Below, one piece after another: positions 1-64,000 of a stretch of DNA of 64,000 bases. Position numbers and translations under genes: made by a program. The notes under the pieces were generated by a model that saw nothing but the letters and a program-made list of their open reading frames with translations, ran no database searches and had not been told where the DNA came from. The stretch comes from Janthinobacterium sp. Marseille (GTDB lineage: Bacteria; Pseudomonadota; Gammaproteobacteria; Burkholderiales; Burkholderiaceae_D), in assembly GCF_000013625.1 (NCBI RefSeq), contig NC_009659.1, forward strand, positions 620,001-684,000, in the 5' to 3' direction. Within the stretch, counting starts at the first letter, position 1; each line of letters starts with the position of its first letter.

Positions 1-797
1 ACCATGAGTGCCAGTTGCAGGTGCTTCAGGCGTCCGCTTTCCAGGTCGGCCCTGATCATTTCTTCCGGCATTGAGCCCCAGCCCAAACCATTGAGCAGCA
101 GCATATGTTTGGCGCCAAGGTCGCCGAGACGCCAGTCGCGCAGTGCAATCACGCCGAAATTTTGCCCGGCGGTCAGTTGGCTACGGTCCGTCAACACCAG
201 CTGGGTGTGATCGCGTGCGACTTCAGTCGGGATGATGCCTTCCATTTTTCCCAGTGGGTGGTCCGGTGATGCCACCGGCACCATCGTGATGTGGCCGAGT
301 TGCTGGTGCTGGAAGGTATCTGAAAAATCCAGCATCGGACCGGTAATGCCAATCTGGCAGACGCGTTCGCCGACCAGGTGCATCACCGCGCCCAGTGCCT
401 CAATGCGCAGGCGCAAGCCCACCGTCGGGAATTCCTGCTGGAAGGCTTTCAATGCCTGTACCAGGCGGCAATTCGGGAACATCACGTCCACTGCTAGCGA
501 AACTTCGGCTTCCAGCCCTTGCGCCAGGGTCTTGGCGCGCGCCCGCATCGCATCCACTTTCATGCCGACGGTACGTGCATCAGCCAGCAGGGCTTTGCCT
601 GCCTCGGTCAAGGTTGGTTTGCGCTTACTACGGTCGAACAGCTCTACATTCAACTGTGCTTCCAGATTGGCGATGGTGTAACTGACCACCGACTGGGTGC
701 GATGCAGCTCTCGTGCGGCGCGTGAAAAACTGCCGCAATCAATGACGGCGACAAAGACACGCAATTGGTCCAGGGTGGGGAGGCCGGGTTCTCTCAT
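1..797 (-). CDS. LysR-family transcriptional regulator, partial (C-terminus beyond the window edge)
   Basis: This is an open frame from an ATG at 797 running leftward off the window, so about 265 N-terminal residues are visible. The protein begins MREPGLPTLDQLRVFVAVID and continues with a typical LysR winged helix-turn-helix (SFSRAARELHRTQSVVSYTI, roughly residues 22-41), then LFDRS and a linker helix, then the start of the periplasmic-binding-like effector domain. It is a DNA-binding regulator, usually a tetramer, that senses a small molecule. It is transcribed divergently from azoR (972), so control of azoR and of itself is the natural guess; the effector cannot be told. The last 30-40 residues are missing from the window. 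Confidence 0.9.
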   Translation of the reverse strand, partial: MREPGLPTLDQLRVFVAVIDCGSFSRAARELHRTQSVVSYTIANLEAQLNVELFDRSKRKPTLTEAGKALLADARTVGMKVDAMRARAKTLAQGLEAEVSLAVDVMFPNCRLVQALKAFQQEFPTVGLRLRIEALGAVMHLVGERVCQIGITGPMLDFSDTFQHQQLGHITMVPVASPDHPLGKMEGIIPTEVARDHTQLVLTDRSQLTAGQNFGVIALRDWRLGDLGAKHMLLLNGLGWGSMPEEMIRADLESGRLKHLQLALM

Positions 798-812
798 ATC
801 GAAAATATCGAT
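798..812. promoter_or_regulatory. Candidate LysR operator (T-N11-A dyad)
   Basis: ATCGA-AAATA-TCGAT is a perfect 5-5-5 dyad containing the T-N11-A pattern of LysR binding sites. It lies directly against the start codon of the LysR gene (795-797), in the 175-base divergent space shared with azoR. Binding here would block translation or transcription initiation of the regulator, which would fit autorepression. This rests on the dyad alone. Confidence 0.35.
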
Positions 813-971
813 TCTAATCAGTTAAACAATGTGGGTTTTCTTGATGCTAATCCTGTTCTACGATGGTTGCAAGAAATCAGTCATCACTGATTTGGCAAAA
901 AACACGTCGGAAAGCAGCCCGGATATGTGCGCTCACGACTTAACCTGACTAGATAGAAAGCGAGCTTTATC

Positions 972-1586
972 ATGACCAAGATCCTCAACATTAACAGCAG
1001 TGTACGTAACGGCGATTCGATTTCCCGCAAGGCAACTGCCGAATTCATCAGCAAATGGAAAGCCAGGGAGCCAAACGCAGTCGTCGTCGAACGCGACGTT
1101 GCCGCCCAGCCTTTGCCGCATATCGACGGTCAAACCCTGGGTGCTTTCTTCACGCCAGCGGAAAACCGCACTGCAGAACAGGCGCAAATCGCCAAGCTGT
1201 CGGAAACCCTGGTGCAAGAGCTGTTTGATGCAGACGTGATCGTCATCGGCGCTCCAATGTACAATTTCTCCATTACATCGGGTCTGAAAGCCTGGATCGA
1301 CCACGTTGCACGTGCCGGCGTGACTTTTAAATATACGGAACAAGGCCCTGTTGGCCTGTTGACCGGTAAAAAAGTCTATATCTTTACCGCCAGCGGTGGT
1401 GTCTACAGTGAAGGTCCGGCGCAGGTAATGGACTTCAATGGCACCTATTTGCGTGCAGTCCTGGGCTTTATCGGCCTGACCGATGTGACCTTTATTCAGA
1501 GCGAAGGAATCGCGATGGGCGCGGAAGGCGTGCAAAAAGCACAAGCCAAAACCAGTGATGCAATAAACGAATTGCTCGCAGCCTGA
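972..1586 (+). CDS. azoR: FMN-dependent NADH-azoreductase / quinone reductase
   Basis: The 204-residue product matches the AzoR flavodoxin-fold family in length and motifs: N-terminal ILNINSSVR (phosphate/FMN binding), the central APMYNFSITSGLKAWIDHV segment around residues 95-113, and FTASGGVYS around 137. AzoR is a cytosolic FMN homodimer that reduces quinones and azo compounds by two-electron transfer from NADH and protects against electrophile or thiol stress. The ATG at 972 follows a purine-rich stretch (GAAAGCGAG). Divergence from the LysR gene at 1-797 suggests inducible control. The segment ends 85 bases before ribA with no obvious terminator. Confidence 0.93.
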   Translation: MTKILNINSSVRNGDSISRKATAEFISKWKAREPNAVVVERDVAAQPLPHIDGQTLGAFFTPAENRTAEQAQIAKLSETLVQELFDADVIVIGAPMYNFSITSGLKAWIDHVARAGVTFKYTEQGPVGLLTGKKVYIFTASGGVYSEGPAQVMDFNGTYLRAVLGFIGLTDVTFIQSEGIAMGAEGVQKAQAKTSDAINELLAA

Positions 1587-1671
1587 TATCCTTCGTCTTC
1601 TGAGCATTTAATGCGGTAAATGCCGATGGTCGGTATTTACCGCATTTGCTGGTTGATTGAATCCCTTACTC

Positions 1672-2310
1672 ATGAATACAAGTCTCACCCCCAATGCCGC
1701 AATCGAAGCGGCGGTTTCGTCTGAAGTTGAACTGGATTACGCTGCCTCGTGCGAATTGCCGACGCCGTGGGCGACCTTTCGCCTGCACGCCTTTGTTGAA
1801 CCTGCCACCGGCAAGGAACATGTCGCCATTACGCTGGGCGATGTGACCGATGGCGAGCCGGTACTGGCGCGCATCCATTCCGAATGCCTGACCGGCGACG
1901 GCTTGTTCAGCCTGCGTTGCGATTGCGGTCCGCAACTGGAAGCCGCCTTGCAGAAAATTGCCGAAGAGGGGCGGGGTGCCTTGTTTTACCTGCGACAGGA
2001 AGGACGTGGCATCGGCCTTGTCAATAAGATCCGTGCCTACCAGTTGCAGGATGCCGGTGCCGATACGGTGGAAGCGAACGAAGCCCTGGGCTTCAAACCG
2101 GATCAGCGCAATTACAAGCTTTGCCAGCCCATGCTGCGCCACCTGAAGATTTCGACGCTGCGCCTGATGACGAATAATCCGCGCAAGATCAAGGCGATGG
2201 AACAACTCGGCGTCAAAGTGGTGGAACGTGTGCCGCTGGTCATCACGCGTAATCCTTTCAATGAGCGCTATCTGACCACCAAGGCTGCCAAGCTCGGCCA
2301 TTTGTTTTAA
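1672..2310 (+). CDS. ribA: GTP cyclohydrolase II
   Basis: This enzyme catalyses the first committed step of riboflavin synthesis, converting GTP to 2,5-diamino-6-ribosylamino-4-pyrimidinone phosphate, formate and pyrophosphate, in the cytosol. Starting at the ATG at 1672 gives 212 residues; an in-frame TTG at 1657 would add five residues (NPLLM). The zinc ligands are visible as Cys72 (HSECLTGD), Cys83 and Cys85 (LRCDCG), followed by the [16 protein letters not shown] nucleotide-binding segment and LMTNNPRK. It is a monofunctional RibA without a RibB (DHBP synthase) domain. It stands alone between azoR and the transporter operon, with no FMN riboswitch-like structure recognised upstream. Confidence 0.95.
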
Positions 2311-2384
2311 GCCGGAATGTCCCGGGTCGCGCCGTTTTAGCGCGGCCGACCACGTGGAATCCGCTAAGCCTTTACAATCATGGC

Positions 2385-3290
2385 ATGGCAGATTCCGCAT
2401 CCCCCGAACGCAAGCAATTCCTTATTGGTCTGACGATCGCGCTACTGGGCGCGATTTTGTTTTCCACCAAGGCAATTGTGGCCAAGCTGATTTATCGCTA
2501 TGGCGTGGATGCCGTCACGCTGATTGCTTTCCGCATGATGTTTTCGCTGCCTTTCTTTATCGCCATCGGCGTATGGAAGGCACGCACCGCCGTCCCGCTG
2601 ACGCGCTCTGAAAAAGGGCAGATCGTCATCCTCGGTTTGCTCGGCTACTATCTTTCCAGTTTCCTCGACTTCCTCGGCCTGCAATACATTTCGGTCGGGC
2701 TGGAACGCCTGATCCTGTTCCTCACGCCATCTTTCGTACTGCTGATTTCCATCTTCGTCATGAAGCGCAAAATTACGCTACTGGAATGGGCGGCGCTGGG
2801 CATTTCCTATCTCGGTACGGTACTGGTATTTGTTCATGACGCCCGCATCGGCGGTTCCAATGTCGCACTCGGCAGCCTGCTGGTATTGGGCAGTGCAATT
2901 TCCTACGCGATTTATCTGCTTGGTTCCGGTGAATTGGTGAAACGTGTTGGTGCCCTGCGCCTGGTGGCATACGCGATGTGTGTTTCCAGCGTCGCCTGTA
3001 TCGTGCAATTCTTTGTTTTGCGGCCGGCTTCAATGTTGCTGCAACCGCTGGCGGTGTATGGCTTGTCGATGATCAATGGATTTTTCTGTACAGTCATGCC
3101 GGTATTCCTGACCATGATTGCCGTTGATCGCATAGGTGCGGCCACTGCTTCGCAGGCGGGCATGATAGGGCCGGTCTCGATTTTATTCCTGGCTGCGCTG
3201 ATACTCGATGAACCGATTACCGGCATACAGCTGGCTGGCACCGCGCTGGTATTGTGCGGTATTTATCTCTTATCTAAAAAACGGGTTTAG
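2385..3290 (+). CDS. EamA/DMT-family membrane transporter
   Basis: This is a 301-residue, almost wholly hydrophobic protein with about ten predicted membrane helices in two EamA repeats: an N-terminal half beginning with GAILFSTKAIVAKLIYRYGV and a C-terminal half ending in LDEPITGIQLAGTALVLCGI. DMT transporters of this kind usually export metabolites such as amino acids, nucleosides or drugs; the substrate cannot be read from sequence. The gene leads a tightly packed rightward group: the SDR gene starts nine bases after its stop, followed by a quinone reductase and a 52-aa peptide. A possible -10-like TTTACAATC lies just upstream of the ATG; no strong ribosome-binding site is visible. Confidence 0.85.
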   Translation: MADSASPERKQFLIGLTIALLGAILFSTKAIVAKLIYRYGVDAVTLIAFRMMFSLPFFIAIGVWKARTAVPLTRSEKGQIVILGLLGYYLSSFLDFLGLQYISVGLERLILFLTPSFVLLISIFVMKRKITLLEWAALGISYLGTVLVFVHDARIGGSNVALGSLLVLGSAISYAIYLLGSGELVKRVGALRLVAYAMCVSSVACIVQFFVLRPASMLLQPLAVYGLSMINGFFCTVMPVFLTMIAVDRIGAATASQAGMIGPVSILFLAALILDEPITGIQLAGTALVLCGIYLLSKKRV

Positions 3291-3299
3291 GGTGTAACA

Positions 3300-4079
3300 A
3301 TGGATCTAGGCATACGAGGAAAATCGGCATTGGTCTGCGGCGCCAGTCGCGGCCTGGGTCGTGGTTGTGCGGAAGCGCTGGCGGCGGAAGGCGTGAATGT
3401 CACGCTGGTCGCGCGTAACCTGGAAGTCTTGCAGGCCAGCGCCACCGAGATACGTGCAGTATCGGACAGCATGATCACCATCGTCGCTTGCGATATCACG
3501 ACCGCCGAAGGGCGCGAACAGGCGCTGGCGGTGTGCCCGCAGCCCGACATACTGGTGACCAATGCGAGCGGCCCGCCTACCGGCGATTTTCGCGACTGGA
3601 GTCGTGACGACTGGATCGCGGCGCTGGATGCCAATATGCTGACGCCGATAGAGCTGATCAAGGCAACAGTCGATGGCATGATGGCGCGTGGTTTCGGCCG
3701 CATCATCAACATTACCTCGAGTGCAGTCAAGGCACCGATAGATAGCCTGGGTTTGTCCAATGGTGCGCGTTCCGGCCTGACCGGTTTTGTTGCCGGCCTG
3801 GCGCGCAAGACAGTTGCGCGCAATGTGACGATCAATAACTTATTGCCGGGACCGTTCGAGACGGATCGCCTGGCGGCAATCTTTTCCGCAGCGGCAGAAG
3901 CCAGCGGTCGCACGGTGGAAGAAGTCAGTGCGGTGCGCCGTGCGGCCAATCCGGCCAAGCGTTTTGGTACGCGCCAGGAATTTGGTGCGACTTGCGCATT
4001 CTTATGCAGTGAACATGCTGGTTACATCAACGGGCAAAATATCCTGCTCGATGGTGGCGGCTATCCCGGCACGTTTTAA
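3300..4079 (+). CDS. SDR-family protein with substituted catalytic Tyr/Lys
   Basis: The 259-residue protein has a classical short-chain dehydrogenase fold: glycine-rich cofactor loop VCGASRGLGRG (12-22), a NAS motif (88-90) in place of NAG, INITSS (136-141), and a C-terminal GQNILLDGGGYPG. The active site is unusual. At the spacing expected for Ser-X12-Tyr-X3-Lys there is Ser140, then Ser153 where Tyr is normal and Arg157 where Lys is normal (LGLSNGARSGL). A known subgroup of beta-ketoacyl-ACP-reductase-like SDRs lacks a perfect catalytic tetrad, and this protein fits there. Its substrate is unknown. It lies between a DMT transporter and a quinone reductase, apparently in one operon. Confidence 0.8.
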   Translation: MDLGIRGKSALVCGASRGLGRGCAEALAAEGVNVTLVARNLEVLQASATEIRAVSDSMITIVACDITTAEGREQALAVCPQPDILVTNASGPPTGDFRDWSRDDWIAALDANMLTPIELIKATVDGMMARGFGRIINITSSAVKAPIDSLGLSNGARSGLTGFVAGLARKTVARNVTINNLLPGPFETDRLAAIFSAAAEASGRTVEEVSAVRRAANPAKRFGTRQEFGATCAFLCSEHAGYINGQNILLDGGGYPGTF

Positions 4080-4113
4080 TTCCATCCACACTTAACCTTA
4101 AAGCGAGTTGCGC

Positions 4114-5088
4114 ATGACAAAAGCGATCAGAATTTCTTCCGTCGGTGGTCCCGAAGTCATGGAATACGTCGAGGTCGACCTGCCTGCACCTGGTCCGGGC
4201 GAAGCCCTGATCTGGCAGCATGCTTGCGGTTTGAATTACATCGATGTGTATTTCCGCATGGGGACTTATCCGCAGCAACTGCCCGCCGGCCTCGGCATGG
4301 AAGGTGCCGGCGTGGTGGAAGCGGTGGGTGCAGGCGTCACGCATATCAGGCCGGGTGACCGCGTCGCTTATGCCGGTCGTCCGCCCGGTGCTTATGCCGA
4401 GGCGCGTGTGCTGCCGGCGGATGTCCTAGTCAAATTGCCGGAAGCGATCAGTTTTGAAACTGCAGCGGCGATGATGTTGCAGGGTTTGACGGTACAGTAT
4501 TTATTCCGTCGCACCTTCCGTTTACAGGGTGGCGAGACCATCCTGTTCCACGCAGCGGCGGGCGGCGTCGGCCTGATCGCTTGCCAATGGGCGCGCGCGC
4601 TTGGCGTGACGATGATAGGTACGGTCGGTTCGGATGAGAAAGCGGAGCTGGCGAAAGCGCACGGCTGCGTTCATACAATTAACTACAACAAGGAAAACTT
4701 CGTTGAACGTGTCAAGGAAATCACCGGCGGCAAGGGTGTGCCGGTAGTCTATGATTCGATCGGCAAGGATACCTTCACCGGCTCCCTCGATTGCCTGTCG
4801 CCACTCGGCATGCTGGTCAGCTTCGGTGGTGCATCCGGGCCGGTGCCGCCATTCAGCCTGAATGAATTGGCGTCGCGCGGTTCACTGTTTGTGACACGGC
4901 CTTCGCTGTTCAACTATATTGCCAAGCGTGATGACCTGGAAACCATGGCGGCCGAGCTATTCGGCATGGTCGAAAGCGGCAAGATCAAGATAGGCATTAA
5001 CCAGCGCTATGCACTCAAGGATGTCGCGCAAGCGCATCGCGACCTGGAATCCCGGAAAACCACAGGCTCCACCATTTTGCTTCCTTAA
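4114..5088 (+). CDS. NADPH:quinone oxidoreductase (zinc-independent MDR family)
   Basis: The product is 324 residues from the ATG at 4114; an upstream TTG at 4108 would add two. It is a medium-chain reductase of the QOR type: an N-terminal GroES-like domain with LNYIDVYFRMGTYP and GMEGAGVVEAVG, then a Rossmann domain with HAAAGGVGLIACQWARALG (about 148-166) and YDSIGKDTF. The structural and catalytic zinc cysteines of alcohol dehydrogenases are absent, as expected for quinone reductases. It reduces quinones with NADPH in the cytosol. The gene follows the SDR gene by 34 bases, and its stop overlaps the ribosome-binding site (AAGGA, 5087-5091) of the next small gene. Confidence 0.9.
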   Translation: MTKAIRISSVGGPEVMEYVEVDLPAPGPGEALIWQHACGLNYIDVYFRMGTYPQQLPAGLGMEGAGVVEAVGAGVTHIRPGDRVAYAGRPPGAYAEARVLPADVLVKLPEAISFETAAAMMLQGLTVQYLFRRTFRLQGGETILFHAAAGGVGLIACQWARALGVTMIGTVGSDEKAELAKAHGCVHTINYNKENFVERVKEITGGKGVPVVYDSIGKDTFTGSLDCLSPLGMLVSFGGASGPVPPFSLNELASRGSLFVTRPSLFNYIAKRDDLETMAAELFGMVESGKIKIGINQRYALKDVAQAHRDLESRKTTGSTILLP

Positions 5089-5098
5089 GGATTTGGCA

Positions 5099-5257
5099 AT
5101 GCAAGAATCAGACAACAATCCAATGCAGCATCCGGAAGAGCAGCCGGCCGGCACGGATGGCAATCCAAAGTTTGGCCGTCTATTAATCGTGCTGGCCTTT
5201 GGCGTATTGATCGTGGTGGGGCTGACCTTCGGCTCGCTGGCGTATTACACATCCTAA
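5099..5257 (+). CDS. 52-aa single-pass membrane peptide of unknown function
   Basis: The product is a short acidic, glutamine-rich N-terminus (MQESDNNPMQHPEEQPAGTD) followed by one membrane helix (LLIVLAFGVLIVVGLTFGS, about 28-46) and a four-residue tail. The start is supported by AAGGA eight bases before the ATG, overlapping the stop of the quinone reductase gene, which suggests translational coupling. It is the last gene of the 2385-5257 group and is followed directly by a strong terminator. The family is not recognised. Real expression is supported by the RBS, the clean hydrophobic segment and the terminator position. Confidence 0.65.
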   Translation: MQESDNNPMQHPEEQPAGTDGNPKFGRLLIVLAFGVLIVVGLTFGSLAYYTS

Positions 5258-5275
5258 GTACTTGTATCTACAAAC

Positions 5276-5307
5276 AAAAATGGCGACTTGATCAAGTCGC
5301 CATTTTT
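5276..5307. terminator. Bidirectional rho-independent terminator
   Basis: AAAAATGGCGACTT-GATC-AAGTCGCCATTTTT is a near-perfect stem of about 14 base pairs with T-runs on both strands. It lies between the convergent 52-aa gene (+) and the DUF4136 lipoprotein gene (-) and can serve both. Confidence 0.9.
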
Positions 5308-5322
5308 TATTGAGCCTAAGCC

Positions 5323-5940
5323 TTACTCCTTGATTTCCAGGTCTATGCGCCTAGGTACGCCATTCTTGCCGGGGAAATCGGTGAAGGCGGCGCGCACCAT
5401 ATACGGCATCGCAAACGCCAGTGAACCGTTGCCACCGCTGCTGTGCACGGTGACATCGTAAAGTTTCTTGCCGTCCTTGATGGTCGTAATCAAGACATTC
5501 AACTGGCGCTGGAAGACTTGATACTGCACTTCACGATATTGGGTGACCGGGCCTGGATACCAGAATGGATCGTAGTAAGGGCCATAGCGCCAACCCGGAC
5601 CGTAGTAAGGGCCGTACCAGTATGGGTCGACGACATAGGGTTGCACGGTGCGGACATCGCGCGAATCGATTTTATAATTCAGCGCGACTTTAAGATTGGC
5701 CGCGGAAGGAGCAGCGGCTTCGGTAAAACCGAGGCGGGTCAGCTCATTCTTGACCAGGCTTTCGTAGCTTTTTTCTTCCAGGTTGTTGTCTTGTCCAGCT
5801 TTACGCTCGAATACATAGCTTTTATTCTGCAAATCTGCCGGCCACTCATGGAAGGCAATCACATCCGTCCTGATGACTGATGCACAGCCACTCAACAGCA
5901 GGCTCGACAATGCGATACCCATCAATAACCAGCGTTTCAT
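5323..5940 (-). CDS. DUF4136-family lipoprotein
   Basis: The 205-residue protein begins with a lipoprotein signal (MKRWLLMGIALSSLLLSGC; lipobox LSGC, acylated Cys19), so it is probably anchored in a membrane facing the periplasm. The rest resembles DUF4136: SYVFERKAGQDNN, a ...LKVALNYKID strand, and a C-terminal FPGKNGVPRRIDLEI. Between about residues 120 and 150 there is a striking Tyr/Pro/Gly/Trp-rich stretch with repeated GPYY and YDPFWYPGP-like units. Function is unknown for the family. The gene is monocistronic, ends at the shared terminator 5276-5307, and is divergent from pepN. Confidence 0.8.
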   Translation of the reverse strand: MKRWLLMGIALSSLLLSGCASVIRTDVIAFHEWPADLQNKSYVFERKAGQDNNLEEKSYESLVKNELTRLGFTEAAAPSAANLKVALNYKIDSRDVRTVQPYVVDPYWYGPYYGPGWRYGPYYDPFWYPGPVTQYREVQYQVFQRQLNVLITTIKDGKKLYDVTVHSSGGNGSLAFAMPYMVRAAFTDFPGKNGVPRRIDLEIKE

Positions 5941-6037
5941 TTTTTATTCTCCTTAAGCAGATACGTATAGCATAGCGATAATGGGCAAAACAGCCGTTAC
6001 ATTTTGTAACCAGGCAATGCTTCTTATGCGCAATACA

Positions 6038-6053
6038 GATAATGATTGTTATC
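6038..6053. promoter_or_regulatory. Possible Fur-like dyad (weak)
   Basis: GATAATGATTGTTATC contains the inverted pair GATAA/TTATC, and its first nine bases equal the left half of the Fur consensus; the right half matches poorly. It sits in the 241-base space between the lipoprotein gene (-) and pepN (+). Iron control of either gene is only a possibility. Confidence 0.2.
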
Positions 6054-6181
6054 CATAATTGAATTCGGCGTACGGCTGGGCATTTTTTGCCCTGCGCTTA
6101 CACTCAGACAAGCAGATTCCATTTTCAATCCCATGATTGGTAAAATGGTATTTTGCTTTACTCCCACCTATACCGACTCCT

Positions 6182-8836
6182 ATGCGCACCGACACTTCTC
6201 CCGCGATTTATCGCAAAGACTACACACCACCAAGCTATTGGGTTCGTACCGTCGAGATGGGTTTCGATCTCGATCCGTCGGCGACCCGTGTCGCAACCCG
6301 CATGACACTTGCGCGCAATCCTGCAAGTGCGGAGCAGGCGGTAGTGCTGCATGGCGAAGAGCTGGAACTGGTGCAAATCCGCCTGAACGGAAAAAACCTG
6401 GGCAAGCGCGATTACAAACTGGTGGATGGCTTGCTGCGCATCCCGACCAAGGCAGAAGAAATCACGCTGGAGATAGAGACGCTGATCCGGCCGGACAAAA
6501 ATACCTCGCTGATGGGTTTGTACGTCTCCAACGGCAATTTCTTCACGCAATGCGAAGCGGAAGGCTTCCGCAAAATCACTTACTTCCCTGATCGTCCTGA
6601 CGTGATGGCGCAATACACCGTCATGCTGCGCGGGGACAAAAAGAAATATCCGGTCTTGCTGTCGAATGGCAACCTGATCGAACAGGGTGACCTTGGTGAC
6701 GGCCGTCACTACGCCTTGTGGGAAGATCCGTTCAAGAAACCGTCCTATTTGTTCGCGCTGGTGGCCGGTCAACTGGTTTGCCAGGAACAGACCGAAAAAC
6801 TTAAATCCGGGCGGGAAGCGCTGCTGCAGGTCTGGGTGGAAGAAGGCAATCTGGACAAGACCCAGCATGCGATGGATTCGCTGGTAAACAGTATCCACTG
6901 GGACGAAGAACGCTACGGCCTGGAACTGGACCTGGATCGTTTCATGATCGTCGCGGTTGGCGATTTCAATATGGGTGCGATGGAAAACAAGGGTTTGAAT
7001 ATATTCAATACCAAGTTCGTGCTGGCCAATCCGCGCATCGCTACCGATACCGATTACGCGAATATCGAAGCGGTGGTCGGTCATGAATACTTCCATAACT
7101 GGACCGGCAACCGCGTGACTTGCCGCGACTGGTTCCAGCTATCGCTGAAAGAAGGCTTGACCGTATTTCGCGATCAGGAATTTTCCGCCGACATGATAGG
7201 CACCGACAGCGGTCGTGCGGTCAAGCGTATCGATGACGTGCGTGTACTGCGCCAGGCGCAGTTCCCGGAAGATGCAGGCCCGATGGCGCATCCGGTGCGT
7301 CCTGATTCTTTCGTTGAAATCAGTAACTTCTATACGGTCACTATTTATGAGAAGGGCGCAGAAGTCGTGCGCATGTATCAAACCTTGCTCGGCCGCGACG
7401 GCTTCCGCAAAGGGATGGACCTGTATTTTGAGCGCCATGATGGCCGTGCCGTTGAGTGCGATGACTTCCGTGCCGCGATGATGGATGCGAATGGCCGCGA
7501 CCTGACGCAATTCGAGCGTTGGTACAGCCAGGCCGGTACGCCGCGCGTAAAGGTCACGACTTCTTACGACGCCGACCAACAGACTTACGACATCACGCTG
7601 GCACAATCCTGCCCGCCAACCCCGGGCCAGGCCAAGAAACAGCCTTTCCATATTCCGGTCGCGATTGGTTTGCTGGATGGCAAAGGCCGGGATATGCCTT
7701 TGTCCCTGAAAGGACATGGCGGCCAGCCAACCACGCTGGTGCTGGAATTGACCGCGACCCAGCAAACCTTCCACTTCACAAATGTGACGGAACAGCCGGT
7801 GCCATCCCTGTTGCGCAATTTCTCTGCGCCGGTGGTGCTGGAATATGACTACAGCGACGCTGACCTGGCTTTCCTGATGGCGCATGACAGCGATGCTTTC
7901 AATCGCTGGGAAGCCGGTCAACGCCTGGCAACACGTCGTTTGCTGGCCCTGACGGAAACAGCGCAGAAGGCAGGCAGCACGCTGAGTGTCGATGTGGCGC
8001 TGGGCGACAGCCTGCGCGCCAGCCTGAACGACGCGACGCTGGATCCGGCTTTCCGTGACACCGTATTGACCTTGCCGGCAGAAACCGTGATTGCCGAGCA
8101 AATGGAAGTGATCGATCCGCAAGCCATCCATACCGCGCGTCGTTTCCTGCGCCTGTCGCTGGCAAAAGACCTGCGTAAAGATTTCAGCCGCGTCTATGCA
8201 GCGAACCAGACTGATGGTCCATACAGCCCGGACGCCGCTTCGTCCGGCAAGCGCGCACTGAAAAACCTCGCGCTGTCCTATCTGGCGGAGCTCGACGATG
8301 CCGACGCGCACGCCTTGGCGCAAGCGCAATACGACGCGGCGAACAATATGACGGATAGAATGGCGGCTTTGGCAGCCTTGGCAAATAGCCAGGCGCCGGG
8401 ACGTGCGGCAGCCCTGGCCAAGTTCTACAGTGATTTCGAACAGGAACCGCTGGTCATCGATAAATGGTTCAGCCTGCAGGCGATGGCGCGCACCACGGAT
8501 GTGGCGGCAGTACGTACCCTGATGAAGCATCCTGCATTCTCGATCAAGAATCCGAATCGGGCGCGCAGCCTGATCTTCAGCTTCTGCAATGGCAATCCAT
8601 CGCGCTTCCATGCGGCAGATGGCAGCGGCTATGCATTCTGGGCGGAACAAGTGATAGCACTTGATGCGATCAATCCGCAAGTCGCGGCCCGCCTGGCACG
8701 CAGCCTGGATCGCTGGCGCAAATACGCACCTGCCCTGCAGGAAAAAATGCGCGCAGCACTGCAACAGGTTGCGGATACAGCCAAGTTGTCGAAAGACACG
8801 CGTGAAGTGGTAGGCAAGTCGCTGGCCGCCAACTGA
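6182..8836 (+). CDS. pepN: Aminopeptidase N (M1 family)
   Basis: The product is 884 residues from the ATG at 6182, the usual length of gammaproteobacterial-type PepN; an upstream in-frame start at 6137 would add a poorly conserved tail. It is a cytosolic zinc aminopeptidase that removes N-terminal residues from peptides. Visible motifs are GAMEN (265-269, substrate amino-group binding), the zinc site HEYFH (301-305) with the third ligand Glu324 (HEXXH-X18-E), and a Tyr in SNFYTVTIYEKGAEVVRM that stabilises the transition state. The C-terminal half is the helical DUF3458 type. It is followed 90 bases later by fbp on the same strand. Confidence 0.97.
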   Translation: MRTDTSPAIYRKDYTPPSYWVRTVEMGFDLDPSATRVATRMTLARNPASAEQAVVLHGEELELVQIRLNGKNLGKRDYKLVDGLLRIPTKAEEITLEIETLIRPDKNTSLMGLYVSNGNFFTQCEAEGFRKITYFPDRPDVMAQYTVMLRGDKKKYPVLLSNGNLIEQGDLGDGRHYALWEDPFKKPSYLFALVAGQLVCQEQTEKLKSGREALLQVWVEEGNLDKTQHAMDSLVNSIHWDEERYGLELDLDRFMIVAVGDFNMGAMENKGLNIFNTKFVLANPRIATDTDYANIEAVVGHEYFHNWTGNRVTCRDWFQLSLKEGLTVFRDQEFSADMIGTDSGRAVKRIDDVRVLRQAQFPEDAGPMAHPVRPDSFVEISNFYTVTIYEKGAEVVRMYQTLLGRDGFRKGMDLYFERHDGRAVECDDFRAAMMDANGRDLTQFERWYSQAGTPRVKVTTSYDADQQTYDITLAQSCPPTPGQAKKQPFHIPVAIGLLDGKGRDMPLSLKGHGGQPTTLVLELTATQQTFHFTNVTEQPVPSLLRNFSAPVVLEYDYSDADLAFLMAHDSDAFNRWEAGQRLATRRLLALTETAQKAGSTLSVDVALGDSLRASLNDATLDPAFRDTVLTLPAETVIAEQMEVIDPQAIHTARRFLRLSLAKDLRKDFSRVYAANQTDGPYSPDAASSGKRALKNLALSYLAELDDADAHALAQAQYDAANNMTDRMAALAALANSQAPGRAAALAKFYSDFEQEPLVIDKWFSLQAMARTTDVAAVRTLMKHPAFSIKNPNRARSLIFSFCNGNPSRFHAADGSGYAFWAEQVIALDAINPQVAARLARSLDRWRKYAPALQEKMRAALQQVADTAKLSKDTREVVGKSLAAN

Positions 8837-8926
8837 CCGATAATAGAGCGCTATATATATAAAGCTTGCTGGTTTGGCATGACAGAGCCGGCAATTACAG
8901 AATTAACCAAAGAGTAAAAGGACCAC

Positions 8927-9931
8927 ATGAAACGTATCAGTCTCACGCAATACCTGATTGAAGAGCAGCGTCTGCACAACAACATCCCGGCAGAATTACG
9001 TTTGCTGCTCGAGGTTGTTGCCCGTGCCTGCAAAACGATCAGCCATGCGGTCGGCAAAGGTGCGCTCGGCGAAGTGCTGGGTACCGCGCAAAGCGAAAAC
9101 GTACAGGGTGAAGTGCAGAAGAAGCTGGACATCATCTCCAACGACATCTTGCTGGAAGCCAATGAATGGGGCGGCCACCTGGCGGCCATGGCGTCGGAAG
9201 AGATGGAAACCATCCATCAGATCCCGAATCGCTACCCTATGGGCGAATACCTGTTGCTGTTCGATCCACTCGATGGTTCCAGCAATATTGATGTCAATGT
9301 ATCTATAGGTACCATTTTTTCGGTACTGAAAGCGGCTGACGGCATGCAGGCGCCGACCGAAGCCGACTTCCTGCAACCGGGCAGCAAGCAGGTTGTGGCC
9401 GGTTACGCGGTCTATGGTCCGCAGACAGTATTGGTACTGACAACCGGTAACGGTGTGCAGTGCTTTACGCTGGATCGTGAAATGGGTTCCTGGGTCATGA
9501 CCCAGCGTGACATGCAAATCCCGGCCAACACCAAGGAATTTGCCATTAATGCATCGAATGCACGCCACTGGCACCCGCCGGTCAAGCGCTATGTCGATGA
9601 AATGCTGGCCGGCACCACCGGCCCGCGCGCGAAAGACTTCAATATGCGCTGGATCGCTTCGATGGTGGCGGATGTACATCGCATCCTGAACCGTGGCGGC
9701 ATCTTCATGTATCCGGCCGATGCGCGTGAACCGGACAAGCCAGGCAAGCTGCGCCTGATGTATGAAGCCAACCCTATGGCTTTCATTGTCGAGCAGGCCG
9801 GTGGCGCAGCGACGGATGGGCAACAGCGCATCCTCGATATCCAGCCGGAAAAGCTGCACCAGCGGGTACCGGTCTTCCTCGGATCCAAGAATGAAGTAGA
9901 GCTGGTCACCAGTTATCACAAGGCTAAATAA
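8927..9931 (+). CDS. fbp: Class I fructose-1,6-bisphosphatase
   Basis: The 334-residue enzyme hydrolyses fructose-1,6-bisphosphate to fructose-6-phosphate in gluconeogenesis (Mg-dependent, cytosolic). Class I signatures are present: the metal-binding [20 protein letters not shown] segment near residues 112-131, [16 protein letters not shown] and the GGIFMYPAD region, with C-terminal [10 protein letters not shown]. The ATG at 8927 has AAAGGA four bases upstream. A TATATATA run lies in the 90-base space after pepN. A short palindrome follows the stop (9935-9950), and then comes the rrn promoter region. Confidence 0.96.
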
Positions 9932-9934
9932 GCC

Positions 9935-9950
9935 TCCCTATATATAGGGA
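9935..9950. terminator. Palindrome after fbp, possible weak terminator
   Basis: TCCCTATATATAGGGA is a perfect 16-base palindrome four bases past the fbp stop. It could form a six-pair stem with a TATA loop but lacks a following T-run, so termination here is doubtful. Confidence 0.3.
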
Positions 9951-9961
9951 AGTCCTTCCGG

Positions 9962-10007
9962 CAAAAGCGCTTTTAAAAAGATTTAAAGTAATTTCTCAAA
10001 AGCGCTT
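9962..10007. repeat. Two 11-bp direct repeats upstream of rrn P1
   Basis: CAAAAGCGCTT occurs at 9962-9972 and again at 9997-10007, 35 bases apart (start to start). The first copy is part of a longer palindrome AAAAGCGCTTTT. The second runs into the -35 box of the first rrn promoter. Such spacing, near three and a third helical turns, could be binding sites for an rrn activator or part of an UP region; no protein can be assigned. Confidence 0.45.
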
Positions 10008-10035
10008 GCCAAGTTCAAAGAAGCTTTGCTATAGT
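10006..10035 (+). promoter_or_regulatory. Candidate rrn promoter P1
   Basis: TTGCCA (10006-10011) and TATAGT (10030-10035) are separated by 18 bases, followed by a GC-rich GGCTCCCG discriminator of the kind linked to stringent control of rRNA genes. AT-rich sequence lies upstream. Confidence 0.55.
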
Positions 10036-10181
10036 TCGGCTCCCGTCGCAGAACACGCAGCGAAACGCGAAGTAAGCGAGCTGAAATGTGAGTGTGATGG
10101 GGGTGAAGAAGTGGTGGTTTTGGTCACGTCGTTTTGAAGGAATTTAAAACGAATCTTTTTAAAAAGTTTCTTAAAAAGATG

Positions 10182-10210
10182 TTGACGAAAACTGAAACAT
10201 GCCACATAAT
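10182..10210 (+). promoter_or_regulatory. Candidate rrn promoter P2 with UP-like element
   Basis: TTGACG (10182-10187) and CATAAT (10205-10210) have an ideal 17-base spacer. The 40 bases upstream (about 10141-10180) are strongly AT-rich with repeated A and T tracts, as in rrn UP elements that bind the RNA polymerase alpha C-terminal domain. Start of transcription is expected near 10217. Confidence 0.65.
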
Positions 10211-10285
10211 CTCATCTCTCTGCTGCTGACGAACAAAACGATTCGCGGTGCTGCAAACAGCTAAGGTTGAATGCGAAGCAGGCAA

Positions 10286-10301
10286 GGTTCTTTAAAAATT
10301 A
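10286..10301 (+). promoter_or_regulatory. boxA-like antitermination site in the rrn leader
   Basis: GGTTCTTTAAAAATTA resembles the boxA core (TGTTCTTTAACAATT) bound by NusB-S10 in rRNA antitermination. A closer match lies in the spacer before 23S (12395-12410). Confidence 0.55.
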
Positions 10302-10304
10302 ACA

Positions 10305-12056
<1,752 letters not shown>

Positions 12057-12138
12057 CTGTTAGTAAGAAAAGAACAGTGAATGTCGGCAGTGCGCAGGCA
12101 GTAATGCTTGTGCGGTGTTGGTTGGTACTGATCCAAAC

Positions 12139-12215
12139 GGGTCTGTAGCTCAGTTGGTTAGAGCACCGTGTTGATAACGCGGGGGTCGTTGGTTCGAGCC
12201 CAACCAGACCCACCA
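12139..12215 (+). tRNA. ileT: tRNA-Ile (GAT anticodon)
   Basis: This is a 77-base cloverleaf in the 16S-23S spacer. The acceptor arm pairs GGGTCTG with CAGACCC, the D arm is GCTCAGTTGGTTAGAGC, the anticodon GAT is at 12173-12175 in loop TTGATAA, the T loop is GGTTCGAGCCC, and CCA is encoded at 12213-12215. Its place next to tRNA-Ala is typical of rrn operons. Confidence 0.97.
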
Positions 12216-12237
12216 AGAAATACGTAGTACCGGTTTC

Positions 12238-12313
12238 GGGGGTTTAGCTCAGCTGGGAGAGCACCTGCTTTGCAAGCAGGGGGTCGTCGGTTCGATCCCG
12301 TCAACCTCCACCA
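12238..12313 (+). tRNA. alaT: tRNA-Ala (TGC anticodon)
   Basis: This is a 76-base cloverleaf. The acceptor GGGGGTT pairs with AACCTCC (one G-U), the D arm is GCTCAGCTGGGAGAGC, the anticodon TGC is at 12271-12273 in loop TTTGCAA between CCTGC and GCAGG, the T arm is GGTTCGATCCC, and CCA is encoded at 12311-12313. Confidence 0.97.
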
Positions 12314-12394
12314 AGATGTCAAACCTAAGTTGATCTGCATGCAAGTGCAGACGTGATTTAGGTTTGATCTTTTAGATAGATCATTGGCTGTTTT

Positions 12395-12405
12395 TGTTCT
12401 TTAAC

Positions 12406-12410
<5 letters not shown>
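12395..12410 (+). promoter_or_regulatory. boxA antitermination site in the 16S-23S spacer
   Basis: TGTTCTTTAACAATTT is an almost exact boxA, placed before 23S as in other rrn operons, where NusB-S10 binding prevents premature termination. Confidence 0.75.
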
Positions 12411-15582
<3,172 letters not shown>

Positions 15583-15634
15583 GGTTATTTGCTCAAGTCA
15601 GCTTTAACGACTTAGCAGGTAACTTTACAAGTTA

Positions 15635-15750
15635 TGCCTGATGACCATAGCGAGTTGGTACCACCCCTTCCCATCCCGAACAGGACCGTGAAACGACTTT
15701 GCGCCGATGATAGTGCTGCAACCAGTGTGAAAGTAGGTCATCGTCAGGCT
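15635..15750 (+). rRNA. rrf: 5S ribosomal RNA
   Basis: This is about 116 bases, from TGCCTGATGACCATAGCG to GGTCATCGTCAGGCT. The ends pair as helix I, and internal CCCATCCCGAAC and CGCCGATGATAGTG match 5S. It closes the rrn operon. Confidence 0.95.
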
Positions 15751-15760
15751 TTTATTTAGA

Positions 15761-15792
15761 AAACCCTTCAGTAGAAATACTGGAGGGTTTTT
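15761..15792 (+). terminator. Rho-independent terminator of the rrn operon
   Basis: AAACCCTTCAGTA-GAAA-TACTGGAGGGTTT forms a 13-pair stem with one G-U and a GAAA tetraloop, followed by TTTTGC. It is placed just after 5S. Confidence 0.92.
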
Positions 15793-16335
15793 GCTTTGTG
15801 CCATCACTTTGTATCCCCATTACTCGGCCCGGAAATGGCGGGAAAATACAGATAGCTGTCCACGCTTACGCTTGAAAACCCGCCTGCATCTCCAGCCTGA
15901 CGATCATTTCTTCAATCATTCCTCCTTTATTACAGTCAGATGAAATCCGCGTGGATTCATTTTTCCTGTCTTCCTCCGAACTCCACCGCATTCATTTTTT
16001 GTCCCGTATAAACAGGGCATGTATTCCTGCGGCGGTATTTCGTCGCGTGATTTTTTATGCGAAAACCCCAGGAAGAAAACCGACAGGACAGACCGCAATC
16101 CGTACGCAGTTCTGTTCAACTGACATATGACAAGCAGACTAGAGAACTATCGTTCGCGTCTAAACTTGTGCAGCATCCATCACGCACAAGATTTGATATC
16201 TAGTCATTGCGTTCCAAACAATTTTTAGATACGGTTGTAAGGAGCGCCTTGAATTGTGTGATTTCTTCTTGCCGATGTCATGGCATGTCACGCCAATCGA
16301 TGGCAGTCCCCTCGCAGTGCAATTGGAGAGTTGAA
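15793..16335. other. 543-base intergenic region without a recognised gene
   Basis: This is the space between the rrn terminator and the thiolase gene. A 67-codon frame on the minus strand (15916-16119) has no ribosome-binding site or recognisable family. The right part must contain the promoter of the thiolase/reductase pair, but no -35/-10 pair stands out. The thiolase frame stays open upstream to 16207, which is not taken as coding because the conserved start is at 16336. Confidence 0.5.
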
Positions 16336-17511
16336 ATGGATGATGTAGTCATTGTTTCCGCTGGACGTACTGGTGTTGGAAAATTCGGCGGTGCGCTGGC
16401 CAGGACCGCGGCTTCCGATCTTGGTGCGCATGTCATAAAAAATTTACTGGCGCGTAGCGGTATTGCGGCTGATCAAATCAGCGAAGTGATCCTCGGCCAG
16501 GTACTGACTGCAGGTTGCGGGCAAAATCCCGCGCGCCAGGCATTGATACGCGGTGGCATTCCCGATATGGTGCCGGCGTTCACAATCAATAAAGTATGCG
16601 GCAGCGGTTTGAAAGCGACGCATCTCGCGACGCAGGCCATCCGATGTGGTGATGCACAAATCATTATTGCCGGCGGGCAGGAAAACATGAGTGCGTCGCC
16701 GCACGTGCTGAATAATTCGCGCGATGGTTTCCGCATGGGTGACGCAAAGTTGGTCGACATCATGATTCATGACGGCCTGTGGGATGTCTACAATCAATAC
16801 CACATGGGCACCACTGCAGAAAACATCGCAAAGAAATTCGGTATCTCGCGCCAGGAGCAGGATGAGTTTGCGCTGGAGTCACAGAACAAAGCCGAGGCCG
16901 CGCAAAAGGCCGGCAAGTTCAAGGATGAAATCATCCCTTTTGAGATCCAGAGTAAAAAAGGAAACACTGTCTTCGACAGTGATGAATACATCAAGCATGG
17001 CACGACACTGGAATCACTCGCGGCCTTGCGTCCGGCTTTTTCCAAAGACGGTACCGTGACGGCTGGTAATGCTTCAGGTATTAACGATGGAGCGGCAGCG
17101 GTAATCATGATGACGGCACAGAAGGCCAAGGAACTTGGCCTCAAGCCTCTGGCAAAGATCAAGGCGTATTCGTCAGCAGGGGTAGATCCGAGCGTGATGG
17201 GTATGGGGCCGGTTCCTGCCGCCCAGCTATGCCTGAAGAAAGCCGGCTGGAAGCATCAGGATCTCGACCTGATGGAAATCAATGAAGCCTTTGCGGCACA
17301 GGCGATTGCAGTGAATCGTGAAATGGGCTGGGATACCAGAAAGATTAATGTGAATGGTGGTGCGATTGCGATCGGCCATCCTATCGGTGCATCCGGTTGC
17401 CGCATCCTGGTCACCCTGTTACACGAAATGATACGGCGCGATGCGCACAAAGGTTTGGCCAGCTTGTGCATAGGTGGCGGAATGGGAGTGGCGCTTGCAA
17501 TCGAACGTTAA
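16336..17511 (+). CDS. phaA: Acetyl-CoA acetyltransferase (thiolase)
   Basis: The product is 391 residues from the ATG at 16336 (GGAGAG upstream), standard for biosynthetic thiolases. It condenses two acetyl-CoA to acetoacetyl-CoA in the cytosol. Catalytic features are the nucleophile Cys88 in [18 protein letters not shown], the GHPIGASG histidine, and the C-terminal LCIGGGMG cysteine. The acetoacetyl-CoA reductase gene follows 44 bases downstream, the pairing seen in polyhydroxybutyrate synthesis. The symbol is by context; a role in beta-oxidation or another acyl-CoA route is possible because no PHA synthase gene is present here. Confidence 0.92.
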
Positions 17512-17555
17512 GAAACAGGCAGCTGCTTATATAAAAGAATAAAGAGGAGACGGAT

Positions 17556-18296
17556 ATGACACGCCTTGCATTGGTGACAGGTGGCATGGGTGGTTTGGGC
17601 GAAGCGATTTGCATCAAACTGGCGGCACTCGGATATCAAGTGGTTACGACTTATTCGCCGGGTAACAAGAAGGCGGATGAGTGGCTGAAACTCATGAAGG
17701 AAAGCGGTTACGATTTCCACGCTTATCCATGTGACGTTTCTGACTATGACTCGGCGCAGCAATGCGTGGCCCAGATCGAAAAAGAAATGGGCCCGGTCGA
17801 TGTGCTGGTCAACAATGCGGGTATCACACGCGACATCACTTTCAAGAAAATGGGCAAACCGGATTGGGATGCGGTGATGGCGACTAACCTGGACTCCGTT
17901 TTCAATATGACGAAACCGGTATGCGACGGCATGGTCGAGCGTGGTTGGGGCCGCATCATCAATATTTCTTCGGTGAACGGGCAGAAGGGTGCCTTCGGTC
18001 AAACCAATTACTCGGCAGCGAAAGCCGGCATGCATGGCTTTACCAAGGCACTGGCGCTGGAAGTCGCGCGCAAGGCCGTTACCGTAAATACGATTTCACC
18101 CGGTTATATCGGCACCAAGATGGTGATGGCGATTCCGCAGGATGTGCTGGATACGAAAATCGTGCCGCAGATCCCGATGGGACGTTTGGGCAAGCCGGAA
18201 GAAATTGCAGGCCTGGTTGCCTACCTCGCTTCGGATGAAGCGGCCTTCCTGACGGGGGCCAACATCGCCATCAATGGCGGCCAGCATATGTATTAA
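17556..18296 (+). CDS. phaB: Acetoacetyl-CoA reductase
   Basis: This is a 246-residue SDR. NADPH-dependent reduction of acetoacetyl-CoA to (R)-3-hydroxybutyryl-CoA supplies the monomer for polyhydroxybutyrate. Motifs are the TGGMGGLGEAI cofactor loop (about 7-17), NNAGITRD, the catalytic Ser in INISSVNGQKG, Tyr and Lys in YSAAK (about 150-154), and SPGYIGTKM. The ribosome-binding site AGAGGAG precedes the ATG. It is co-oriented with the thiolase at 16336-17511 and almost certainly cotranscribed. Confidence 0.93.
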   Translation: MTRLALVTGGMGGLGEAICIKLAALGYQVVTTYSPGNKKADEWLKLMKESGYDFHAYPCDVSDYDSAQQCVAQIEKEMGPVDVLVNNAGITRDITFKKMGKPDWDAVMATNLDSVFNMTKPVCDGMVERGWGRIINISSVNGQKGAFGQTNYSAAKAGMHGFTKALALEVARKAVTVNTISPGYIGTKMVMAIPQDVLDTKIVPQIPMGRLGKPEEIAGLVAYLASDEAAFLTGANIAINGGQHMY

Positions 18297-18303
18297 AAAT
18301 AAC

Positions 18304-18326
18304 AGCGCCGGGTCGAGCCCGGCGCT
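18304..18326 (-). terminator. Hairpin between convergent genes, terminator for the minus strand
   Basis: AGCGCCGGG-TCGAG-CCCGGCGCT is a perfect nine-pair stem. On the minus strand it is followed by GTTATTTTTAA, so it suits the DsbA-family gene. On the plus strand the T-run is missing. Confidence 0.7.
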
Positions 18327-18353
18327 ATGCAAGAAAATGACGCTGATTGGATG

Positions 18354-18992
18354 TCAGGCAGGTTGATCGATCAATTCCTGCAGGCGTTCAATCAGCGTTT
18401 CTGTTTTGGTGTAGCCGGATGTCACCAGGTGCAACTCACCTGATTTTTCCAGGACCAAAGTCGGGAAGCCGGAGACGCCCCAGAGTTTGGTTTGTGTGAA
18501 ATCGGCTTCGGTGGCATTGCGTGCTTCTTCCGAGGCCCAGGTCTTCAGGAATTCAGCGGCATCGATATTGATATCGGCTTTTTCAAAGACCGAAACGGCA
18601 ATATCGGCCAGCACTTCACCCTTGGTGGTATCCAGGTTCTCGGCATAAAAGCCATGCTGGATCGCGTGGAATACATCGAGCGCGGTATCCGGGGCCAGCA
18701 TGCCGGCAGTGACGACGGCACGGCAAGCCGGTTCGGTATCGTAAATAAAACCTTCATGCGACAAACCGTTTTTGGCGAAAGGCAGGCCGCTGACTTCTTC
18801 CACTTTCTTCCAGTGGTGCAGCAAGGTCGCCTTCAACTTCTCATCCATTACTTCCTTGTTGTAGGCACGCAAGCCGCCGACGATCAATTCCAGCTGGGTA
18901 TCCGGCAAGCCGCCCAGCAAGGTCTTGAGTTCAGGCCCGAAGCCGTAGCACCACGAACACATAGGATCAGCGATATAGATGAGTTTGGCCAT
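18354..18992 (-). CDS. DsbA-family thioredoxin-fold protein
   Basis: The 212-residue protein has CSWC at residues 12-15 (DPMCSWCYGFGPELKTLL) near the N-terminus, and a cis-proline segment (VSGFPTLVLEKSGEL) near residue 175. It belongs to the DsbA/FrnE-like group of dithiol-disulfide isomerases. There is no signal peptide, so it acts in the cytosol, unlike classical DsbA; candidate roles are thiol repair or a 2-hydroxychromene-carboxylate-isomerase-like reaction. It ends at the hairpin 18304-18326. Upstream is the DnaQ-like exonuclease gene, 56 bases away. Confidence 0.85.
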   Translation of the reverse strand: MAKLIYIADPMCSWCYGFGPELKTLLGGLPDTQLELIVGGLRAYNKEVMDEKLKATLLHHWKKVEEVSGLPFAKNGLSHEGFIYDTEPACRAVVTAGMLAPDTALDVFHAIQHGFYAENLDTTKGEVLADIAVSVFEKADINIDAAEFLKTWASEEARNATEADFTQTKLWGVSGFPTLVLEKSGELHLVTSGYTKTETLIERLQELIDQPA

Positions 18993-19048
18993 GAATCAGT
19001 TTCCTTGTTATGAGTCGGTCAGGACAGTCAGCAGCATAGCACCAGAGT

Positions 19049-19636
19049 TCAGCTTTCCGTCGTCGTTGCGATGGATAATTTTGGCTGCTGGCGCAGGGTC
19101 TGGACGGCTTTGCTAAAGACTTCGTAAGGGACGACTGCATTCAGTTTGCGCCATAATTGCCACAACAAATCAGCGTCGGCCAGCGCACGGTGGCGCGCTT
19201 CCGGAATCAAGTCATGGCGCGCAATCAGGCTATCCAGATTGTGTTTCTTTTCAGCCGGGAACAGGGCGCGCGACAATTTGACCGTGCACAGCATTTCCGC
19301 ATTCAGCACATGCCCGCTGCGGACGAAGGCATGGTGCAGGAAGCCGTAGTCGAAGCGCGCATTGTGCGCGATGAACAAGCCGTCCTGCAGGCGCTCACGC
19401 ACGGTATCGGCCAGTGTCTCGAACATGGGTGCGCTCTCGACCATCTCGTCGCTGATGCCGGTCAGGCCCTGGATGAATTCAGGGATAGGACGACCGGGAT
19501 TGACGAAGGTGGACCAGCGATCGATGCAACCATCGGGGTCGACCGCGACTATCCCTATCTCGGTAATCCGGTCATTGACCAGATTCGCACCGGTTGTTTC
19601 CAGATCAACAAATATCAGTTTTTCGTTTAAGCTCAT
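19049..19636 (-). CDS. DnaQ-like 3'-5' exonuclease (DEDDh family)
   Basis: Starting at the ATG at 19636 gives 195 residues; the frame stays open 63 codons further upstream but that part overlaps the S4 gene and does not look conserved. Exonuclease motifs are ExoI FVDLETTG, ExoII AHNARFDYGFL, and ExoIII HRALADADLL, with the His five residues before Asp characteristic of DEDDh. It is short compared with DNA polymerase III epsilon (about 240 residues) and lacks an obvious beta-clamp motif, so it is more likely a stand-alone proofreading or RNA-processing exonuclease than the replicative epsilon subunit. It is the last gene of a leftward run starting at 20630. Confidence 0.85.
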   Translation of the reverse strand: MSLNEKLIFVDLETTGANLVNDRITEIGIVAVDPDGCIDRWSTFVNPGRPIPEFIQGLTGISDEMVESAPMFETLADTVRERLQDGLFIAHNARFDYGFLHHAFVRSGHVLNAEMLCTVKLSRALFPAEKKHNLDSLIARHDLIPEARHRALADADLLWQLWRKLNAVVPYEVFSKAVQTLRQQPKLSIATTTES

Positions 19637-19688
19637 GGCCGCATTGTCCCATGCCTGCCGTTTTTCAGAGCGAAACAAATAGCCGGGC

Positions 19689-19910
19689 TTAAGCCGCGGC
19701 GCGCACCTTGATGCGGACGTCGCCGAGGGCAACCACCTGGCCTGCACGGATTTTGCAGGTTTTGCGCAATTCGGTTTGCCCATCCACTTTGACCTTGCCG
19801 CTGGCGACCAGCACTTTACCGGCACCGCCGCTGTCGCAGATGCCGACCAGTTTCAGCAGTTGGTTCAATTCGACGAATTCGTCGTTCAGTTCAAATTCAA
19901 GTTGTTGCAT
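19689..19910 (-). CDS. S4-domain RNA-binding protein (YbcJ-like)
   Basis: The 73-residue protein is a single S4 fold: ELNDEFVELNQLLKLVGICD, then GGAGKVLVASGKVKVDGQ and a basic RIKVRAAA tail. Small S4 proteins bind structured RNA and in E. coli the family member YbcJ associates with ribosomes. The gene lies 29 bases after the 90-aa gene and 52 bases before the exonuclease start, in the same direction, suggesting cotranscription. Confidence 0.85.
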   Translation of the reverse strand: MQQLEFELNDEFVELNQLLKLVGICDSGGAGKVLVASGKVKVDGQTELRKTCKIRAGQVVALGDVRIKVRAAA

Positions 19911-19939
19911 CGTATGCCTGCTTTAAAAGTGGAATGGAA

Positions 19940-20212
19940 TCAAGCCAGCGTCTTGCGCGCATTGTCCAGCCACATATCGAGTGTGGTCAGCAGGTCGATC
20001 TGGCTGAAGGAGCAGCTTTCTTCGGTGAACAGGCTGCCTGCTTCCAGGCGTCCCAGCAAATCTTCCATCACTGTGGTGTAGGGGCCGGGCAAGGCTGCCA
20101 ACAAGCCGGCCTGGCCACGCCAGGTCGTGCAAAAGTCGGCGACACTAAGGCGGTCTTGCCGGATGGCATCAAGGGATTCTTGTAGCAATTGCAGTGTTTG
20201 AGTGTGCGACAT
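19940..20212 (-). CDS. Hypothetical protein, 90 aa
   Basis: This is a soluble helical protein (QTLQLLQESLDAIRQDRLSV, then a Trp/Arg segment FCTTWRGQAGLL and a C-terminal amphipathic helix LLTTLDMWLDNARKTLA). There are no cysteine clusters, signal or membrane segment. The family is not recognised. Packing between the MAPEG gene (31 bases) and the S4 gene (29 bases) on the same strand supports it as real. Confidence 0.65.
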   Translation of the reverse strand: MSHTQTLQLLQESLDAIRQDRLSVADFCTTWRGQAGLLAALPGPYTTVMEDLLGRLEAGSLFTEESCSFSQIDLLTTLDMWLDNARKTLA

Positions 20213-20243
20213 AACAATAAAAAGTAAAAAGCGCGAGCAGGGA

Positions 20244-20630
20244 TCAGGCGCTATGGAAAACCGGTAATAAGAAAAGTCCGATCACGGCCAGGTAGCCGAT
20301 CAGCCATGTTACGGAACGCAGGGTTGCGCGATCCGTCAGGTAGAGCAGGGTGTACACCAGCCGTGCCGCAATAAATGCGACAGCCAGCATATTAATCGAA
20401 TCTTGCGGTGCATTCAGTTGTTGTGCGACCAATACGCCGGCGGCAAAGAAAGGAAAGGCTTCAAAGTGATTGCGATGCGCGCTATCAGCACGCCGCCGCA
20501 GGCCTTCCTGTTGTTCCAGCCAGCGTCGCGGTTCTGAATTATCGAAATCGCGCTTGCCCCATTTGGCGATCGCAACCGTCGCTGCAGGCAGGATGCCGGC
20601 AATCAATACACACCAGTAAGAAAGATTCAT
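20244..20630 (-). CDS. MAPEG-family membrane protein
   Basis: The product is 128 residues from the ATG at 20630. It has four hydrophobic segments (VLIAGILPAATVAIAKWG, the RNHFEAFPFFAAGVLVAQQL helix, MLAVAFIAARLVYTLLYL and VTWLIGYLAVIGLFLLPV). The E-x-x-P-x-F and A-R-x-x-Y-T patterns match the MAPEG family (membrane-associated proteins in eicosanoid and glutathione metabolism). The bacterial members' reactions are mostly unknown, with possible glutathione conjugation. It begins the leftward run MAPEG, 90-aa protein, S4 protein, exonuclease. Confidence 0.85.
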   Translation of the reverse strand: MNLSYWCVLIAGILPAATVAIAKWGKRDFDNSEPRRWLEQQEGLRRRADSAHRNHFEAFPFFAAGVLVAQQLNAPQDSINMLAVAFIAARLVYTLLYLTDRATLRSVTWLIGYLAVIGLFLLPVFHSA

Positions 20631-20728
20631 GTCCGTCTCCGCTAAATAGTGAATGTTGCCAAGTGGCCAGCGCACAGATTAGCACGCCGGATTGCCTTGT
20701 CAGCAGGATTATGCGGAGTAGATACGCA

Positions 20729-22159
20729 CTAGCGGCTGGGCGCGATGGCTTCCGCATAGTCGTATAACGCACCGAGGATTTCTTCGCCGCGCTCATCCGC
20801 AGTTTCGGACAATTGGTCGATTTCGGCAAACAGGGTTTCTATCGTACGGGCCCCGCCTTCACCGTCAAACAGGCGTGCGACGCGATGGTCTTCCCAGCGT
20901 TGCTGTTCTTCTTCGTTCAGCGTATGCGGGAAGTTGCGGGCGCGGTAACGCCAGACGATTTCTTCCAGGCGTGGATCGCTGAAGCCCGGCTTGGCCTGCG
21001 CCAATGCTTCCGGCGACAGCGCGCGCAATTCCTGCAAGGTACGGCGATCATTATTGCCGACAAAGCCGCCGTATAAATCTTCATCGACATCGGCCGCCGC
21101 TTCCTGCGGCCGGTAAAAGACATCCTGCCAGATCGCCGTCATATCGGGCGCGGCGGCGGCCACTTCTGCATGTCGCAGTGCGGTCGGTATATCTATCCCC
21201 CATTGCTCCGTCATTTCCGCTGACAGCGTCTTCAGGTTGTTGATGACGATAGGGGATTTATTCAAATGGATGGTTTTGATGGGCAGGCGGCTCACGCCTT
21301 CCGGCAAAGCATCGGCCTTGCTAAACATGCGCATGCGTATGGTTTCCGCATCCAGTGTCGCCAGTTCGGACGGATCTACCGACAGGTCCCATACGATGAC
21401 TTCATTCTTGTTGGTCGGATGTACCGCCAGCGGCCAGACTACGGCGATACAGCCACGCTCGGCCGGTATCATGCCGGTGATGTGCAGGAAGGGACGACGC
21501 AGCGGCAGGCCGATTTCGGCGGCGACCTTGTCTTTCTTGTGCAGGCCCAGGCAAAAGTCGAACAGCTTGGGTTGGCGCTCACGGATCAGGCGTGCCAGCG
21601 CAATCGTGGCACGTACATCGGATAGCGCATCATGCGCTGCTTCATGCGCAATGCCATTTTCAGCAGTTAATTGTTCGAGGCGGAAGCTGGGACGACCGTC
21701 CGGATGTTTAGGCCAGTTGATGCCTTCCGGACGCAGTGCATATGCAGTACGCACCACATCGAGGATATCCCAGCGGCCGCAACTGTTTTGCCATTCGCGC
21801 GCATACGGATCGATCAGGTTGCGCCAAAACATGAAGCGCGTGACTTCATCATCGAAACGTATGGTGTTGTAGCCGACGCCTATGGTGCCGGTTTGCGACA
21901 GGGCTTTTTCAATTTCAGCGGCGAACTCGTGTTCAGGCACGCCGCGCTCCAGGCAGGTTTGCGGCGTGATGCCGGTAATCAGGCAGGATTGCGGATCCGG
22001 CAGGAAGTCATTCGCCGGCTTGCAATACAGCATGATGGGTTCGCCGATTTCATTGAGTTCGGCATCGGTACGGATCGCGGCAAACTGCGCCGGGCGATCA
22101 CGGCGCGGCTGTATGCCGAAGGTTTCGTAATCGTGCCAAAGAAAGGTATGCGTAGACAT
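20729..22159 (-). CDS. sbcB: Exodeoxyribonuclease I
   Basis: The product is 476 residues, normal for ExoI. It has DnaQ-type exonuclease motifs: FLWHDYETFG (6-15) with the first catalytic Asp and Glu, VGYNTIRFDDEVTRFM (second motif), and EAAHDALSDVRATIALA (third), then the SH3-like and helical domains (ARNFPHTLNEEEQQRWEDHR near residue 410). ExoI degrades single-stranded DNA 3' to 5' in repair and recombination and interacts with SSB. The gene lies 36 bases after the cNMP-GGDEF gene in the same direction and may share its transcript. Confidence 0.96.
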   Translation of the reverse strand: MSTHTFLWHDYETFGIQPRRDRPAQFAAIRTDAELNEIGEPIMLYCKPANDFLPDPQSCLITGITPQTCLERGVPEHEFAAEIEKALSQTGTIGVGYNTIRFDDEVTRFMFWRNLIDPYAREWQNSCGRWDILDVVRTAYALRPEGINWPKHPDGRPSFRLEQLTAENGIAHEAAHDALSDVRATIALARLIRERQPKLFDFCLGLHKKDKVAAEIGLPLRRPFLHITGMIPAERGCIAVVWPLAVHPTNKNEVIVWDLSVDPSELATLDAETIRMRMFSKADALPEGVSRLPIKTIHLNKSPIVINNLKTLSAEMTEQWGIDIPTALRHAEVAAAAPDMTAIWQDVFYRPQEAAADVDEDLYGGFVGNNDRRTLQELRALSPEALAQAKPGFSDPRLEEIVWRYRARNFPHTLNEEEQQRWEDHRVARLFDGEGGARTIETLFAEIDQLSETADERGEEILGALYDYAEAIAPSR

Positions 22160-22195
22160 CGTGATGTATTGAATTGAGATGAAACGAGTTTGGGT

Positions 22196-23161
22196 TTATA
22201 CCGCGACCTGGTTACGTCCGGCTTGCTTGGCGCGATACAGTGCAGCATCCGCTGCGGCCAGCAAGCCATCGGCATCCTGTTGCGGTGCCAGCATGGCCAC
22301 GCCGAAGGAAGCGGTAATGTGCGGCAAAGGCATATGCATATCGGCAAACACCACCGCCAGCCGCATCCGTTCACACAGGCGTTGCGCCACCATTGTACCG
22401 GCAGCGCCGTTACTGTCCGGCAGAATGACGATCAGCTCTTCGCCGCCGTAACGTACGGCAAAATCGCTGGGCCGCAAAGCCGCACTCAACACACCCGCTG
22501 CAGTACGCAGTGCGGTATCACCCAGCAGGTGGCCGTATTCATCGTTGAAGCGTTTGAAATGGTCGAGGTCTATCATGATCAGGGACAGCGGCCGCTTGCC
22601 GGCATGCGCTTCTTCGACCAGTACCGATAGCTTGTCATTGAGCCAGGCGCGGTTATGCAAATTGGTCAGGCCGTCGACCATCGACAGCTGGCGATAGAAT
22701 TCGCCGACTTTTTCACGGCGGCGCAATTGTGCATTCGCAGCGCGCAGTCGGAACGAAAGCTGGCGCAGGAGATTACGTGCAACGCCTTCGGCTTCATCGA
22801 TCAGGCGCCACAATGTGCCTGACTCGATCACCAGCAGTTCGGTTTCCTGCAAGGCTTTCAAGGTGCTCGAGTGGGCGATATCGTCCAGTACCGACAGTTC
22901 GCCTACGCTTTCGCCCGGGAGGATTTTTTCGGTACGTATGCCTTGCGTCTCATCGATCAGCGTATTGCCGAGCGCGCCGCGCAAGACGGCATAGACGCAG
23001 GCTTCATTATTGTGCAGCGGGGAAATGGTTTCGTCTGCCTGCAGGCGGACTATCGCACATTGCTGCAGTAGGGTGGCGACTACGGGATCGCTGATGCCAT
23101 CGAAGAGGTTGATGTTGCCGATTGTGTATGCGGATGCACCAAAAGTCGTAATCTGCTCCAA
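22196..23161 (-). CDS. Cyclic-nucleotide-binding-domain diguanylate cyclase
   Basis: The 321-residue protein has a CRP-type sensor in the first 150 residues (LPGESVGELSVLDDIAHSST is the phosphate-binding-cassette region) followed by a GGDEF domain. The cyclase signature is GGEEL starting at Gly239, with the inhibitory RxxD site (RPSD) five residues before it, so it should make c-di-GMP and be feedback-inhibited. The sensor keeps GELSVL but shows no clear Arg-Ser/Thr cAMP contact, so the ligand is uncertain. The gene follows the HDOD gene by nine bases, in one leftward signalling group. Confidence 0.9.
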   Translation of the reverse strand: MEQITTFGASAYTIGNINLFDGISDPVVATLLQQCAIVRLQADETISPLHNNEACVYAVLRGALGNTLIDETQGIRTEKILPGESVGELSVLDDIAHSSTLKALQETELLVIESGTLWRLIDEAEGVARNLLRQLSFRLRAANAQLRRREKVGEFYRQLSMVDGLTNLHNRAWLNDKLSVLVEEAHAGKRPLSLIMIDLDHFKRFNDEYGHLLGDTALRTAAGVLSAALRPSDFAVRYGGEELIVILPDSNGAAGTMVAQRLCERMRLAVVFADMHMPLPHITASFGVAMLAPQQDADGLLAAADAALYRAKQAGRNQVAV

Positions 23162-23170
23162 AGTATCCTT

Positions 23171-24046
23171 CTATTTTTCTGTCAACAATACGCGGCTTAC
23201 TTCATCGAACAGCAGTTCCGTTTCATGAAAGACCTGCAGGTAAACTTCTTCGCTCAAATCCAGTCCGACCCAGGCGACATGCGATACCGGCGGCACCAGG
23301 TCATTCTCCAGGTGTGACAGGTCGAGCGCATGTGCAATCGCATCAGCGATATGCACGATCGATGCCAGCGAACGCACTTTTTGCTGCTCCGGATTGTGAT
23401 GACCGGCAATCGCATGGCGTATCGTATCGGAAAAATTCCAGTGTGCAGCCAGGGCTTCGCCCGCCATCACATGGTCCACGCCCAATACTTCCTGCTCCGC
23501 TTCCAGCCAATGGCAATCGTGCTCCTGGCGATAGGCAATGACCGCTTCGTATTCATTGCGGAAGTAAGTCACCAATACCAGGCGGCCAATATCGTGCAGC
23601 AAACCGGCAGTGAATGCGTAATCCTGATTGACGTGCAAATGGCGCGCCAGCACGCGCGCGCAGACAGCGGTCGCGACCGAGTGTCGCCACAGTGCAAAGA
23701 AATCGAAACCGGCGCAATTATTTTGTGGGAAGTAACCGGTCAGCGCAGTCGCGGTAACCACATGGCGCACCGCGTTGACACCGATCAAAGTGATGGCCTG
23801 CTGTATCGTCGTGACCTTCGATTGCAAACCATAGAAAGAGGAGTTGGCGAATTGCAGTGTCTTGGCGGACAGTGCCTGGTCCATCGCCACTTTACGAGTG
23901 ATGACATTGATGTCGGTTTCGTCCGGACCTATGGTCTTCATGAGGTCCTGCACAATGGCCGGCAGCGCAGGCAAGTCACGGATCTGGGCTATCACCTGAT
24001 TGAAATGCAGTCTTTCAATACGTGCATCAGGCATGGCGGTCGTCAT
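23171..24046 (-). CDS. HDOD-domain signalling protein
   Basis: In this 291-residue protein almost the whole length is an HDOD domain: IRDLPALPAIVQDLMKTIG near residue 17, AKTLQFANSSFYG, ITLIGVNAVRHVV, and GLLHDIGRLVLVTYF, followed by EALAAHWNFSDTIRHAIAGHHNP. HDOD proteins are HD-superfamily relatives that usually act as regulatory scaffolds rather than phosphodiesterases. It overlaps the upstream 106-aa gene by four bases (24043-24046), implying coupled translation, and precedes the cNMP-GGDEF gene by nine bases. Confidence 0.9.
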   Translation of the reverse strand: MTTAMPDARIERLHFNQVIAQIRDLPALPAIVQDLMKTIGPDETDINVITRKVAMDQALSAKTLQFANSSFYGLQSKVTTIQQAITLIGVNAVRHVVTATALTGYFPQNNCAGFDFFALWRHSVATAVCARVLARHLHVNQDYAFTAGLLHDIGRLVLVTYFRNEYEAVIAYRQEHDCHWLEAEQEVLGVDHVMAGEALAAHWNFSDTIRHAIAGHHNPEQQKVRSLASIVHIADAIAHALDLSHLENDLVPPVSHVAWVGLDLSEEVYLQVFHETELLFDEVSRVLLTEK

Positions 24047-24363
24047 GCTTGTTCTCCCAGGCGAAACTTGCGCACATAGCGATGCAGCAAACCGTTCGCA
24101 TCCTTATCATCCGAGTTGCGGAACAGGCGCGCCACCCGTGCTTGCAGATAGGCGCGTTGCGCGGCACTCTCTTCCTCGCTCAATTCACCCATGACGATAC
24201 GCAGGGATGCAATGTCGTGTCGACGCAGTGACTCCAGCATTTGTTCGCTCAATTCTGCGCCCTTGGGCAGCAAGGTCTGTCCTTGCGCATCCAGCAGATT
24301 ATCTGCCAGTACCATGCCCGGCGTGACATCTTCCAACGCCAACTGTTGATGAATAACGCCCAC
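24043..24363 (-). CDS. Small signalling-associated protein, 106 aa
   Basis: The first half (EDVTPGMVLADNLLDAQGQ, then TLLPKGAELSEQMLESLRRH) resembles the segment that precedes HD-GYP or HDOD output domains in other proteins, here as a free-standing polypeptide. The second half is charged and helical (ELSEEESAAQRAYLQARVAR). The gene overlaps the HDOD gene by four bases, so the two are probably made in equal amounts and may interact. No catalytic residues are visible. Confidence 0.7.
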   Translation of the reverse strand: MGVIHQQLALEDVTPGMVLADNLLDAQGQTLLPKGAELSEQMLESLRRHDIASLRIVMGELSEEESAAQRAYLQARVARLFRNSDDKDANGLLHRYVRKFRLGEQA

Positions 24364-24544
24364 TTGTCTGCCTCTTTTATTTGGTTGCTGTCGATTAGCT
24401 TACCATCGGGCGCGTTATGTATCCATGGGGAAATAAAGAAGGTGTCGTATCAGCAAAACATGGACGAACAATCAGTTGGGCAATGCTTGCCCGGGATGCG
24501 GAAATGAGATGGGAAAAATACAAGAATTAGCACTTGTAACGGCT

Positions 24545-25684
24545 TCAGGCAGCGTAGCGATTACGCCCAAGACCTTTGGCTTCGTATAGCGCGGCATCGG
24601 CGCGGCGTACCAGTTGTGTCCAGGTGCACTGCTCGGTTTTGGGCAGCGTTGTCAGGCCGGCACTAATGGTCACCGGGTGGATGCCCATGAAGCGATACTG
24701 GCGTACCGCATCGACCAGGCGCTCGCCGACAATGGCGGCGGCATCGCGGTTGACGCCGGGCAGGATGATCAGGAATTCTTCACCGCCGTAGCGACCGACC
24801 ATATCGATGGTGCGGCAAGTCTGTTGCAGGATGGCTGCCACTTCCTGGATCACGGTATCGCCGGCGGCGTGACCGAACTTGTCGTTGAAGTGCTTGAACA
24901 TATCGATATCGATAAACGCGATCGTCAGTTCATGTCCGAGCCGGGTCGCCGATGCCAGGTTGTATTCACCTGCTGACACAATCGCGCGACGGTTCAGCAA
25001 TTTACTCAATTCATCATGCGTCGCGAGATGGCGGTTTTCTTCGACCGTGCGTTCAAAGTAGAGCAGCAAGAGACCGATGGAAAACAGGACCGTGCCTACC
25101 GTCGGGATCATAAAGGCAACCGCGATTTCGAAGCTGGAACGTTCCAGTGGTATCGAGCCGGCAATCTGTAGCGAGGCGATGATGATGCGCAGCACATTGC
25201 CTGTCATGAGCAAAACGATGGCGCCGAGTACCAGCGCTTGTACAAAAGTCTTGGGCGCACCGCTTTGCCCCTGCCAGATCGCATGGAAACTCAAACCCAG
25301 CAGCAAGAACACCGTGGATGAGACCAGTATCGAGCGTTGTTGGAAATTCGCACCCAGCATGAAGAGCATGGACAGGATGGCGACAAAAGCGATGCAAATG
25401 AACCAGCCCCATTTTTGCGGCTGTTTTTTGTAAAAAGCGCGTATGCCGTGCCATTGGAAAATCAGCCCTATGATCACCGCGCCGGTGCCGTTGAGGATGA
25501 AAGCAGGGCGATGCAGGCGATTATTGACGATGGCGATCAGCACGCCAAAAGCAATCCAGGCACCGGACAGGGCCCAGTACTTGGTGCATTTTTCGGAGGG
25601 AGTGGTGTAAAACACCCCGGCCATCACCAGTGCAATACAGAATTGCACAAGGATTAACGCGATGCCAGCGGTGAACGAATCCAT
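24545..25684 (-). CDS. Membrane-bound diguanylate cyclase
   Basis: From the ATG at 25684 the product has 379 residues; the frame could extend to 25828, adding a 48-residue segment that is less typical. The N-terminal 205 residues hold about six or seven membrane helices with short loops (GIALILVQFCIALVMAGVFY first), and the C-terminal part is a GGDEF domain with GGEEF from Gly300 and an intact RxxD inhibitory site (RTID). It should synthesise c-di-GMP at the inner membrane in response to an unknown signal. It is separated by 181 bases from the signalling operon downstream. Confidence 0.88.
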   Translation of the reverse strand: MDSFTAGIALILVQFCIALVMAGVFYTTPSEKCTKYWALSGAWIAFGVLIAIVNNRLHRPAFILNGTGAVIIGLIFQWHGIRAFYKKQPQKWGWFICIAFVAILSMLFMLGANFQQRSILVSSTVFLLLGLSFHAIWQGQSGAPKTFVQALVLGAIVLLMTGNVLRIIIASLQIAGSIPLERSSFEIAVAFMIPTVGTVLFSIGLLLLYFERTVEENRHLATHDELSKLLNRRAIVSAGEYNLASATRLGHELTIAFIDIDMFKHFNDKFGHAAGDTVIQEVAAILQQTCRTIDMVGRYGGEEFLIILPGVNRDAAAIVGERLVDAVRQYRFMGIHPVTISAGLTTLPKTEQCTWTQLVRRADAALYEAKGLGRNRYAA

Positions 25685-25887
25685 ACTTTTGCCTGACGAT
25701 CCGCGAAGATAAGTCGTGTCTTGAAGAAAATTGCTGCTTGCCAATGATTTTAACGGATTCCGAATGGAAACAATGAGAACTATTGTTATATACGACAACA
25801 ATAGCCACATCTGTTGCCATATTGGCAAAATTCAGTCGTGTACTTGCGACGTTCTGTTACTGGCAGGGTGGCGGCAGGCGTGAAGAC

Positions 25888-26280
25888 TTACTCTTCTTCG
25901 CGTATTGAATAAGCATGTTTGCGCAAATCGTCGAGGCTGACCACTTCGAGCGCCTTTTGATTGGTGCTTTCCAGCACCACCTTGGGTGCCACACCGGCGC
26001 GCCATGCTTCTATCCAGCGATTGGCACATAGGCACCATTGATCGCCGGGTTTGAGGCCCGGGAAATTCCATTCCGGACGCGGGGTCGAGAGATCGTTGCC
26101 ACAAGCCTTGCTGAAGACCAGGAAGGTCGCCGTCATCACGGTGCAAATCACATGCGTGCCTACATCGTCTTCATTGGTTTTACAGCAACCGTCGCGGAAG
26201 TAGCCGGTCAATGGATTGAATGAACAGGGAACCAGTGGTTCGCCGAACACGTTTTTTGCAATGGGTAAAGTTGGTGGCAT
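25888..26280 (-). CDS. DUF2237-family protein
   Basis: The 130-residue protein shows the full DUF2237 pattern: NVFGEPLVPCSFNPLTGYFR, DGCCKTNEDDVGTHVICTVM, SKACGNDLSTPRPEWNFPGL and DQWCLCANRW. The conserved Cys residues (DGCC, CTVM, CLC) suggest metal binding or a redox role, but the family function is not established. It is monocistronic, with 203 bases to the start of the cyclase gene downstream. Confidence 0.88.
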   Translation of the reverse strand: MPPTLPIAKNVFGEPLVPCSFNPLTGYFRDGCCKTNEDDVGTHVICTVMTATFLVFSKACGNDLSTPRPEWNFPGLKPGDQWCLCANRWIEAWRAGVAPKVVLESTNQKALEVVSLDDLRKHAYSIREEE

Positions 26281-26351
26281 GTAAGTCGTGTATGGATGTG
26301 GGCAACAGCGATTGCAACGGCAAACTTTACCACGCGCGCAAGGGCTTGCCC

Positions 26352-26756
26352 TTATCTATCCTGCTCTTGCAGGCTCTGCACCATATCTTCCATTTCGATC
26401 TCGATGGCCTTGGTACTGATCACGATTTCATAGAGGGAAACCAGCAGCGACAGCACCAGCATGAAGATGCTGAAACCGAAGATCACCTGCGCAATAAAAA
26501 TCAGTTTGATAAACACTAGGAACATCGACAAGGCGCACAGGATAAAAGCACCGACGCCCATCTCCTGCATCCGGCGTATCAGCATCACGCGTACGCGCAG
26601 GTTGGCGATCTGGCGCAGTACGACGTCGTGTGCACGTTCCTGGTACTTGACGTGCAACTGGCGTATCAGTTGTGCGATGACGAGGAAGCGATTGGTGTAC
26701 GCCAATAGCAGCAGTGAAATGGCGGGGAACAGCAGGGCGGGCGTAGTCAGGTCCAT
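26352..26756 (-). CDS. DUF2721-family membrane protein
   Basis: The 134-residue protein has three hydrophobic segments (LLFPAISLLLLAYTNRFLV, GVGAFILCALSMFLVFI and VIFGFSIFMLVLSLLVSLYEI) separated by a basic loop with RQIANLRVRVMLIRRM. This layout matches DUF2721. The C-terminal tail is acidic and helical (EIEMEDMVQSLQEQDR). Function is unknown. Confidence 0.8.
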   Translation of the reverse strand: MDLTTPALLFPAISLLLLAYTNRFLVIAQLIRQLHVKYQERAHDVVLRQIANLRVRVMLIRRMQEMGVGAFILCALSMFLVFIKLIFIAQVIFGFSIFMLVLSLLVSLYEIVISTKAIEIEMEDMVQSLQEQDR

Positions 26757-26942
26757 GGATTTTCCAACGGTAATGGAGTGGGGAAGTCGGTCGCACCGTT
26801 GTTCGGTGCTGCCAACCGTAACGCAAGAAATGCGCCTGACTTGGTAGGGCAGGCGTTGAATCTGCGTTGGCGTTGCTTGTACTGTAGTCCTAATGGCGGC
26901 TACATCAAGCCGGCATTGTAATGAAGAAGCCTGACGTGGTCA

Positions 26943-27587
26943 TTACGCGACGGGGCCGCGTTTGACAAAAAACAGGCCGGTGCCGATGGCAATGAAGAGG
27001 CTGCCAAAGAAGCGGTTTTGCTTCTTCACCGCAGTGGCGTCGCGGAAAAAGCGCTGCATGGATGAGGCGGCGAATGCGTAAGCATGCATTACGATGATAT
27101 CGATAACGCATATCGTCACGCCAAGGATCAGCAATTGCGGCAGCAGCGGTGCATCCTTGACGATGAATTGCGGCAGTACCGCCACCATAAAAATCACGCC
27201 CTTCGGATTGGTGACATTCGTCAGCAAACCATGCAAAAAGCGTTTTTTAAAGGTTGGCACGATGGTCCTGGCATGTTGCGCCTGCATCTCCGGCGCCAGA
27301 ACGACCTTGGCGCGCCATTGGCTGAGGCCGAGGTAAATCAGGTAAAACGCGCCTATCGTCTTCACGATATTGAAGGCCATCTCGGATGCCAGCAACAGGG
27401 AGCCGACACCGGCACCAGCCACCGTCAACAGGAAAATCAAACCCAGTTGCAAGCCAAGTATCGAAGCCGTGGTTTTGCGTACGCCATAGGACAAGCCATG
27501 CGACATCGACAGGATGGCGCCGGAGCCGGGCGTGATGGCAATCAGGATGGCGGCGATAAGGAAGGTAAGCCAGAGCGAGAGCGTCAT
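26943..27587 (-). CDS. LysE/RhtB-family amino-acid exporter
   Basis: The 214-residue protein has six membrane helices in the LysE pattern: LSLWLTFLIAAILIAITPGS at the N-terminus, GLSYGVRKTTASILGLQLGL, the GAFYLIYLGLSQWR loop, and NVTNPKGVIFMVAVLPQFI. The family exports amino acids such as lysine, threonine or homoserine lactone using the proton gradient; the substrate is not readable. It is monocistronic, with its start 132 bases from tRNA-Pro on the other strand. Confidence 0.88.
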   Translation of the reverse strand: MTLSLWLTFLIAAILIAITPGSGAILSMSHGLSYGVRKTTASILGLQLGLIFLLTVAGAGVGSLLLASEMAFNIVKTIGAFYLIYLGLSQWRAKVVLAPEMQAQHARTIVPTFKKRFLHGLLTNVTNPKGVIFMVAVLPQFIVKDAPLLPQLLILGVTICVIDIIVMHAYAFAASSMQRFFRDATAVKKQNRFFGSLFIAIGTGLFFVKRGPVA

Positions 27588-27719
27588 GATGGGGGCGGGT
27601 TTGCAGTCAAGCCCATATGATAATACCTGCGCGTATCGCCTGCTTTGGCATGCCGGCCATATCGCAAATTTCCGGCAAATTGGCTAAACTAAAACCACTG
27701 TCAAAGTTCCAGTTCATGT

Positions 27720-27801
<82 letters not shown>

Positions 27802-27834
27802 ACGCGATGGTCAACCGACTCCCATCTAATTTCC

Positions 27835-28734
27835 CTAACCCAAAGCAGCAACCACAATGCGCGTAGCAGCTGCGATGACATCTTCGCGTGCTGCTGCATC
27901 CTTGTCATTTTGCGTAAAGTAAATGGCGGCGACGATGGCGGTCCCTTTTGCGGTCCACAGGATGCCGGCATCATTGGTGGTGCCGTAAGAACCGGTGCCA
28001 GTTTTATCGCCGACTATCCAGCCCCTCGGCACACCCGCCAGCATGCGTTTGCTGCCGGTGGTATTGCCTTTCAGCCAGCTCACTAACTGTTCGCGCTGCG
28101 GATTTGCCAGTGCATTGCCCAGTGCAATTTTTTCCAGGCTGCGTTCCACCGCGGCCGGTGTGGATGTGTCGCGTTCATCACCGGGTATCGCCGAATTTAA
28201 TTCCGGTTCCCAGCGATCAAGACGGAATACATCATCACCGATGGAGCGCATGTAAGCTGTCACCGCGGCAGGTCCACCCAACTCGGTCATCAGGAAATTC
28301 GCTGCGGCGTTATCGCTGTATTGCAAGGTGGCCGCGCATAGCTCGGCTATCGTCATGCCATCCGCCAAATGTTTTTGCGTGACAGGTGCGTAACCGGATT
28401 TCTCGACTTGATCCTTCTTATAGCGAATGCGCTTTTGCAGCAGTTGTGCCTCGCTTGCACTTCTTTGCAGGATCGCAGCCGCGACCATCACCTTGAAGGT
28501 ACTGCATAGCGGGAAGCGTTCTTCCGCGCGATATTCAACGCGATTGTCGTTCGCCATGTTCAATGCGGAAACGCCCAGCCTGCCACGGGCTGCGCTTTCA
28601 ATTCGCTTCAGTTCTTCCTGCGCAGTGCGGGAAGAAATATTTGAATTACCCGCAGCGACGGGGAGCGTAAAACCTGCAACAGGGGAGGCGATGGCCGCGA
28701 GCAGGAGCGAACGGCGGCGTGAAGAAGCGGGCAT
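27835..28734 (-). CDS. Class A serine beta-lactamase
   Basis: The 299-residue protein has a complete class A active site: Ser78-Thr-Phe-Lys81 (CSTFK), Ser140-Asp-Asn (SDN), Glu176 and Asn180 of the omega loop (EPELN), and Lys244-Thr-Gly. After KTG comes TGSYGTTND, reminiscent of CTX-M-type enzymes (KTGSGDYGTTND). It would hydrolyse penicillins and possibly cephalosporins in the periplasm. The leader SRRRSLLLAAIASPVAG has a twin-arginine-like start, so Tat export is likely. AGGA lies eight bases before the ATG. It lies 23 bases downstream of a cupin gene on the same strand. No ampR-type regulator is adjacent. Chromosomal rather than acquired, by context. Confidence 0.92.
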   Translation of the reverse strand: MPASSRRRSLLLAAIASPVAGFTLPVAAGNSNISSRTAQEELKRIESAARGRLGVSALNMANDNRVEYRAEERFPLCSTFKVMVAAAILQRSASEAQLLQKRIRYKKDQVEKSGYAPVTQKHLADGMTIAELCAATLQYSDNAAANFLMTELGGPAAVTAYMRSIGDDVFRLDRWEPELNSAIPGDERDTSTPAAVERSLEKIALGNALANPQREQLVSWLKGNTTGSKRMLAGVPRGWIVGDKTGTGSYGTTNDAGILWTAKGTAIVAAIYFTQNDKDAAAREDVIAAATRIVVAALG

Positions 28735-28757
28735 GGTTTGTATCCTGTTGTGTGGTC

Positions 28758-29144
28758 TTAGGCAGTACGCACAAACAAAGTCGTCAGCGGCGCATCACCC
28801 AGCACGCGGCTGCTATGACCGTGCACCGTGCTGTCGAACTCCTTGCCTTCCGGTACCAGGTCGTTCGAGAAAAAATGATCGCCGGCCTTGAAGACGCGCG
28901 TGCTGCCGTCGCGCAATCCGATTTCCATTTCACCGCTGAGTACTACCAGCCATTGCGCGGTCGTCGTGCAATGGAACTCGCTGCTCACGCCCGGCGGGCT
29001 GTGTCGTACCTGGAAGCCGCCGGAGGGAATCAACTCGGACAACATGGCTTTCGGTGAGCCGCCCGGCAAGGCGATATCTGCTTCACGGAATTTGGCGTAG
29101 CCGTCGACGTCGGTGTAGAGGACGATGTTTTTGAATGTGGTCAT
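28758..29144 (-). CDS. Cupin-domain protein
   Basis: The 128-residue protein is a single small cupin barrel: SPPGVSSEFHCTTTAQWLVV (motif 1, with fewer His ligands than usual), LSGEMEIGL, and RVFKAGDHFFSNDLVPEGKEF (motif 2). Metal binding may be incomplete; the reaction is unknown. Its own promoter must lie in the roughly 30-50 bases between its start and the left end of the IS element and disrupted terminator. The beta-lactamase gene follows by 23 bases, suggesting cotranscription. Confidence 0.78.
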   Translation of the reverse strand: MTTFKNIVLYTDVDGYAKFREADIALPGGSPKAMLSELIPSGGFQVRHSPPGVSSEFHCTTTAQWLVVLSGEMEIGLRDGSTRVFKAGDHFFSNDLVPEGKEFDSTVHGHSSRVLGDAPLTTLFVRTA

Positions 29145-29190
29145 GTTCGGGAATCAGGTGAGGGTAGCTATAAAAATGTCCGCTAGCTTG

Positions 29191-30417
29191 GGCGGTTTCA
29201 ACCGGTCAATGCAACACACTAAAGGCTATGCAGATAGCGGGAGTGTGCCATGGTTCGCCGAACAAGGATCATTTATACCGATAGCCAAAAGGCATTGATG
29301 TGGGATCGCTGGAAGAAGGGAGAATCTCTCCAGCAGATTGCCCAGTTATTCGATCGAAACCATTCCTCTGTCCAGCGCATTCTGGCTGAGAGTGGGGGAA
29401 TCCGACCACTGCCACGCATTCGATCTAGTACGGCGTTGACGCTGGCCGAACGGGAAGAAATCTCTCGCGCCATTGTCGCTGGTCATTCAATGCGTGTCAT
29501 TGCCAGAAATCTGGAACGATCACCATCGACAATCAGTCGGGAGATCAAACGCAACGGCGGCATTGAAGCCTACCGTGCTGCAGAAGCCGATGCAGCCACC
29601 TGGAATCGCGCTCATCGGCCCAAAGCCTGTAAGCTTTTAATGAACCGACAGCTAGCCAGCGCCGTCGCGGACAAACTTCGCCAGCAATGGTCACCACAAC
29701 AAGTGGCCGGATGGCTTAAATACAGTCATCCAGGTAATGAGGAATTGCATGTGTCTCACGAAACCATCTACAAGACCTTGTTCATCCAAACACGCGGTGC
29801 CTTGAAGAAGGAGCTCACTGAGCATTTGAGGCGGGTACGTGTCATGCGTCGTTCACGGCATCACACGCAGAAGACAGACAATCACGGCCAGATCAGCGAC
29901 GCCGTATCAATCAGCGAAAGACCAGCTGGTGTGGAAGATCGTGCGGTGCCAGGCCATTGGGAAGGGGATTTGCTATTTGGAAGTGGCAACAGCCAGATAG
30001 CGACATTAGTGGAGCGCCATACGCGCTATGTGATGTTGGTAAAAATCGCTCGCAAGGATACGCAGACGGTAATTGATGCGCTGATCAAGCATGCGGGCAA
30101 GCTACCGCAGGAATTATATAAATCGCTGACCTGGGATCGAGGCAAAGAATTGGCCGACCACAAGCGCTTCACGCTGGCGACCGATATCCAGGTCTACTTC
30201 TGCGATCCACGAAGTCCGTGGCAACGTGGATCAAACGAAAATACCAATGGCTTGCTGCGTCAGTACTTCCCGAAAGGAATGGACATCTCGGGCTACTCGC
30301 AGGCGCAATTGAATGCCGTCGCCAGACGACTCAATGAACGACCGAGAAAGACTTTAAACTATGAAACACCGGCTCAACGGTTTTATCAATCTGTTGCATT
30401 GACCGGTTGAAACCGCC
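29191..30417 (+). mobile_element. IS30-family insertion sequence, intact
   Basis: The element is 1227 bp, bounded by perfect 26-bp inverted repeats at 29191-29216 and 30392-30417 (beginning GGCGGTTTCAACCGGTC). A TG dinucleotide at 29189-29190 and 30418-30419 is a two-base target duplication, the size IS30 makes. One full-length transposase gene fills the element, and the right repeat overlaps its 3' end. No passenger genes. The perfect repeats and intact gene suggest a recent insertion. Confidence 0.92.
29250..30410 (+). CDS. IS30-family transposase
   Basis: The 386-residue protein has an N-terminal helix-turn-helix (KGESLQQIAQLFDRNHSSVQ, about 19-38), a second HTH around IVAGHSMRVIARNLERSPST, and a DDE catalytic core: first Asp in GHWEGDLLFG, second in LTWDRGKELADH, and Glu in RGSNENTNGLLRQYFP. 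This is the standard IS30 layout. It binds the terminal repeats and catalyses transposition through a joined-ends circle. All catalytic residues are present, so the element is probably active. Confidence 0.95.
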   Translation: MVRRTRIIYTDSQKALMWDRWKKGESLQQIAQLFDRNHSSVQRILAESGGIRPLPRIRSSTALTLAEREEISRAIVAGHSMRVIARNLERSPSTISREIKRNGGIEAYRAAEADAATWNRAHRPKACKLLMNRQLASAVADKLRQQWSPQQVAGWLKYSHPGNEELHVSHETIYKTLFIQTRGALKKELTEHLRRVRVMRRSRHHTQKTDNHGQISDAVSISERPAGVEDRAVPGHWEGDLLFGSGNSQIATLVERHTRYVMLVKIARKDTQTVIDALIKHAGKLPQELYKSLTWDRGKELADHKRFTLATDIQVYFCDPRSPWQRGSNENTNGLLRQYFPKGMDISGYSQAQLNAVARRLNERPRKTLNYETPAQRFYQSVALTG

Positions 30418-30475
30418 TGCGATAGCGGACATCAAGACTACATCCTAACCGATCCTTGCGGCTAATTTGCCGGTA

Positions 30476-31687
30476 TCAGGCTTTGCTTGCCCCGGCGAAG
30501 CGCACTGCCAATGTCGCGAGTGAGGCAACAGTCGCCAGTACGACCACACCAGCCCAGCCGAATTGCGACAACAAGAGGCTGCCGAGTGCCGCACCACTGG
30601 CCATGCCGATGAACATGCCGGTGAACAATAAGGCATTCAAGCGACTGCGCGCACCCGGATCAATTCCATAGACGATGGTTTGATGCGCAATCAGCGTTGC
30701 CTGCACACCAAGGTCAAAACCTACGGTAGCCGCGACCAGCAAGGCCAGTTGCAGATGTACGGGCAGCATCGGTGCCAGCAACATCACGGCGAACGATACG
30801 GCTGCCAGGCCCGCACCCAAACGTGTCACCAATTCAGGGCCGCGTTTATCAGCCAGCTTGCCGGCCAATGGTGCCGCCAGGGCACCGGCGGCACCTGCCA
30901 GGCCGAAGGAGCCGGCGGCAGCGCTGCCGAGGTGGAAAGGTGCACCGTGCAACATCACCGCCAGGGTCGACCAAAATGCGCTGAAGCCGAGTGCCAATAA
31001 ACCTTGCGCCAAGGCCGCCTGGCGCAGTGCGCCGTGACGACGCCACAATTGCACCATCGAGCCGAGCAACTGGCCGTATGCCAACTGTGTAGTCGGCTGG
31101 AAGCGTGGCAAGCCGCGCCATGTCGCAACGGCGATCATCGCGACGCCGACCGAGGCGGCGATGTAGACAGAGCGCCAGCCGAATGCTTCCGCACCAAAGC
31201 CGCTGATAACGCGTGATAACAAAATACCGAGCAATAAACCGGTCATCACGGTGCCGACGATTTTGCCGCGATGTGATTCCGGTGCCAGCGTGGCCGCCGC
31301 CGGAACGATGTCTTGCGCCATGGTGGCGGTCAGGCCGATCACCAGGCTGCTGAGCAGCAACCAGCTAATGCCGGGAGCCAGGCCGCTGAACAGCAGGGCC
31401 AGCGCCAGCAAGGCGGCTTTGACCAGGATAATGCTGCGGCGGTCGTAACGATCGCCCAAAGGCGCGAGCAATAAAATACCGAGCGCATAACCGAGCTGGG
31501 TCAGTGTCGGTACCAGTCCGATCATGCGGTCACTGGCATGGATATCCGCGCCGAGTACGCCCAGCATGGGTTGGCTGTAATACAGCGAAGCGACACTCAG
31601 GCCGGCACCGGTAGCCAGCAGCAGGATCAGCGAGGCCGGCAGTGCCGGGGCTTCGGCCTGTGTATGTGTGGATTGAATAAGCAACAT
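30476..31687 (-). CDS. MFS-family efflux transporter
   Basis: The 403-residue protein has twelve hydrophobic segments and the MFS motif A in the first cytoplasmic loop (LAPLGDRYDRRSIIL, about residues 77-91) and a related GKLADKRGPELV loop in the second half. It resembles bacterial drug/metabolite exporters of the YnfM/NepI type; the substrate is unknown. AAGGA lies six bases before the ATG. It is divergent from the LysR gene at 31783, a pairing in which the regulator usually controls the transporter. Its terminator has been split by the IS30 element, so its mRNA now probably reads into the IS antisense strand. Confidence 0.9.
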   Translation of the reverse strand: MLLIQSTHTQAEAPALPASLILLLATGAGLSVASLYYSQPMLGVLGADIHASDRMIGLVPTLTQLGYALGILLLAPLGDRYDRRSIILVKAALLALALLFSGLAPGISWLLLSSLVIGLTATMAQDIVPAAATLAPESHRGKIVGTVMTGLLLGILLSRVISGFGAEAFGWRSVYIAASVGVAMIAVATWRGLPRFQPTTQLAYGQLLGSMVQLWRRHGALRQAALAQGLLALGFSAFWSTLAVMLHGAPFHLGSAAAGSFGLAGAAGALAAPLAGKLADKRGPELVTRLGAGLAAVSFAVMLLAPMLPVHLQLALLVAATVGFDLGVQATLIAHQTIVYGIDPGARSRLNALLFTGMFIGMASGAALGSLLLSQFGWAGVVVLATVASLATLAVRFAGASKA

Positions 31688-31769
31688 GAAAATTCCTTCT
31701 TATTAGCGACAGAACGGATTTTCCTCTATGCGTTTAAGGTGTGGTAGTAGCCCTAAACGTAGATTTGTT

Positions 31770-31784
31770 ATACGCTTAACGTAT
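31770..31784. promoter_or_regulatory. Candidate LysR operator (T-N11-A dyad)
   Basis: ATACG-CTTAA-CGTAT is a perfect 5-5-5 dyad containing T-N11-A. It overlaps the first two bases of the LysR start codon (31783) and lies in the 95-base space shared with the divergent MFS gene, so it could control both. Confidence 0.45.
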
Positions 31785-32748
31785 GAAAGAATCGGGAAAT
31801 CCAGGCGTAGACCGCATCGAACTGATGCAAACCTTTGTCCGCATTGTCGAGGCCGGCAGCCTGTCGGCTGCCGCCGAGCAGCTCAAAACCAGCCAGCCCA
31901 CGGTGAGCCGGCGCTTGCAGGCGCTGGAACGCAGCCTGGGTTTGCGCCTGTTACAGCGTTCGACCCATGTCATGAAGCTGACCGAAGATGGCGAACGCTG
32001 CTTTGCGCGTGCGAAGGAATTGCTGGATAACTGGAAGGCGATGGAAGCCGACTTGCGCGGCACGCAGGATGAGCCGGAAGGTACTTTGCGCGTACTGGTG
32101 CCGCATGCTTTCGGGCAGGAGCATTTGATTGCACCCCTGGCCGATTATCTCGGAAGGTATCCGCGCGTCTCGGTCGAATGGATGTTGCATGACCGTCATC
32201 CCGACTTCATTGCGGAAGGGATAGATTGCGCAATCCAGGTGGGTGTCGTCGTCAATCCTTCGGTGGTGGCGATCAAGCTGTTTGATGTGCCGCGCATCAT
32301 AGTGGCTTCACCGCAACTGGTGAAAGCGCATGCTTCATCGTTGACGGTTGATGAGCTGCACACTTTGCCGTGGCTGGCTTTCCGTACTTTTTATCGTGAG
32401 GAAGTCGTATTGACGCGGCAATCCGATGGTGCTGAGCATGCATTCTCGATACAACCGCGCATGAGCACCGACAGCCTGTACGCCTTGCGTACCGCTGTCG
32501 CAACGGGTTTGGGTGCGGGAATAGTTTCTGGCTGGCTGGTGGCTGACGACATTGCGCAAGGACGCTTGTTGCATCTCGTACCCGATTGGCGTGCGCCGCC
32601 TTTGCCGGTCTACCTGGTGTATCCGCATGCGCGTTACTATCCGGCGCGTTTGCGTCTTTTCCTCGACACCATGCGGGCGATAAAACCGCTGGGACAGGAA
32701 CTGGGAGTGCCCAAGAGCGGGAAAGAAATATCCGGCAAGAAGCCTTAA
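31783..32748 (+). CDS. LysR-family transcriptional regulator
   Basis: The 321-residue protein has an N-terminal winged helix-turn-helix (SLSAAAEQLKTSQPTVSRRLQ, about 27-47), LGLRLLQRSTHVMKLTEDG, then an effector domain starting at GTLRVLVPHAFGQEHLIAPL. It resembles the CrgA/DsdC-like subgroup often found next to transporters or SDRs. It is divergent from the MFS exporter, with an operator-like dyad at its own start codon, and overlaps the convergent VOC gene by four bases at 32745-32748. Confidence 0.92.
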   Translation: MKESGNPGVDRIELMQTFVRIVEAGSLSAAAEQLKTSQPTVSRRLQALERSLGLRLLQRSTHVMKLTEDGERCFARAKELLDNWKAMEADLRGTQDEPEGTLRVLVPHAFGQEHLIAPLADYLGRYPRVSVEWMLHDRHPDFIAEGIDCAIQVGVVVNPSVVAIKLFDVPRIIVASPQLVKAHASSLTVDELHTLPWLAFRTFYREEVVLTRQSDGAEHAFSIQPRMSTDSLYALRTAVATGLGAGIVSGWLVADDIAQGRLLHLVPDWRAPPLPVYLVYPHARYYPARLRLFLDTMRAIKPLGQELGVPKSGKEISGKKP

Positions 32749-33119
32749 GCCGCTGCTGTCACAAACTCAATCATGACGCCCGGCGTCGGTACGACAAACA
32801 ATTGTCGTTCACCGCTAGCGGGCACTTCCGACGATTCGTATTCATATGCCGCCGTCTGCAATTTCGCGAGCAGCTTGTTCCACTCGGCTGCACTTTCTAC
32901 CCTGAATGCAATGTGATCGATGCGCGTAGGCGATTTCGTGAGCGGCCGTTCGGAGTTGGTCTTGATCAGGTGGATCACGGCTTTGCTGTCGTGGTATAGC
33001 CAGTAACCTTCAAAGCCGAAAGGTGGACGCGCGCCGACAGTCAGTCCGGCGATATCGCAAAAGAATAGGCGTACCGCTTCCAGTTGCGGTGTGACGATGG
33101 TGGCGTGATCTATTTTCAT
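32745..33119 (-). CDS. VOC-family (glyoxalase/dioxygenase-like) protein
   Basis: The 124-residue protein has a vicinal-oxygen-chelate fold: MKIDHATIVTPQLEAVRLFF at the start, HDSKAVIHLIKTNSE in the middle, RIDHIAFRV, and a final TPGVMIEFV strand. Metal-ligand positions His5, His62 region, His93 region and Glu119 region fit the pattern. Substrate unknown. It is last in the leftward series glnS, methylase, DGQHR, DUF2214, VOC, 13 bases after the DUF2214 stop. Confidence 0.8.
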   Translation of the reverse strand: MKIDHATIVTPQLEAVRLFFCDIAGLTVGARPPFGFEGYWLYHDSKAVIHLIKTNSERPLTKSPTRIDHIAFRVESAAEWNKLLAKLQTAAYEYESSEVPASGERQLFVVPTPGVMIEFVTAAA

Positions 33120-33132
33120 GCTGCAGTGTAGT

Positions 33133-33588
33133 TTATGAGCCGAAGTAGCCTATACCCTTGGCAGCCATAGCGGCACACAGGATCATCGCTCCCAGCAACA
33201 TCAGTTCGGCATGGATAATGCCACGCAGCTTGCGGTTCTGCGCATCTGTCAGTTCAGGCACTACGCCTTGCTTCAGCGATTTATTCCACTTGAGGAAAGT
33301 CATGGTCGGATGGATGGAGATCAGACCGACAATGATAAAGAGCACCATCTTGATAATGAAAGGCGCGCTATGCATGTAATAGTCCGCGCCTTTTTCAAAA
33401 TACATCACACGCAAACCACCGATGATCAGAATCAGGCCGGCGGCGACGCCGTAGATGGCGTCATAGCGTTGGATTTTCTTTGCGGTTGCGAGTGTTAGCG
33501 GTTGCTTCAGCAATAGCATCTCGAAGGCCAGCGTTAGCATGATGGCCAGGAAGGCTATGTGATGAAAAAAAGCGGCGATAGCATTCAA
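33133..33588 (-). CDS. DUF2214-family membrane protein
   Basis: This is a 151-residue membrane protein from a TTG at 33588, chosen because AGGAG lies six bases upstream and the family begins with a short NAIAAFFHHIAFLAIML-type segment. A GTG at 33612 would add eight residues and overlap the DGQHR stop by a base or two. Four hydrophobic helices are visible, with GVAAGLILIIGGLRVMYFEK and a PFIIKMVLFIIVGLISIHP segment. Function is unknown. It probably belonged to the glnS operon before the methylase module arrived. Confidence 0.75.
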   Translation of the reverse strand: MNAIAAFFHHIAFLAIMLTLAFEMLLLKQPLTLATAKKIQRYDAIYGVAAGLILIIGGLRVMYFEKGADYYMHSAPFIIKMVLFIIVGLISIHPTMTFLKWNKSLKQGVVPELTDAQNRKLRGIIHAELMLLGAMILCAAMAAKGIGYFGS

Positions 33589-33608
33589 CTTGTGCTCCTG
33601 AGAAAAGA

Positions 33609-35870
33609 TCACTTTGCGTAGCTTGCTAATTGCTCGGTAAGTTTTGCCTCATATCCCTCCAATTCGGCAAGCTGTTCCAAAGAAAGTGAGACTGCAGATG
33701 ACGGGTGAGAAACGATATTGCGTTGTTCATTTAGCGAAACCATCCATTTTGTTTTCTTTTCTTTATTTCCGCTGCGCTCAAACCCTAAAATGGGTTCGAA
33801 CAAATCCCAATGATCTAGCGCTATCCGTCTGTAATCAATTAGTTCAAAATAATGTTGGGGAGCGCCACGTTTTCTGTTGTCTTTTTCGTACCGACCCATG
33901 ACTTCGAGACGTACTACTTGAGGGACGCCTTCCACGAACCACTCACTTTCATTCACTCCGAACTCTTGTTTTAATTCTTCCAGAACGAAATCTTTGAGAG
34001 TGACTTCGATGCGATCAATGATTTCCTTAGCTCTTAAATTTGTTTGAGCTTTTTCGAGGTTCAAAAATTCGTCAAGCCCACTAGGATTGAATTCCGGAAA
34101 CTGATTTCTAATCGCTTGCTGGCACCGTCTTGTTCTTGCTGTTTGTCCTTGACTGCCTCGAAGATCCCTAAAACGTTTTCGATCTTCCGTATTTAACGTT
34201 CCTAGGTACTCACCTAGTACTTTTGCATAGGGAGTCAATTCTTTCCATAGCGCTTCGTTATTCTTTCTTATCAGAGTCAATCCTGAATCCTCAAGATGTG
34301 AAAATACACTTCTGAGCACATTTAGGCAGGTAGTAACTCCATCGTTCATGGCAAGTCCTCCACCTTCAGCAGCACCTAAAGTCCACCAAGAATTCGCGGA
34401 GTCACTAACTACTCCAAACCAATGTTTCAAAATAAAGACGGTGCGTAATAGAGTTGTCTCGTTATCACCTGCCCATAATGGGCCATATTCGGTAACATGA
34501 CCTTTTGATTCTGCTGCGATATGGAACCCTCTTTTTTCAATTGCTGAAAAAATACTGGCCAAGCTAATGCAACGGATATTGTCCTTAATGGAATCCGCCG
34601 TTTGAATGCGATTGTGGAGTGGAGAATCTCTATCTAGATCCAATACTTGTATCGCCTTAGATACGATTGCTCTTGCGCGGGTAGACGGGTCTTCTGCATC
34701 CCAATGCAGTTCTGAGTACAACTCTTGAAGTAAGGAAGACTTAACGCTTTTCTGTTTCGCATTAATGTCTACGAATAATTGTGCTTGCTTACTAGCTTGT
34801 AGACCTTCGAAGGCCAATACAGAGAGATGGCTGGTAGCCGCAAGTTCGTGCCCTGAATAGGAAAATAACCGATGTTGTCCATCGATAATCCAAGCCGATT
34901 TGTAGGCGGGTCTGATTTCTAGCCAGCCTAATGTCCCACTTATATCCTCTTCGGCTTTTGTGTTTTCTTGTCTTATTTTTTCAAATCGCAATCTAGATTT
35001 ATCTAGATTGATAACAATGTTTGTCGGGAAAACGCCATTGTTCGAAATATATTCTTTGATATTGGACAATCTTGTTTTATTCATCATCCTTTGATATGTA
35101 TTTACATCTGACGCTTTTCCCTTGGTTCTATGCGACACATAAGCAATTTTTAATAAGTATTCCGGGGAAATTGGAAATGCGTAGCAAACCGAGTTCCCCA
35201 TTTTTGTTCTAACTGCGGGAACACGGATCTGTAAGCCGGGTATGGTTTTTCCAGGGAGTACGTCAGCAAACAACTGATATTTCGCTGCGGGGCCAAGATG
35301 GCCAGCTAGTTTCTCGTAATAGTCCAGATCTTTTTCATCAAAAAGAATTACGTTTGAGTCTTTTGCTAGATTTTTTTCTTGTTCAGGGATGCTGATCCCA
35401 GATAAAAAAAGAATCGCAACCGCTACCCTTTTTTTCTCGTCTTTGGGCAGAGCAGACTGAGTATTTCTCCCTAGTCTTTCCCTGTCAAACGATAGCCGTT
35501 CAATAAGTTTGCGGAGAGAATCCCGTTTTAACGGATCTTCGGGAGTAAGGCTCGTAATGCCAATGGTTACTTCTTCGCCTACAGCAATAACATCAAATAC
35601 TTCTTCTGCAGATTTTTCGGACAAAGTGTCATTAGTTATATATTCAAATTTCAATTTATGAAGTAGGCACCATATGCGATCACGAAGCATATGCTTTTCT
35701 GATTTAGGTTTTTCTACCCGAATTGTGGTTTTATTTTTTCGAGAAAATATCCAGCCTTCTTGAGCATATGCGTCGAAGTCTACCGGCTTAATTGAACGAT
35801 GAACTATCCCTCTATTTTTTGTTCTTGCAAGTGCTTGCAATGCATCCGATTTTTGTAAGTTAGAAAGCAT
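33609..35870 (-). CDS. DGQHR-domain protein with C-terminal HEPN-like RX4H motif
   Basis: This is a 753-residue soluble protein. Residues 63-108 (MLRDRIWCLLHKLKFEYIT, then EEVFDVIAVGEEVTIGIT) look like a PD-(D/E)XK-type fold in which the Asp is kept but the E-x-K strand reads GIT. The central DGQHR motif is at 330-334 (IIDGQHRLFSYSG), followed by LFVDINAKQKSVK (365-377), both typical of DndB/DGQHR proteins linked to DNA modification. The C-terminus (about 670-735) is helical, with NEQRNIVSHP: Arg717, Asn718 and His722 form the RX4H motif of HEPN ribonucleases. AAGGGGG precedes the ATG by four bases. It follows the methylase gene by 12 bases and is AT-rich with codon use unlike its neighbours. 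The function is inferred only: a modification-linked defence effector is likely. Confidence 0.78.
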   Translation of the reverse strand: MLSNLQKSDALQALARTKNRGIVHRSIKPVDFDAYAQEGWIFSRKNKTTIRVEKPKSEKHMLRDRIWCLLHKLKFEYITNDTLSEKSAEEVFDVIAVGEEVTIGITSLTPEDPLKRDSLRKLIERLSFDRERLGRNTQSALPKDEKKRVAVAILFLSGISIPEQEKNLAKDSNVILFDEKDLDYYEKLAGHLGPAAKYQLFADVLPGKTIPGLQIRVPAVRTKMGNSVCYAFPISPEYLLKIAYVSHRTKGKASDVNTYQRMMNKTRLSNIKEYISNNGVFPTNIVINLDKSRLRFEKIRQENTKAEEDISGTLGWLEIRPAYKSAWIIDGQHRLFSYSGHELAATSHLSVLAFEGLQASKQAQLFVDINAKQKSVKSSLLQELYSELHWDAEDPSTRARAIVSKAIQVLDLDRDSPLHNRIQTADSIKDNIRCISLASIFSAIEKRGFHIAAESKGHVTEYGPLWAGDNETTLLRTVFILKHWFGVVSDSANSWWTLGAAEGGGLAMNDGVTTCLNVLRSVFSHLEDSGLTLIRKNNEALWKELTPYAKVLGEYLGTLNTEDRKRFRDLRGSQGQTARTRRCQQAIRNQFPEFNPSGLDEFLNLEKAQTNLRAKEIIDRIEVTLKDFVLEELKQEFGVNESEWFVEGVPQVVRLEVMGRYEKDNRKRGAPQHYFELIDYRRIALDHWDLFEPILGFERSGNKEKKTKWMVSLNEQRNIVSHPSSAVSLSLEQLAELEGYEAKLTEQLASYAK

Positions 35871-35882
35871 GCTACCCCCTTA

Positions 35883-36713
35883 TTATTTTGAGATGAATAT
35901 TTTTTCGCTTATGACGCGACGTTTATTTGATGAGGCTGCGATGATGGAAAATCTATCGATTTTTACAGCTTTAAAATCTGTATAGAGATCATTTACTGAA
36001 GGATGATCTGCGTTGCTTACAATTACATGTACCCCTGAGTCCATTAATTTTTTGGCTAATTCAGAGAGACGTATTTGATCCGCCCACAAGAAAATTTTGT
36101 CGTTATATTTAATGAATCCATTGGTCCCATGGGCGACGGTATATGGGGGGTCGAAGTAAACAAAATCGCCGGCCTTCGCTCGCGAAACAGATGTCGCGAA
36201 GTCGTCGCATCGTAAGGTCACATTTTTTAGAGCTGAGCTAATCTGAAGAATGCGTTCTTCAGGGCATGGGTCGATATGTGTCTTACGTCCATATGGAACA
36301 TTAAAATCCCCTTTTAAATTAACGCGATGTATCCCGTTAAAAGAGAGGTTACATAGATACATTAATCTTGCTGCGCTCTCAACTGGGTCTGCTGGGCGTA
36401 GTTCTCTTATTCGGTAATAGTCATCTTCGCTATTCTTAAAGGTCTTAAGTTTCTTTATTAATGACCGAGGCTGTTCTTTTACTTGGGAGTAGAGATTTAT
36501 TAGCTCGAAGTTTTTGTCGCTTAGAGATGCTTTATCTGGATTCAAAGCAAAAAAAAGAGCACCCCCACCAAAAAAAGGTTCGTAGTAGCGTCCGTAGGTA
36601 TTAGGTATGTATGGGGTTATATGTTTCAGTAGAGCTCTTTTTCCACCCGGCCATTTAATTAAGGGAAGGAGTTTAGTTGGCTCTTCGGCTTGCCCTTTAT
36701 TGTTATTGATCAT
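35883..36713 (-). CDS. D12-class DNA adenine N6-methyltransferase (Dam-like)
   Basis: The product is 276 residues from the ATG at 36713. Motifs are [13 protein letters not shown] (17-29, AdoMet-binding motif X), [13 protein letters not shown] (motif I, 45-57), [13 protein letters not shown], and catalytic DPPY (188-191, motif IV) in [14 protein letters not shown]. The D12 class includes Dam and DpnM, so GATC is the likely but unproved target. The start codon overlaps the glnS stop (ATGA), with a GGGGGA ribosome-binding site, and the DGQHR gene starts 12 bases downstream. In a 60-base stretch (36481-36540) I counted 38% G+C, against 55% in a glnS stretch (37081-37140), a sign of horizontal transfer. 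Confidence 0.9.
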
Positions 36714-38458
36714 TTCCCCCAACTATCCTTCAAAGTAACCACCCGATTAAACACAGGCCTCCCAGCCGTGCTATCGACGCGATCCGCAACAAAGTAACCG
36801 TGACGTTCAAACTGCAACTTCTCATCCGGCTGTACTGAAGCCACGCCAGGTTCCACAAACGCTGTCACCACTTCTTTCGAATCAGGATTCAACGCCAGTT
36901 TGAAATCCTTGCCGCCGGCATCCGGATGCGGGTCGGTGAAGAGGCGGTCGTACAGGCGTACTTCGGCTTCCAGTGCATGTGCGGCGCTGACCCAGTGCAG
37001 GTTGCCCTTGACTTTGTAGTTGGCTGAACCTTCAGTGCCGGATTTGCTGTCGGGGAAGTAGGTGCAATGAACGGCGATGATGTTGCCATCTGCATCTTTG
37101 TCCGCGCCCACGCATTCAACGACATAGCCATAACGCAGGCGTGCCTTGTTGCCCGGGAAGAGGCGGAAGTAGCCTTTGCTTGGCACTTCCATGAAGTCTT
37201 CCTGTTCTATCCACAGTTCCTTGCTGATCGGGAAGGTGCGGTTGCCGCGTTCCGGATGATGCGGATGGACCGGTGCCGAGCATTCGACGGTTTCGCCTTC
37301 CGGGAAGTTGTCGATGATGAGTTTGAGCGGACGCAGTACCGCGATGGCGCGTGGCGCTTTTTCATCGAGGTCTTCGCGCAGCGCACCTTCGAGCACGCTG
37401 TAGTCTATCCAGCCGTCGGATTTGGTGACGCCTGTGCGTTCGCACATCAGCTGGATCGCTTCCGGCGTGTAACCGCGACGGCGCATGCCGACGATGGTAG
37501 GCATGCGCGGATCGTCCCAGCCTTCGACGATGTTTTCTTCTACCAGCTGGCGCAGCTTGCGTTTGCTGGTGACGATGTAGGTCAGGTTGAGCCGCGAGAA
37601 TTCGTATTGATGCGGCAGCGGCTTGGCAAAGAAGCCGCCTTCGGCCAGGCGTTCTAGGACCCAGTCGTAGAACGGACGGTGATCCTGGAATTCGAGTGTG
37701 CAGACTGAATGTGTGATGTTTTCAATCGCATCTTCAATCGGATGCGCATAGTCATACATCGGATAGACACACCATTTGTCGCCAGTGCGGTGGTGATGTG
37801 CGTGACGGATACGATAGATGGCCGGGTCGCGCAGGTTCATGTTCGGTGATGCCATATCGATTTTGGCACGCAGGATGTGTGCGCCATCTTCGAATTCGCC
37901 GGCCTTCATTCGGCGGAACAGGTCCAGCGATTCGGCGGCAGGGCGATCACGGAAAGGCGAGTTCTTGCCTGGCTCACCGAAGTTGCCGCGGTTCTTTGCC
38001 ATGTCTTCCGCTGATTGGCTGTCGACATAGGCGTGGCCCTGGTTGATCAGGTATTCGGCCATTTCATATAACTGGTCGAAGTAGTCGCTGGCGAAGTAGA
38101 GGTGTTCCTTGTCGCCTTCTTTCCAGTCAAAGCCCAGCCATTTGACGCTGTCTATGATGGTGTCTACGTATTCCTGTTCTTCCTTGGTCGGATTGGTGTC
38201 GTCGAAGCGCAGGTTGCAGCGGCCGGCGTAGTCGCGCGCGAGGCCGAAGTTGAGGCAGATCGATTTGGCATGGCCGATGTGCAGGTAACCATTGGGTTCC
38301 GGCGGGAAGCGCGTGATGACCGTTGGCAGCGGCTGGCCGTCCTTGCCCACACGTTTTTCGTGTTTGCCGGCGGCGAGATCGGCTTCGATGATGCCGCGCA
38401 GGAAGTTGGAAGGGGCCGGGGTCGGGTTGGTGCTGCCGTTTTTTGAATCGTTGCTCAT
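36710..38458 (-). CDS. glnS: Glutaminyl-tRNA synthetase
   Basis: The product is 582 residues from the ATG at 38458 (an upstream start would add 13 poorly conserved residues). It charges tRNA-Gln with glutamine. Class I signatures are HIGH at 60-63 ([15 protein letters not shown]), and the KMSKS-type loop as [11 protein letters not shown]. The catalytic half is followed by the anticodon-binding beta-barrels ([35 protein letters not shown]). Its stop codon overlaps the start of the methylase gene, so the foreign-looking module is translationally coupled to this essential gene. Confidence 0.97.
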
Positions 38459-38559
38459 GGATACGTGTGCTGGGCTGGGCGCAGGTTTAGTGCGCAATAT
38501 TAAGAAGTAAAGGGCATTTTACCCGAGGCGGGCGGGTGTTGAGCCATAAATGGCTAAGC

Positions 38560-38595
38560 GCCGCCGCAGAGCGATTTTTCGCTGTGCGCGGCGGC
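38560..38595. other. Strong GC-rich hairpin upstream of glnS
   Basis: GCCGCCGCAGAGCG and CGCTGTGCGCGGCGGC pair around an AT-rich loop, giving a stable hairpin about 100 bases before the glnS start. It has no T-run on either strand, so attenuation or mRNA structure is as likely as termination. Confidence 0.35.
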
Positions 38596-38624
38596 TGTCG
38601 TCAGGTGTAAAAATTGGGTGTAAA

Positions 38625-38649
38625 GGCTGGCAGGTAGGGGCTGCCAGCC
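38625..38649 (-). terminator. Rho-independent terminator of the DUF1275 gene
   Basis: GGCTGGCAG and CTGCCAGCC make a perfect nine-pair stem with a seven-base loop. On the minus strand it is followed by TTTACACCCAATTTTT. It sits 15 bases past the stop of the DUF1275 gene. Confidence 0.6.
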
Positions 38650-38664
38650 CTTGTGGGCGCAGGC

Positions 38665-39426
38665 TCAGGACACAGAGGCGGGTTTGCGGCTTTCTGCTTT
38701 GGCTGCCAGTTGGGCTTTTTGCTTGTCTTTTTCCTTTTGCAGGCGTTTGATGACGCCGCGCTCTATATACATCAGGTAGAGCAGGATAAAGATGGGCAGG
38801 AGCAGCGCCAGGAAACCGGCGTACTGGTAAGCGAAAGCGGCACCGACCGCGCCGACGCCGAAGGCGACGACCGGCCACAGGAATTTGATGCAGCGCTGTT
38901 TGACGGCGTCATTGGCGGAGCCGAATATGACGTCCACCGAATCGATTACGAGCTGGGTCACGTTGCCGGTCATCATGGCGGTGGGTGCGAGGTGGGGCAG
39001 CAAGAGGCGGCCGCTGGCGCTATGCGTACCCATCGCCATCGCGCCGACGATGCCGGCCAGTTCCGCCATCAGCGTCGGCTCATTGCCGATAGGGCTGGCG
39101 AGATAGCCGAGCACCATGAAGGCGATCAGCAAGACCAGTTGCAGGATATAGGCGTACCACAGCGCGTGGCGGCCACGTTTGAGCAGGGATGCGATGAAGA
39201 GGCGGGCGAAAACCACGCCAAAGACGAAGGCCGGGAAGGCGAGGATTTTGAGGAGCAGTGGCCCGCCTTGCGGATGCGCCATCTCTGCGCCGATCAGTAC
39301 AAAGTTGCCGGTGACGTGCGCGGTAAACAAACCAAACAGTGCAACGAAACCTAATGTGTCGACATAGCCGGCCAGGAAGCCGAGGCTGCTATTTTGAATC
39401 TTGTGACGCATTTCACTACGCTTCAT
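38665..39426 (-). CDS. DUF1275 (YoaK-family) membrane protein
   Basis: The 253-residue protein has about six membrane helices and the DUF1275 pattern: FLAGYVDTLGFVALFGLFTAHVTGN near the N-terminus (GYVD...TAHVTGN), MAMGTHSASGRLLLPHLAPT, and MMTGNVTQLVIDS. The C-terminal tail is basic and lysine-rich. The function of the family is not established; transport or membrane stress have been suggested. GGAG precedes the ATG. Confidence 0.87.
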   Translation of the reverse strand: MKRSEMRHKIQNSSLGFLAGYVDTLGFVALFGLFTAHVTGNFVLIGAEMAHPQGGPLLLKILAFPAFVFGVVFARLFIASLLKRGRHALWYAYILQLVLLIAFMVLGYLASPIGNEPTLMAELAGIVGAMAMGTHSASGRLLLPHLAPTAMMTGNVTQLVIDSVDVIFGSANDAVKQRCIKFLWPVVAFGVGAVGAAFAYQYAGFLALLLPIFILLYLMYIERGVIKRLQKEKDKQKAQLAAKAESRKPASVS

Positions 39427-39600
39427 TGATTCTCCACTCCATGCAAAACATAGTTACAGTAAATCATACAACCGGTAGTTCACGATATAAACATGGATCG
39501 TGGGTACCACCGGTTGGTTTCAGATACTTGAAACAATATTCGCACAAAGCAATGACACTGGCGTTACGAGAGTGTGAAGCGCCGTGAAAAACGCGGCAGT

Positions 39601-41199
39601 TTAGTAACCGACCGCCTGTCCGTCACGGCGTGGGTCGCTGGCCGCGATGTAGCCGTTTTCAGTTTTCCAGATGAATTGGCCTGCACCGAAATCCATATAG
39701 CTGTCGGCGATGTTTTCTATCTTGTGGCCGCGTGCCAGCAGCGCAGCGCGTACATCCGGCGGCATGGTTTCTTCGACGTCGACCGACATCCCGACATTGA
39801 CCTTCCAGCGCGGCGCATCGCAGGCCGCTTGCGGTTGCTGGTTGTAGGACAGCATGCGGATCAGGGTTTGCACATGGCCTTGCGGTTGCATATTGCCGCC
39901 CATGACGCCGAAGCTCATTTCCGGTTTGCCGTCCTTGCTGAGGAAGCCCGGGATGATGGTGTGGAAAGGACGCTTGTTCGGTGCCACACAGTTTGGATGG
40001 CGCGGGCTGGTGTTGAAGCTGAAGCCGCGGTTTTGCAGGCTGATGCCGGTACCCGGGACCACCACGCCGGAGCCGAAGCCCATGTAGTTGGACTGGATGA
40101 AGCTGACCATCATGCCGCTTTCATCCGCCGCAGTCAGGTAGATAGTGCCGCCTTTCGGTGGCGTGCCGTGGCTGGCGCGGGTGGCCTGGTCCATATTGAT
40201 CAGCTTGGCGCGCTCGCTCAGGTAGCCGTCATCCAGCAAATCCTTGACCGTGACTTCGGTCATGTATTTTTCATCGGCGACCCATTTATAGGTATCGGCG
40301 AAGGCCAGCTTCATCGCTTCGATCTGCATATGCTGCGCTTCGACCGAATCGACCGGGAAACGCTTGATGTCTAGCTTGTCGAGGATGCCGAGCGCGATCA
40401 GCGCGGCGATACCCTGGCCGTTCGGCGGGATTTCGTGCACGGTGTGGCCGGCGTAGTTTTTCTGGATAGGTGTGACCCATTCCGGCTGGAAACCGGCGAG
40501 GTCGGCCAGCGTCATGACTGCACCGTTTTCTTTTGCGTAGTTGACGATGGATTCTGCCAGCTCACCGCGATAGAAGGATTCGCCATTGCTTTCGGCGATC
40601 TTGGTCAGGGTTTTGGCGGCATCGCTGAAGACGAATTGTTCGCCTACATGCGGCGCGCGACCATGTGGCATGAAGGCTTGTGCGAAGCCGGGCTGGTTTT
40701 TCAGGATTGGAATCGCGTTATTCCATTTTTTCTGCACTACCGGCGCGACCATGTGGCCGCGTGCCGCCAGCTCGATGGCCGGTTCCAGCAGGTCGGCGAA
40801 TGGCAGTTTGCCGAATTTTTGTGAGAGCGCGACCCAGCCGGCGATGGCGCCGGGTACGGTCACGGCATCCCAGCCGCGTTCCGGGATCAGGTTGTTGTGT
40901 TTTTGCTTGAAGTAATCGGTGGTCCAGCCGGCCGGTGAGGTACCGGAGCTGTTCAGGCCATGCAATTGATTGCCATCCCATACCAGTGCGAAGGCATCGC
41001 TGCCGAGGCCGCAGGAAACCGGCTCGACGATGGTGATGGCAGCAGCTGCGGCGATGGCGGCGTCGACCGCATTACCGCCTTTGAGCAACATGCGCAAACC
41101 GGCTTGGGCCGCCAGCGGTTGCGAGGTGGAGACGACGTTGCGTGCAAACAGCGGTGCGCGGATGGATGGGTAGGGGTTGGCCCAGTCGAATGTTGACAT
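39601..41199 (-). CDS. Gamma-glutamyltransferase-family enzyme, cytosolic
   Basis: From the ATG at 41199 the product has 532 residues and no signal peptide; upstream codons to 41343 look non-coding. GGT features are MLLKGGNAVDAAIAAAAAI near the N-terminus, GLGSDAF, an autoprocessing site at ...PPKGGTIYLTAADESG where the catalytic Thr follows GG, then SNYMGFGSGVV and FSFNTSPRHP. GGT enzymes are Ntn-hydrolases that self-cleave into two subunits and cleave or transfer gamma-glutamyl groups; cytosolic YwrD-like members may act on other amides. The divergent gene at 41414 is a glycerophosphodiesterase. Confidence 0.9.
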   Translation of the reverse strand: MSTFDWANPYPSIRAPLFARNVVSTSQPLAAQAGLRMLLKGGNAVDAAIAAAAAITIVEPVSCGLGSDAFALVWDGNQLHGLNSSGTSPAGWTTDYFKQKHNNLIPERGWDAVTVPGAIAGWVALSQKFGKLPFADLLEPAIELAARGHMVAPVVQKKWNNAIPILKNQPGFAQAFMPHGRAPHVGEQFVFSDAAKTLTKIAESNGESFYRGELAESIVNYAKENGAVMTLADLAGFQPEWVTPIQKNYAGHTVHEIPPNGQGIAALIALGILDKLDIKRFPVDSVEAQHMQIEAMKLAFADTYKWVADEKYMTEVTVKDLLDDGYLSERAKLINMDQATRASHGTPPKGGTIYLTAADESGMMVSFIQSNYMGFGSGVVVPGTGISLQNRGFSFNTSPRHPNCVAPNKRPFHTIIPGFLSKDGKPEMSFGVMGGNMQPQGHVQTLIRMLSYNQQPQAACDAPRWKVNVGMSVDVEETMPPDVRAALLARGHKIENIADSYMDFGAGQFIWKTENGYIAASDPRRDGQAVGY

Positions 41200-41413
41200 G
41201 TGTATTCCTGATTGAGTTGAAGGCAAAGTCGCGCCGGAACGGGCATGGATTTCAGCCCGCTCCGGTGGATTGCGGTAGCGCGGACATTTTATATGTTGTT
41301 GCGTTTTCGGTCTTGGGAAATGGCTCTTGTGTTGAAAAAGCAAGAAGCTCGACTATATTGACAGCAGCACGCTGATATACACTGTGCACTCTTGAGTCGA
41401 CTGGAACAACACC

Positions 41414-42196
41414 ATGTGGCCATATCCCAAGATTGTTGCGCATCGCGGTGGCGGCGTACTGGCACCGGAAAACACGATAGCGGCGATGCGTTGCGGTTTG
41501 ACGCATGGCTTTTATGCGGTCGAGTTCGACGTGATGCTATCCAGGGACGGCATCCCCATCGTCATGCATGACCCGGATTTCGGGCGCACGGTGGAAGGTG
41601 ACGGCAATGTGGCCGACTTTAGCGCGCAGGAATTGACCGAGCGCGATGCCGGTGCCTGGTTCGGCGTCGCCTTCATAGGCGAGCCGATCCCGACGTTTGA
41701 GCAGGTCGCGCACTTTTGCAACCATCACAATATCTGGATGAATATCGAGATCAAACCGGTGCCGGGCTTTGAAGACCGCACCGGCTGGGTGGTGGCGCAG
41801 GCGACCAAACGCATGTTTGAACATTCACTGGATCGCTCACCCGGCGCTTTACCGCTGTTGTCGTCGTTTTCCTTCGAGGCCTTGCAGGCGGCGCAACTGG
41901 CGGCACCGGACATTCCGCGTGCTTTCCTGGTCGATGAAGTGCCGCCGGACTGGCATGAGCGCCTGCTGGCACTGGGCGCGATTTCACTCAATACCAACCA
42001 CAAACACCTGACACCGCTGCTGGCGCGGGCGGTAAAAGAGGCCGGATTTGGTCTTTTTTGCTATACCGTCAACGATGTCGCGCGGGCCAGGGAAATCCTG
42101 TCCTGGGGCGTGGATGGCTTTTGTACCGACCGGATTGACCTGATCGGGCCGCATTTCGGCGAAGAACCCGCGCATATTTCCCCTTCGCTGCGCTGA
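41414..42196 (+). CDS. ugpQ: Glycerophosphodiester phosphodiesterase
   Basis: The 260-residue enzyme hydrolyses glycerophosphodiesters to glycerol-3-phosphate and an alcohol. GDPD signatures are AHRGGGVLAPENT (catalytic His and Arg, 9-21), EFDVMLSRDGIPIVMHDPDF (metal Glu/Asp and the second catalytic His, 37-56), EIKP, and ILSWGVDGFCTDRIDLI at the C-terminus. There is no signal peptide, so it is cytosolic UgpQ-like. No ugp transporter genes are adjacent. Confidence 0.95.
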   Translation: MWPYPKIVAHRGGGVLAPENTIAAMRCGLTHGFYAVEFDVMLSRDGIPIVMHDPDFGRTVEGDGNVADFSAQELTERDAGAWFGVAFIGEPIPTFEQVAHFCNHHNIWMNIEIKPVPGFEDRTGWVVAQATKRMFEHSLDRSPGALPLLSSFSFEALQAAQLAAPDIPRAFLVDEVPPDWHERLLALGAISLNTNHKHLTPLLARAVKEAGFGLFCYTVNDVARAREILSWGVDGFCTDRIDLIGPHFGEEPAHISPSLR

Positions 42197-42299
42197 GCAC
42201 TTTCCTGTGTCGGCAACCATACGACGGGCAGGGTTATCCGGCCCATATCACGTATAATCTCCCGTTTGCACCACCAATTTCCTTACTTTTAGCCAGAAC

Positions 42300-44909
42300 A
42301 TGAACTCGTCCGAAATCCGCGAAAAATTCCTGAAGTTCTTCGAATCCAAAGGCCACACGATCGTGGCATCCAGTCCGCTGGTGCCAGGCAACGATCCTAC
42401 GCTGATGTTCACCAACTCGGGGATGGTGCAGTTCAAGGATGTGTTCCTCGGTGAAGACAAGCGCCCCTACACCCGCGCCACCTCGGTCCAGGCCTGCCTG
42501 CGCGCCGGCGGCAAACACAACGATCTGGAAAACGTCGGTTATACCGCGCGTCACCATACTTTCTTTGAAATGCTGGGTAACTGGAGCTTCGGCGATTACT
42601 TCAAGCGCGACGCGCTGAAATGGTCGTGGGAACTGTTGACACAGGTTTACGGCTTGCCGGCCGAGAAGTTGCTGGCCACCGTATATATCGAAGATGACGA
42701 AGCCTTCGATATCTGGACCAAGGAAATCGGCCTGCCGCCTGAGCGCGTGATTCGCATCGGTGACAACAAGGGTGGTCGCTATAAATCAGATAACTTCTGG
42801 ATGATGGCCGATACGGGTCCATGCGGTCCCTGCTCGGAAATTTTCTATGACCACGGCCCGCATATTGCAGGCGGTCCTCCGGGCAGCCCGGATGAAGACG
42901 GTGATCGCTTCATCGAAATCTGGAACAACGTTTTCATGCAATTTGATATGGCGGAAGACGGCTCGGTGAAACCGCTGCCGGCACCGTGCGTCGATACCGG
43001 CATGGGCCTGGAGCGCCTCGCTGCGATTCTGCAACACGTGCACAGCAACTACGAGATCGATACCTTCGAGGCTTTGATCAAGGCTGCCGGTCGTGAAACC
43101 AATACCAAAGACCTCAGCAACAATTCGCTGAAAGTCATCGCCGACCACATCCGCGCCACCGCCTTCCTGGTCGCCGACGGCGTGATTCCTAGCAATGAAG
43201 GCCGTGGTTATGTACAGCGCCGCATCATCCGCCGCGCGATCCGCCATGGTTACAAGCTCGGCCAAAAGAAACCGTTCTTCCACAAACTGGTGAAAGACCT
43301 GGTTGAACAGATGGGCGAAGCCTATCCAAAACTGAAAGCCGATGCACAACGCATCACCGATGTGCTGAAAGCGGAAGAAGAGCGCTTCTTTGAAACGCTG
43401 GCAAACGGCATGGAAATCCTCGACGCCGCATTGGCCGGCGATGCCAAGGTATTGCCGGGCGAAGTCGCATTCAAATTGCACGATACCTTCGGCTTCCCGC
43501 TCGACCTGTCGGCGGACGTGTGCCGTGAACGTGGCCTGAGCGTGGATGAAGCAGGCTTTGCCGCCGCGATGGAAAAACAAAAGGCGGCAGGTCGTGCCGC
43601 CGGCAAGTTCAAGATGGAGCGTGCAGTCGAATACACCGGCGCGGGCAATACCTTTACCGGTTACGAACACCTGGAAGAGCAGGCGACCGTGGTCGGCCTG
43701 TACTTTGAAGGTACGGCAGTGCCAAGCCTGAAAGAAGGCCAGGCCGGTATCGTGGTGCTGGATACCACACCGTTCTATTCGGAGAGTGGCGGCCAGGTTG
43801 GCGATCAGGGATTCATCAGTGCCGAAGGCGTGCAGTTCGGCGTCGAAGATACACAAAAAATCAAGGCCGATGTCTACGGTCACCACGGCGTGCAGACGCA
43901 AGGTACATTGACAGTCGGCGACAAGGTCAAGGCCGCAGTGGATGGTGCACGTCGTGCCGCCACCATGCGCAACCACTCGGTGACCCACATCATGCACAAA
44001 GCTTTGCGTGAAGTACTGGGTGACCATGTGCAACAAAAAGGTTCGCTGGTGGATCCGGATAAAACCCGTTTCGACTTTGCGCACAATGCACCTGTTACAC
44101 GTGAGCAAATCCTCGAAATCGAAAAGCGCGTGAATGCGGAAATCCTGTTGAATTCGGATACGCAAGCCCGTGTGATGGATATCGAATCGGCACAAAAGAC
44201 CGGCGCGTTGATGCTGTTCGGTGAAAAGTATGGCGAAACCGTACGTGTACTGGATATCGGTTCCAGCCGTGAATTGTGCGGCGGTACCCATGTCAGCCGT
44301 ACCGGCGATATCGGTTTGTTCAAGGTCATGAGTGAAAGCGGTGTGGCGGCAGGTGTGCGTCGTATCGAAGCGATCACCGGTGCCAAGGCACTGGGCTATG
44401 TGCAAGACCTGGAAGCGGTCATCCACAGCGCGGCAGCGATGATGAAGACGCAACCTGCAGAACTGGAACCGCGCCTGGCGCAGGTGCTGGACCAGATGAA
44501 GGCGCTGGAACGCGAAGTCGGCGCACTGAAAGGCAAGCTGGCGTCGTCACAAGGCGATGAGTTGCTGGCGCAGGCAGTCGATGTCAAAGGCATCAAGGTA
44601 TTGGCAGCAGTACTGGAAGGTGCCGATGTGGCAACCCTGCGCAACACCATGGACAAGCTGAAAGACAAGCTGAAAACCGCCGCCATCGTATTGGCAGCTG
44701 TTAACGACGGCAAGGTCAGCCTGATTGCAGGTGTCACTGCGGATTCGATCGCCAAGGTTAAAGCCGGTGATCTGGTCAACTTTGTCGCGCAGCAAGTCGG
44801 TGGCAAGGGCGGCGGCAAGCCTGATATGGCGCAAGCCGGCGGTACCGATGCCAGCGGCTTACCGACCGCCTTGCAAGGCGTCGCAGCCTGGGTAGGCGAA
44901 CGCGCTTAA
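42300..44909 (+). CDS. alaS: Alanyl-tRNA synthetase
   Basis: The 869-residue, single-chain, class II synthetase charges tRNA-Ala. Visible parts are the class II core ([20 protein letters not shown]), the tRNA-recognition domain, the editing domain with zinc-binding [12 protein letters not shown] and the [11 protein letters not shown] motif, and the C-terminal DHHA1-like region ending [27 protein letters not shown] box at 42253-42258 lies 42 bases before the ATG, without a clear -35. A terminator follows at 44920. Confidence 0.98.
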
Positions 44910-44919
44910 TTTATCCCTG

Positions 44920-44965
44920 ACGGCGCAAGCGGGTTTGTTTACCTGCTTGCGCCGTTTGCTTTTTG
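44920..44965 (+). terminator. Rho-independent terminator of alaS
   Basis: ACGGCGCAAGCGGGT and ACCTGCTTGCGCCGT pair (one G-U) around TTGTTT, followed by TTGCTTTTTG. It is placed just after the alaS stop. Confidence 0.88.
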
Positions 44966-45154
44966 CGGCAGGAACAACATTCTTTTTCCGCAAGGCATGA
45001 AAAGCAAGGCAGTTTGCAAGCAATTGTTAAATAAGATGTATCCCCGGCCCACAGCCATTCCCTTATGGTGTTTGAGAGTAGAATCAAATGCCTGAATTAT
45101 CAGAACGCAGCTCGCCGAATAGGGTGTATGGGTTCTTGTTACTGAAGTGAGAGT

Positions 45155-45388
45155 ATGACCATGGAATTTACCAAAGACCTCGATGCACGGGGTTTGAATT
45201 GCCCTTTGCCAATTTTGAAAACCAAGAAGGCCTTGGCGGAGATGGTGAGTGGGCAGGTGCTGCGTGTACAGGCGACCGATCCTGGTTCGGTACGCGATTT
45301 CCAGGCTTTCGCCAAACAAACCGGTAACCAGTTGCTGGAGCAAAGCCAGCAAGACGAAGTCTTTACCTTCTTCATGCAACGCAAATAA
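45155..45388 (+). CDS. TusA-family sulfurtransferase-like protein
   Basis: The 77-residue protein is a two-layer sandwich: DARGLNCPLPILKTKKAL carries the characteristic Cys-Pro near residue 16-17, then VLRVQATDPGSVRDFQAFAK. TusA-type proteins relay persulfide sulfur for tRNA thiolation, molybdopterin or other acceptors. It is a stand-alone gene downstream of alaS, not in a tus operon, so the partner is not known. A second ATG two codons in (45161) is an alternative start. Confidence 0.88.
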   Translation: MTMEFTKDLDARGLNCPLPILKTKKALAEMVSGQVLRVQATDPGSVRDFQAFAKQTGNQLLEQSQQDEVFTFFMQRK

Positions 45389-45615
45389 GCAGGCGGGCGC
45401 CGCGCTCCGTATCTGATCAGCGTCGCGCCCCTGTTCTTCCCCGGATCGCAGCGGATATCCTGCGTGATCCGAAGCATCGATCTGCATCCATTCCCCCGGT
45501 TTATCCCTACCGCCAGGCTGGTCATAAAGGCCGGAACTGAGCTTCTGCGCCACTTCCGTTTATAATCTTTCCTAGTTTACATTTACGTCCTTGTGACTTT
45601 TTCAAAGGCATAGCT

Positions 45616-46365
45616 ATGAAAGTGTTGGTTCCAGTCAAACGTGTGGTCGATTTCAACGTCAAGGTCCGCGTCAAATCGGATCAGTCCGGCGTCGATATCG
45701 CCAACGTCAAAATGTCGATGAACCCCTTCGATGAAATCGCTGTGGAAGAAGCGACACGGCTGAAAGAAGCCGGTAAGGTTACAGAAATCATCGCCGTCTC
45801 CTGCGGCATCCTGCAATCGCAGGAAACCCTGCGTACCGCAATGGCCATCGGTGCCGATCGCGCCGTGCTGGTGGAAACCGATGTCGAGTTACAGCCGTTG
45901 GCAGTCGCCAAATTGCTCAAGGCGGTTGCTGACAAGGAACAACCGCAACTGATCATCCTCGGCAAACAAGCCATCGATGACGATGCCAACCAGACCGGCC
46001 AGATGCTGGCTGCCTTGCTGGATTGGCCGCAAGCGACCTATGCGTCGAAAGTGGAAATCGATGGCGACAAGGTTAAGGTCACACGTGAAGTCGACGGCGG
46101 CCTGGAAGTCGTATCGCTGACCCTGCCGGCGATCGTGACGACCGACTTGCGCTTGAATGAACCGCGTTATGTGACTTTGCCGAACATCATGAAGGCCAAG
46201 AAAAAAACGCTGGAAAACTTCAAGCCGGCCGACCTCGGCGTTGATGTCACCCCGCGCCTGAAAACCCTGAAAGTCGTTGAACCTGCGAAGCGCTCGGCAG
46301 GCATCATCGTGCCGGACGTGAAAACGCTGGTCGAAAAACTCAGGAACGAAGCCAAAGTCATTTAA
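45616..46365 (+). CDS. etfB: Electron transfer flavoprotein subunit beta
   Basis: The 249-residue protein is the AMP-binding subunit of ETF, the soluble carrier that takes electrons from acyl-CoA dehydrogenases to ETF-ubiquinone oxidoreductase. It begins [20 protein letters not shown]; the nucleotide segment includes [19 protein letters not shown] and the C-terminal region [19 protein letters not shown] at 45561-45566 lies 50 bases upstream, with only a weak -35. etfA follows 62 bases later, then an acyl-CoA dehydrogenase, forming a functional operon. Confidence 0.96.
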
Positions 46366-46427
46366 TCATCTGCAGCAGCGTGTGCGCGACACCGCTGCTC
46401 CATTGAAATACATCACAGGAATTCAAC

Positions 46428-47357
46428 ATGACAGCACTCGTCATTGCCGAACACGATAATGCCTCGCTCAAGGGCAGCACCCTGCATACCATTACCGCTG
46501 CCGCACAATGCGGCGGCGAAGTACACGTCCTGGTCGCAGGCCACCAGGCTGATGCAGCGGTACAAGCCGCCGCAAAGATTGCAGGCGTCAGCAAAGTACT
46601 GGTAGCCGACGGCGCACAATTTGCCGACGGCCTGGCCGAAAATGTAGCGGCGCAGGTATTGGCGCTGGCTGCCAACTACTCGCACATCCTGGCACCGGCA
46701 ACTGCCTACGGTAAAAACATCTTGCCGCGCGTGGCCGCCAAGCTGGATGTGGCGCAAATTTCCGAAATCACCAAAGTGGTTTCCGCCGATACTTTCGAAC
46801 GTCCTTTCTACGCCGGCAACGCGATTGCAACCGTGCAATCGGCAGATGCGGTGAAAGTGATTACCGTACGTGGTACGGCTTTTGACTCTGCGGCAGAAGG
46901 TGGCTCGGCAACAGTTGAAAACGTGACTGCCGTGGCTGATTCCGGCAAGTCCTCTTTCGTGTCACGCGAACTGGCAACGTCGGCTCGTCCAGAACTGACC
47001 GCTGCCAAGATCGTCGTGTCAGGCGGTCGTGGCCTGGGCTCGGAAGAAAGCTTCAAGATCCTCGAGCCGCTGGCTGACAAACTGGGTGCGGCGATGGGTG
47101 CTTCGCGTGCGGCAGTTGATGCCGGTTATGTGCCTAACGATTGGCAAGTCGGCCAGACCGGCAAGATCGTTGCGCCTGAACTGTATATCGCGGTCGGTAT
47201 CTCAGGCGCGATCCAGCATCTGGCCGGTATGAAGGATTCGAAGACCATCGTTGCGATCAACAAGGATCCGGAAGCGCCGATTTTCGCGGTAGCGGATTAC
47301 GGTATCGTTGGCGACCTGTTTGAAATCGTGCCGCAGTTGGTAACGGAACTGGGTTAA
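46428..47357 (+). CDS. etfA: Electron transfer flavoprotein subunit alpha
   Basis: The 309-residue protein is the FAD-binding subunit. The C-terminal FAD domain shows [40 protein letters not shown] and [13 protein letters not shown], ending in [20 protein letters not shown] lies upstream of the ATG. With etfB it makes the heterodimer that accepts electrons from the dehydrogenase encoded 140 bases downstream. Confidence 0.97.
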
Positions 47358-47497
47358 GCAAGACAAAGCGACTGCAGCGGCCGGGTGTCGCTGCGGCAAA
47401 ATGGGCAGGACGGGTAGCAGATGTAGTGCGTTCAGGTTTTTTTCTGGCACACTGCAAATAGCTGAACGTCCTGCCCATTTCCTTTTAGGAGTCTTGC

Positions 47498-49288
47498 ATG
47501 AGTTACGTTGCCCCCTTGAAAGACATGTTGTTCGTGATGAACGAACTGGCCGACCTGGCTGCAATCAATGCCTTGCCCGGCTGTGAAGATGCGACGCCGG
47601 AAACAGTGGAAGCGGTGCTGGAAGAAAATGCGCGCTTTTGCGGTGAAGTGATTGCACCACTGAACCAGGCCGGCGATCGTCATCCGAGCGAATGGAAGGA
47701 TGGCAAGGTTACGACCACGCCCGGTTTCAAGGAAGCCTTCAAAGCGTATGCCGCGGCCGGCTGGCAAGGTGTCCAGCATCCGGTTGATTTCGGCGGCCAG
47801 GGTTTGCCGAAGCTGGTGGCGACGCCATGCATGGAAATGCTGAACTCGGCCAGCCTGTCATTTGCCTTATGCCCCTTGCTGACCGATGGTGCGATCGAAG
47901 CGTTGATGACCGCCGGCTCCGACCAGCAAAAAGAAAAATTCCTGCCTAACTTCATCGCCGGTAAATGGACCGGCACCATGAACCTGACCGAACCACAAGC
48001 CGGCTCTGACCTGGCACTGGTGCGTTCGCGTGCCGTGCCGCAAGGTGATGGTACCTACAAGATTTCCGGCACCAAGATATTCATCACCTATGGTGAACAT
48101 GATATGGCGGAAAACATCATCCACCTGGTGCTGGCGCGTACGCCGGATGCGCCGGAAGGAGTGAAGGGGATTTCGTTATTCCTGGTGCCGAAGTTCCTGG
48201 TCAATGAAGATGGTTCGCTGGGCGAACGCAACGATGCGTTTTGCGTTTCGATAGAACACAAGCTCGGGATCAAGGCGAGTCCGACTGCAGTCCTGCAATT
48301 CGGTGATCACGGCGGCGCCATTGGTACCCTGATCGGGCAAGAGAATCGCGGCCTGGAAACCATGTTCATCATGATGAATGCGGCGCGCTTCGCGGTCGGC
48401 ATACAAGGCATCAGCGTGGCGGAGCGGGCCTATCAAAAAGCCGTCGCCTATGCGAAAGACCGCGTGCAATCGAAAGACCTGGAAGGGTCGGCGACTGCGG
48501 TGTCGATTATCCATCAGCCGGATGTGCGACGCATGCTGATGTCGATGCGGGCGCAGATAGAAGCGGCACGTGCACTGGCCTATGTCGGCGCATCCGCCTT
48601 CGATATTGCGCATCATCATGGCGATGAAAAAGTGCGTGATGCGCAACAAGCCTTTTACGAGTTCCTGGTGCCCATCATCAAGGGCTGGTCCACCGAAATG
48701 TCCATCGATGTCGCATCGACCGGTTTGCAGATCCATGGCGGCATGGGCTTCATCGAAGAAACCGGCGCGGCGCAATACTATCGTGACGCGCGCATCCTGA
48801 CGATTTATGAAGGAACGACCGCGATCCAGGCGAATGATCTGGTCGGCCGCAAAACCGTACGTGATGGTGGTGCGGTGGCGCGCGGCATTATTGCCGCAGT
48901 ACGCGCAACCGAATCGGAACTGGCGCGCGCGGCCACGCCGGACCTGAAGGCAATCGGTGCACATCTGGCGGCGGCCTCGACGGCGCTGGATGAGGTGGTC
49001 GCCTACGTTGTGGCGAATATTCAATCCGATATCAAAGGCGTGTTCGCAGGCAGCGTGCCTTACCTGAAGCTGGCCGGTATCGTGCTGTGCGGCTGGCAGA
49101 TGGGACGTGCAGCCCTGATTGCGCAAGCAAAGCTGGACGCCGGTAGCGGCGATGCGAAGTTCTATCAGGCCAAGATTGCGACTGCACGTTTCTTTGCTGA
49201 TTATTTCCTGTCGCAGGCCGGTGCTTATCGCAGCGCGATTACCGGCGGCAGCGCAGGCGTATTGGCGCTGGATGAATCACAGTTCTGA
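47498..49288 (+). CDS. Acyl-CoA dehydrogenase with extra C-terminal domain
   Basis: This is a 596-residue FAD enzyme, longer than the usual 380-400 because of N- and C-terminal extensions typical of the DmdC-like acyl-CoA dehydrogenase group. Core motifs are GTMNLTEPQAGSDLALVRSR, FITYGEHDM, the arm LQIHGGMGFIEETGAAQYYR with the catalytic-base region, and ILTIYEGTTAIQANDLVG. AGGAG precedes the ATG by seven bases. It oxidises an acyl-CoA of unknown chain, and etfBA immediately upstream provides its electron acceptor. Confidence 0.93.
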   Translation: MSYVAPLKDMLFVMNELADLAAINALPGCEDATPETVEAVLEENARFCGEVIAPLNQAGDRHPSEWKDGKVTTTPGFKEAFKAYAAAGWQGVQHPVDFGGQGLPKLVATPCMEMLNSASLSFALCPLLTDGAIEALMTAGSDQQKEKFLPNFIAGKWTGTMNLTEPQAGSDLALVRSRAVPQGDGTYKISGTKIFITYGEHDMAENIIHLVLARTPDAPEGVKGISLFLVPKFLVNEDGSLGERNDAFCVSIEHKLGIKASPTAVLQFGDHGGAIGTLIGQENRGLETMFIMMNAARFAVGIQGISVAERAYQKAVAYAKDRVQSKDLEGSATAVSIIHQPDVRRMLMSMRAQIEAARALAYVGASAFDIAHHHGDEKVRDAQQAFYEFLVPIIKGWSTEMSIDVASTGLQIHGGMGFIEETGAAQYYRDARILTIYEGTTAIQANDLVGRKTVRDGGAVARGIIAAVRATESELARAATPDLKAIGAHLAAASTALDEVVAYVVANIQSDIKGVFAGSVPYLKLAGIVLCGWQMGRAALIAQAKLDAGSGDAKFYQAKIATARFFADYFLSQAGAYRSAITGGSAGVLALDESQF

Positions 49289-49294
49289 CCCGGC

Positions 49295-49678
49295 TTAGCG
49301 CAGGCGTCCTATATAGCCGCGGTCCACCGGGTCGGCATTGTCTGTTGCGGCTGGTGTGGCAGTCGGTGTTATCGCAGCAGGAGCGGACGGTGCCGGCTCC
49401 TGCAGCCGTGCCAGCAGGGGCTGGCGCGGTTCGGTACGGACGAATAAACCTTCTTCGCCAAAGAACACTTCCTGCAATTTCTGTCCCAGTTCCTGTACTT
49501 CTTCACTGGTCGACAGCGAAGCCATTTTCAACAGGTAGCGGCAGTAAGCGGGATCGATACGCATGTATTCGATATCGATCACGCGCCCGCTCTGTCGCCT
49601 CAGGTTCACATGCAGCCGACCCATCAAGGCAAAGGCATGGGTTTCCAGCTCGGCACGCGAGTGATGTTCTTCCGTCAT
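49295..49678 (-). CDS. Hypothetical protein encoded downstream of amtB, 127 aa
   Basis: This is a soluble protein with a helical N-terminal two-thirds (ELETHAFALMGRLHVNLRRQ; YCRYLLKMASLSTSEEVQEL; GQKLQEVFFGEEG) and a Pro/Ala/Thr-rich tail. The family is not recognised. Its start overlaps the amtB stop by four bases (49675-49678), so it is translationally coupled to amtB. Most bacteria pair amtB with the PII gene glnK; this protein is not PII-like. A membrane-associated partner or a degradation-prone regulator is possible, but unproved. Confidence 0.65.
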   Translation of the reverse strand: MTEEHHSRAELETHAFALMGRLHVNLRRQSGRVIDIEYMRIDPAYCRYLLKMASLSTSEEVQELGQKLQEVFFGEEGLFVRTEPRQPLLARLQEPAPSAPAAITPTATPAATDNADPVDRGYIGRLR

Positions 49679-51126
49679 AGTACGTGCTCACCATGTTGTT
49701 CCAGGTCCAGCCCTTCGAGTTCCGCTTCCGGTGTCACGCGCAAGCCGACCAGCGCACTGACGATGCCGAGGATGATGGCGGTCATCACCGCCGAAAAGAC
49801 CACCGTAACGACGACGCCGAAAGCCTGGTTGCCGAAACTGCTTTGCGCACCGCCTATGCTTTCCACCGCGAAGATGCCGGTCAGCAGTGCACCGACGATG
49901 CCACCGATTGCATGGACGCCGAAGACGTCCAGCGAATCGTCGTAGCCGAGTTTGGATTTGAGTGTGGTCGCACCCCAGTAGCAGGCGAGCCCGGCGGCGG
50001 TACCGATGACCAGTGCACCACTGACGCCGACGAAGCCGGAGGCGGGCGTGATGGCGACCAGGCCGGATACCGCACCTGACACCAGGCCGAGTACCGAGGG
50101 TTTGCCGCGGCGCAGCCACTCGATCAGCATCCATGCCAGTGCACCGACTGCAGTCGCAATCTGCGTTGCCAGCATCGCCATACCGGCTCGTCCGTCAGCC
50201 GCGACTGCGGAGCCGGCATTAAAGCCGAACCAGCCTACCCACAGCATGCTGGCGCCGATCACCGTCAACACCAGGTTGTGTGGTGGCATTGGTTCCTTGC
50301 CGAAGCCGAGGCGTGGTCCGATGATGATGGCTGCGACCAGGCCGGAAACCCCTGCATTGATATGCACCACCGTACCGCCGGCAAAATCCAGCACGCCACG
50401 GGTCGCCAGCCAGCCGCCCGGTTCCCACACCCAGTGCGCCACCGGTGCGTAGACAAAGATGGACCACAAGGTGATGAACATTAGCAATGCGGAGAATTTC
50501 ATGCGTTCGGCGAAAGCGCCGGTGATGAGTGCCGGTGTGATGATGGCGAAGGTCATCTGGAACATGATGAAGACGCTTTCCGGTATCGTCGGTGCGATTT
50601 CACTGACGCTGACCTTGCCCGCTTCCTTGGCGAATTCCATGCCGTTCAGCAGTACGCGATCCAGCCCGCCTATATAAGGAGAGCCGGGCGTGAAGGCGAG
50701 GCTGTAGCCGATGACGACCCAGATCACGGTGACCAGGCAGGTGACGGCAAAGCTATGTGCCATCGTTGCCAGGACGTTTTTCTTGCGCACCATGCCGGCG
50801 TAAAACAAGGCGAGGCCGGGAATGGTCATGAACAGCACCAAGGCGGTTGACGCCAGTAACCAGGCGGTATCACCGGCGCTGATTTTGCTCGCATCAACGA
50901 CGGTGGGTTTGGTCAACGGTGCTTCAACGACCGGCTCAGGCGTAGCGTCGGCTTGCGTCGGCTCTGCAATCATCGGCATGGTTAAAGGCGAGGCCTGGAC
51001 TTCAGCGGCGGGGGGCGCAGTATCCGTTGCCGTGCCTTGCGCGTAAGCGTTATTGAATAAGAGGGCGGAAACGAGAACGGCCAAAGCCAGCGTAATGTAC
51101 GCGAAGGACGCGGAACGCATGATCAT
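49675..51126 (-). CDS. amtB: Ammonium transporter
   Basis: From the ATG at 51126 (AGGGGAG four bases upstream; 51120 is an alternative) the product has 483 residues. An N-terminal signal (SFAYITLALAVLVSALLFN) is followed by a 50-residue Pro/Ala/Thr-rich segment and then eleven membrane helices. Amt features include DTAWLLASTALVLFMTIPGL, GLALFYAGMVRKKN, the pore-lining HWVWEPGGWLAT, DFAGGTVVHINAG, and the C-terminal GHAIGG-like VHAIGGIVGALLTG. It is a trimeric channel for NH4+/NH3 scavenging. It overlaps the unknown 127-aa gene by four bases. Confidence 0.95.
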   Translation of the reverse strand: MIMRSASFAYITLALAVLVSALLFNNAYAQGTATDTAPPAAEVQASPLTMPMIAEPTQADATPEPVVEAPLTKPTVVDASKISAGDTAWLLASTALVLFMTIPGLALFYAGMVRKKNVLATMAHSFAVTCLVTVIWVVIGYSLAFTPGSPYIGGLDRVLLNGMEFAKEAGKVSVSEIAPTIPESVFIMFQMTFAIITPALITGAFAERMKFSALLMFITLWSIFVYAPVAHWVWEPGGWLATRGVLDFAGGTVVHINAGVSGLVAAIIIGPRLGFGKEPMPPHNLVLTVIGASMLWVGWFGFNAGSAVAADGRAGMAMLATQIATAVGALAWMLIEWLRRGKPSVLGLVSGAVSGLVAITPASGFVGVSGALVIGTAAGLACYWGATTLKSKLGYDDSLDVFGVHAIGGIVGALLTGIFAVESIGGAQSSFGNQAFGVVVTVVFSAVMTAIILGIVSALVGLRVTPEAELEGLDLEQHGEHVL

Positions 51127-51337
51127 GAAACTCCCCTGAAGACTTGGTTGAACCATGTGGCGGTGCCACGGCAAGTTTCACAAAAGCACTATACGTGCCA
51201 TGCGATTAACAGGTGCAACAGGAGGATTAACAGAGGTACAAGTGCAATTGACGGGAGCGCGACGCACTAGTGCTGCACATGCGCTGCGCCACCTGCACTG
51301 CGCTGGGGCAGTGCGGAAGGAGGGTGTTCCGCGGGTT

Positions 51338-51688
51338 TCAGCCGAATGCGCCGCCGGTCAGGTAAAGGTCGAAGCCGCGCGCGATGGTGGCGATCAGGGC
51401 GGTTGATCCGAGCGCGAAGGTCAAAACCACCAGTACGATGACGGCCCAGCCGGAGTCCGAAGTCCGGCCCGAATGCGCATTGTGTTGTGCGTCCCATTTT
51501 TCATCCGGCGTCAGGCCGATGACCAGGGCGCCTATGAAACCGGCAAAAATCGAGAAGGGGAAGCAAATGATATGGATCCAGGCCCACAAGTCCTTTTTAC
51601 CGTACAGATAAAAGCGATGCAGGCCCAGACCGCCAAAAAGAGTGGCCAGCAGCGTGCTGAGGGTTTTGTTTTTGTGCGAATTTGGCAT
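51338..51688 (-). CDS. TM2-domain membrane protein
   Basis: The 116-residue protein has a TM2 domain in its first half: [20 protein letters not shown], then [17 protein letters not shown] and [10 protein letters not shown], with the conserved G-x-G-x-H-R-F-Y pattern. A third hydrophobic helix ([20 protein letters not shown]) follows. Function is unknown for the family. Confidence 0.83.
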
Positions 51689-51923
51689 ATTTCTGCTATT
51701 TCTCGATTAAAAAGGCCAAATTTGGCTTGAAAACAGCGCTTCTTGATGAGAAACGTGTGAAAATGCAGCGAAACCCAGCGTTTTACTCAAAATATTATCT
51801 ATCTGGCCCGGTTTTTACCTATTGTACGGGCAGATGGATAACGCGTCGCAAAAGCTTTTCCACTATGGAAATGCCTGATTGCCCGATTTGCCACACCGAT
51901 ATTGCCAGCCTTGATGAAGCAGC

Positions 51924-51953
51924 TTGCAGGTGCTGTGCTACTTGGGCTATAAT
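51924..51953 (+). promoter_or_regulatory. Candidate promoter of the rpsP operon
   Basis: TTGCAG (51924-51929) and TATAAT (51948-51953) have an 18-base spacer, 40 bases before the rpsP ATG. The rest of the 305-base space from 51689 holds nothing else recognised. Confidence 0.6.
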
Positions 51954-51993
51954 TTGCGGCTTTTTCCGTGTTCAGACACTTTTTGGAAATATT

Positions 51994-52245
51994 ATGGTCG
52001 TTATTCGTTTAGCTCGTGGTGGCGCAAAAAAGCGCCCATTCTTTAACATTGTTGCTACAGATTCGCGCAATCGTCGCGATGGTCGCTTCATTGAACGCAT
52101 CGGTTTTTACAACCCGGTGGCGTCTGGCGCTGAAGAAAGCGTCCGCATTGTGCAAGACCGTCTGGCCTACTGGCAAGGCGTCGGCGCACAACTGTCGCCA
52201 ACCGTAGCTCGCCTGGTTGCACAAGCTGGCAAAAAAGCCGCTTAA
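51994..52245 (+). CDS. rpsP: 30S ribosomal protein S16
   Basis: The 83-residue protein begins [20 protein letters not shown] and has [15 protein letters not shown], the S16 signatures. It binds 16S rRNA early in 30S assembly. It is the first gene of the conserved rpsP-rimM-trmD-rplS operon. The frame stays open upstream, but the conserved N-terminus fixes the ATG at 51994. Confidence 0.97.
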
Positions 52246-52248
52246 GTT

Positions 52249-52812
52249 TTGTCGAATCAAACGGCATCGGGAATGAAAGTTCCTGAAGATTTGGTGCTGG
52301 TTGGTTACATCTCCGGTGCGTATGGATTGAATGGCTGGGTAAGGGTCAGACCCTATTCGGCCGATGCGGATGCATTGTTAACTGCCAAGACATGGTGGCT
52401 GGATAAGCCGGAATTCCATGACGTGGAAATGATGCAGTCCAAGATTCATACCGGTGATGTGGTCGCAAAGTTGATGGGTGTGGCAGGGCGAGATGCTGCG
52501 GAGGCGCTGAAAGGTGCAACCGTACAGATCCCGCGCAGTCATTTCCCGGCACTGTCAGACAATGAATTTTACTGGGTCGATCTGATCGGCCTGGAAGTCG
52601 AAAATCTGCAGGGCGAACACCTGGGTCAGGTCAGCGACATGATGGACAACGGTGCGCATCCAATTTTGCGCGTTGCTGTACCGCAGGCTGCTGAAACTAC
52701 TGATCCCAAGGCTGCGCCGCAAGAGTTGCTGATCCCGTTCGTTGAGCAGTTTGTCATCACGGTTGATCGAACAGCAAAAAAAATTACGGTGGACTGGGGA
52801 CTGGATTATTAG
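52249..52812 (+). CDS. rimM: Ribosome maturation factor RimM
   Basis: The product is 187 residues from a TTG three bases after the rpsP stop, or 179 from the ATG at 52273; neither has a clear ribosome-binding site, so the start is open. Domains are an N-terminal RimM beta-barrel ([20 protein letters not shown]) and a C-terminal PRC-barrel ([20 protein letters not shown], then [10 protein letters not shown]). RimM binds S19 and helps form the 30S head. Gene order supports the call. Confidence 0.95.
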
Positions 52813-52838
52813 TCACCGCGTTTGGAGGAGTGTGCGAG

Positions 52839-53588
52839 ATGCAATTTGATGTCGTCACGCTGTTTCCGGAAATGTTCACGGCGATCACGCAGTCGGGTAT
52901 TACACGACGCGCGTTTGAGCAAAAGAAATGTGCATTGTCTTTGTGGAATCCGCGCGATTTCACCAGCGATAAGCATCGTACCGTCGATGACCGTCCCTAT
53001 GGTGGCGGGCCTGGCATGGTGATGATGGTTAAGCCGCTGGAGGCGGCCGTACAGGCGGCCAAGGCAAGGCAGACAGAACAAGGTTTGGCTGCACCCCGTG
53101 TTGTGTATTTGTCGCCGCAAGGCAAGGCATTGACCCACGAACGCGTGATGCAGCTGACGACAGAGCCGGGTCTGGTTTTGTTGTGCGGACGTTATGAAGC
53201 AGTAGACCAGCGCTTTCTGGATAGCTGCGTCGATGAAGAAATCAGCCTCGGCGATTTCGTCCTGTCAGGCGGTGAAATCCCGGCGATGGCATTGATGGAT
53301 GCAGTAATCCGACAGTTGCCCGGGGTCTTGCATGATGATGCATCGGCAGTTGAAGACAGCTTCGTTAATGGCTTGCTCGATTGTCCGCATTACACGCGAC
53401 CGGAAGTCTACGAAGGTGCAGCGGTACCGGCAGTGTTGATGGGTGGCCATCATGTCGAGATCGAAAAATGGCGCCGCGAACGTGCGCTGGAAGCGACCGC
53501 AAGGAAACGACCGGACCTGATCGTCAAGGCACGTGAAGCGGGATTGCTGACACGTAGCGATGAAAAGTTTTTGAGCAGTATGTTGTAA
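52839..53588 (+). CDS. trmD: tRNA (guanine-N1-)-methyltransferase
   Basis: The product is 249 residues from the ATG at 52839 (GGAGGAG nine bases upstream). It makes m1G37 in tRNAs, preventing frameshifts. SPOUT-class features are [26 protein letters not shown], the trefoil-knot segment [15 protein letters not shown], and the [20 protein letters not shown] motif. The stop codon sits on the junction of a 14-bp tandem repeat (53574-53601), so the final residues may be recent. Confidence 0.97.
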
Positions 53589-53601
53589 GCAGTATGTTGT
53601 A
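53574..53601. repeat. Perfect 14-bp tandem duplication at the trmD stop
   Basis: AGCAGTATGTTGTA is repeated twice with no gap (53574-53587, 53588-53601). The TAA stop of trmD spans the junction. It looks like a small slippage duplication. Confidence 0.8.
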
Positions 53602-53700
53602 TCGAGCGGGGTGCGGTAAATGCCCTGCAATGTGTAACCCCATCCTCTACCGGGCAAATATATACGTGGCGCCGGCACGATGGTTTTTGGAGTAATAAAA

Positions 53701-54087
53701 ATGGATCTGATCCAACAATTAGAGCAAGAAGAAATTGCTCGCCTGGCAAAAAACATCCCTGACTTCGCTCCTGGCGATACAGTGGTCGTCAACGTCAACG
53801 TAGTTGAAGGCACACGTAAACGTGCCCAGGCTTACGAAGGTGTTGTCATCTCCCGTCGTAACCGTGGCTTGAACTCGAACTTCATCGTTCGCAAGATCTC
53901 GTCGGGTGAAGGCGTCGAACGTACGTTCCAGCTGTATTCCCCGCTGATCGCATCGATCGAAGTCAAACGTCGCGGTGATGTACGTCGTGCAAAACTGTAC
54001 TATCTGCGCGAACGTTCGGGCAAATCGGCACGTATCAAAGAAAAACTGCCACAACGTCGCGTTGCAGCAAAACAAGCGGCGGAATAA
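53701..54087 (+). CDS. rplS: 50S ribosomal protein L19
   Basis: The 128-residue protein shows L19 features: [56 protein letters not shown] and the [20 protein letters not shown] strand. It lies at the 30S-50S interface. It is last in the operon and followed by a strong terminator. Confidence 0.97.
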
Positions 54088-54130
54088 TTGCTTATATCGG
54101 ATTCGTCCGGGCAATTCATTCGGTAGTAAC

Positions 54131-54158
54131 AAAAAAGACACCTTCGGGTGTCTTTTTT
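54131..54158 (+). terminator. Rho-independent terminator of the rpsP-rplS operon
   Basis: AAAAAAGACACC-TTCG-GGTGTCTTTTTT is a perfect stem with a UUCG tetraloop and a T-run. It is 43 bases after the rplS stop. Confidence 0.95.
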
Positions 54159-54353
54159 GTTTTGTAGCGGCATTTTTTGATTGTTAAATCTGGTGCTCGG
54201 GCTGTGACAGGTTTAACATCAATTAAAGTGATGTAAGTGCAAACTTGCAATCAGGTAGCGCTAACTTGTATTCGGCTGTTTGCATGATGCCCGGTTTGCT
54301 GCGGGCGATGCAGCGCACAGATTCACATTGATTATTCGTATTGGGAAGTTGAA

Positions 54354-55022
54354 TTGGCCAGACTGCATTTTGATCCGGAATTACTGCCGGTAGATTCGCT
54401 CGGCGGTGAAGAGGCGGTTGCCTCCGACCGCTTGCGGGATGAAGCTTTGCGTGCGCGCTTTTTGAATCCGCCGCCATGGTCGCCGGAAATTACGGTGGAG
54501 CGCCTGGTGCGTCCGATGAGCGGCCCTTTGACCGAGGCCGCGGTCTTGCTGCCGATCGTGCTGCGCGAAGAAAATGGCCCGACTATCCTGTTCACGCAGC
54601 GGGCGGCGCACCTGAACGATCATGCCGGGCAAATCAGTTTCCCCGGTGGCCGCATGGAAAGTTATGACGAGTCGGCGATTGCCACGGCCTTGCGTGAAAC
54701 CGAAGAAGAGGTTGGCATCAGCCGCAGCCATATCGATGTCATCGGTACCCTGCCTGAATACCATACCGGCACTGGTTTCCGCGTGACACCGGTGGTGGGC
54801 ATCGTGAAGCCGCCGTTTGAAGTGAACGCGGATCCGTTCGAAGTGGCCGAGGTGTTTGAAGTGCCGCTCGCCTTCCTGATGGATGGCATGCACCACCAGC
54901 GCCGGACCGCAGAATTCGTGACCGGCAGCCGTACTTTTTATGTGATGCCGTATGACAGGTTCTTCATCTGGGGCGCAACTGCCGGCATGTTGCGCAATCT
55001 ATTTCATTTCCTGCGGGCGTAA
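54354..55022 (+). CDS. Nudix CoA pyrophosphatase
   Basis: The 222-residue protein starts at a TTG (GGAAG five bases upstream). The Nudix box GGRMESYDESAIATALRETE, continuing EEVGI, is intact (G-x5-E-x7-R-E-x2-E-E-x-G-I), and the UPF0035-type extension of CoA-specific members (LLPIVLREENGPTILFTQRA, HLNDHAGQISFPGGR) precedes it. It should split CoA or its derivatives into phosphopantetheine and 3',5'-ADP. It is separated from rplS by a terminator. Confidence 0.92.
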   Translation: MARLHFDPELLPVDSLGGEEAVASDRLRDEALRARFLNPPPWSPEITVERLVRPMSGPLTEAAVLLPIVLREENGPTILFTQRAAHLNDHAGQISFPGGRMESYDESAIATALRETEEEVGISRSHIDVIGTLPEYHTGTGFRVTPVVGIVKPPFEVNADPFEVAEVFEVPLAFLMDGMHHQRRTAEFVTGSRTFYVMPYDRFFIWGATAGMLRNLFHFLRA

Positions 55023-55142
55023 GTCGTTTACGCGGGCCTGCTACAGACTTTGGCTGTAACGCTAATTATTATGTTTCGCTTTATTTGATTCTCGCGAAGT
55101 GCTGCGTTATCGTATGGGTTGACTGACTATTAAGGCGCTTTA

Positions 55143-56099
55143 ATGACATTTTTCTCCATCTTCTTTGCGCTATTGATCGAGCAATTAAAACCGCTGCGTG
55201 CCGATAATCCGGTCTACGCCGGGGCGCGAGCACTGGCTGCCAAGCTGGAAGGGTCGTTCAACGCCGGTCAGGCGCATCACGGACGCCTGGCCTGGGCCCT
55301 GATGATCGCCGCTTTCTGTATCCCGGTAGCGTTGTTGTATTGGATCAGCGTCAAGCTCGGCCCGCTGGCCGCTTTGATCGTGAACGTCGGTGTAGTTTAT
55401 CTGACACTGGGTTTCCGTCATTACAGCCATTACTTCACCTCCATCCAGCTGGCCTTGAACAATGGCGACGAAGCGACCGCACGTTCGCTGCTGGCTGAAT
55501 GGACCAAGCGCGATACCGCCGGCATGGATGTCAGCGAAGTTGCGCGGATTGCAGTGGAAACCGCGCTGGTCACCACCCATCGCAATGTATTCGGCGTGTT
55601 CTTCTGGATCCTGACACCGCTGGGCCCGGTCGGCGCAGTGATGTATCGCGTGGCGGAATACCTGGCACGCGTCTGGAACGAACCGAAGATGGCGGAACGC
55701 GAAGAGTTCGGCCGTTTTGCATCGCAGGCCTTTTACTGGATCGACTGGATCCCGGCACGCCTGACGGCTGCTGCGTTTGCCGTGGTCGGCAACTTTGAGG
55801 ATGCGATTTACGCATGGCGTAATTTTGCCGGTCGTTGGCAGGACGAAGCCATTGGCATCATCCTGTCCGCAGGTGGCGGTGCGATGGGTATACGCCTGGG
55901 TGCACCGGTCGAAACCGTGGCTGAAGTCATTCCGGCAGATGCTGCGATGGTTGATTCGATCAATATCGAAACCGAAGCACCGCTCGGCGAAGAAGCGTCC
56001 AGCCGCGCATTGCAAAGCACAGTGGGCCTGGTATGGCGTGCATTGCTGTTGTGGATGCTGCTGGTCCTCTTGCTATCAATCGCAAAGTGGCTGGGTTAA
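55143..56099 (+). CDS. CobD/CbiB-family membrane protein
   Basis: This 318-residue membrane protein begins MTFFSIFFALLIEQLKPLRA and keeps the CobD/CbiB layout: several helices, NNGDEATARSLLAEWTKRDT, VETALVTTHRNVFGVFFWIL and a LGPVGAVMYRVAEYLAR segment, with a C-terminal membrane helix. CbiB/CobD amidates adenosyl-cobyrinate in B12 synthesis, but no other cobalamin gene is nearby and betaproteobacteria have an orphan branch of this family, related to AmpE. A B12 role should not be assumed. Confidence 0.78.
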   Translation: MTFFSIFFALLIEQLKPLRADNPVYAGARALAAKLEGSFNAGQAHHGRLAWALMIAAFCIPVALLYWISVKLGPLAALIVNVGVVYLTLGFRHYSHYFTSIQLALNNGDEATARSLLAEWTKRDTAGMDVSEVARIAVETALVTTHRNVFGVFFWILTPLGPVGAVMYRVAEYLARVWNEPKMAEREEFGRFASQAFYWIDWIPARLTAAAFAVVGNFEDAIYAWRNFAGRWQDEAIGIILSAGGGAMGIRLGAPVETVAEVIPADAAMVDSINIETEAPLGEEASSRALQSTVGLVWRALLLWMLLVLLLSIAKWLG

Positions 56100-56119
56100 G
56101 CGCCACGGACACAAAAGAG

Positions 56120-56142
56120 CGCGCTATGCAGCGCGTTTTTTT
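56120..56142 (+). terminator. Rho-independent terminator
   Basis: CGCGCT-ATGC-AGCGCG followed by TTTTTTT, 21 bases after the CobD/CbiB-like stop. Confidence 0.9.
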
Positions 56143-56226
56143 ATGAATGAAAACATTTTCTGGGTATCGACTGATTGCCGGTCGCGATACCGGTTTTAAA
56201 AAATACTGCATAGGGAATTTTTATTG

Positions 56227-59097
56227 ATGCGTCATCGCGCAGCTTTTTCTGTGTCATTTTCCGCATTGTTGACGCTTGCTATCGGGTTGTTGATCAGCGC
56301 CTTGCTGTTTACTTCGGTACGCCGTCTGGAACATGACAAGGTTGATATTGATTTCCAGCAGCAAGCCAAAGTACGGGTAGCAGCGGTGCAGGACGGGCTG
56401 GATAGTTCCATGCGCGTGCTGACCGATATCAATCAGTTGTTCAAGACTTTCGGTACTGTCAACCGCGAAGAATTCAAATCATTTGCCCTGCCTTTGCTGG
56501 CGCGCAATCCCTACATCCAGGGCTTTGCCTACCATCGCTATTTGCCACATCAGGAGCGCGCCGCCTATGAAGCGGAGATGCGCAAGCAAATCCCCGGTTT
56601 CACGATTACCGAAATGGTGGACGGGCAACGTGTGATGGCGCAGGAACGCCCGCGTTACCGCGTCGTCGATTACATCGTGCCGATGGCGGGGAATGACGTG
56701 GCGCTCGGCTTCGATGCCGATTCCTATCACTTCCAGACTGCCGCGATGCAGCGTGCGATCGATACCGGACAACCGTCGGCGACCGGCTTGCTGCACCTGG
56801 TGCAGGAACGGACGACACAGCGCGGTTTTATCGTATTGATGCCGGTGTATAAACCGGACGCCGTCTTGCCGGATATTGCATCGCGCCGCCAGGCGGTCAT
56901 CGGCGATACCGCGGCGGTGTTCCGCAGCAGCGACCTGATTGCGCGTTCGCTGGATAGCGATGACCTCTTGCTGACCTCGCATATCGATATGGACGTGGAC
57001 GTCAGCGTCTATGCCAGTGCGGAACACAATGAAAGCAGCCTGGTATTTGGCAAAGGTATGGAACCGGCTGCGCCGCGCTCGGCCTTCGGTTTGCCGGCAT
57101 GGCTGTTTTATGACCAGCCCGAACCATATGATCATGTATTTGATGTGGCGGGCAAGACCTGGAGCATGGTGGTGTCTACGCCATCCATGCTATTCCTGAA
57201 AAACAGCAGCAGCGCCTTGTGGGCCTTCCTGGTTGGCTTGTTGCTGAGTGTGGTATCGGCGATTTACGTGCAACTGATTGTCGACCGCTCGCGTCGCATC
57301 CAGTTGCTGGTGGATGATCGCACTGCGCAGTTACGTACTGTCAACGACGACCTGATCGCTGACATCGCCGCGCGCAAGCATGCGGAACATGAATTGCAAT
57401 TGCGTGAACGCGCGATCGAAGCCAGTGCGAATGCCATCATCATCGCGCGTGCAGTAGCGCCGGATTACCCGCTCGAATACGTCAATCCGGCCTTCACCCG
57501 GATTACCGGCTACTCACCGGAAGAAGCACTGGGCCGCAATATCGGTTTCCTGTGGGGCAAGGATTGGGAACAGCCCGGGATTGAAGAACTGCGTTCGATT
57601 GCGCTGGAGAAGCGCGAAGGACATGCGGTACTGCGTAATTACCGCAAGGATGGCGCGCTGTTCTGGAGTGATTTATATATTGCACCGGTCAAGGACGATA
57701 CCGGCGAAGTGAGTCACTTCGTGGTCGCGCTGTACGATATTACGGCGACCAAGCGTTATGAGTCAGAACTGGAATTCCAGACCAACCGTGATGCCTTGAC
57801 CGGCCTCGCAAATCGCAGCCTCTTGCGTGATCGCCTGAGCCAGGCAATCTCCTATGCGCATCGTTACAACCATCCGATCTGGATTGCCTTCGTCGACCTG
57901 GATCGCTTCAAGTTCGTTAATGACACGCTCGGTCATCAGGCCGGCGATCTCTTGCTGAAGGCGATTGCCGAACGCTTGCAGCATGCGGTGCGCGATACCG
58001 ATACGGTGTCGCGTATGGGTGGCGATGAATTTGTGCTGATCCTGCCGGAACGTGTCGATGCCGGTTTATCGACCGGTATCGTGCAGCGCATTATGGATGG
58101 CATTGCCCAGCCGCTGACGATTGAAGGACATGAATTCTTTATCAGCAGCAGTATCGGTGTCGCCGTTTATCCGAATGACGGTGTGACCCCGGAAGAGCTG
58201 ATCAAACACGCTGATATTGCGATGTACCGGGCGAAGGAAACCGGACGCAATAACTTCCAGTTCTATACCTCGTCGATGAATGAGCGCGCGCTTGAACGCT
58301 TGCGCCTGGAAGGTGATTTGCGCAATGCAATGGAGCGCGGTGAATTCATCCTGCATTACCAACCGCAACTGGATCTGCGTACCGGGAAAATTGTCGGCGT
58401 CGAAGCACTGATACGCTGGCAACATCCTGAACTTGGCATGATCCCGCCGATGCGCTTTATCGGCCTGGCGGAAGAGACCGGCCTGATTGTACCTATCGGT
58501 GCCTGGGTGATACGTGAAGCCTGCCGGCAAAACAAAGTCTGGCAAGAACATGGCCTCGGCTCGCTACGCATGTCGGTCAACCTGTCGGCCCGGCAATTTG
58601 CGCAACAAGACTTGCTGGAGTCGATTGCGCTGGCATTGGAAGAAACCCAGTTACCGCCGCAATGCCTGGAAATCGAATTGACGGAAAGCCTGGTGATGGC
58701 CGATGTCGATCATGCGATCGGCATCTTGCGCGAATTGAAAGCGCTGGGTGTACAGCTTTCGATTGACGATTTCGGTACCGGCTACTCCAGCCTGTCTTAT
58801 CTCAAACGTTTCCCTATCGATGTATTGAAGATTGACCGTTCCTTCGTCAATGACATTACGACTGATCCGGATGATGCGGCGATTGTCGCTTCCATCATAT
58901 CGCTGGCGCACAGCCTGCGTTTAACGGTGATTGCGGAAGGTGTGGAAACCGAGGAACAGCTGGCTTACCTGCAACAACATGATTGTGACCAGATCCAGGG
59001 TTACTTCTTCAGTCGCCCGATCACTGCAGATGCAATGGAAGTCATGCTAAAAGATGACAAGCGTTTGCAGACCGTCAGTATCGGCTCACTGATCTGA
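56227..59097 (+). CDS. CHASE-PAS-GGDEF-EAL bifunctional c-di-GMP protein
   Basis: The product is 956 residues from the ATG at 56227. Order: membrane helix (about 10-30), periplasmic CHASE sensor (about 75-270), second helix (about 325-350), PAS domain (about 390-515, [19 protein letters not shown]), GGDEF from Gly598 ([11 protein letters not shown]) with RxxD inhibitory site (RDTD), and EAL from Glu726 ([12 protein letters not shown]) with [41 protein letters not shown] and EGVETEEQ. All EAL catalytic residues are present, so it can break c-di-GMP and perhaps make it. Next to it, convergently, lies the glycosyltransferase-like/HEAT pair. Confidence 0.95.
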
Positions 59098-59103
59098 CAG
59101 GCG

Positions 59104-60465
59104 TCAAATTCGTTTAGGGGCGATGTATTCAGGCAGGTCACCGGGTTTCCGGTTCATGCACCAGCTAAATAGCGCCATGCTGCGCCATATGGCATTCAAC
59201 TGGCGATAGCCAAAATTGCTGACGATGGCGACCAGGATCAGCATGCTGATGTCAGCCGTTTTTGGGTAGAGGTGGAATGCCATTTCTTCAAGCAGCAGGC
59301 CGGAAGCCGACAGCAGGATGCCAAGGCCTATCATGATGGACAGCAAGGCGAAGCAGGCCGGCCACGTGATGAATCCGCATACCAGGCCCACGAGCAGGAA
59401 TAGATACGCCAGGCATTCCAGCAGCGGTCCCAACACTTCAAACAAGAGCAGGAAGGGAAAGGCGAGGCGACCGGCGCTACCGCTTTGCCGTGCAAACAGC
59501 AGGGCTGAATTTTGCGCCAGGCTATCTGCCACACTCTGCTGGCTATGCATGCAAGCAGTTTTCAGCGCAGAGAAATCTTCCGGCATTTGCTGCCAGCAGA
59601 TCGGGTCTGCAATAAAACGTATGCGATAGGCTTGCTGCTTTTGCCGCATGATGCGGTGCATGCGTACGATCAATTCCATGCTGGCGTTGTGTGCACCACG
59701 ACTAAAGGCTCCCGCCGCGATGACCGCTTCCTTGCGCAACAAGATCATGCCGGCCGGTGCGATCAACATGCCATTGAGCATCGACCAGCCCAGCATCGCA
59801 AACAGTTCGATGCGCAGTTTGTCCATGAGATGGAATAAGGTCGGCCAGCGTTTTGGCAAGTCCGCTTCCGGTGCGCTGGCGCGCGCGGCTGCGACGCTGG
59901 CAATCACGCGGTTGTCATTGAGGAAGGGTGTGACCAGTTGCTGCAGGCTGTCGCGCCGTAAACCGGTGCCGAGGTCGACTTTGCAGAACAGTGGATAGCG
60001 TGAGGCATTGATACCGGCATTCAGGGCATCCGCTGCGCCACCAGATTCCTTATCGATGACACGCAGGTGCGGATAACGACTGGAGCGGTAGATGCATTTA
60101 AGCGCCTGTGTTTTCAACTGTATGCGATAGGCTTCCGGGAATGGATGCAGGTCGAATGCTGTCATCAGTTCCTGCAGGCCGCCTTGCACACCATCGTTGA
60201 TGACGATCACTTCAAACTTGCTGTAATCGAGATGCAACAGCGCTTGTGTCGCTTGCACCACGGAGTCGGCACTGCCATGCGCAACGAGCAGGAGGCTGAC
60301 CGGTGGTTCCAGTTCGGAATGCAGGTAGGGCAGTTCGGTCAGGATCTTGCTCTGTTCCACGTCATGCATGCGCACGACGGCCAGGATATTCAAGACAAAA
60401 TAAGCGAGGTGGTAGACGATGAAGTAGGCGAAGATGGCCCACGCTATGCCATAGCTCAGGCTCAT
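59104..60465 (-). CDS. GT2-fold membrane protein lacking catalytic motifs (pseudo-glycosyltransferase)
   Basis: The 453-residue protein has an N-terminal membrane helix, a GT-A-like domain (PVSLLLVAHGSADSVVQATQ; FEVIVINDGVQGGLQEL; RVIDKESGGAADALNAGINA) and about four C-terminal membrane helices, the layout of processive family-2 glycosyltransferases. Catalytic motifs are lost: D-x-D is DLG (Asp164-Gly166), the usual ED before MEL is Ala261-Ser262 (HNASMELIVRMH), and the QxxRW site near residues 304-315 reads ACMHSQQSVADSL. It should bind neither metal nor acceptor normally, and may be a scaffold. Its start overlaps the HEAT-repeat gene by four bases. Confidence 0.75.
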   Translation of the reverse strand: MSLSYGIAWAIFAYFIVYHLAYFVLNILAVVRMHDVEQSKILTELPYLHSELEPPVSLLLVAHGSADSVVQATQALLHLDYSKFEVIVINDGVQGGLQELMTAFDLHPFPEAYRIQLKTQALKCIYRSSRYPHLRVIDKESGGAADALNAGINASRYPLFCKVDLGTGLRRDSLQQLVTPFLNDNRVIASVAAARASAPEADLPKRWPTLFHLMDKLRIELFAMLGWSMLNGMLIAPAGMILLRKEAVIAAGAFSRGAHNASMELIVRMHRIMRQKQQAYRIRFIADPICWQQMPEDFSALKTACMHSQQSVADSLAQNSALLFARQSGSAGRLAFPFLLLFEVLGPLLECLAYLFLLVGLVCGFITWPACFALLSIMIGLGILLSASGLLLEEMAFHLYPKTADISMLILVAIVSNFGYRQLNAIWRSMALFSWCMNRKPGDLPEYIAPKRI

Positions 60466-61517
60466 GATGTTTGTCTTTCTGCGATAGCCTGGCCCAGCAT
60501 GTCGCGAGCGAAGCGATCTGACAGGTTATTCCTCAGTAATTCGATTTCCGCCATGCTGAGGAAGGGAATCCCGACCAGTGACTGTGCGGCGCGATAGCGT
60601 ACCCACCATTCGGCATCAGCCAGCAAGGGGATCAGGCGATTGACGTCCGGATGCTCGCCGATGCGACCCAGTACTTTTGCAGCCTGTCCGCGCACGCGCC
60701 AGTCAGGATGTTGCAGGTGCGGGCGGATATACGGCAGCAGGCTCGCATCGTTGGCGATGCGCAGGGCGGCGATGATGGTATCGCTCGCGTTTTCCTTATC
60801 CAGCAATTTGAGGGTGGCGATATGCGACAGCGGCAGTTGCAGCGCTTCGATCAGGCGCAGGCTGCGGATCAGATGTGCGGCGCGGATTTCATCCGCTGCT
60901 TCCAGCAGGGGTAGCATGAAGGCCGCATGTGCCGGTTGCAGGATGCCGGCGATATGCGAGATCGCCCAGTCATTACGCGCCAGCATTAGCGGTGTCAATT
61001 GTTGTGCGGCCGCTGCGGCATCAATTTGTACCAGGGCCTGGAAGGCGTGGATGGAGGTCACGCTATCGGCTGCCATGGTTTGCAGCACCAGTGCATCCCA
61101 TGATGCATGGTCGCGCAAATGCCCGAGCGTCAGGGTGGCGAGCAGGCATTCGACGCGCTTTCCATGTTTCAGGTAGCGCCGTGAATAGCGATCCGCGCCA
61201 ACCGAATATGCAACCGCGATCAGGTTCTCGACCGCCTCATTGCTGCTTGCGCTGCGCATGAGCTGGTTCCATAGTTTCAGGAAATAGATGCGCTCGCGTT
61301 TCTCTACCGAGGGCAGGACGGTGGCAACCGATGATTGCAACGAACTGAGCAGCAAAGGGCGCCATCTGGCGAGGAAGGATAATTCTGCTTGTGTGCGCCG
61401 CCTGAGCGAGTAGCGCAGCCAGGCCAACAAGAGAATCAGTAGCAGGCTTAAGGCGATTGCAGCTAAGCCGATCCAGGCAAGGCCGGCAAAAGGCGCATGG
61501 GAAAAGAGCTCGGGCAC
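60462..61517 (-). CDS. Membrane-anchored HEAT-repeat protein
   Basis: The 351-residue protein begins with a membrane helix (LAWIGLAAIALSLLLILLLAW) and a basic segment (RYSLRRRTQAELSFLARW), so the rest faces the cytosol. The remainder is helical repeats; the last ones are clear HEAT units (HPDWRVRGQAAKVLGRIGEH; DAEWWVRYRAAQSLVGIPFL). HEAT repeats mediate protein contacts. The gene overlaps the pseudo-glycosyltransferase gene by four bases, so the two are probably made as a pair. A similar HEAT/GT2 gene arrangement occurs in other bacteria; function unknown. Confidence 0.8.
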   Translation of the reverse strand: MPELFSHAPFAGLAWIGLAAIALSLLLILLLAWLRYSLRRRTQAELSFLARWRPLLLSSLQSSVATVLPSVEKRERIYFLKLWNQLMRSASSNEAVENLIAVAYSVGADRYSRRYLKHGKRVECLLATLTLGHLRDHASWDALVLQTMAADSVTSIHAFQALVQIDAAAAAQQLTPLMLARNDWAISHIAGILQPAHAAFMLPLLEAADEIRAAHLIRSLRLIEALQLPLSHIATLKLLDKENASDTIIAALRIANDASLLPYIRPHLQHPDWRVRGQAAKVLGRIGEHPDVNRLIPLLADAEWWVRYRAAQSLVGIPFLSMAEIELLRNNLSDRFARDMLGQAIAERQTS

Positions 61518-61865
61518 TAGCAGGCAGCTTTACAAGTCGGGGCCGCGCCTGCTGCTGGCACGCGGGTCGTCGGGCAATGCATATGGCTGGTCTGGATGCG
61601 CGCCGTCAGCGTGGCGGATCGTGTGGTACCCATGTCGGCCTCATGTTGCTTTTAGGAATTTTATTATTGTAATGCCGATTCGCTTGTGCGCATGCTGCGC
61701 GGCAGCATTTCAATTTGACAGTGTCGCGTGACCTGCAGGATTCGACTCTTTTGCACAACAGTCGATGTTGATGCGACAAGCTTATTGTCCGGCCGCAGTC
61801 GGAACTACGCGTGTAGGCATCTGTCTGGCATGTAATAATCACGAGCTCACATCACAGTCCACACT
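61518..61865. other. Divergent intergenic region, 348 bases
   Basis: The space between the HEAT gene (-) and dacB (+). It must contain both promoters. No strong -35/-10 pair, hairpin or small gene was recognised. Confidence 0.45.
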
Positions 61866-63293
61866 ATGCGAATCACAACACGCCTGCCACTTTCCCTTGC
61901 CCTGATTTTTTCCTTCACTGTAGCCCCGTTCGCCGCGTATGCCGCCGAAGGATTGCCGACAGTCGTTAGTGAGGCGCTCAAGCGCAGCGCAATACCGCAA
62001 AGTGCAGTGGGCACTTATGTGCAGGAGGTGTCCGGGCAGAAGCCGTGGATCGCGGTGAACGAGACGACAGGTTTCAATCCTGCATCGACGATGAAGCTGG
62101 TGACCAGCGATGCGGCACTGGAGTTGCTGGGGCCAACTTTCAACTGGAAGACCCAGGCATATATGACAGGCACGCTGAATGGCGATGTACTGGACGGCGA
62201 CCTGATTATCAAGGGCAGCGGCGATCCGAAGCTGGTGACGGAAAATTTCTGGCAATTCCTGCGCAAGATACGCGCCGCCGGCATACGCGAGATACGCGGC
62301 AACCTGATCCTGGACCGCAGCATATTCGAAGACATGCCGTATGACGCCGCGCAATTCGATGGCGACCCGCTGAAGCCCTATAACGCCGGACCGGATGCGC
62401 TGCTGCTGAATTACAAGGTTTTTGCCTTCCACTTCCTGCCGAATGTGGCGCGCAACCAGGTCGATATCACGATCGATCCGCCGGTCGCCACTTATCCGGT
62501 GATGGCGCCGGCGTTGACGAATGGCGCATGCGGCGATTGGCAGGGCAAGCTATTACCTAACATGGGGCGGGTCAGCACCAATTTCACCGGCAGCTATTCT
62601 GCCGCTTGCGGGGAAAAGACCTGGTATCTGCATCCCTACCTGATGAACCATAGCGAATATTTCGGCGTGGTGTTCCGCCAGTTGTGGAATGACGTCGGTG
62701 GAGTATTCAACGGTGCGGTGAACAATGGCATGGTGCCGCCGGCGGCGCGCTTTGTCACCGAGTGGCAATCGACCAGCCTGCCGGAAGTGATACGGGACAT
62801 CAATAAGTACAGCAATAATGTAATGGCGCGCCAGTTGTTGTTGACGGTGGCGGCCGATGTTTTGAAAGTACCGGCGTCGCCGGAGCGCGGTGCCCGCGTG
62901 GTCAAGACCTGGCTGGCGAACAAGGGTATGGATACATCGCAAGTCGTGATCGAAAACGGTTCGGGTTTGTCGCGTACCGAGCGTATTCCGGTCGGTGTTA
63001 TGGGACGCATGCTGGTCAGTACTTTCCAGTCACCGACCATGCCTGAATTCATGTCCTCGCTGCCATTGGTCGGCTATGACGGCACCATGCGCAAGCGCCT
63101 GACCAAGCAAACAGTGGCGGGGCGTGCGCATATCAAGACCGGTACCCTGAACGATGTGCGTGCGATTGCGGGTTATGTGCTGGCGGCCTCTGGCAAGCGT
63201 TATGCGGTGGTGTGCATTATCAATCATCCGAATGCAGTTGGCGGGCAGGCGGCGCACGATGCCTTGCTGCAGTGGATCTACGAAAACGGTTGA
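61866..63293 (+). CDS. dacB: D-alanyl-D-alanine carboxypeptidase/endopeptidase (PBP4)
   Basis: The 475-residue protein has a signal peptide (LSLALIFSFTVAPFAAYAAE; cleavage near residue 27), so it is periplasmic. It is a class C low-molecular-weight penicillin-binding protein: nucleophile Ser74 and Lys77 (NPASTMKLV), SNN at 316-318 (KYSNNVMARQ), and KTG at 424-426 (AHIKTGTLNDVRAIAGYV). It trims or cleaves peptidoglycan cross-links. A terminator follows at 63327. Confidence 0.95.
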   Translation: MRITTRLPLSLALIFSFTVAPFAAYAAEGLPTVVSEALKRSAIPQSAVGTYVQEVSGQKPWIAVNETTGFNPASTMKLVTSDAALELLGPTFNWKTQAYMTGTLNGDVLDGDLIIKGSGDPKLVTENFWQFLRKIRAAGIREIRGNLILDRSIFEDMPYDAAQFDGDPLKPYNAGPDALLLNYKVFAFHFLPNVARNQVDITIDPPVATYPVMAPALTNGACGDWQGKLLPNMGRVSTNFTGSYSAACGEKTWYLHPYLMNHSEYFGVVFRQLWNDVGGVFNGAVNNGMVPPAARFVTEWQSTSLPEVIRDINKYSNNVMARQLLLTVAADVLKVPASPERGARVVKTWLANKGMDTSQVVIENGSGLSRTERIPVGVMGRMLVSTFQSPTMPEFMSSLPLVGYDGTMRKRLTKQTVAGRAHIKTGTLNDVRAIAGYVLAASGKRYAVVCIINHPNAVGGQAAHDALLQWIYENG

Positions 63294-63326
63294 GCGGGCC
63301 AGCGCATCAGCGTTCGAAGTACGAAG

Positions 63327-63352
63327 GAGGCGGCTGATCAGCCGCCTCTTTT
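63327..63352 (+). terminator. Rho-independent terminator of dacB
   Basis: GAGGCGGCTGATCAGCCGCCTC is a perfect palindrome followed by TTTTC, 34 bases past the dacB stop. Confidence 0.88.
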
Positions 63353-63493
63353 CATTTCAGCTGTCATTCACTGGAAGTGCGTGTCGCTGCGTCGACGGAA
63401 ATTGCCGTCCGGCAAACATCGCACAAATAATTAACAGCTGTTAAAAATCTGCTTCCACATTTTTATATTTTGGTGATATCTTTCGATTTAAAT

Positions 63494-63503
63494 CTGACAT
63501 GTC
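63494..63503. promoter_or_regulatory. Possible operator dyad upstream of ggt
   Basis: TGACATGTCA is a perfect 10-base palindrome followed by GTGATGTGTCATG, in the AT-rich space 66 bases before the GTG start. It may be a regulatory site; no family is assigned. Confidence 0.3.
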
Positions 63504-63568
63504 AGTGATGTGTCATGTAAAAATAAACAATAAAAATTAAAGATTCAAACCACCAAAGGAGAAGACTA

Positions 63569-64000
63569 GTGAGCAAAGCTATATCCCCATTGCGTCCTGT
63601 GCATTTGGCAGGCGCCATCGTGCTGGGCCTGGCAACCGCCAGCGCCGGCGCATTCGACATCACCGGCAAGTATTGCGACACGCCATCGCGCTGCGTGAAT
63701 CCGAGCACTACCCAAGGCATGGTCACCACATCCAACTATCTGGCAACGCAGGCCGGCCTCAAGGTTCTGCGCGACGGCGGCAATGCGATTGATGCCGCAA
63801 TCGCCGCTGCCGCGACGCTGGCTGTCGTGTATCCGCAAATGACAACCATAGGCGGCGATAACTTTTGGCTGATCCATAACGCCAAAACCGGCGAGATGCG
63901 CGCCTTGAATGCGAGCGGTCGTGCCGGTGAAAAAGCCACCATCGATTTTTACAAGCAAAAGGGTTTGAGCAAGATCCCGGCACGTGGCTATTTGGCAGCG
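63569..64000 (+). CDS. ggt: Gamma-glutamyltransferase, exported, partial (C-terminus beyond the window edge)
   Basis: This is a 144-codon open frame from a GTG at 63569 (AAAGGAG eight bases upstream) to the window edge. A signal peptide (PVHLAGAIVLGLATASAGAF) indicates periplasmic export. The mature part has QGMVTTSNYLATQAGLKVLR and DGGNAIDAAIAAAATLAV, then TTIGGDNFWL, the N-terminal GGT pattern. It is a second GGT paralogue in the window, differing from the cytosolic one at 39601. The autoprocessing site lies outside the window. Confidence 0.88.
   Translation, partial: MSKAISPLRPVHLAGAIVLGLATASAGAFDITGKYCDTPSRCVNPSTTQGMVTTSNYLATQAGLKVLRDGGNAIDAAIAAAATLAVVYPQMTTIGGDNFWLIHNAKTGEMRALNASGRAGEKATIDFYKQKGLSKIPARGYLAA

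What the first reader, a model, noticed from the sequence alone, without database searches (positions are those of the whole stretch)
33609..36713. Candidate defence module: D12 adenine methylase plus DGQHR protein with HEPN-like C-terminus
Seen: a Dam-like methylase (DPPY) and, 12 bases later on the same strand, a 753-aa protein with DGQHR (330-334) and RNIVSH (717-722). The region is AT-rich (38% G+C in one counted 60-base stretch, 55% in glnS). Known: DGQHR/DndB proteins are linked with DNA modification systems; HEPN RX4-6H proteins are RNases, often in toxin and anti-phage systems. Inferred: methylation marks self DNA, while the DGQHR protein senses lack of it or foreign DNA and triggers RNA cleavage. 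No restriction endonuclease is encoded, so this is not an ordinary restriction-modification pair.
Basis: partly seen in the sequence, partly recalled or inferred. Interest (0 to 1): 0.85.

Follow-up and report, generated by a model that had tools for sequence, protein, structure and literature searches.

The report
Methylase paired with sensor-linked RNA cutter
Next to a glutamine-tRNA-synthetase gene, at a spot where sister species carry other anti-virus genes, this bacterium has a DNA-marking enzyme paired with a three-part protein that probably cuts RNA when the cell's DNA marks look wrong, most likely an uncharacterised anti-virus system.

Summary
Confirmed: a DpnM-like D12 adenine methylase (35883-36713, -) and, 12 bases on, a 753-aa protein with DGQHR (330-334) and RNIVSH (717-722), AT-rich (41% against 54% G+C). 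The large protein belongs to a widespread family with three domains: PD-(D/E)xK fold, ParB/DGQHR domain, Swt1-like HEPN. In 273 aligned members (261 after removing near-copies) HEPN R/H never varies; the nuclease site is degenerate in 56 of 269. Of 39 genome loci, 34 had readable neighbours: 33 have a co-directional adjacent adenine methylase (29 DpnM-like D12, 2 longer D12, 2 MT-A70), 1 a radical-SAM-like protein. The pair sits between glnS and a DUF2214 gene; 6 of 11 congeners read there carry another recognisable defence cargo, so the site looks like a defence hotspot. Best reading: a two-gene, methylation-gated defence module whose indispensable effector is the RNase. RNA cleavage, methylation specificity and phage protection are inferred. 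ParB-HEPN fusions were listed in 2013; my searches found no description of this three-domain protein or its methylase pairing.

The parts
35883..36713 (-). D12-class N6-adenine DNA methyltransferase, DpnM-like, 276 aa from the ATG at 36713
   Evidence: TIGR00571 230 bits, Pfam MethyltransfD12 186 bits; best solved relative DpnM (2dpm) 207 bits against 121 for Dam chains; DPPY present
36710..36713 (-). ATGA overlap of the glnS stop codon with the methylase start codon; translational coupling to glnS is inferred
   Evidence: sequence
33609..35870 (-). 753-aa sensor-effector protein: PD-(D/E)xK fold, ParB/DGQHR domain, helical linker, Swt1-like HEPN
35256..35870 (-). N-terminal PD-(D/E)xK-fold domain (residues 1-205), catalytic letters lost in this copy
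35547..35684 (-). Stretch holding the four positions of the nuclease signature: R63 (E in kin), D93 (kept), T106 (E in kin), L108 (K in kin)
34395..35219 (-). DGQHR / ParB-Srx-like domain (about residues 218-492)
34869..34883 (-). DGQHR motif, residues 330-334
   Evidence: identical in 273 of 273 aligned members
33612..34058 (-). Swt1-like HEPN domain (about residues 605-753)
   Evidence: HEPN_Swt1 E 4.3e-4 for the isolated domain, 21 bits, below Pfam's cut-off of 27.5; 14 of 32 domains match at E<=0.05; PADLOC PDC-M34B 4e-7
33705..33722 (-). RNIVSH, residues 717-722, the HEPN Rx4H motif
   Evidence: R and H kept in 273 of 273, 261 of 261 after removing near-copies, 32 of 32 isolated domains
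36710..38497 (-). glnS, housekeeping flank of the hotspot
33133..33588 (-). DUF2214 membrane protein gene, the other flank; its start is probably the TTG at 33588, 20 bases after the stop of the large gene
   Evidence: Pfam DUF2214 160 bits; congener starts

Best explanation
The two genes form one anti-phage module. The methylase, probably made together with GlnS, keeps a short adenine-containing site in the host DNA methylated (probably GATC-like, inferred from DpnM kinship). The large protein is a combined sensor, switch and effector. Its nuclease-fold domain, without a complete active site in this copy, binds or scans DNA; the ParB/DGQHR domain is a nucleotide-driven switch; and when unmethylated DNA (or loss of the methylase) is met, the HEPN domain is released and cuts RNA, stopping the cell and the phage. 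In kin with an intact E-D-ExK set the same protein probably also cuts the foreign DNA. Shown here: domain make-up, motif conservation, linkage, methylase swapping, hotspot location. Inferred: methylation specificity, sensing of unmethylated DNA, nucleotide binding, RNA cutting, protection.
For: Linkage: 39 genome loci; 5 are cut by contig ends or partial; of 34 readable, 29 have a DpnM-like D12 gene next to it (in L011 only a contig-end piece of it is held), 2 a longer D12 and 2 an MT-A70 methylase, 1 a radical-SAM-like protein. Each of the 33 methylases is on the same strand as the large gene. The 29 D12 gaps, with mechanically chosen starts, run -98 to +49 bases except L020 (+329) and L012 (+573, where the large gene is split in two and its first piece overlaps the methylase). 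A phmmer search with the window methylase gave at most one hit per locus over 525 kb. Methylase and large-protein distances correlate (28 loci plus the window, Mantel r 0.72, p 0.0005). Partner or gene order changes at least 11 times on a quick tree. HEPN R/H and DGQHR invariant in 273 of 273 while the nuclease set is degenerate in 56 of 269 (53 of 258 after removing near-copies), with at least 27 changes on a tree built without that domain. The 9 of 33 aligned loci scored degenerate (7 of them lacking the E or K of ExK) have an adjacent D12 methylase in 9 of 9. Hotspot. Models.
Against: No activity was measured. HEPN is below Pfam's cut-off in the window copy (21 against 27.5 bits), and 18 of 32 domains gave no HEPN_Swt1 match at 0.05; structural support for HEPN is weak. 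L014, L042 and two plasmid loci (L043, L044) show a radical-SAM-like protein and no methylase next door, so a SAM-dependent DNA methylase is not universal. The L017 methylase lacks a DPPY-like motif. The 273 sequences are the best 120 of each of two searches plus 33 loci, include the window protein and near-copies, and are not a random sample. The number of nuclease-site changes depends on the criterion (26 with a stricter one). The family was found in only 1 of 399 genomes of the order, the window's own (E<=1e-40).
Confidence: 0.5

Rival explanations
1. Compact restriction-modification system: the large protein is a restriction enzyme whose PD-(D/E)xK domain cuts unmethylated DNA, and the HEPN domain is only a structural or backup part. 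The window copy would be a decayed version.
Against: The nuclease set is lost repeatedly while HEPN R/H is kept in 273 of 273; copies scored degenerate keep the methylase (9 of 9 loci, plus the window). The window gene has a full-length open frame.
Confidence: 0.17
2. Guard or toxin-antitoxin logic: the methylase itself (as a protein or through its product) restrains the HEPN toxin; phages that block or dilute methylation release it, as PrrC is released when its restriction system is neutralised.
For: Tight linkage, same strand, small or overlapping gaps and correlated divergence; the PrrC model for HEPN proteins beside R-M genes is argued in PMC3710099 section 10.
Against: Swapping to other methylases (2 MT-A70, 2 long D12) argues for the product rather than for protein contact. 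Not separable from the best explanation by sequence alone.
Confidence: 0.17
3. Modification-dependent (type IV-like) sensor: the large protein reads modified phage DNA, as GmrSD, BrxU and SspE do with the related DUF262 domain, and the methylase only shields the host.
For: DGQHR is related to the GmrS DUF262/DGQQR domain (PMC4619093 passages; PMC10952713 passages).
Against: GmrSD and BrxU are not described in those passages as needing a linked adenine methylase; here one is present in 33 of 34 readable loci.
Confidence: 0.1
4. Regulatory pair without defence role: like DndB, the DGQHR protein only tunes expression of the methylase.
For: DndB is described as a claimed negative transcriptional regulator (PMC10853773 passages).
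Against: HEPN R/H invariance, a nuclease-fold domain, the defence hotspot; TIGR03233 DndB score 21 against a cut-off of 328.
Confidence: 0.06

Closest known systems
Swt1-like HEPN fused to ParB (Saro_3948), listed in the 2013 HEPN survey, PMC3710099 Table 1 (passages)
   Same: ParB-like plus Swt1-like HEPN in one protein. A homologue on Novosphingobium aromaticivorans plasmid pNL1 was fetched here (L043); that it is the gene tagged Saro_3948 is inferred, since old locus tags are not shown.
   Different: In the passages and the one section I read, the fusion is a table entry: no nuclease domain for it, no methylase pairing. The pNL1 locus has a DGQHR - radical SAM - ATP-binding-protein cluster beside it, and no methylase is annotated there.
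MAE_28990-type HEPN genes in operon with a ParB nuclease and DNA methylase genes (PMC3710099 Table 1, passages)
   Same: HEPN, ParB-like and methylase parts together, as separate genes
   Different: Here HEPN and ParB/DGQHR are one protein, with a PD-(D/E)xK-fold domain added
PD-T4-2 (DUF262 and HEPN; PMC9519451 and PMC10952713, passages)
   Same: ParB/Srx-like domain with a HEPN domain; deletion of PD-T4-2 raised T4 plaquing in its native strain; a PD-T4-2_A-like gene with a HEPN neighbour sits at the same hotspot in congener G011
   Different: DUF262 rather than DGQHR; separate proteins (from PADLOC's naming and recall); no methylase mentioned in the passages read
SspE / GmrSD / BrxU (PMC10952713 passages)
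   Same: DGQQR ParB/Srx-type NTPase domain coupled to a nuclease that responds to DNA modification
   Different: HNH (DUF1524) effector; triggered by modification, not by its absence
DndB and DpdB
   Same: DGQHR domain; DpdB model 89.8 bits
   Different: Far below both curated cut-offs (328 and 300 bits); models of about 350 residues, so without the two outer domains
DpnII type II R-M (DpnM methylase)
   Same: Closest solved relative of the methylase
   Different: The partner here is a DGQHR/HEPN protein; no DpnII-type endonuclease match was seen for it

Membership tests
D12 / Dam-family adenine methyltransferase | Curated profile above cut-off and DPPY motif | tested here: met
   TIGR00571 230 against 114.9; Pfam D12 186 against 22; DPPY present
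D12 / Dam-family adenine methyltransferase | Methylates adenine in GATC | not testable with these tools
   needs methylome sequencing or a DpnI/DpnII digest
DGQHR domain family (TIGR03187) | Score above cut-off | tested here: met
   144.1 against 58.85
DndB (Dnd systems) | TIGR03233 score above cut-off | tested here: not met
   21 against 328; the broader Pfam PF14072 'DndB' model is met, 53.4 against 29.1
DndB (Dnd systems) | dndC and dndE in the genome | tested here: inconclusive
   no match to TIGR03183 or PF08870 in the genome; the DndE control rang nowhere and no control passed the DndC cut-off, so absence is not firmly shown
DpdB (7-deazaguanine DNA systems) | NF041060 score above cut-off | tested here: not met
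   89.8 against 300
HEPN RNase (Swt1-like) | Rx4-6H motif, conserved | tested here: met
   R717/H722 in 273 of 273
HEPN RNase (Swt1-like) | Profile match above Pfam cut-off | tested here: inconclusive
   window 21 bits against 27.5; 14 of 32 domains match at E<=0.05, best 1.9e-7
HEPN RNase (Swt1-like) | HEPN helical fold | tested here: inconclusive
PD-(D/E)xK nuclease | Fold | tested here: met
PD-(D/E)xK nuclease | Catalytic E-D-ExK in the window copy | tested here: not met
   R63, D93, T106, L108
Type II restriction-modification | Adjacent DNA methylase | tested here: met
Type II restriction-modification | Partner protein with an active endonuclease site | tested here: not met
   catalytic letters lost in this copy; cutting itself not testable here
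GmrSD / BrxU / SspE | DUF1524 HNH domain | tested here: not met
   no such Pfam match up to E 1
PD-T4-2 | DUF262 (GmrSD_N) protein | tested here: not met
   no GmrSD_N or PADLOC PD-T4-2 match for the large protein up to E 1

The most novel reading that the evidence does not exclude
A class of restriction-modification in which the restricted molecule is RNA: a DNA mark made by an exchangeable modification enzyme (D12, MT-A70 or, in other branches, a B12-type radical-SAM-like protein) gates a HEPN RNase through a ParB-like nucleotide switch, and the DNA-cutting domain of the sensor is dispensable and repeatedly lost, becoming a pure reader. The radical-SAM branch would then point to a mark whose chemistry has not, to my knowledge, been described for such systems.
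Probability: 0.33. Interest if true: 0.85.

Novelty: new variant of a known kind. Interest (0 to 1): 0.64.

Why it matters
If true, self/non-self DNA marking would be wired straight to RNA destruction in a two-gene unit, unlike classical restriction-modification. The family is widespread: two searches gave 2427 and 1655 matches at E<=0.001 (overlapping, from capped candidate lists, and possibly including other DGQHR proteins), and the record titles span Pseudomonadota, Bacteroidota, Bacillota, Acidobacteriota, Chloroflexota and a Thorarchaeota assembly (phyla from recall). Where the sources name members, they mostly say 'DNA sulfur modification protein DndB' or 'DGQHR domain-containing protein', which hides the nuclease-fold and HEPN domains. 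Natural copies with and without the nuclease site give ready-made tests of which activity protects. The glnS-DUF2214 site adds a small defence hotspot (integrases were not searched for) that can be mined in the genus.

Tried and rejected
DndB membership: rejected by the curated model, score 21 against 328; no DndC match in the genome. DpdB membership: rejected, 90 against 300. Sequence search of the PDB with the whole large protein: no match up to E 1. Profile searches of the PDB with the C-terminal and N-terminal alignments: nothing significant; the only N-terminal match was an archaeal Holliday-junction resolvase with the D-ECK letters aligned, E 1. Foldseek alone gave no match at E<=0.001 for either model; the fold assignments rest on VIA-align, where one domain can fill the list, so solved HEPN proteins that are not listed are not excluded. 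Phage origin: no relative covering 80% of the protein in 50,697 phage records (4 partial matches), one in a pattern scan of IMG/VR (L042). Plasmids: 5 of 41 records with a match cover at least 80%; of these, two were opened as L043 and L044, and the DSM 12444 copy of pNL1 as L099. A survey of the order, meant to add linkage cases, found the family at E<=1e-40 only in the window's own genome, 1 of 399. Papers: searches listed no description of the three-domain protein with a Dam-type partner; PMC10853773 (outline, abstract, passages), PMC12839542, PMC8649781, PMC3506569, PMC4619093, PMC10952713 and PMC9519451 (passages) and PMC3710099 (passages and section 10) were opened; other listed papers were seen as listings only. 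Closed papers and preprints are not covered. In the tallies, subfamilies 1 and 2 were split at 40% identity to the window protein; nuclease 'degenerate' means any of E/Q, D, E/D/Q, K/R missing; under a D-[ED]xK rule 58 of 272 are degenerate.

The 5 contig-edge or partial loci L018, L019, L032, L038, L040 are outside the linkage tally. A1 used 24 of 120, A2 79 of 240 and A3 62 of 240 listed homologues; A4 used the window plus 31 of the 33 loci prepared; A5 used 24 of those 33, left without most degenerate copies. Of the congener cargo, 12 ORFs from 10 of the 11 loci were scanned; L086 was not scanned, nor the smaller ORFs of L081, L085, L087 and L089.
Full report
WHAT IS THERE. On the minus strand, glnS (36710-38497) ends in TGA; the ATG of a D12 methylase overlaps it (ATGA at 36710-36713), and 12 bases after the methylase stop a 753-aa gene begins. 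The stretch has 41% G+C against 54% for the window; no 3.1-kb stretch of the window sampled is more AT-rich. The methylase is Dam-family (TIGR00571 230 bits), nearest to DpnM among solved structures (207 bits; Dam chains 121).

THE MISSED DOMAIN AND ITS LOSS. In most of the homologues aligned the N-terminal domain carries E...D...ExK (for example QIDVVGIDDEIALAIECKS). In the window protein the four positions are R63, D93, T106 and L108. Of 273 aligned members (240 listed by two searches, the window protein among them, plus 33 loci, some of them near-copies of listed proteins), DGQHR and HEPN R/H are intact in 273; the nuclease set is intact in 213, degenerate in 56 and gapped in 4. After removing near-copies the figures are 205, 53 and 3 of 261, with R/H in 261. 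On a tree built without that domain the nuclease state changes at least 27 times. In a 79-row alignment the invariant positions of the C-terminal domain are G648, W709, N714, R717 and H722. The natural inference is that the RNase-like site is indispensable and the DNase-like site is optional.

LINKAGE AND SWAPPING. One scan of GTDB genomes gave 39 loci. Five are cut by contig ends or partial (L018, L019, L032, L038, L040). Of the other 34, 29 have a DpnM-like D12 methylase beside the large gene on the same strand (14 upstream, 15 downstream; in L011 a contig-end piece), L013 and L033 a longer D12 enzyme, L029 and L036 an MT-A70 enzyme, and L014 a radical-SAM-like protein. Nine of the 33 aligned loci are scored degenerate at the nuclease site, and 9 of 9 keep a D12 methylase; seven of these (L004-L007, L015, L027, L035) lack the E or K of ExK. 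Distances of the two proteins correlate over 29 pairs (28 loci and the window; Mantel r 0.72; 0.71 and 0.60 within the two subfamilies). Partner or order changes at least 11 times on a 40-row tree (quick tree, 7 open forks). One viral contig (L042) has a radical-SAM-like protein 59% identical to that of L014, and plasmid loci L043 and L044 have a DGQHR - radical SAM - ATP-binding-protein cluster; the radical-SAM protein of L043 is 42% identical to that of L014 (that of L044 was not compared). Their Radical_SAM and B12-binding matches are below Pfam's cut-offs and their NCBIfam matches weak; the plasmid records call theirs 'radical SAM protein'. These loci count against a methylase-only reading, and they open the novel case.

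DEFENCE HOTSPOT. Of 12 congeners searched with the DUF2214 protein, 11 gave a match and were read between glnS and the DUF2214 gene. The ORFs in the interval differ from genome to genome. Six carry recognisable defence genes: TIR-STAND (G001), Cap15 (G004), KwaB (G005), AriA/AriB of PARIS (G006), AbiU (G007, in a 10.7-kb interval that also holds other genes), PD-T4-2_A-like with HEPN (G011). Three are suggestive: Schlafen AlbA_2 (G009, where the DUF2214 gene is in fragments), SIR2_2 below its cut-off (G010), DUF6119 (G012; its defence link is recalled, PADLOC gave nothing). Two show none (G002 only a weak TPR match; G008 was not scanned). Nine of the eleven intervals have G+C 0.36-0.42; G007 is 0.55 and G008 0.58. 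The cargo begins right after the glnS stop and ends before the DUF2214 start, as far as the printed ends show. I did not search for integrases.

MECHANISM. Best supported: a two-gene, methylation-gated defence module with an RNase effector. The steps 'mark', 'sense', 'switch' and 'cut RNA' are inferences from the families; none was measured. Rivals (compact R-M, methylase as antitoxin or guard, modification-dependent sensing, pure regulation) are set out in their sections.

PRIOR ART. The 2013 HEPN survey (PMC3710099; passages and section 10 read) lists Swt1-like HEPN fused to ParB (Saro_3948) and MAE_28990 HEPN genes in operon with ParB and methylase genes, and proposes PrrC-like backup killing. 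My searches showed no account of the three-domain protein, its lost nuclease site, or the methylase swapping. The kind - HEPN effector coupled to a modification system - is known; this architecture and pairing look like a new variant.

Noticed in passing
window 33588-36713 and L081-L091: The interval between glnS and DUF2214 looks like a defence hotspot in this genus: 6 of 11 congeners read carry another recognisable defence cargo (TIR-STAND, Cap15, KwaB, PARIS, AbiU, PD-T4-2-like with HEPN).
   Followed up: yes
L014:4582-5751, L042:7291-8526, L043:9738-11351, L044:9503-11134: Radical-SAM-like proteins (L014/L042 59%, L014/L043 42% identity) stand beside or near the three-domain protein where no methylase was seen; possibly an alternative modification enzyme.
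   Followed up: partly
L098:8158-11833 (G000:C1 near 3528157-3531832): A second DGQHR protein (392 aa) in the same genome lies beside a long D12 methylase (402 aa) and a 375-aa protein with, by eye, a possible PD-(D/E)xK motif; an OLD-like gene (by eye) is near. Perhaps a split version of the same theme.
   Followed up: partly
L013:10377-13836: Next to the three-domain protein a long D12 methylase is followed by another 748-aa protein with a DndB-domain match.
   Followed up: no
window 29250-30410: IS30-like transposase gene 3.2 kb from the pair, by eye from the ORF translation.
   Followed up: no
window 27835-28734: Class A beta-lactamase-like gene close to a tRNA-Pro, by eye from motifs in the ORF translation.
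   Followed up: no
G000:C1:3825855-3827504: Two D12 methylase matches in tandem, apparently in one 638-aa open frame.
   Followed up: no
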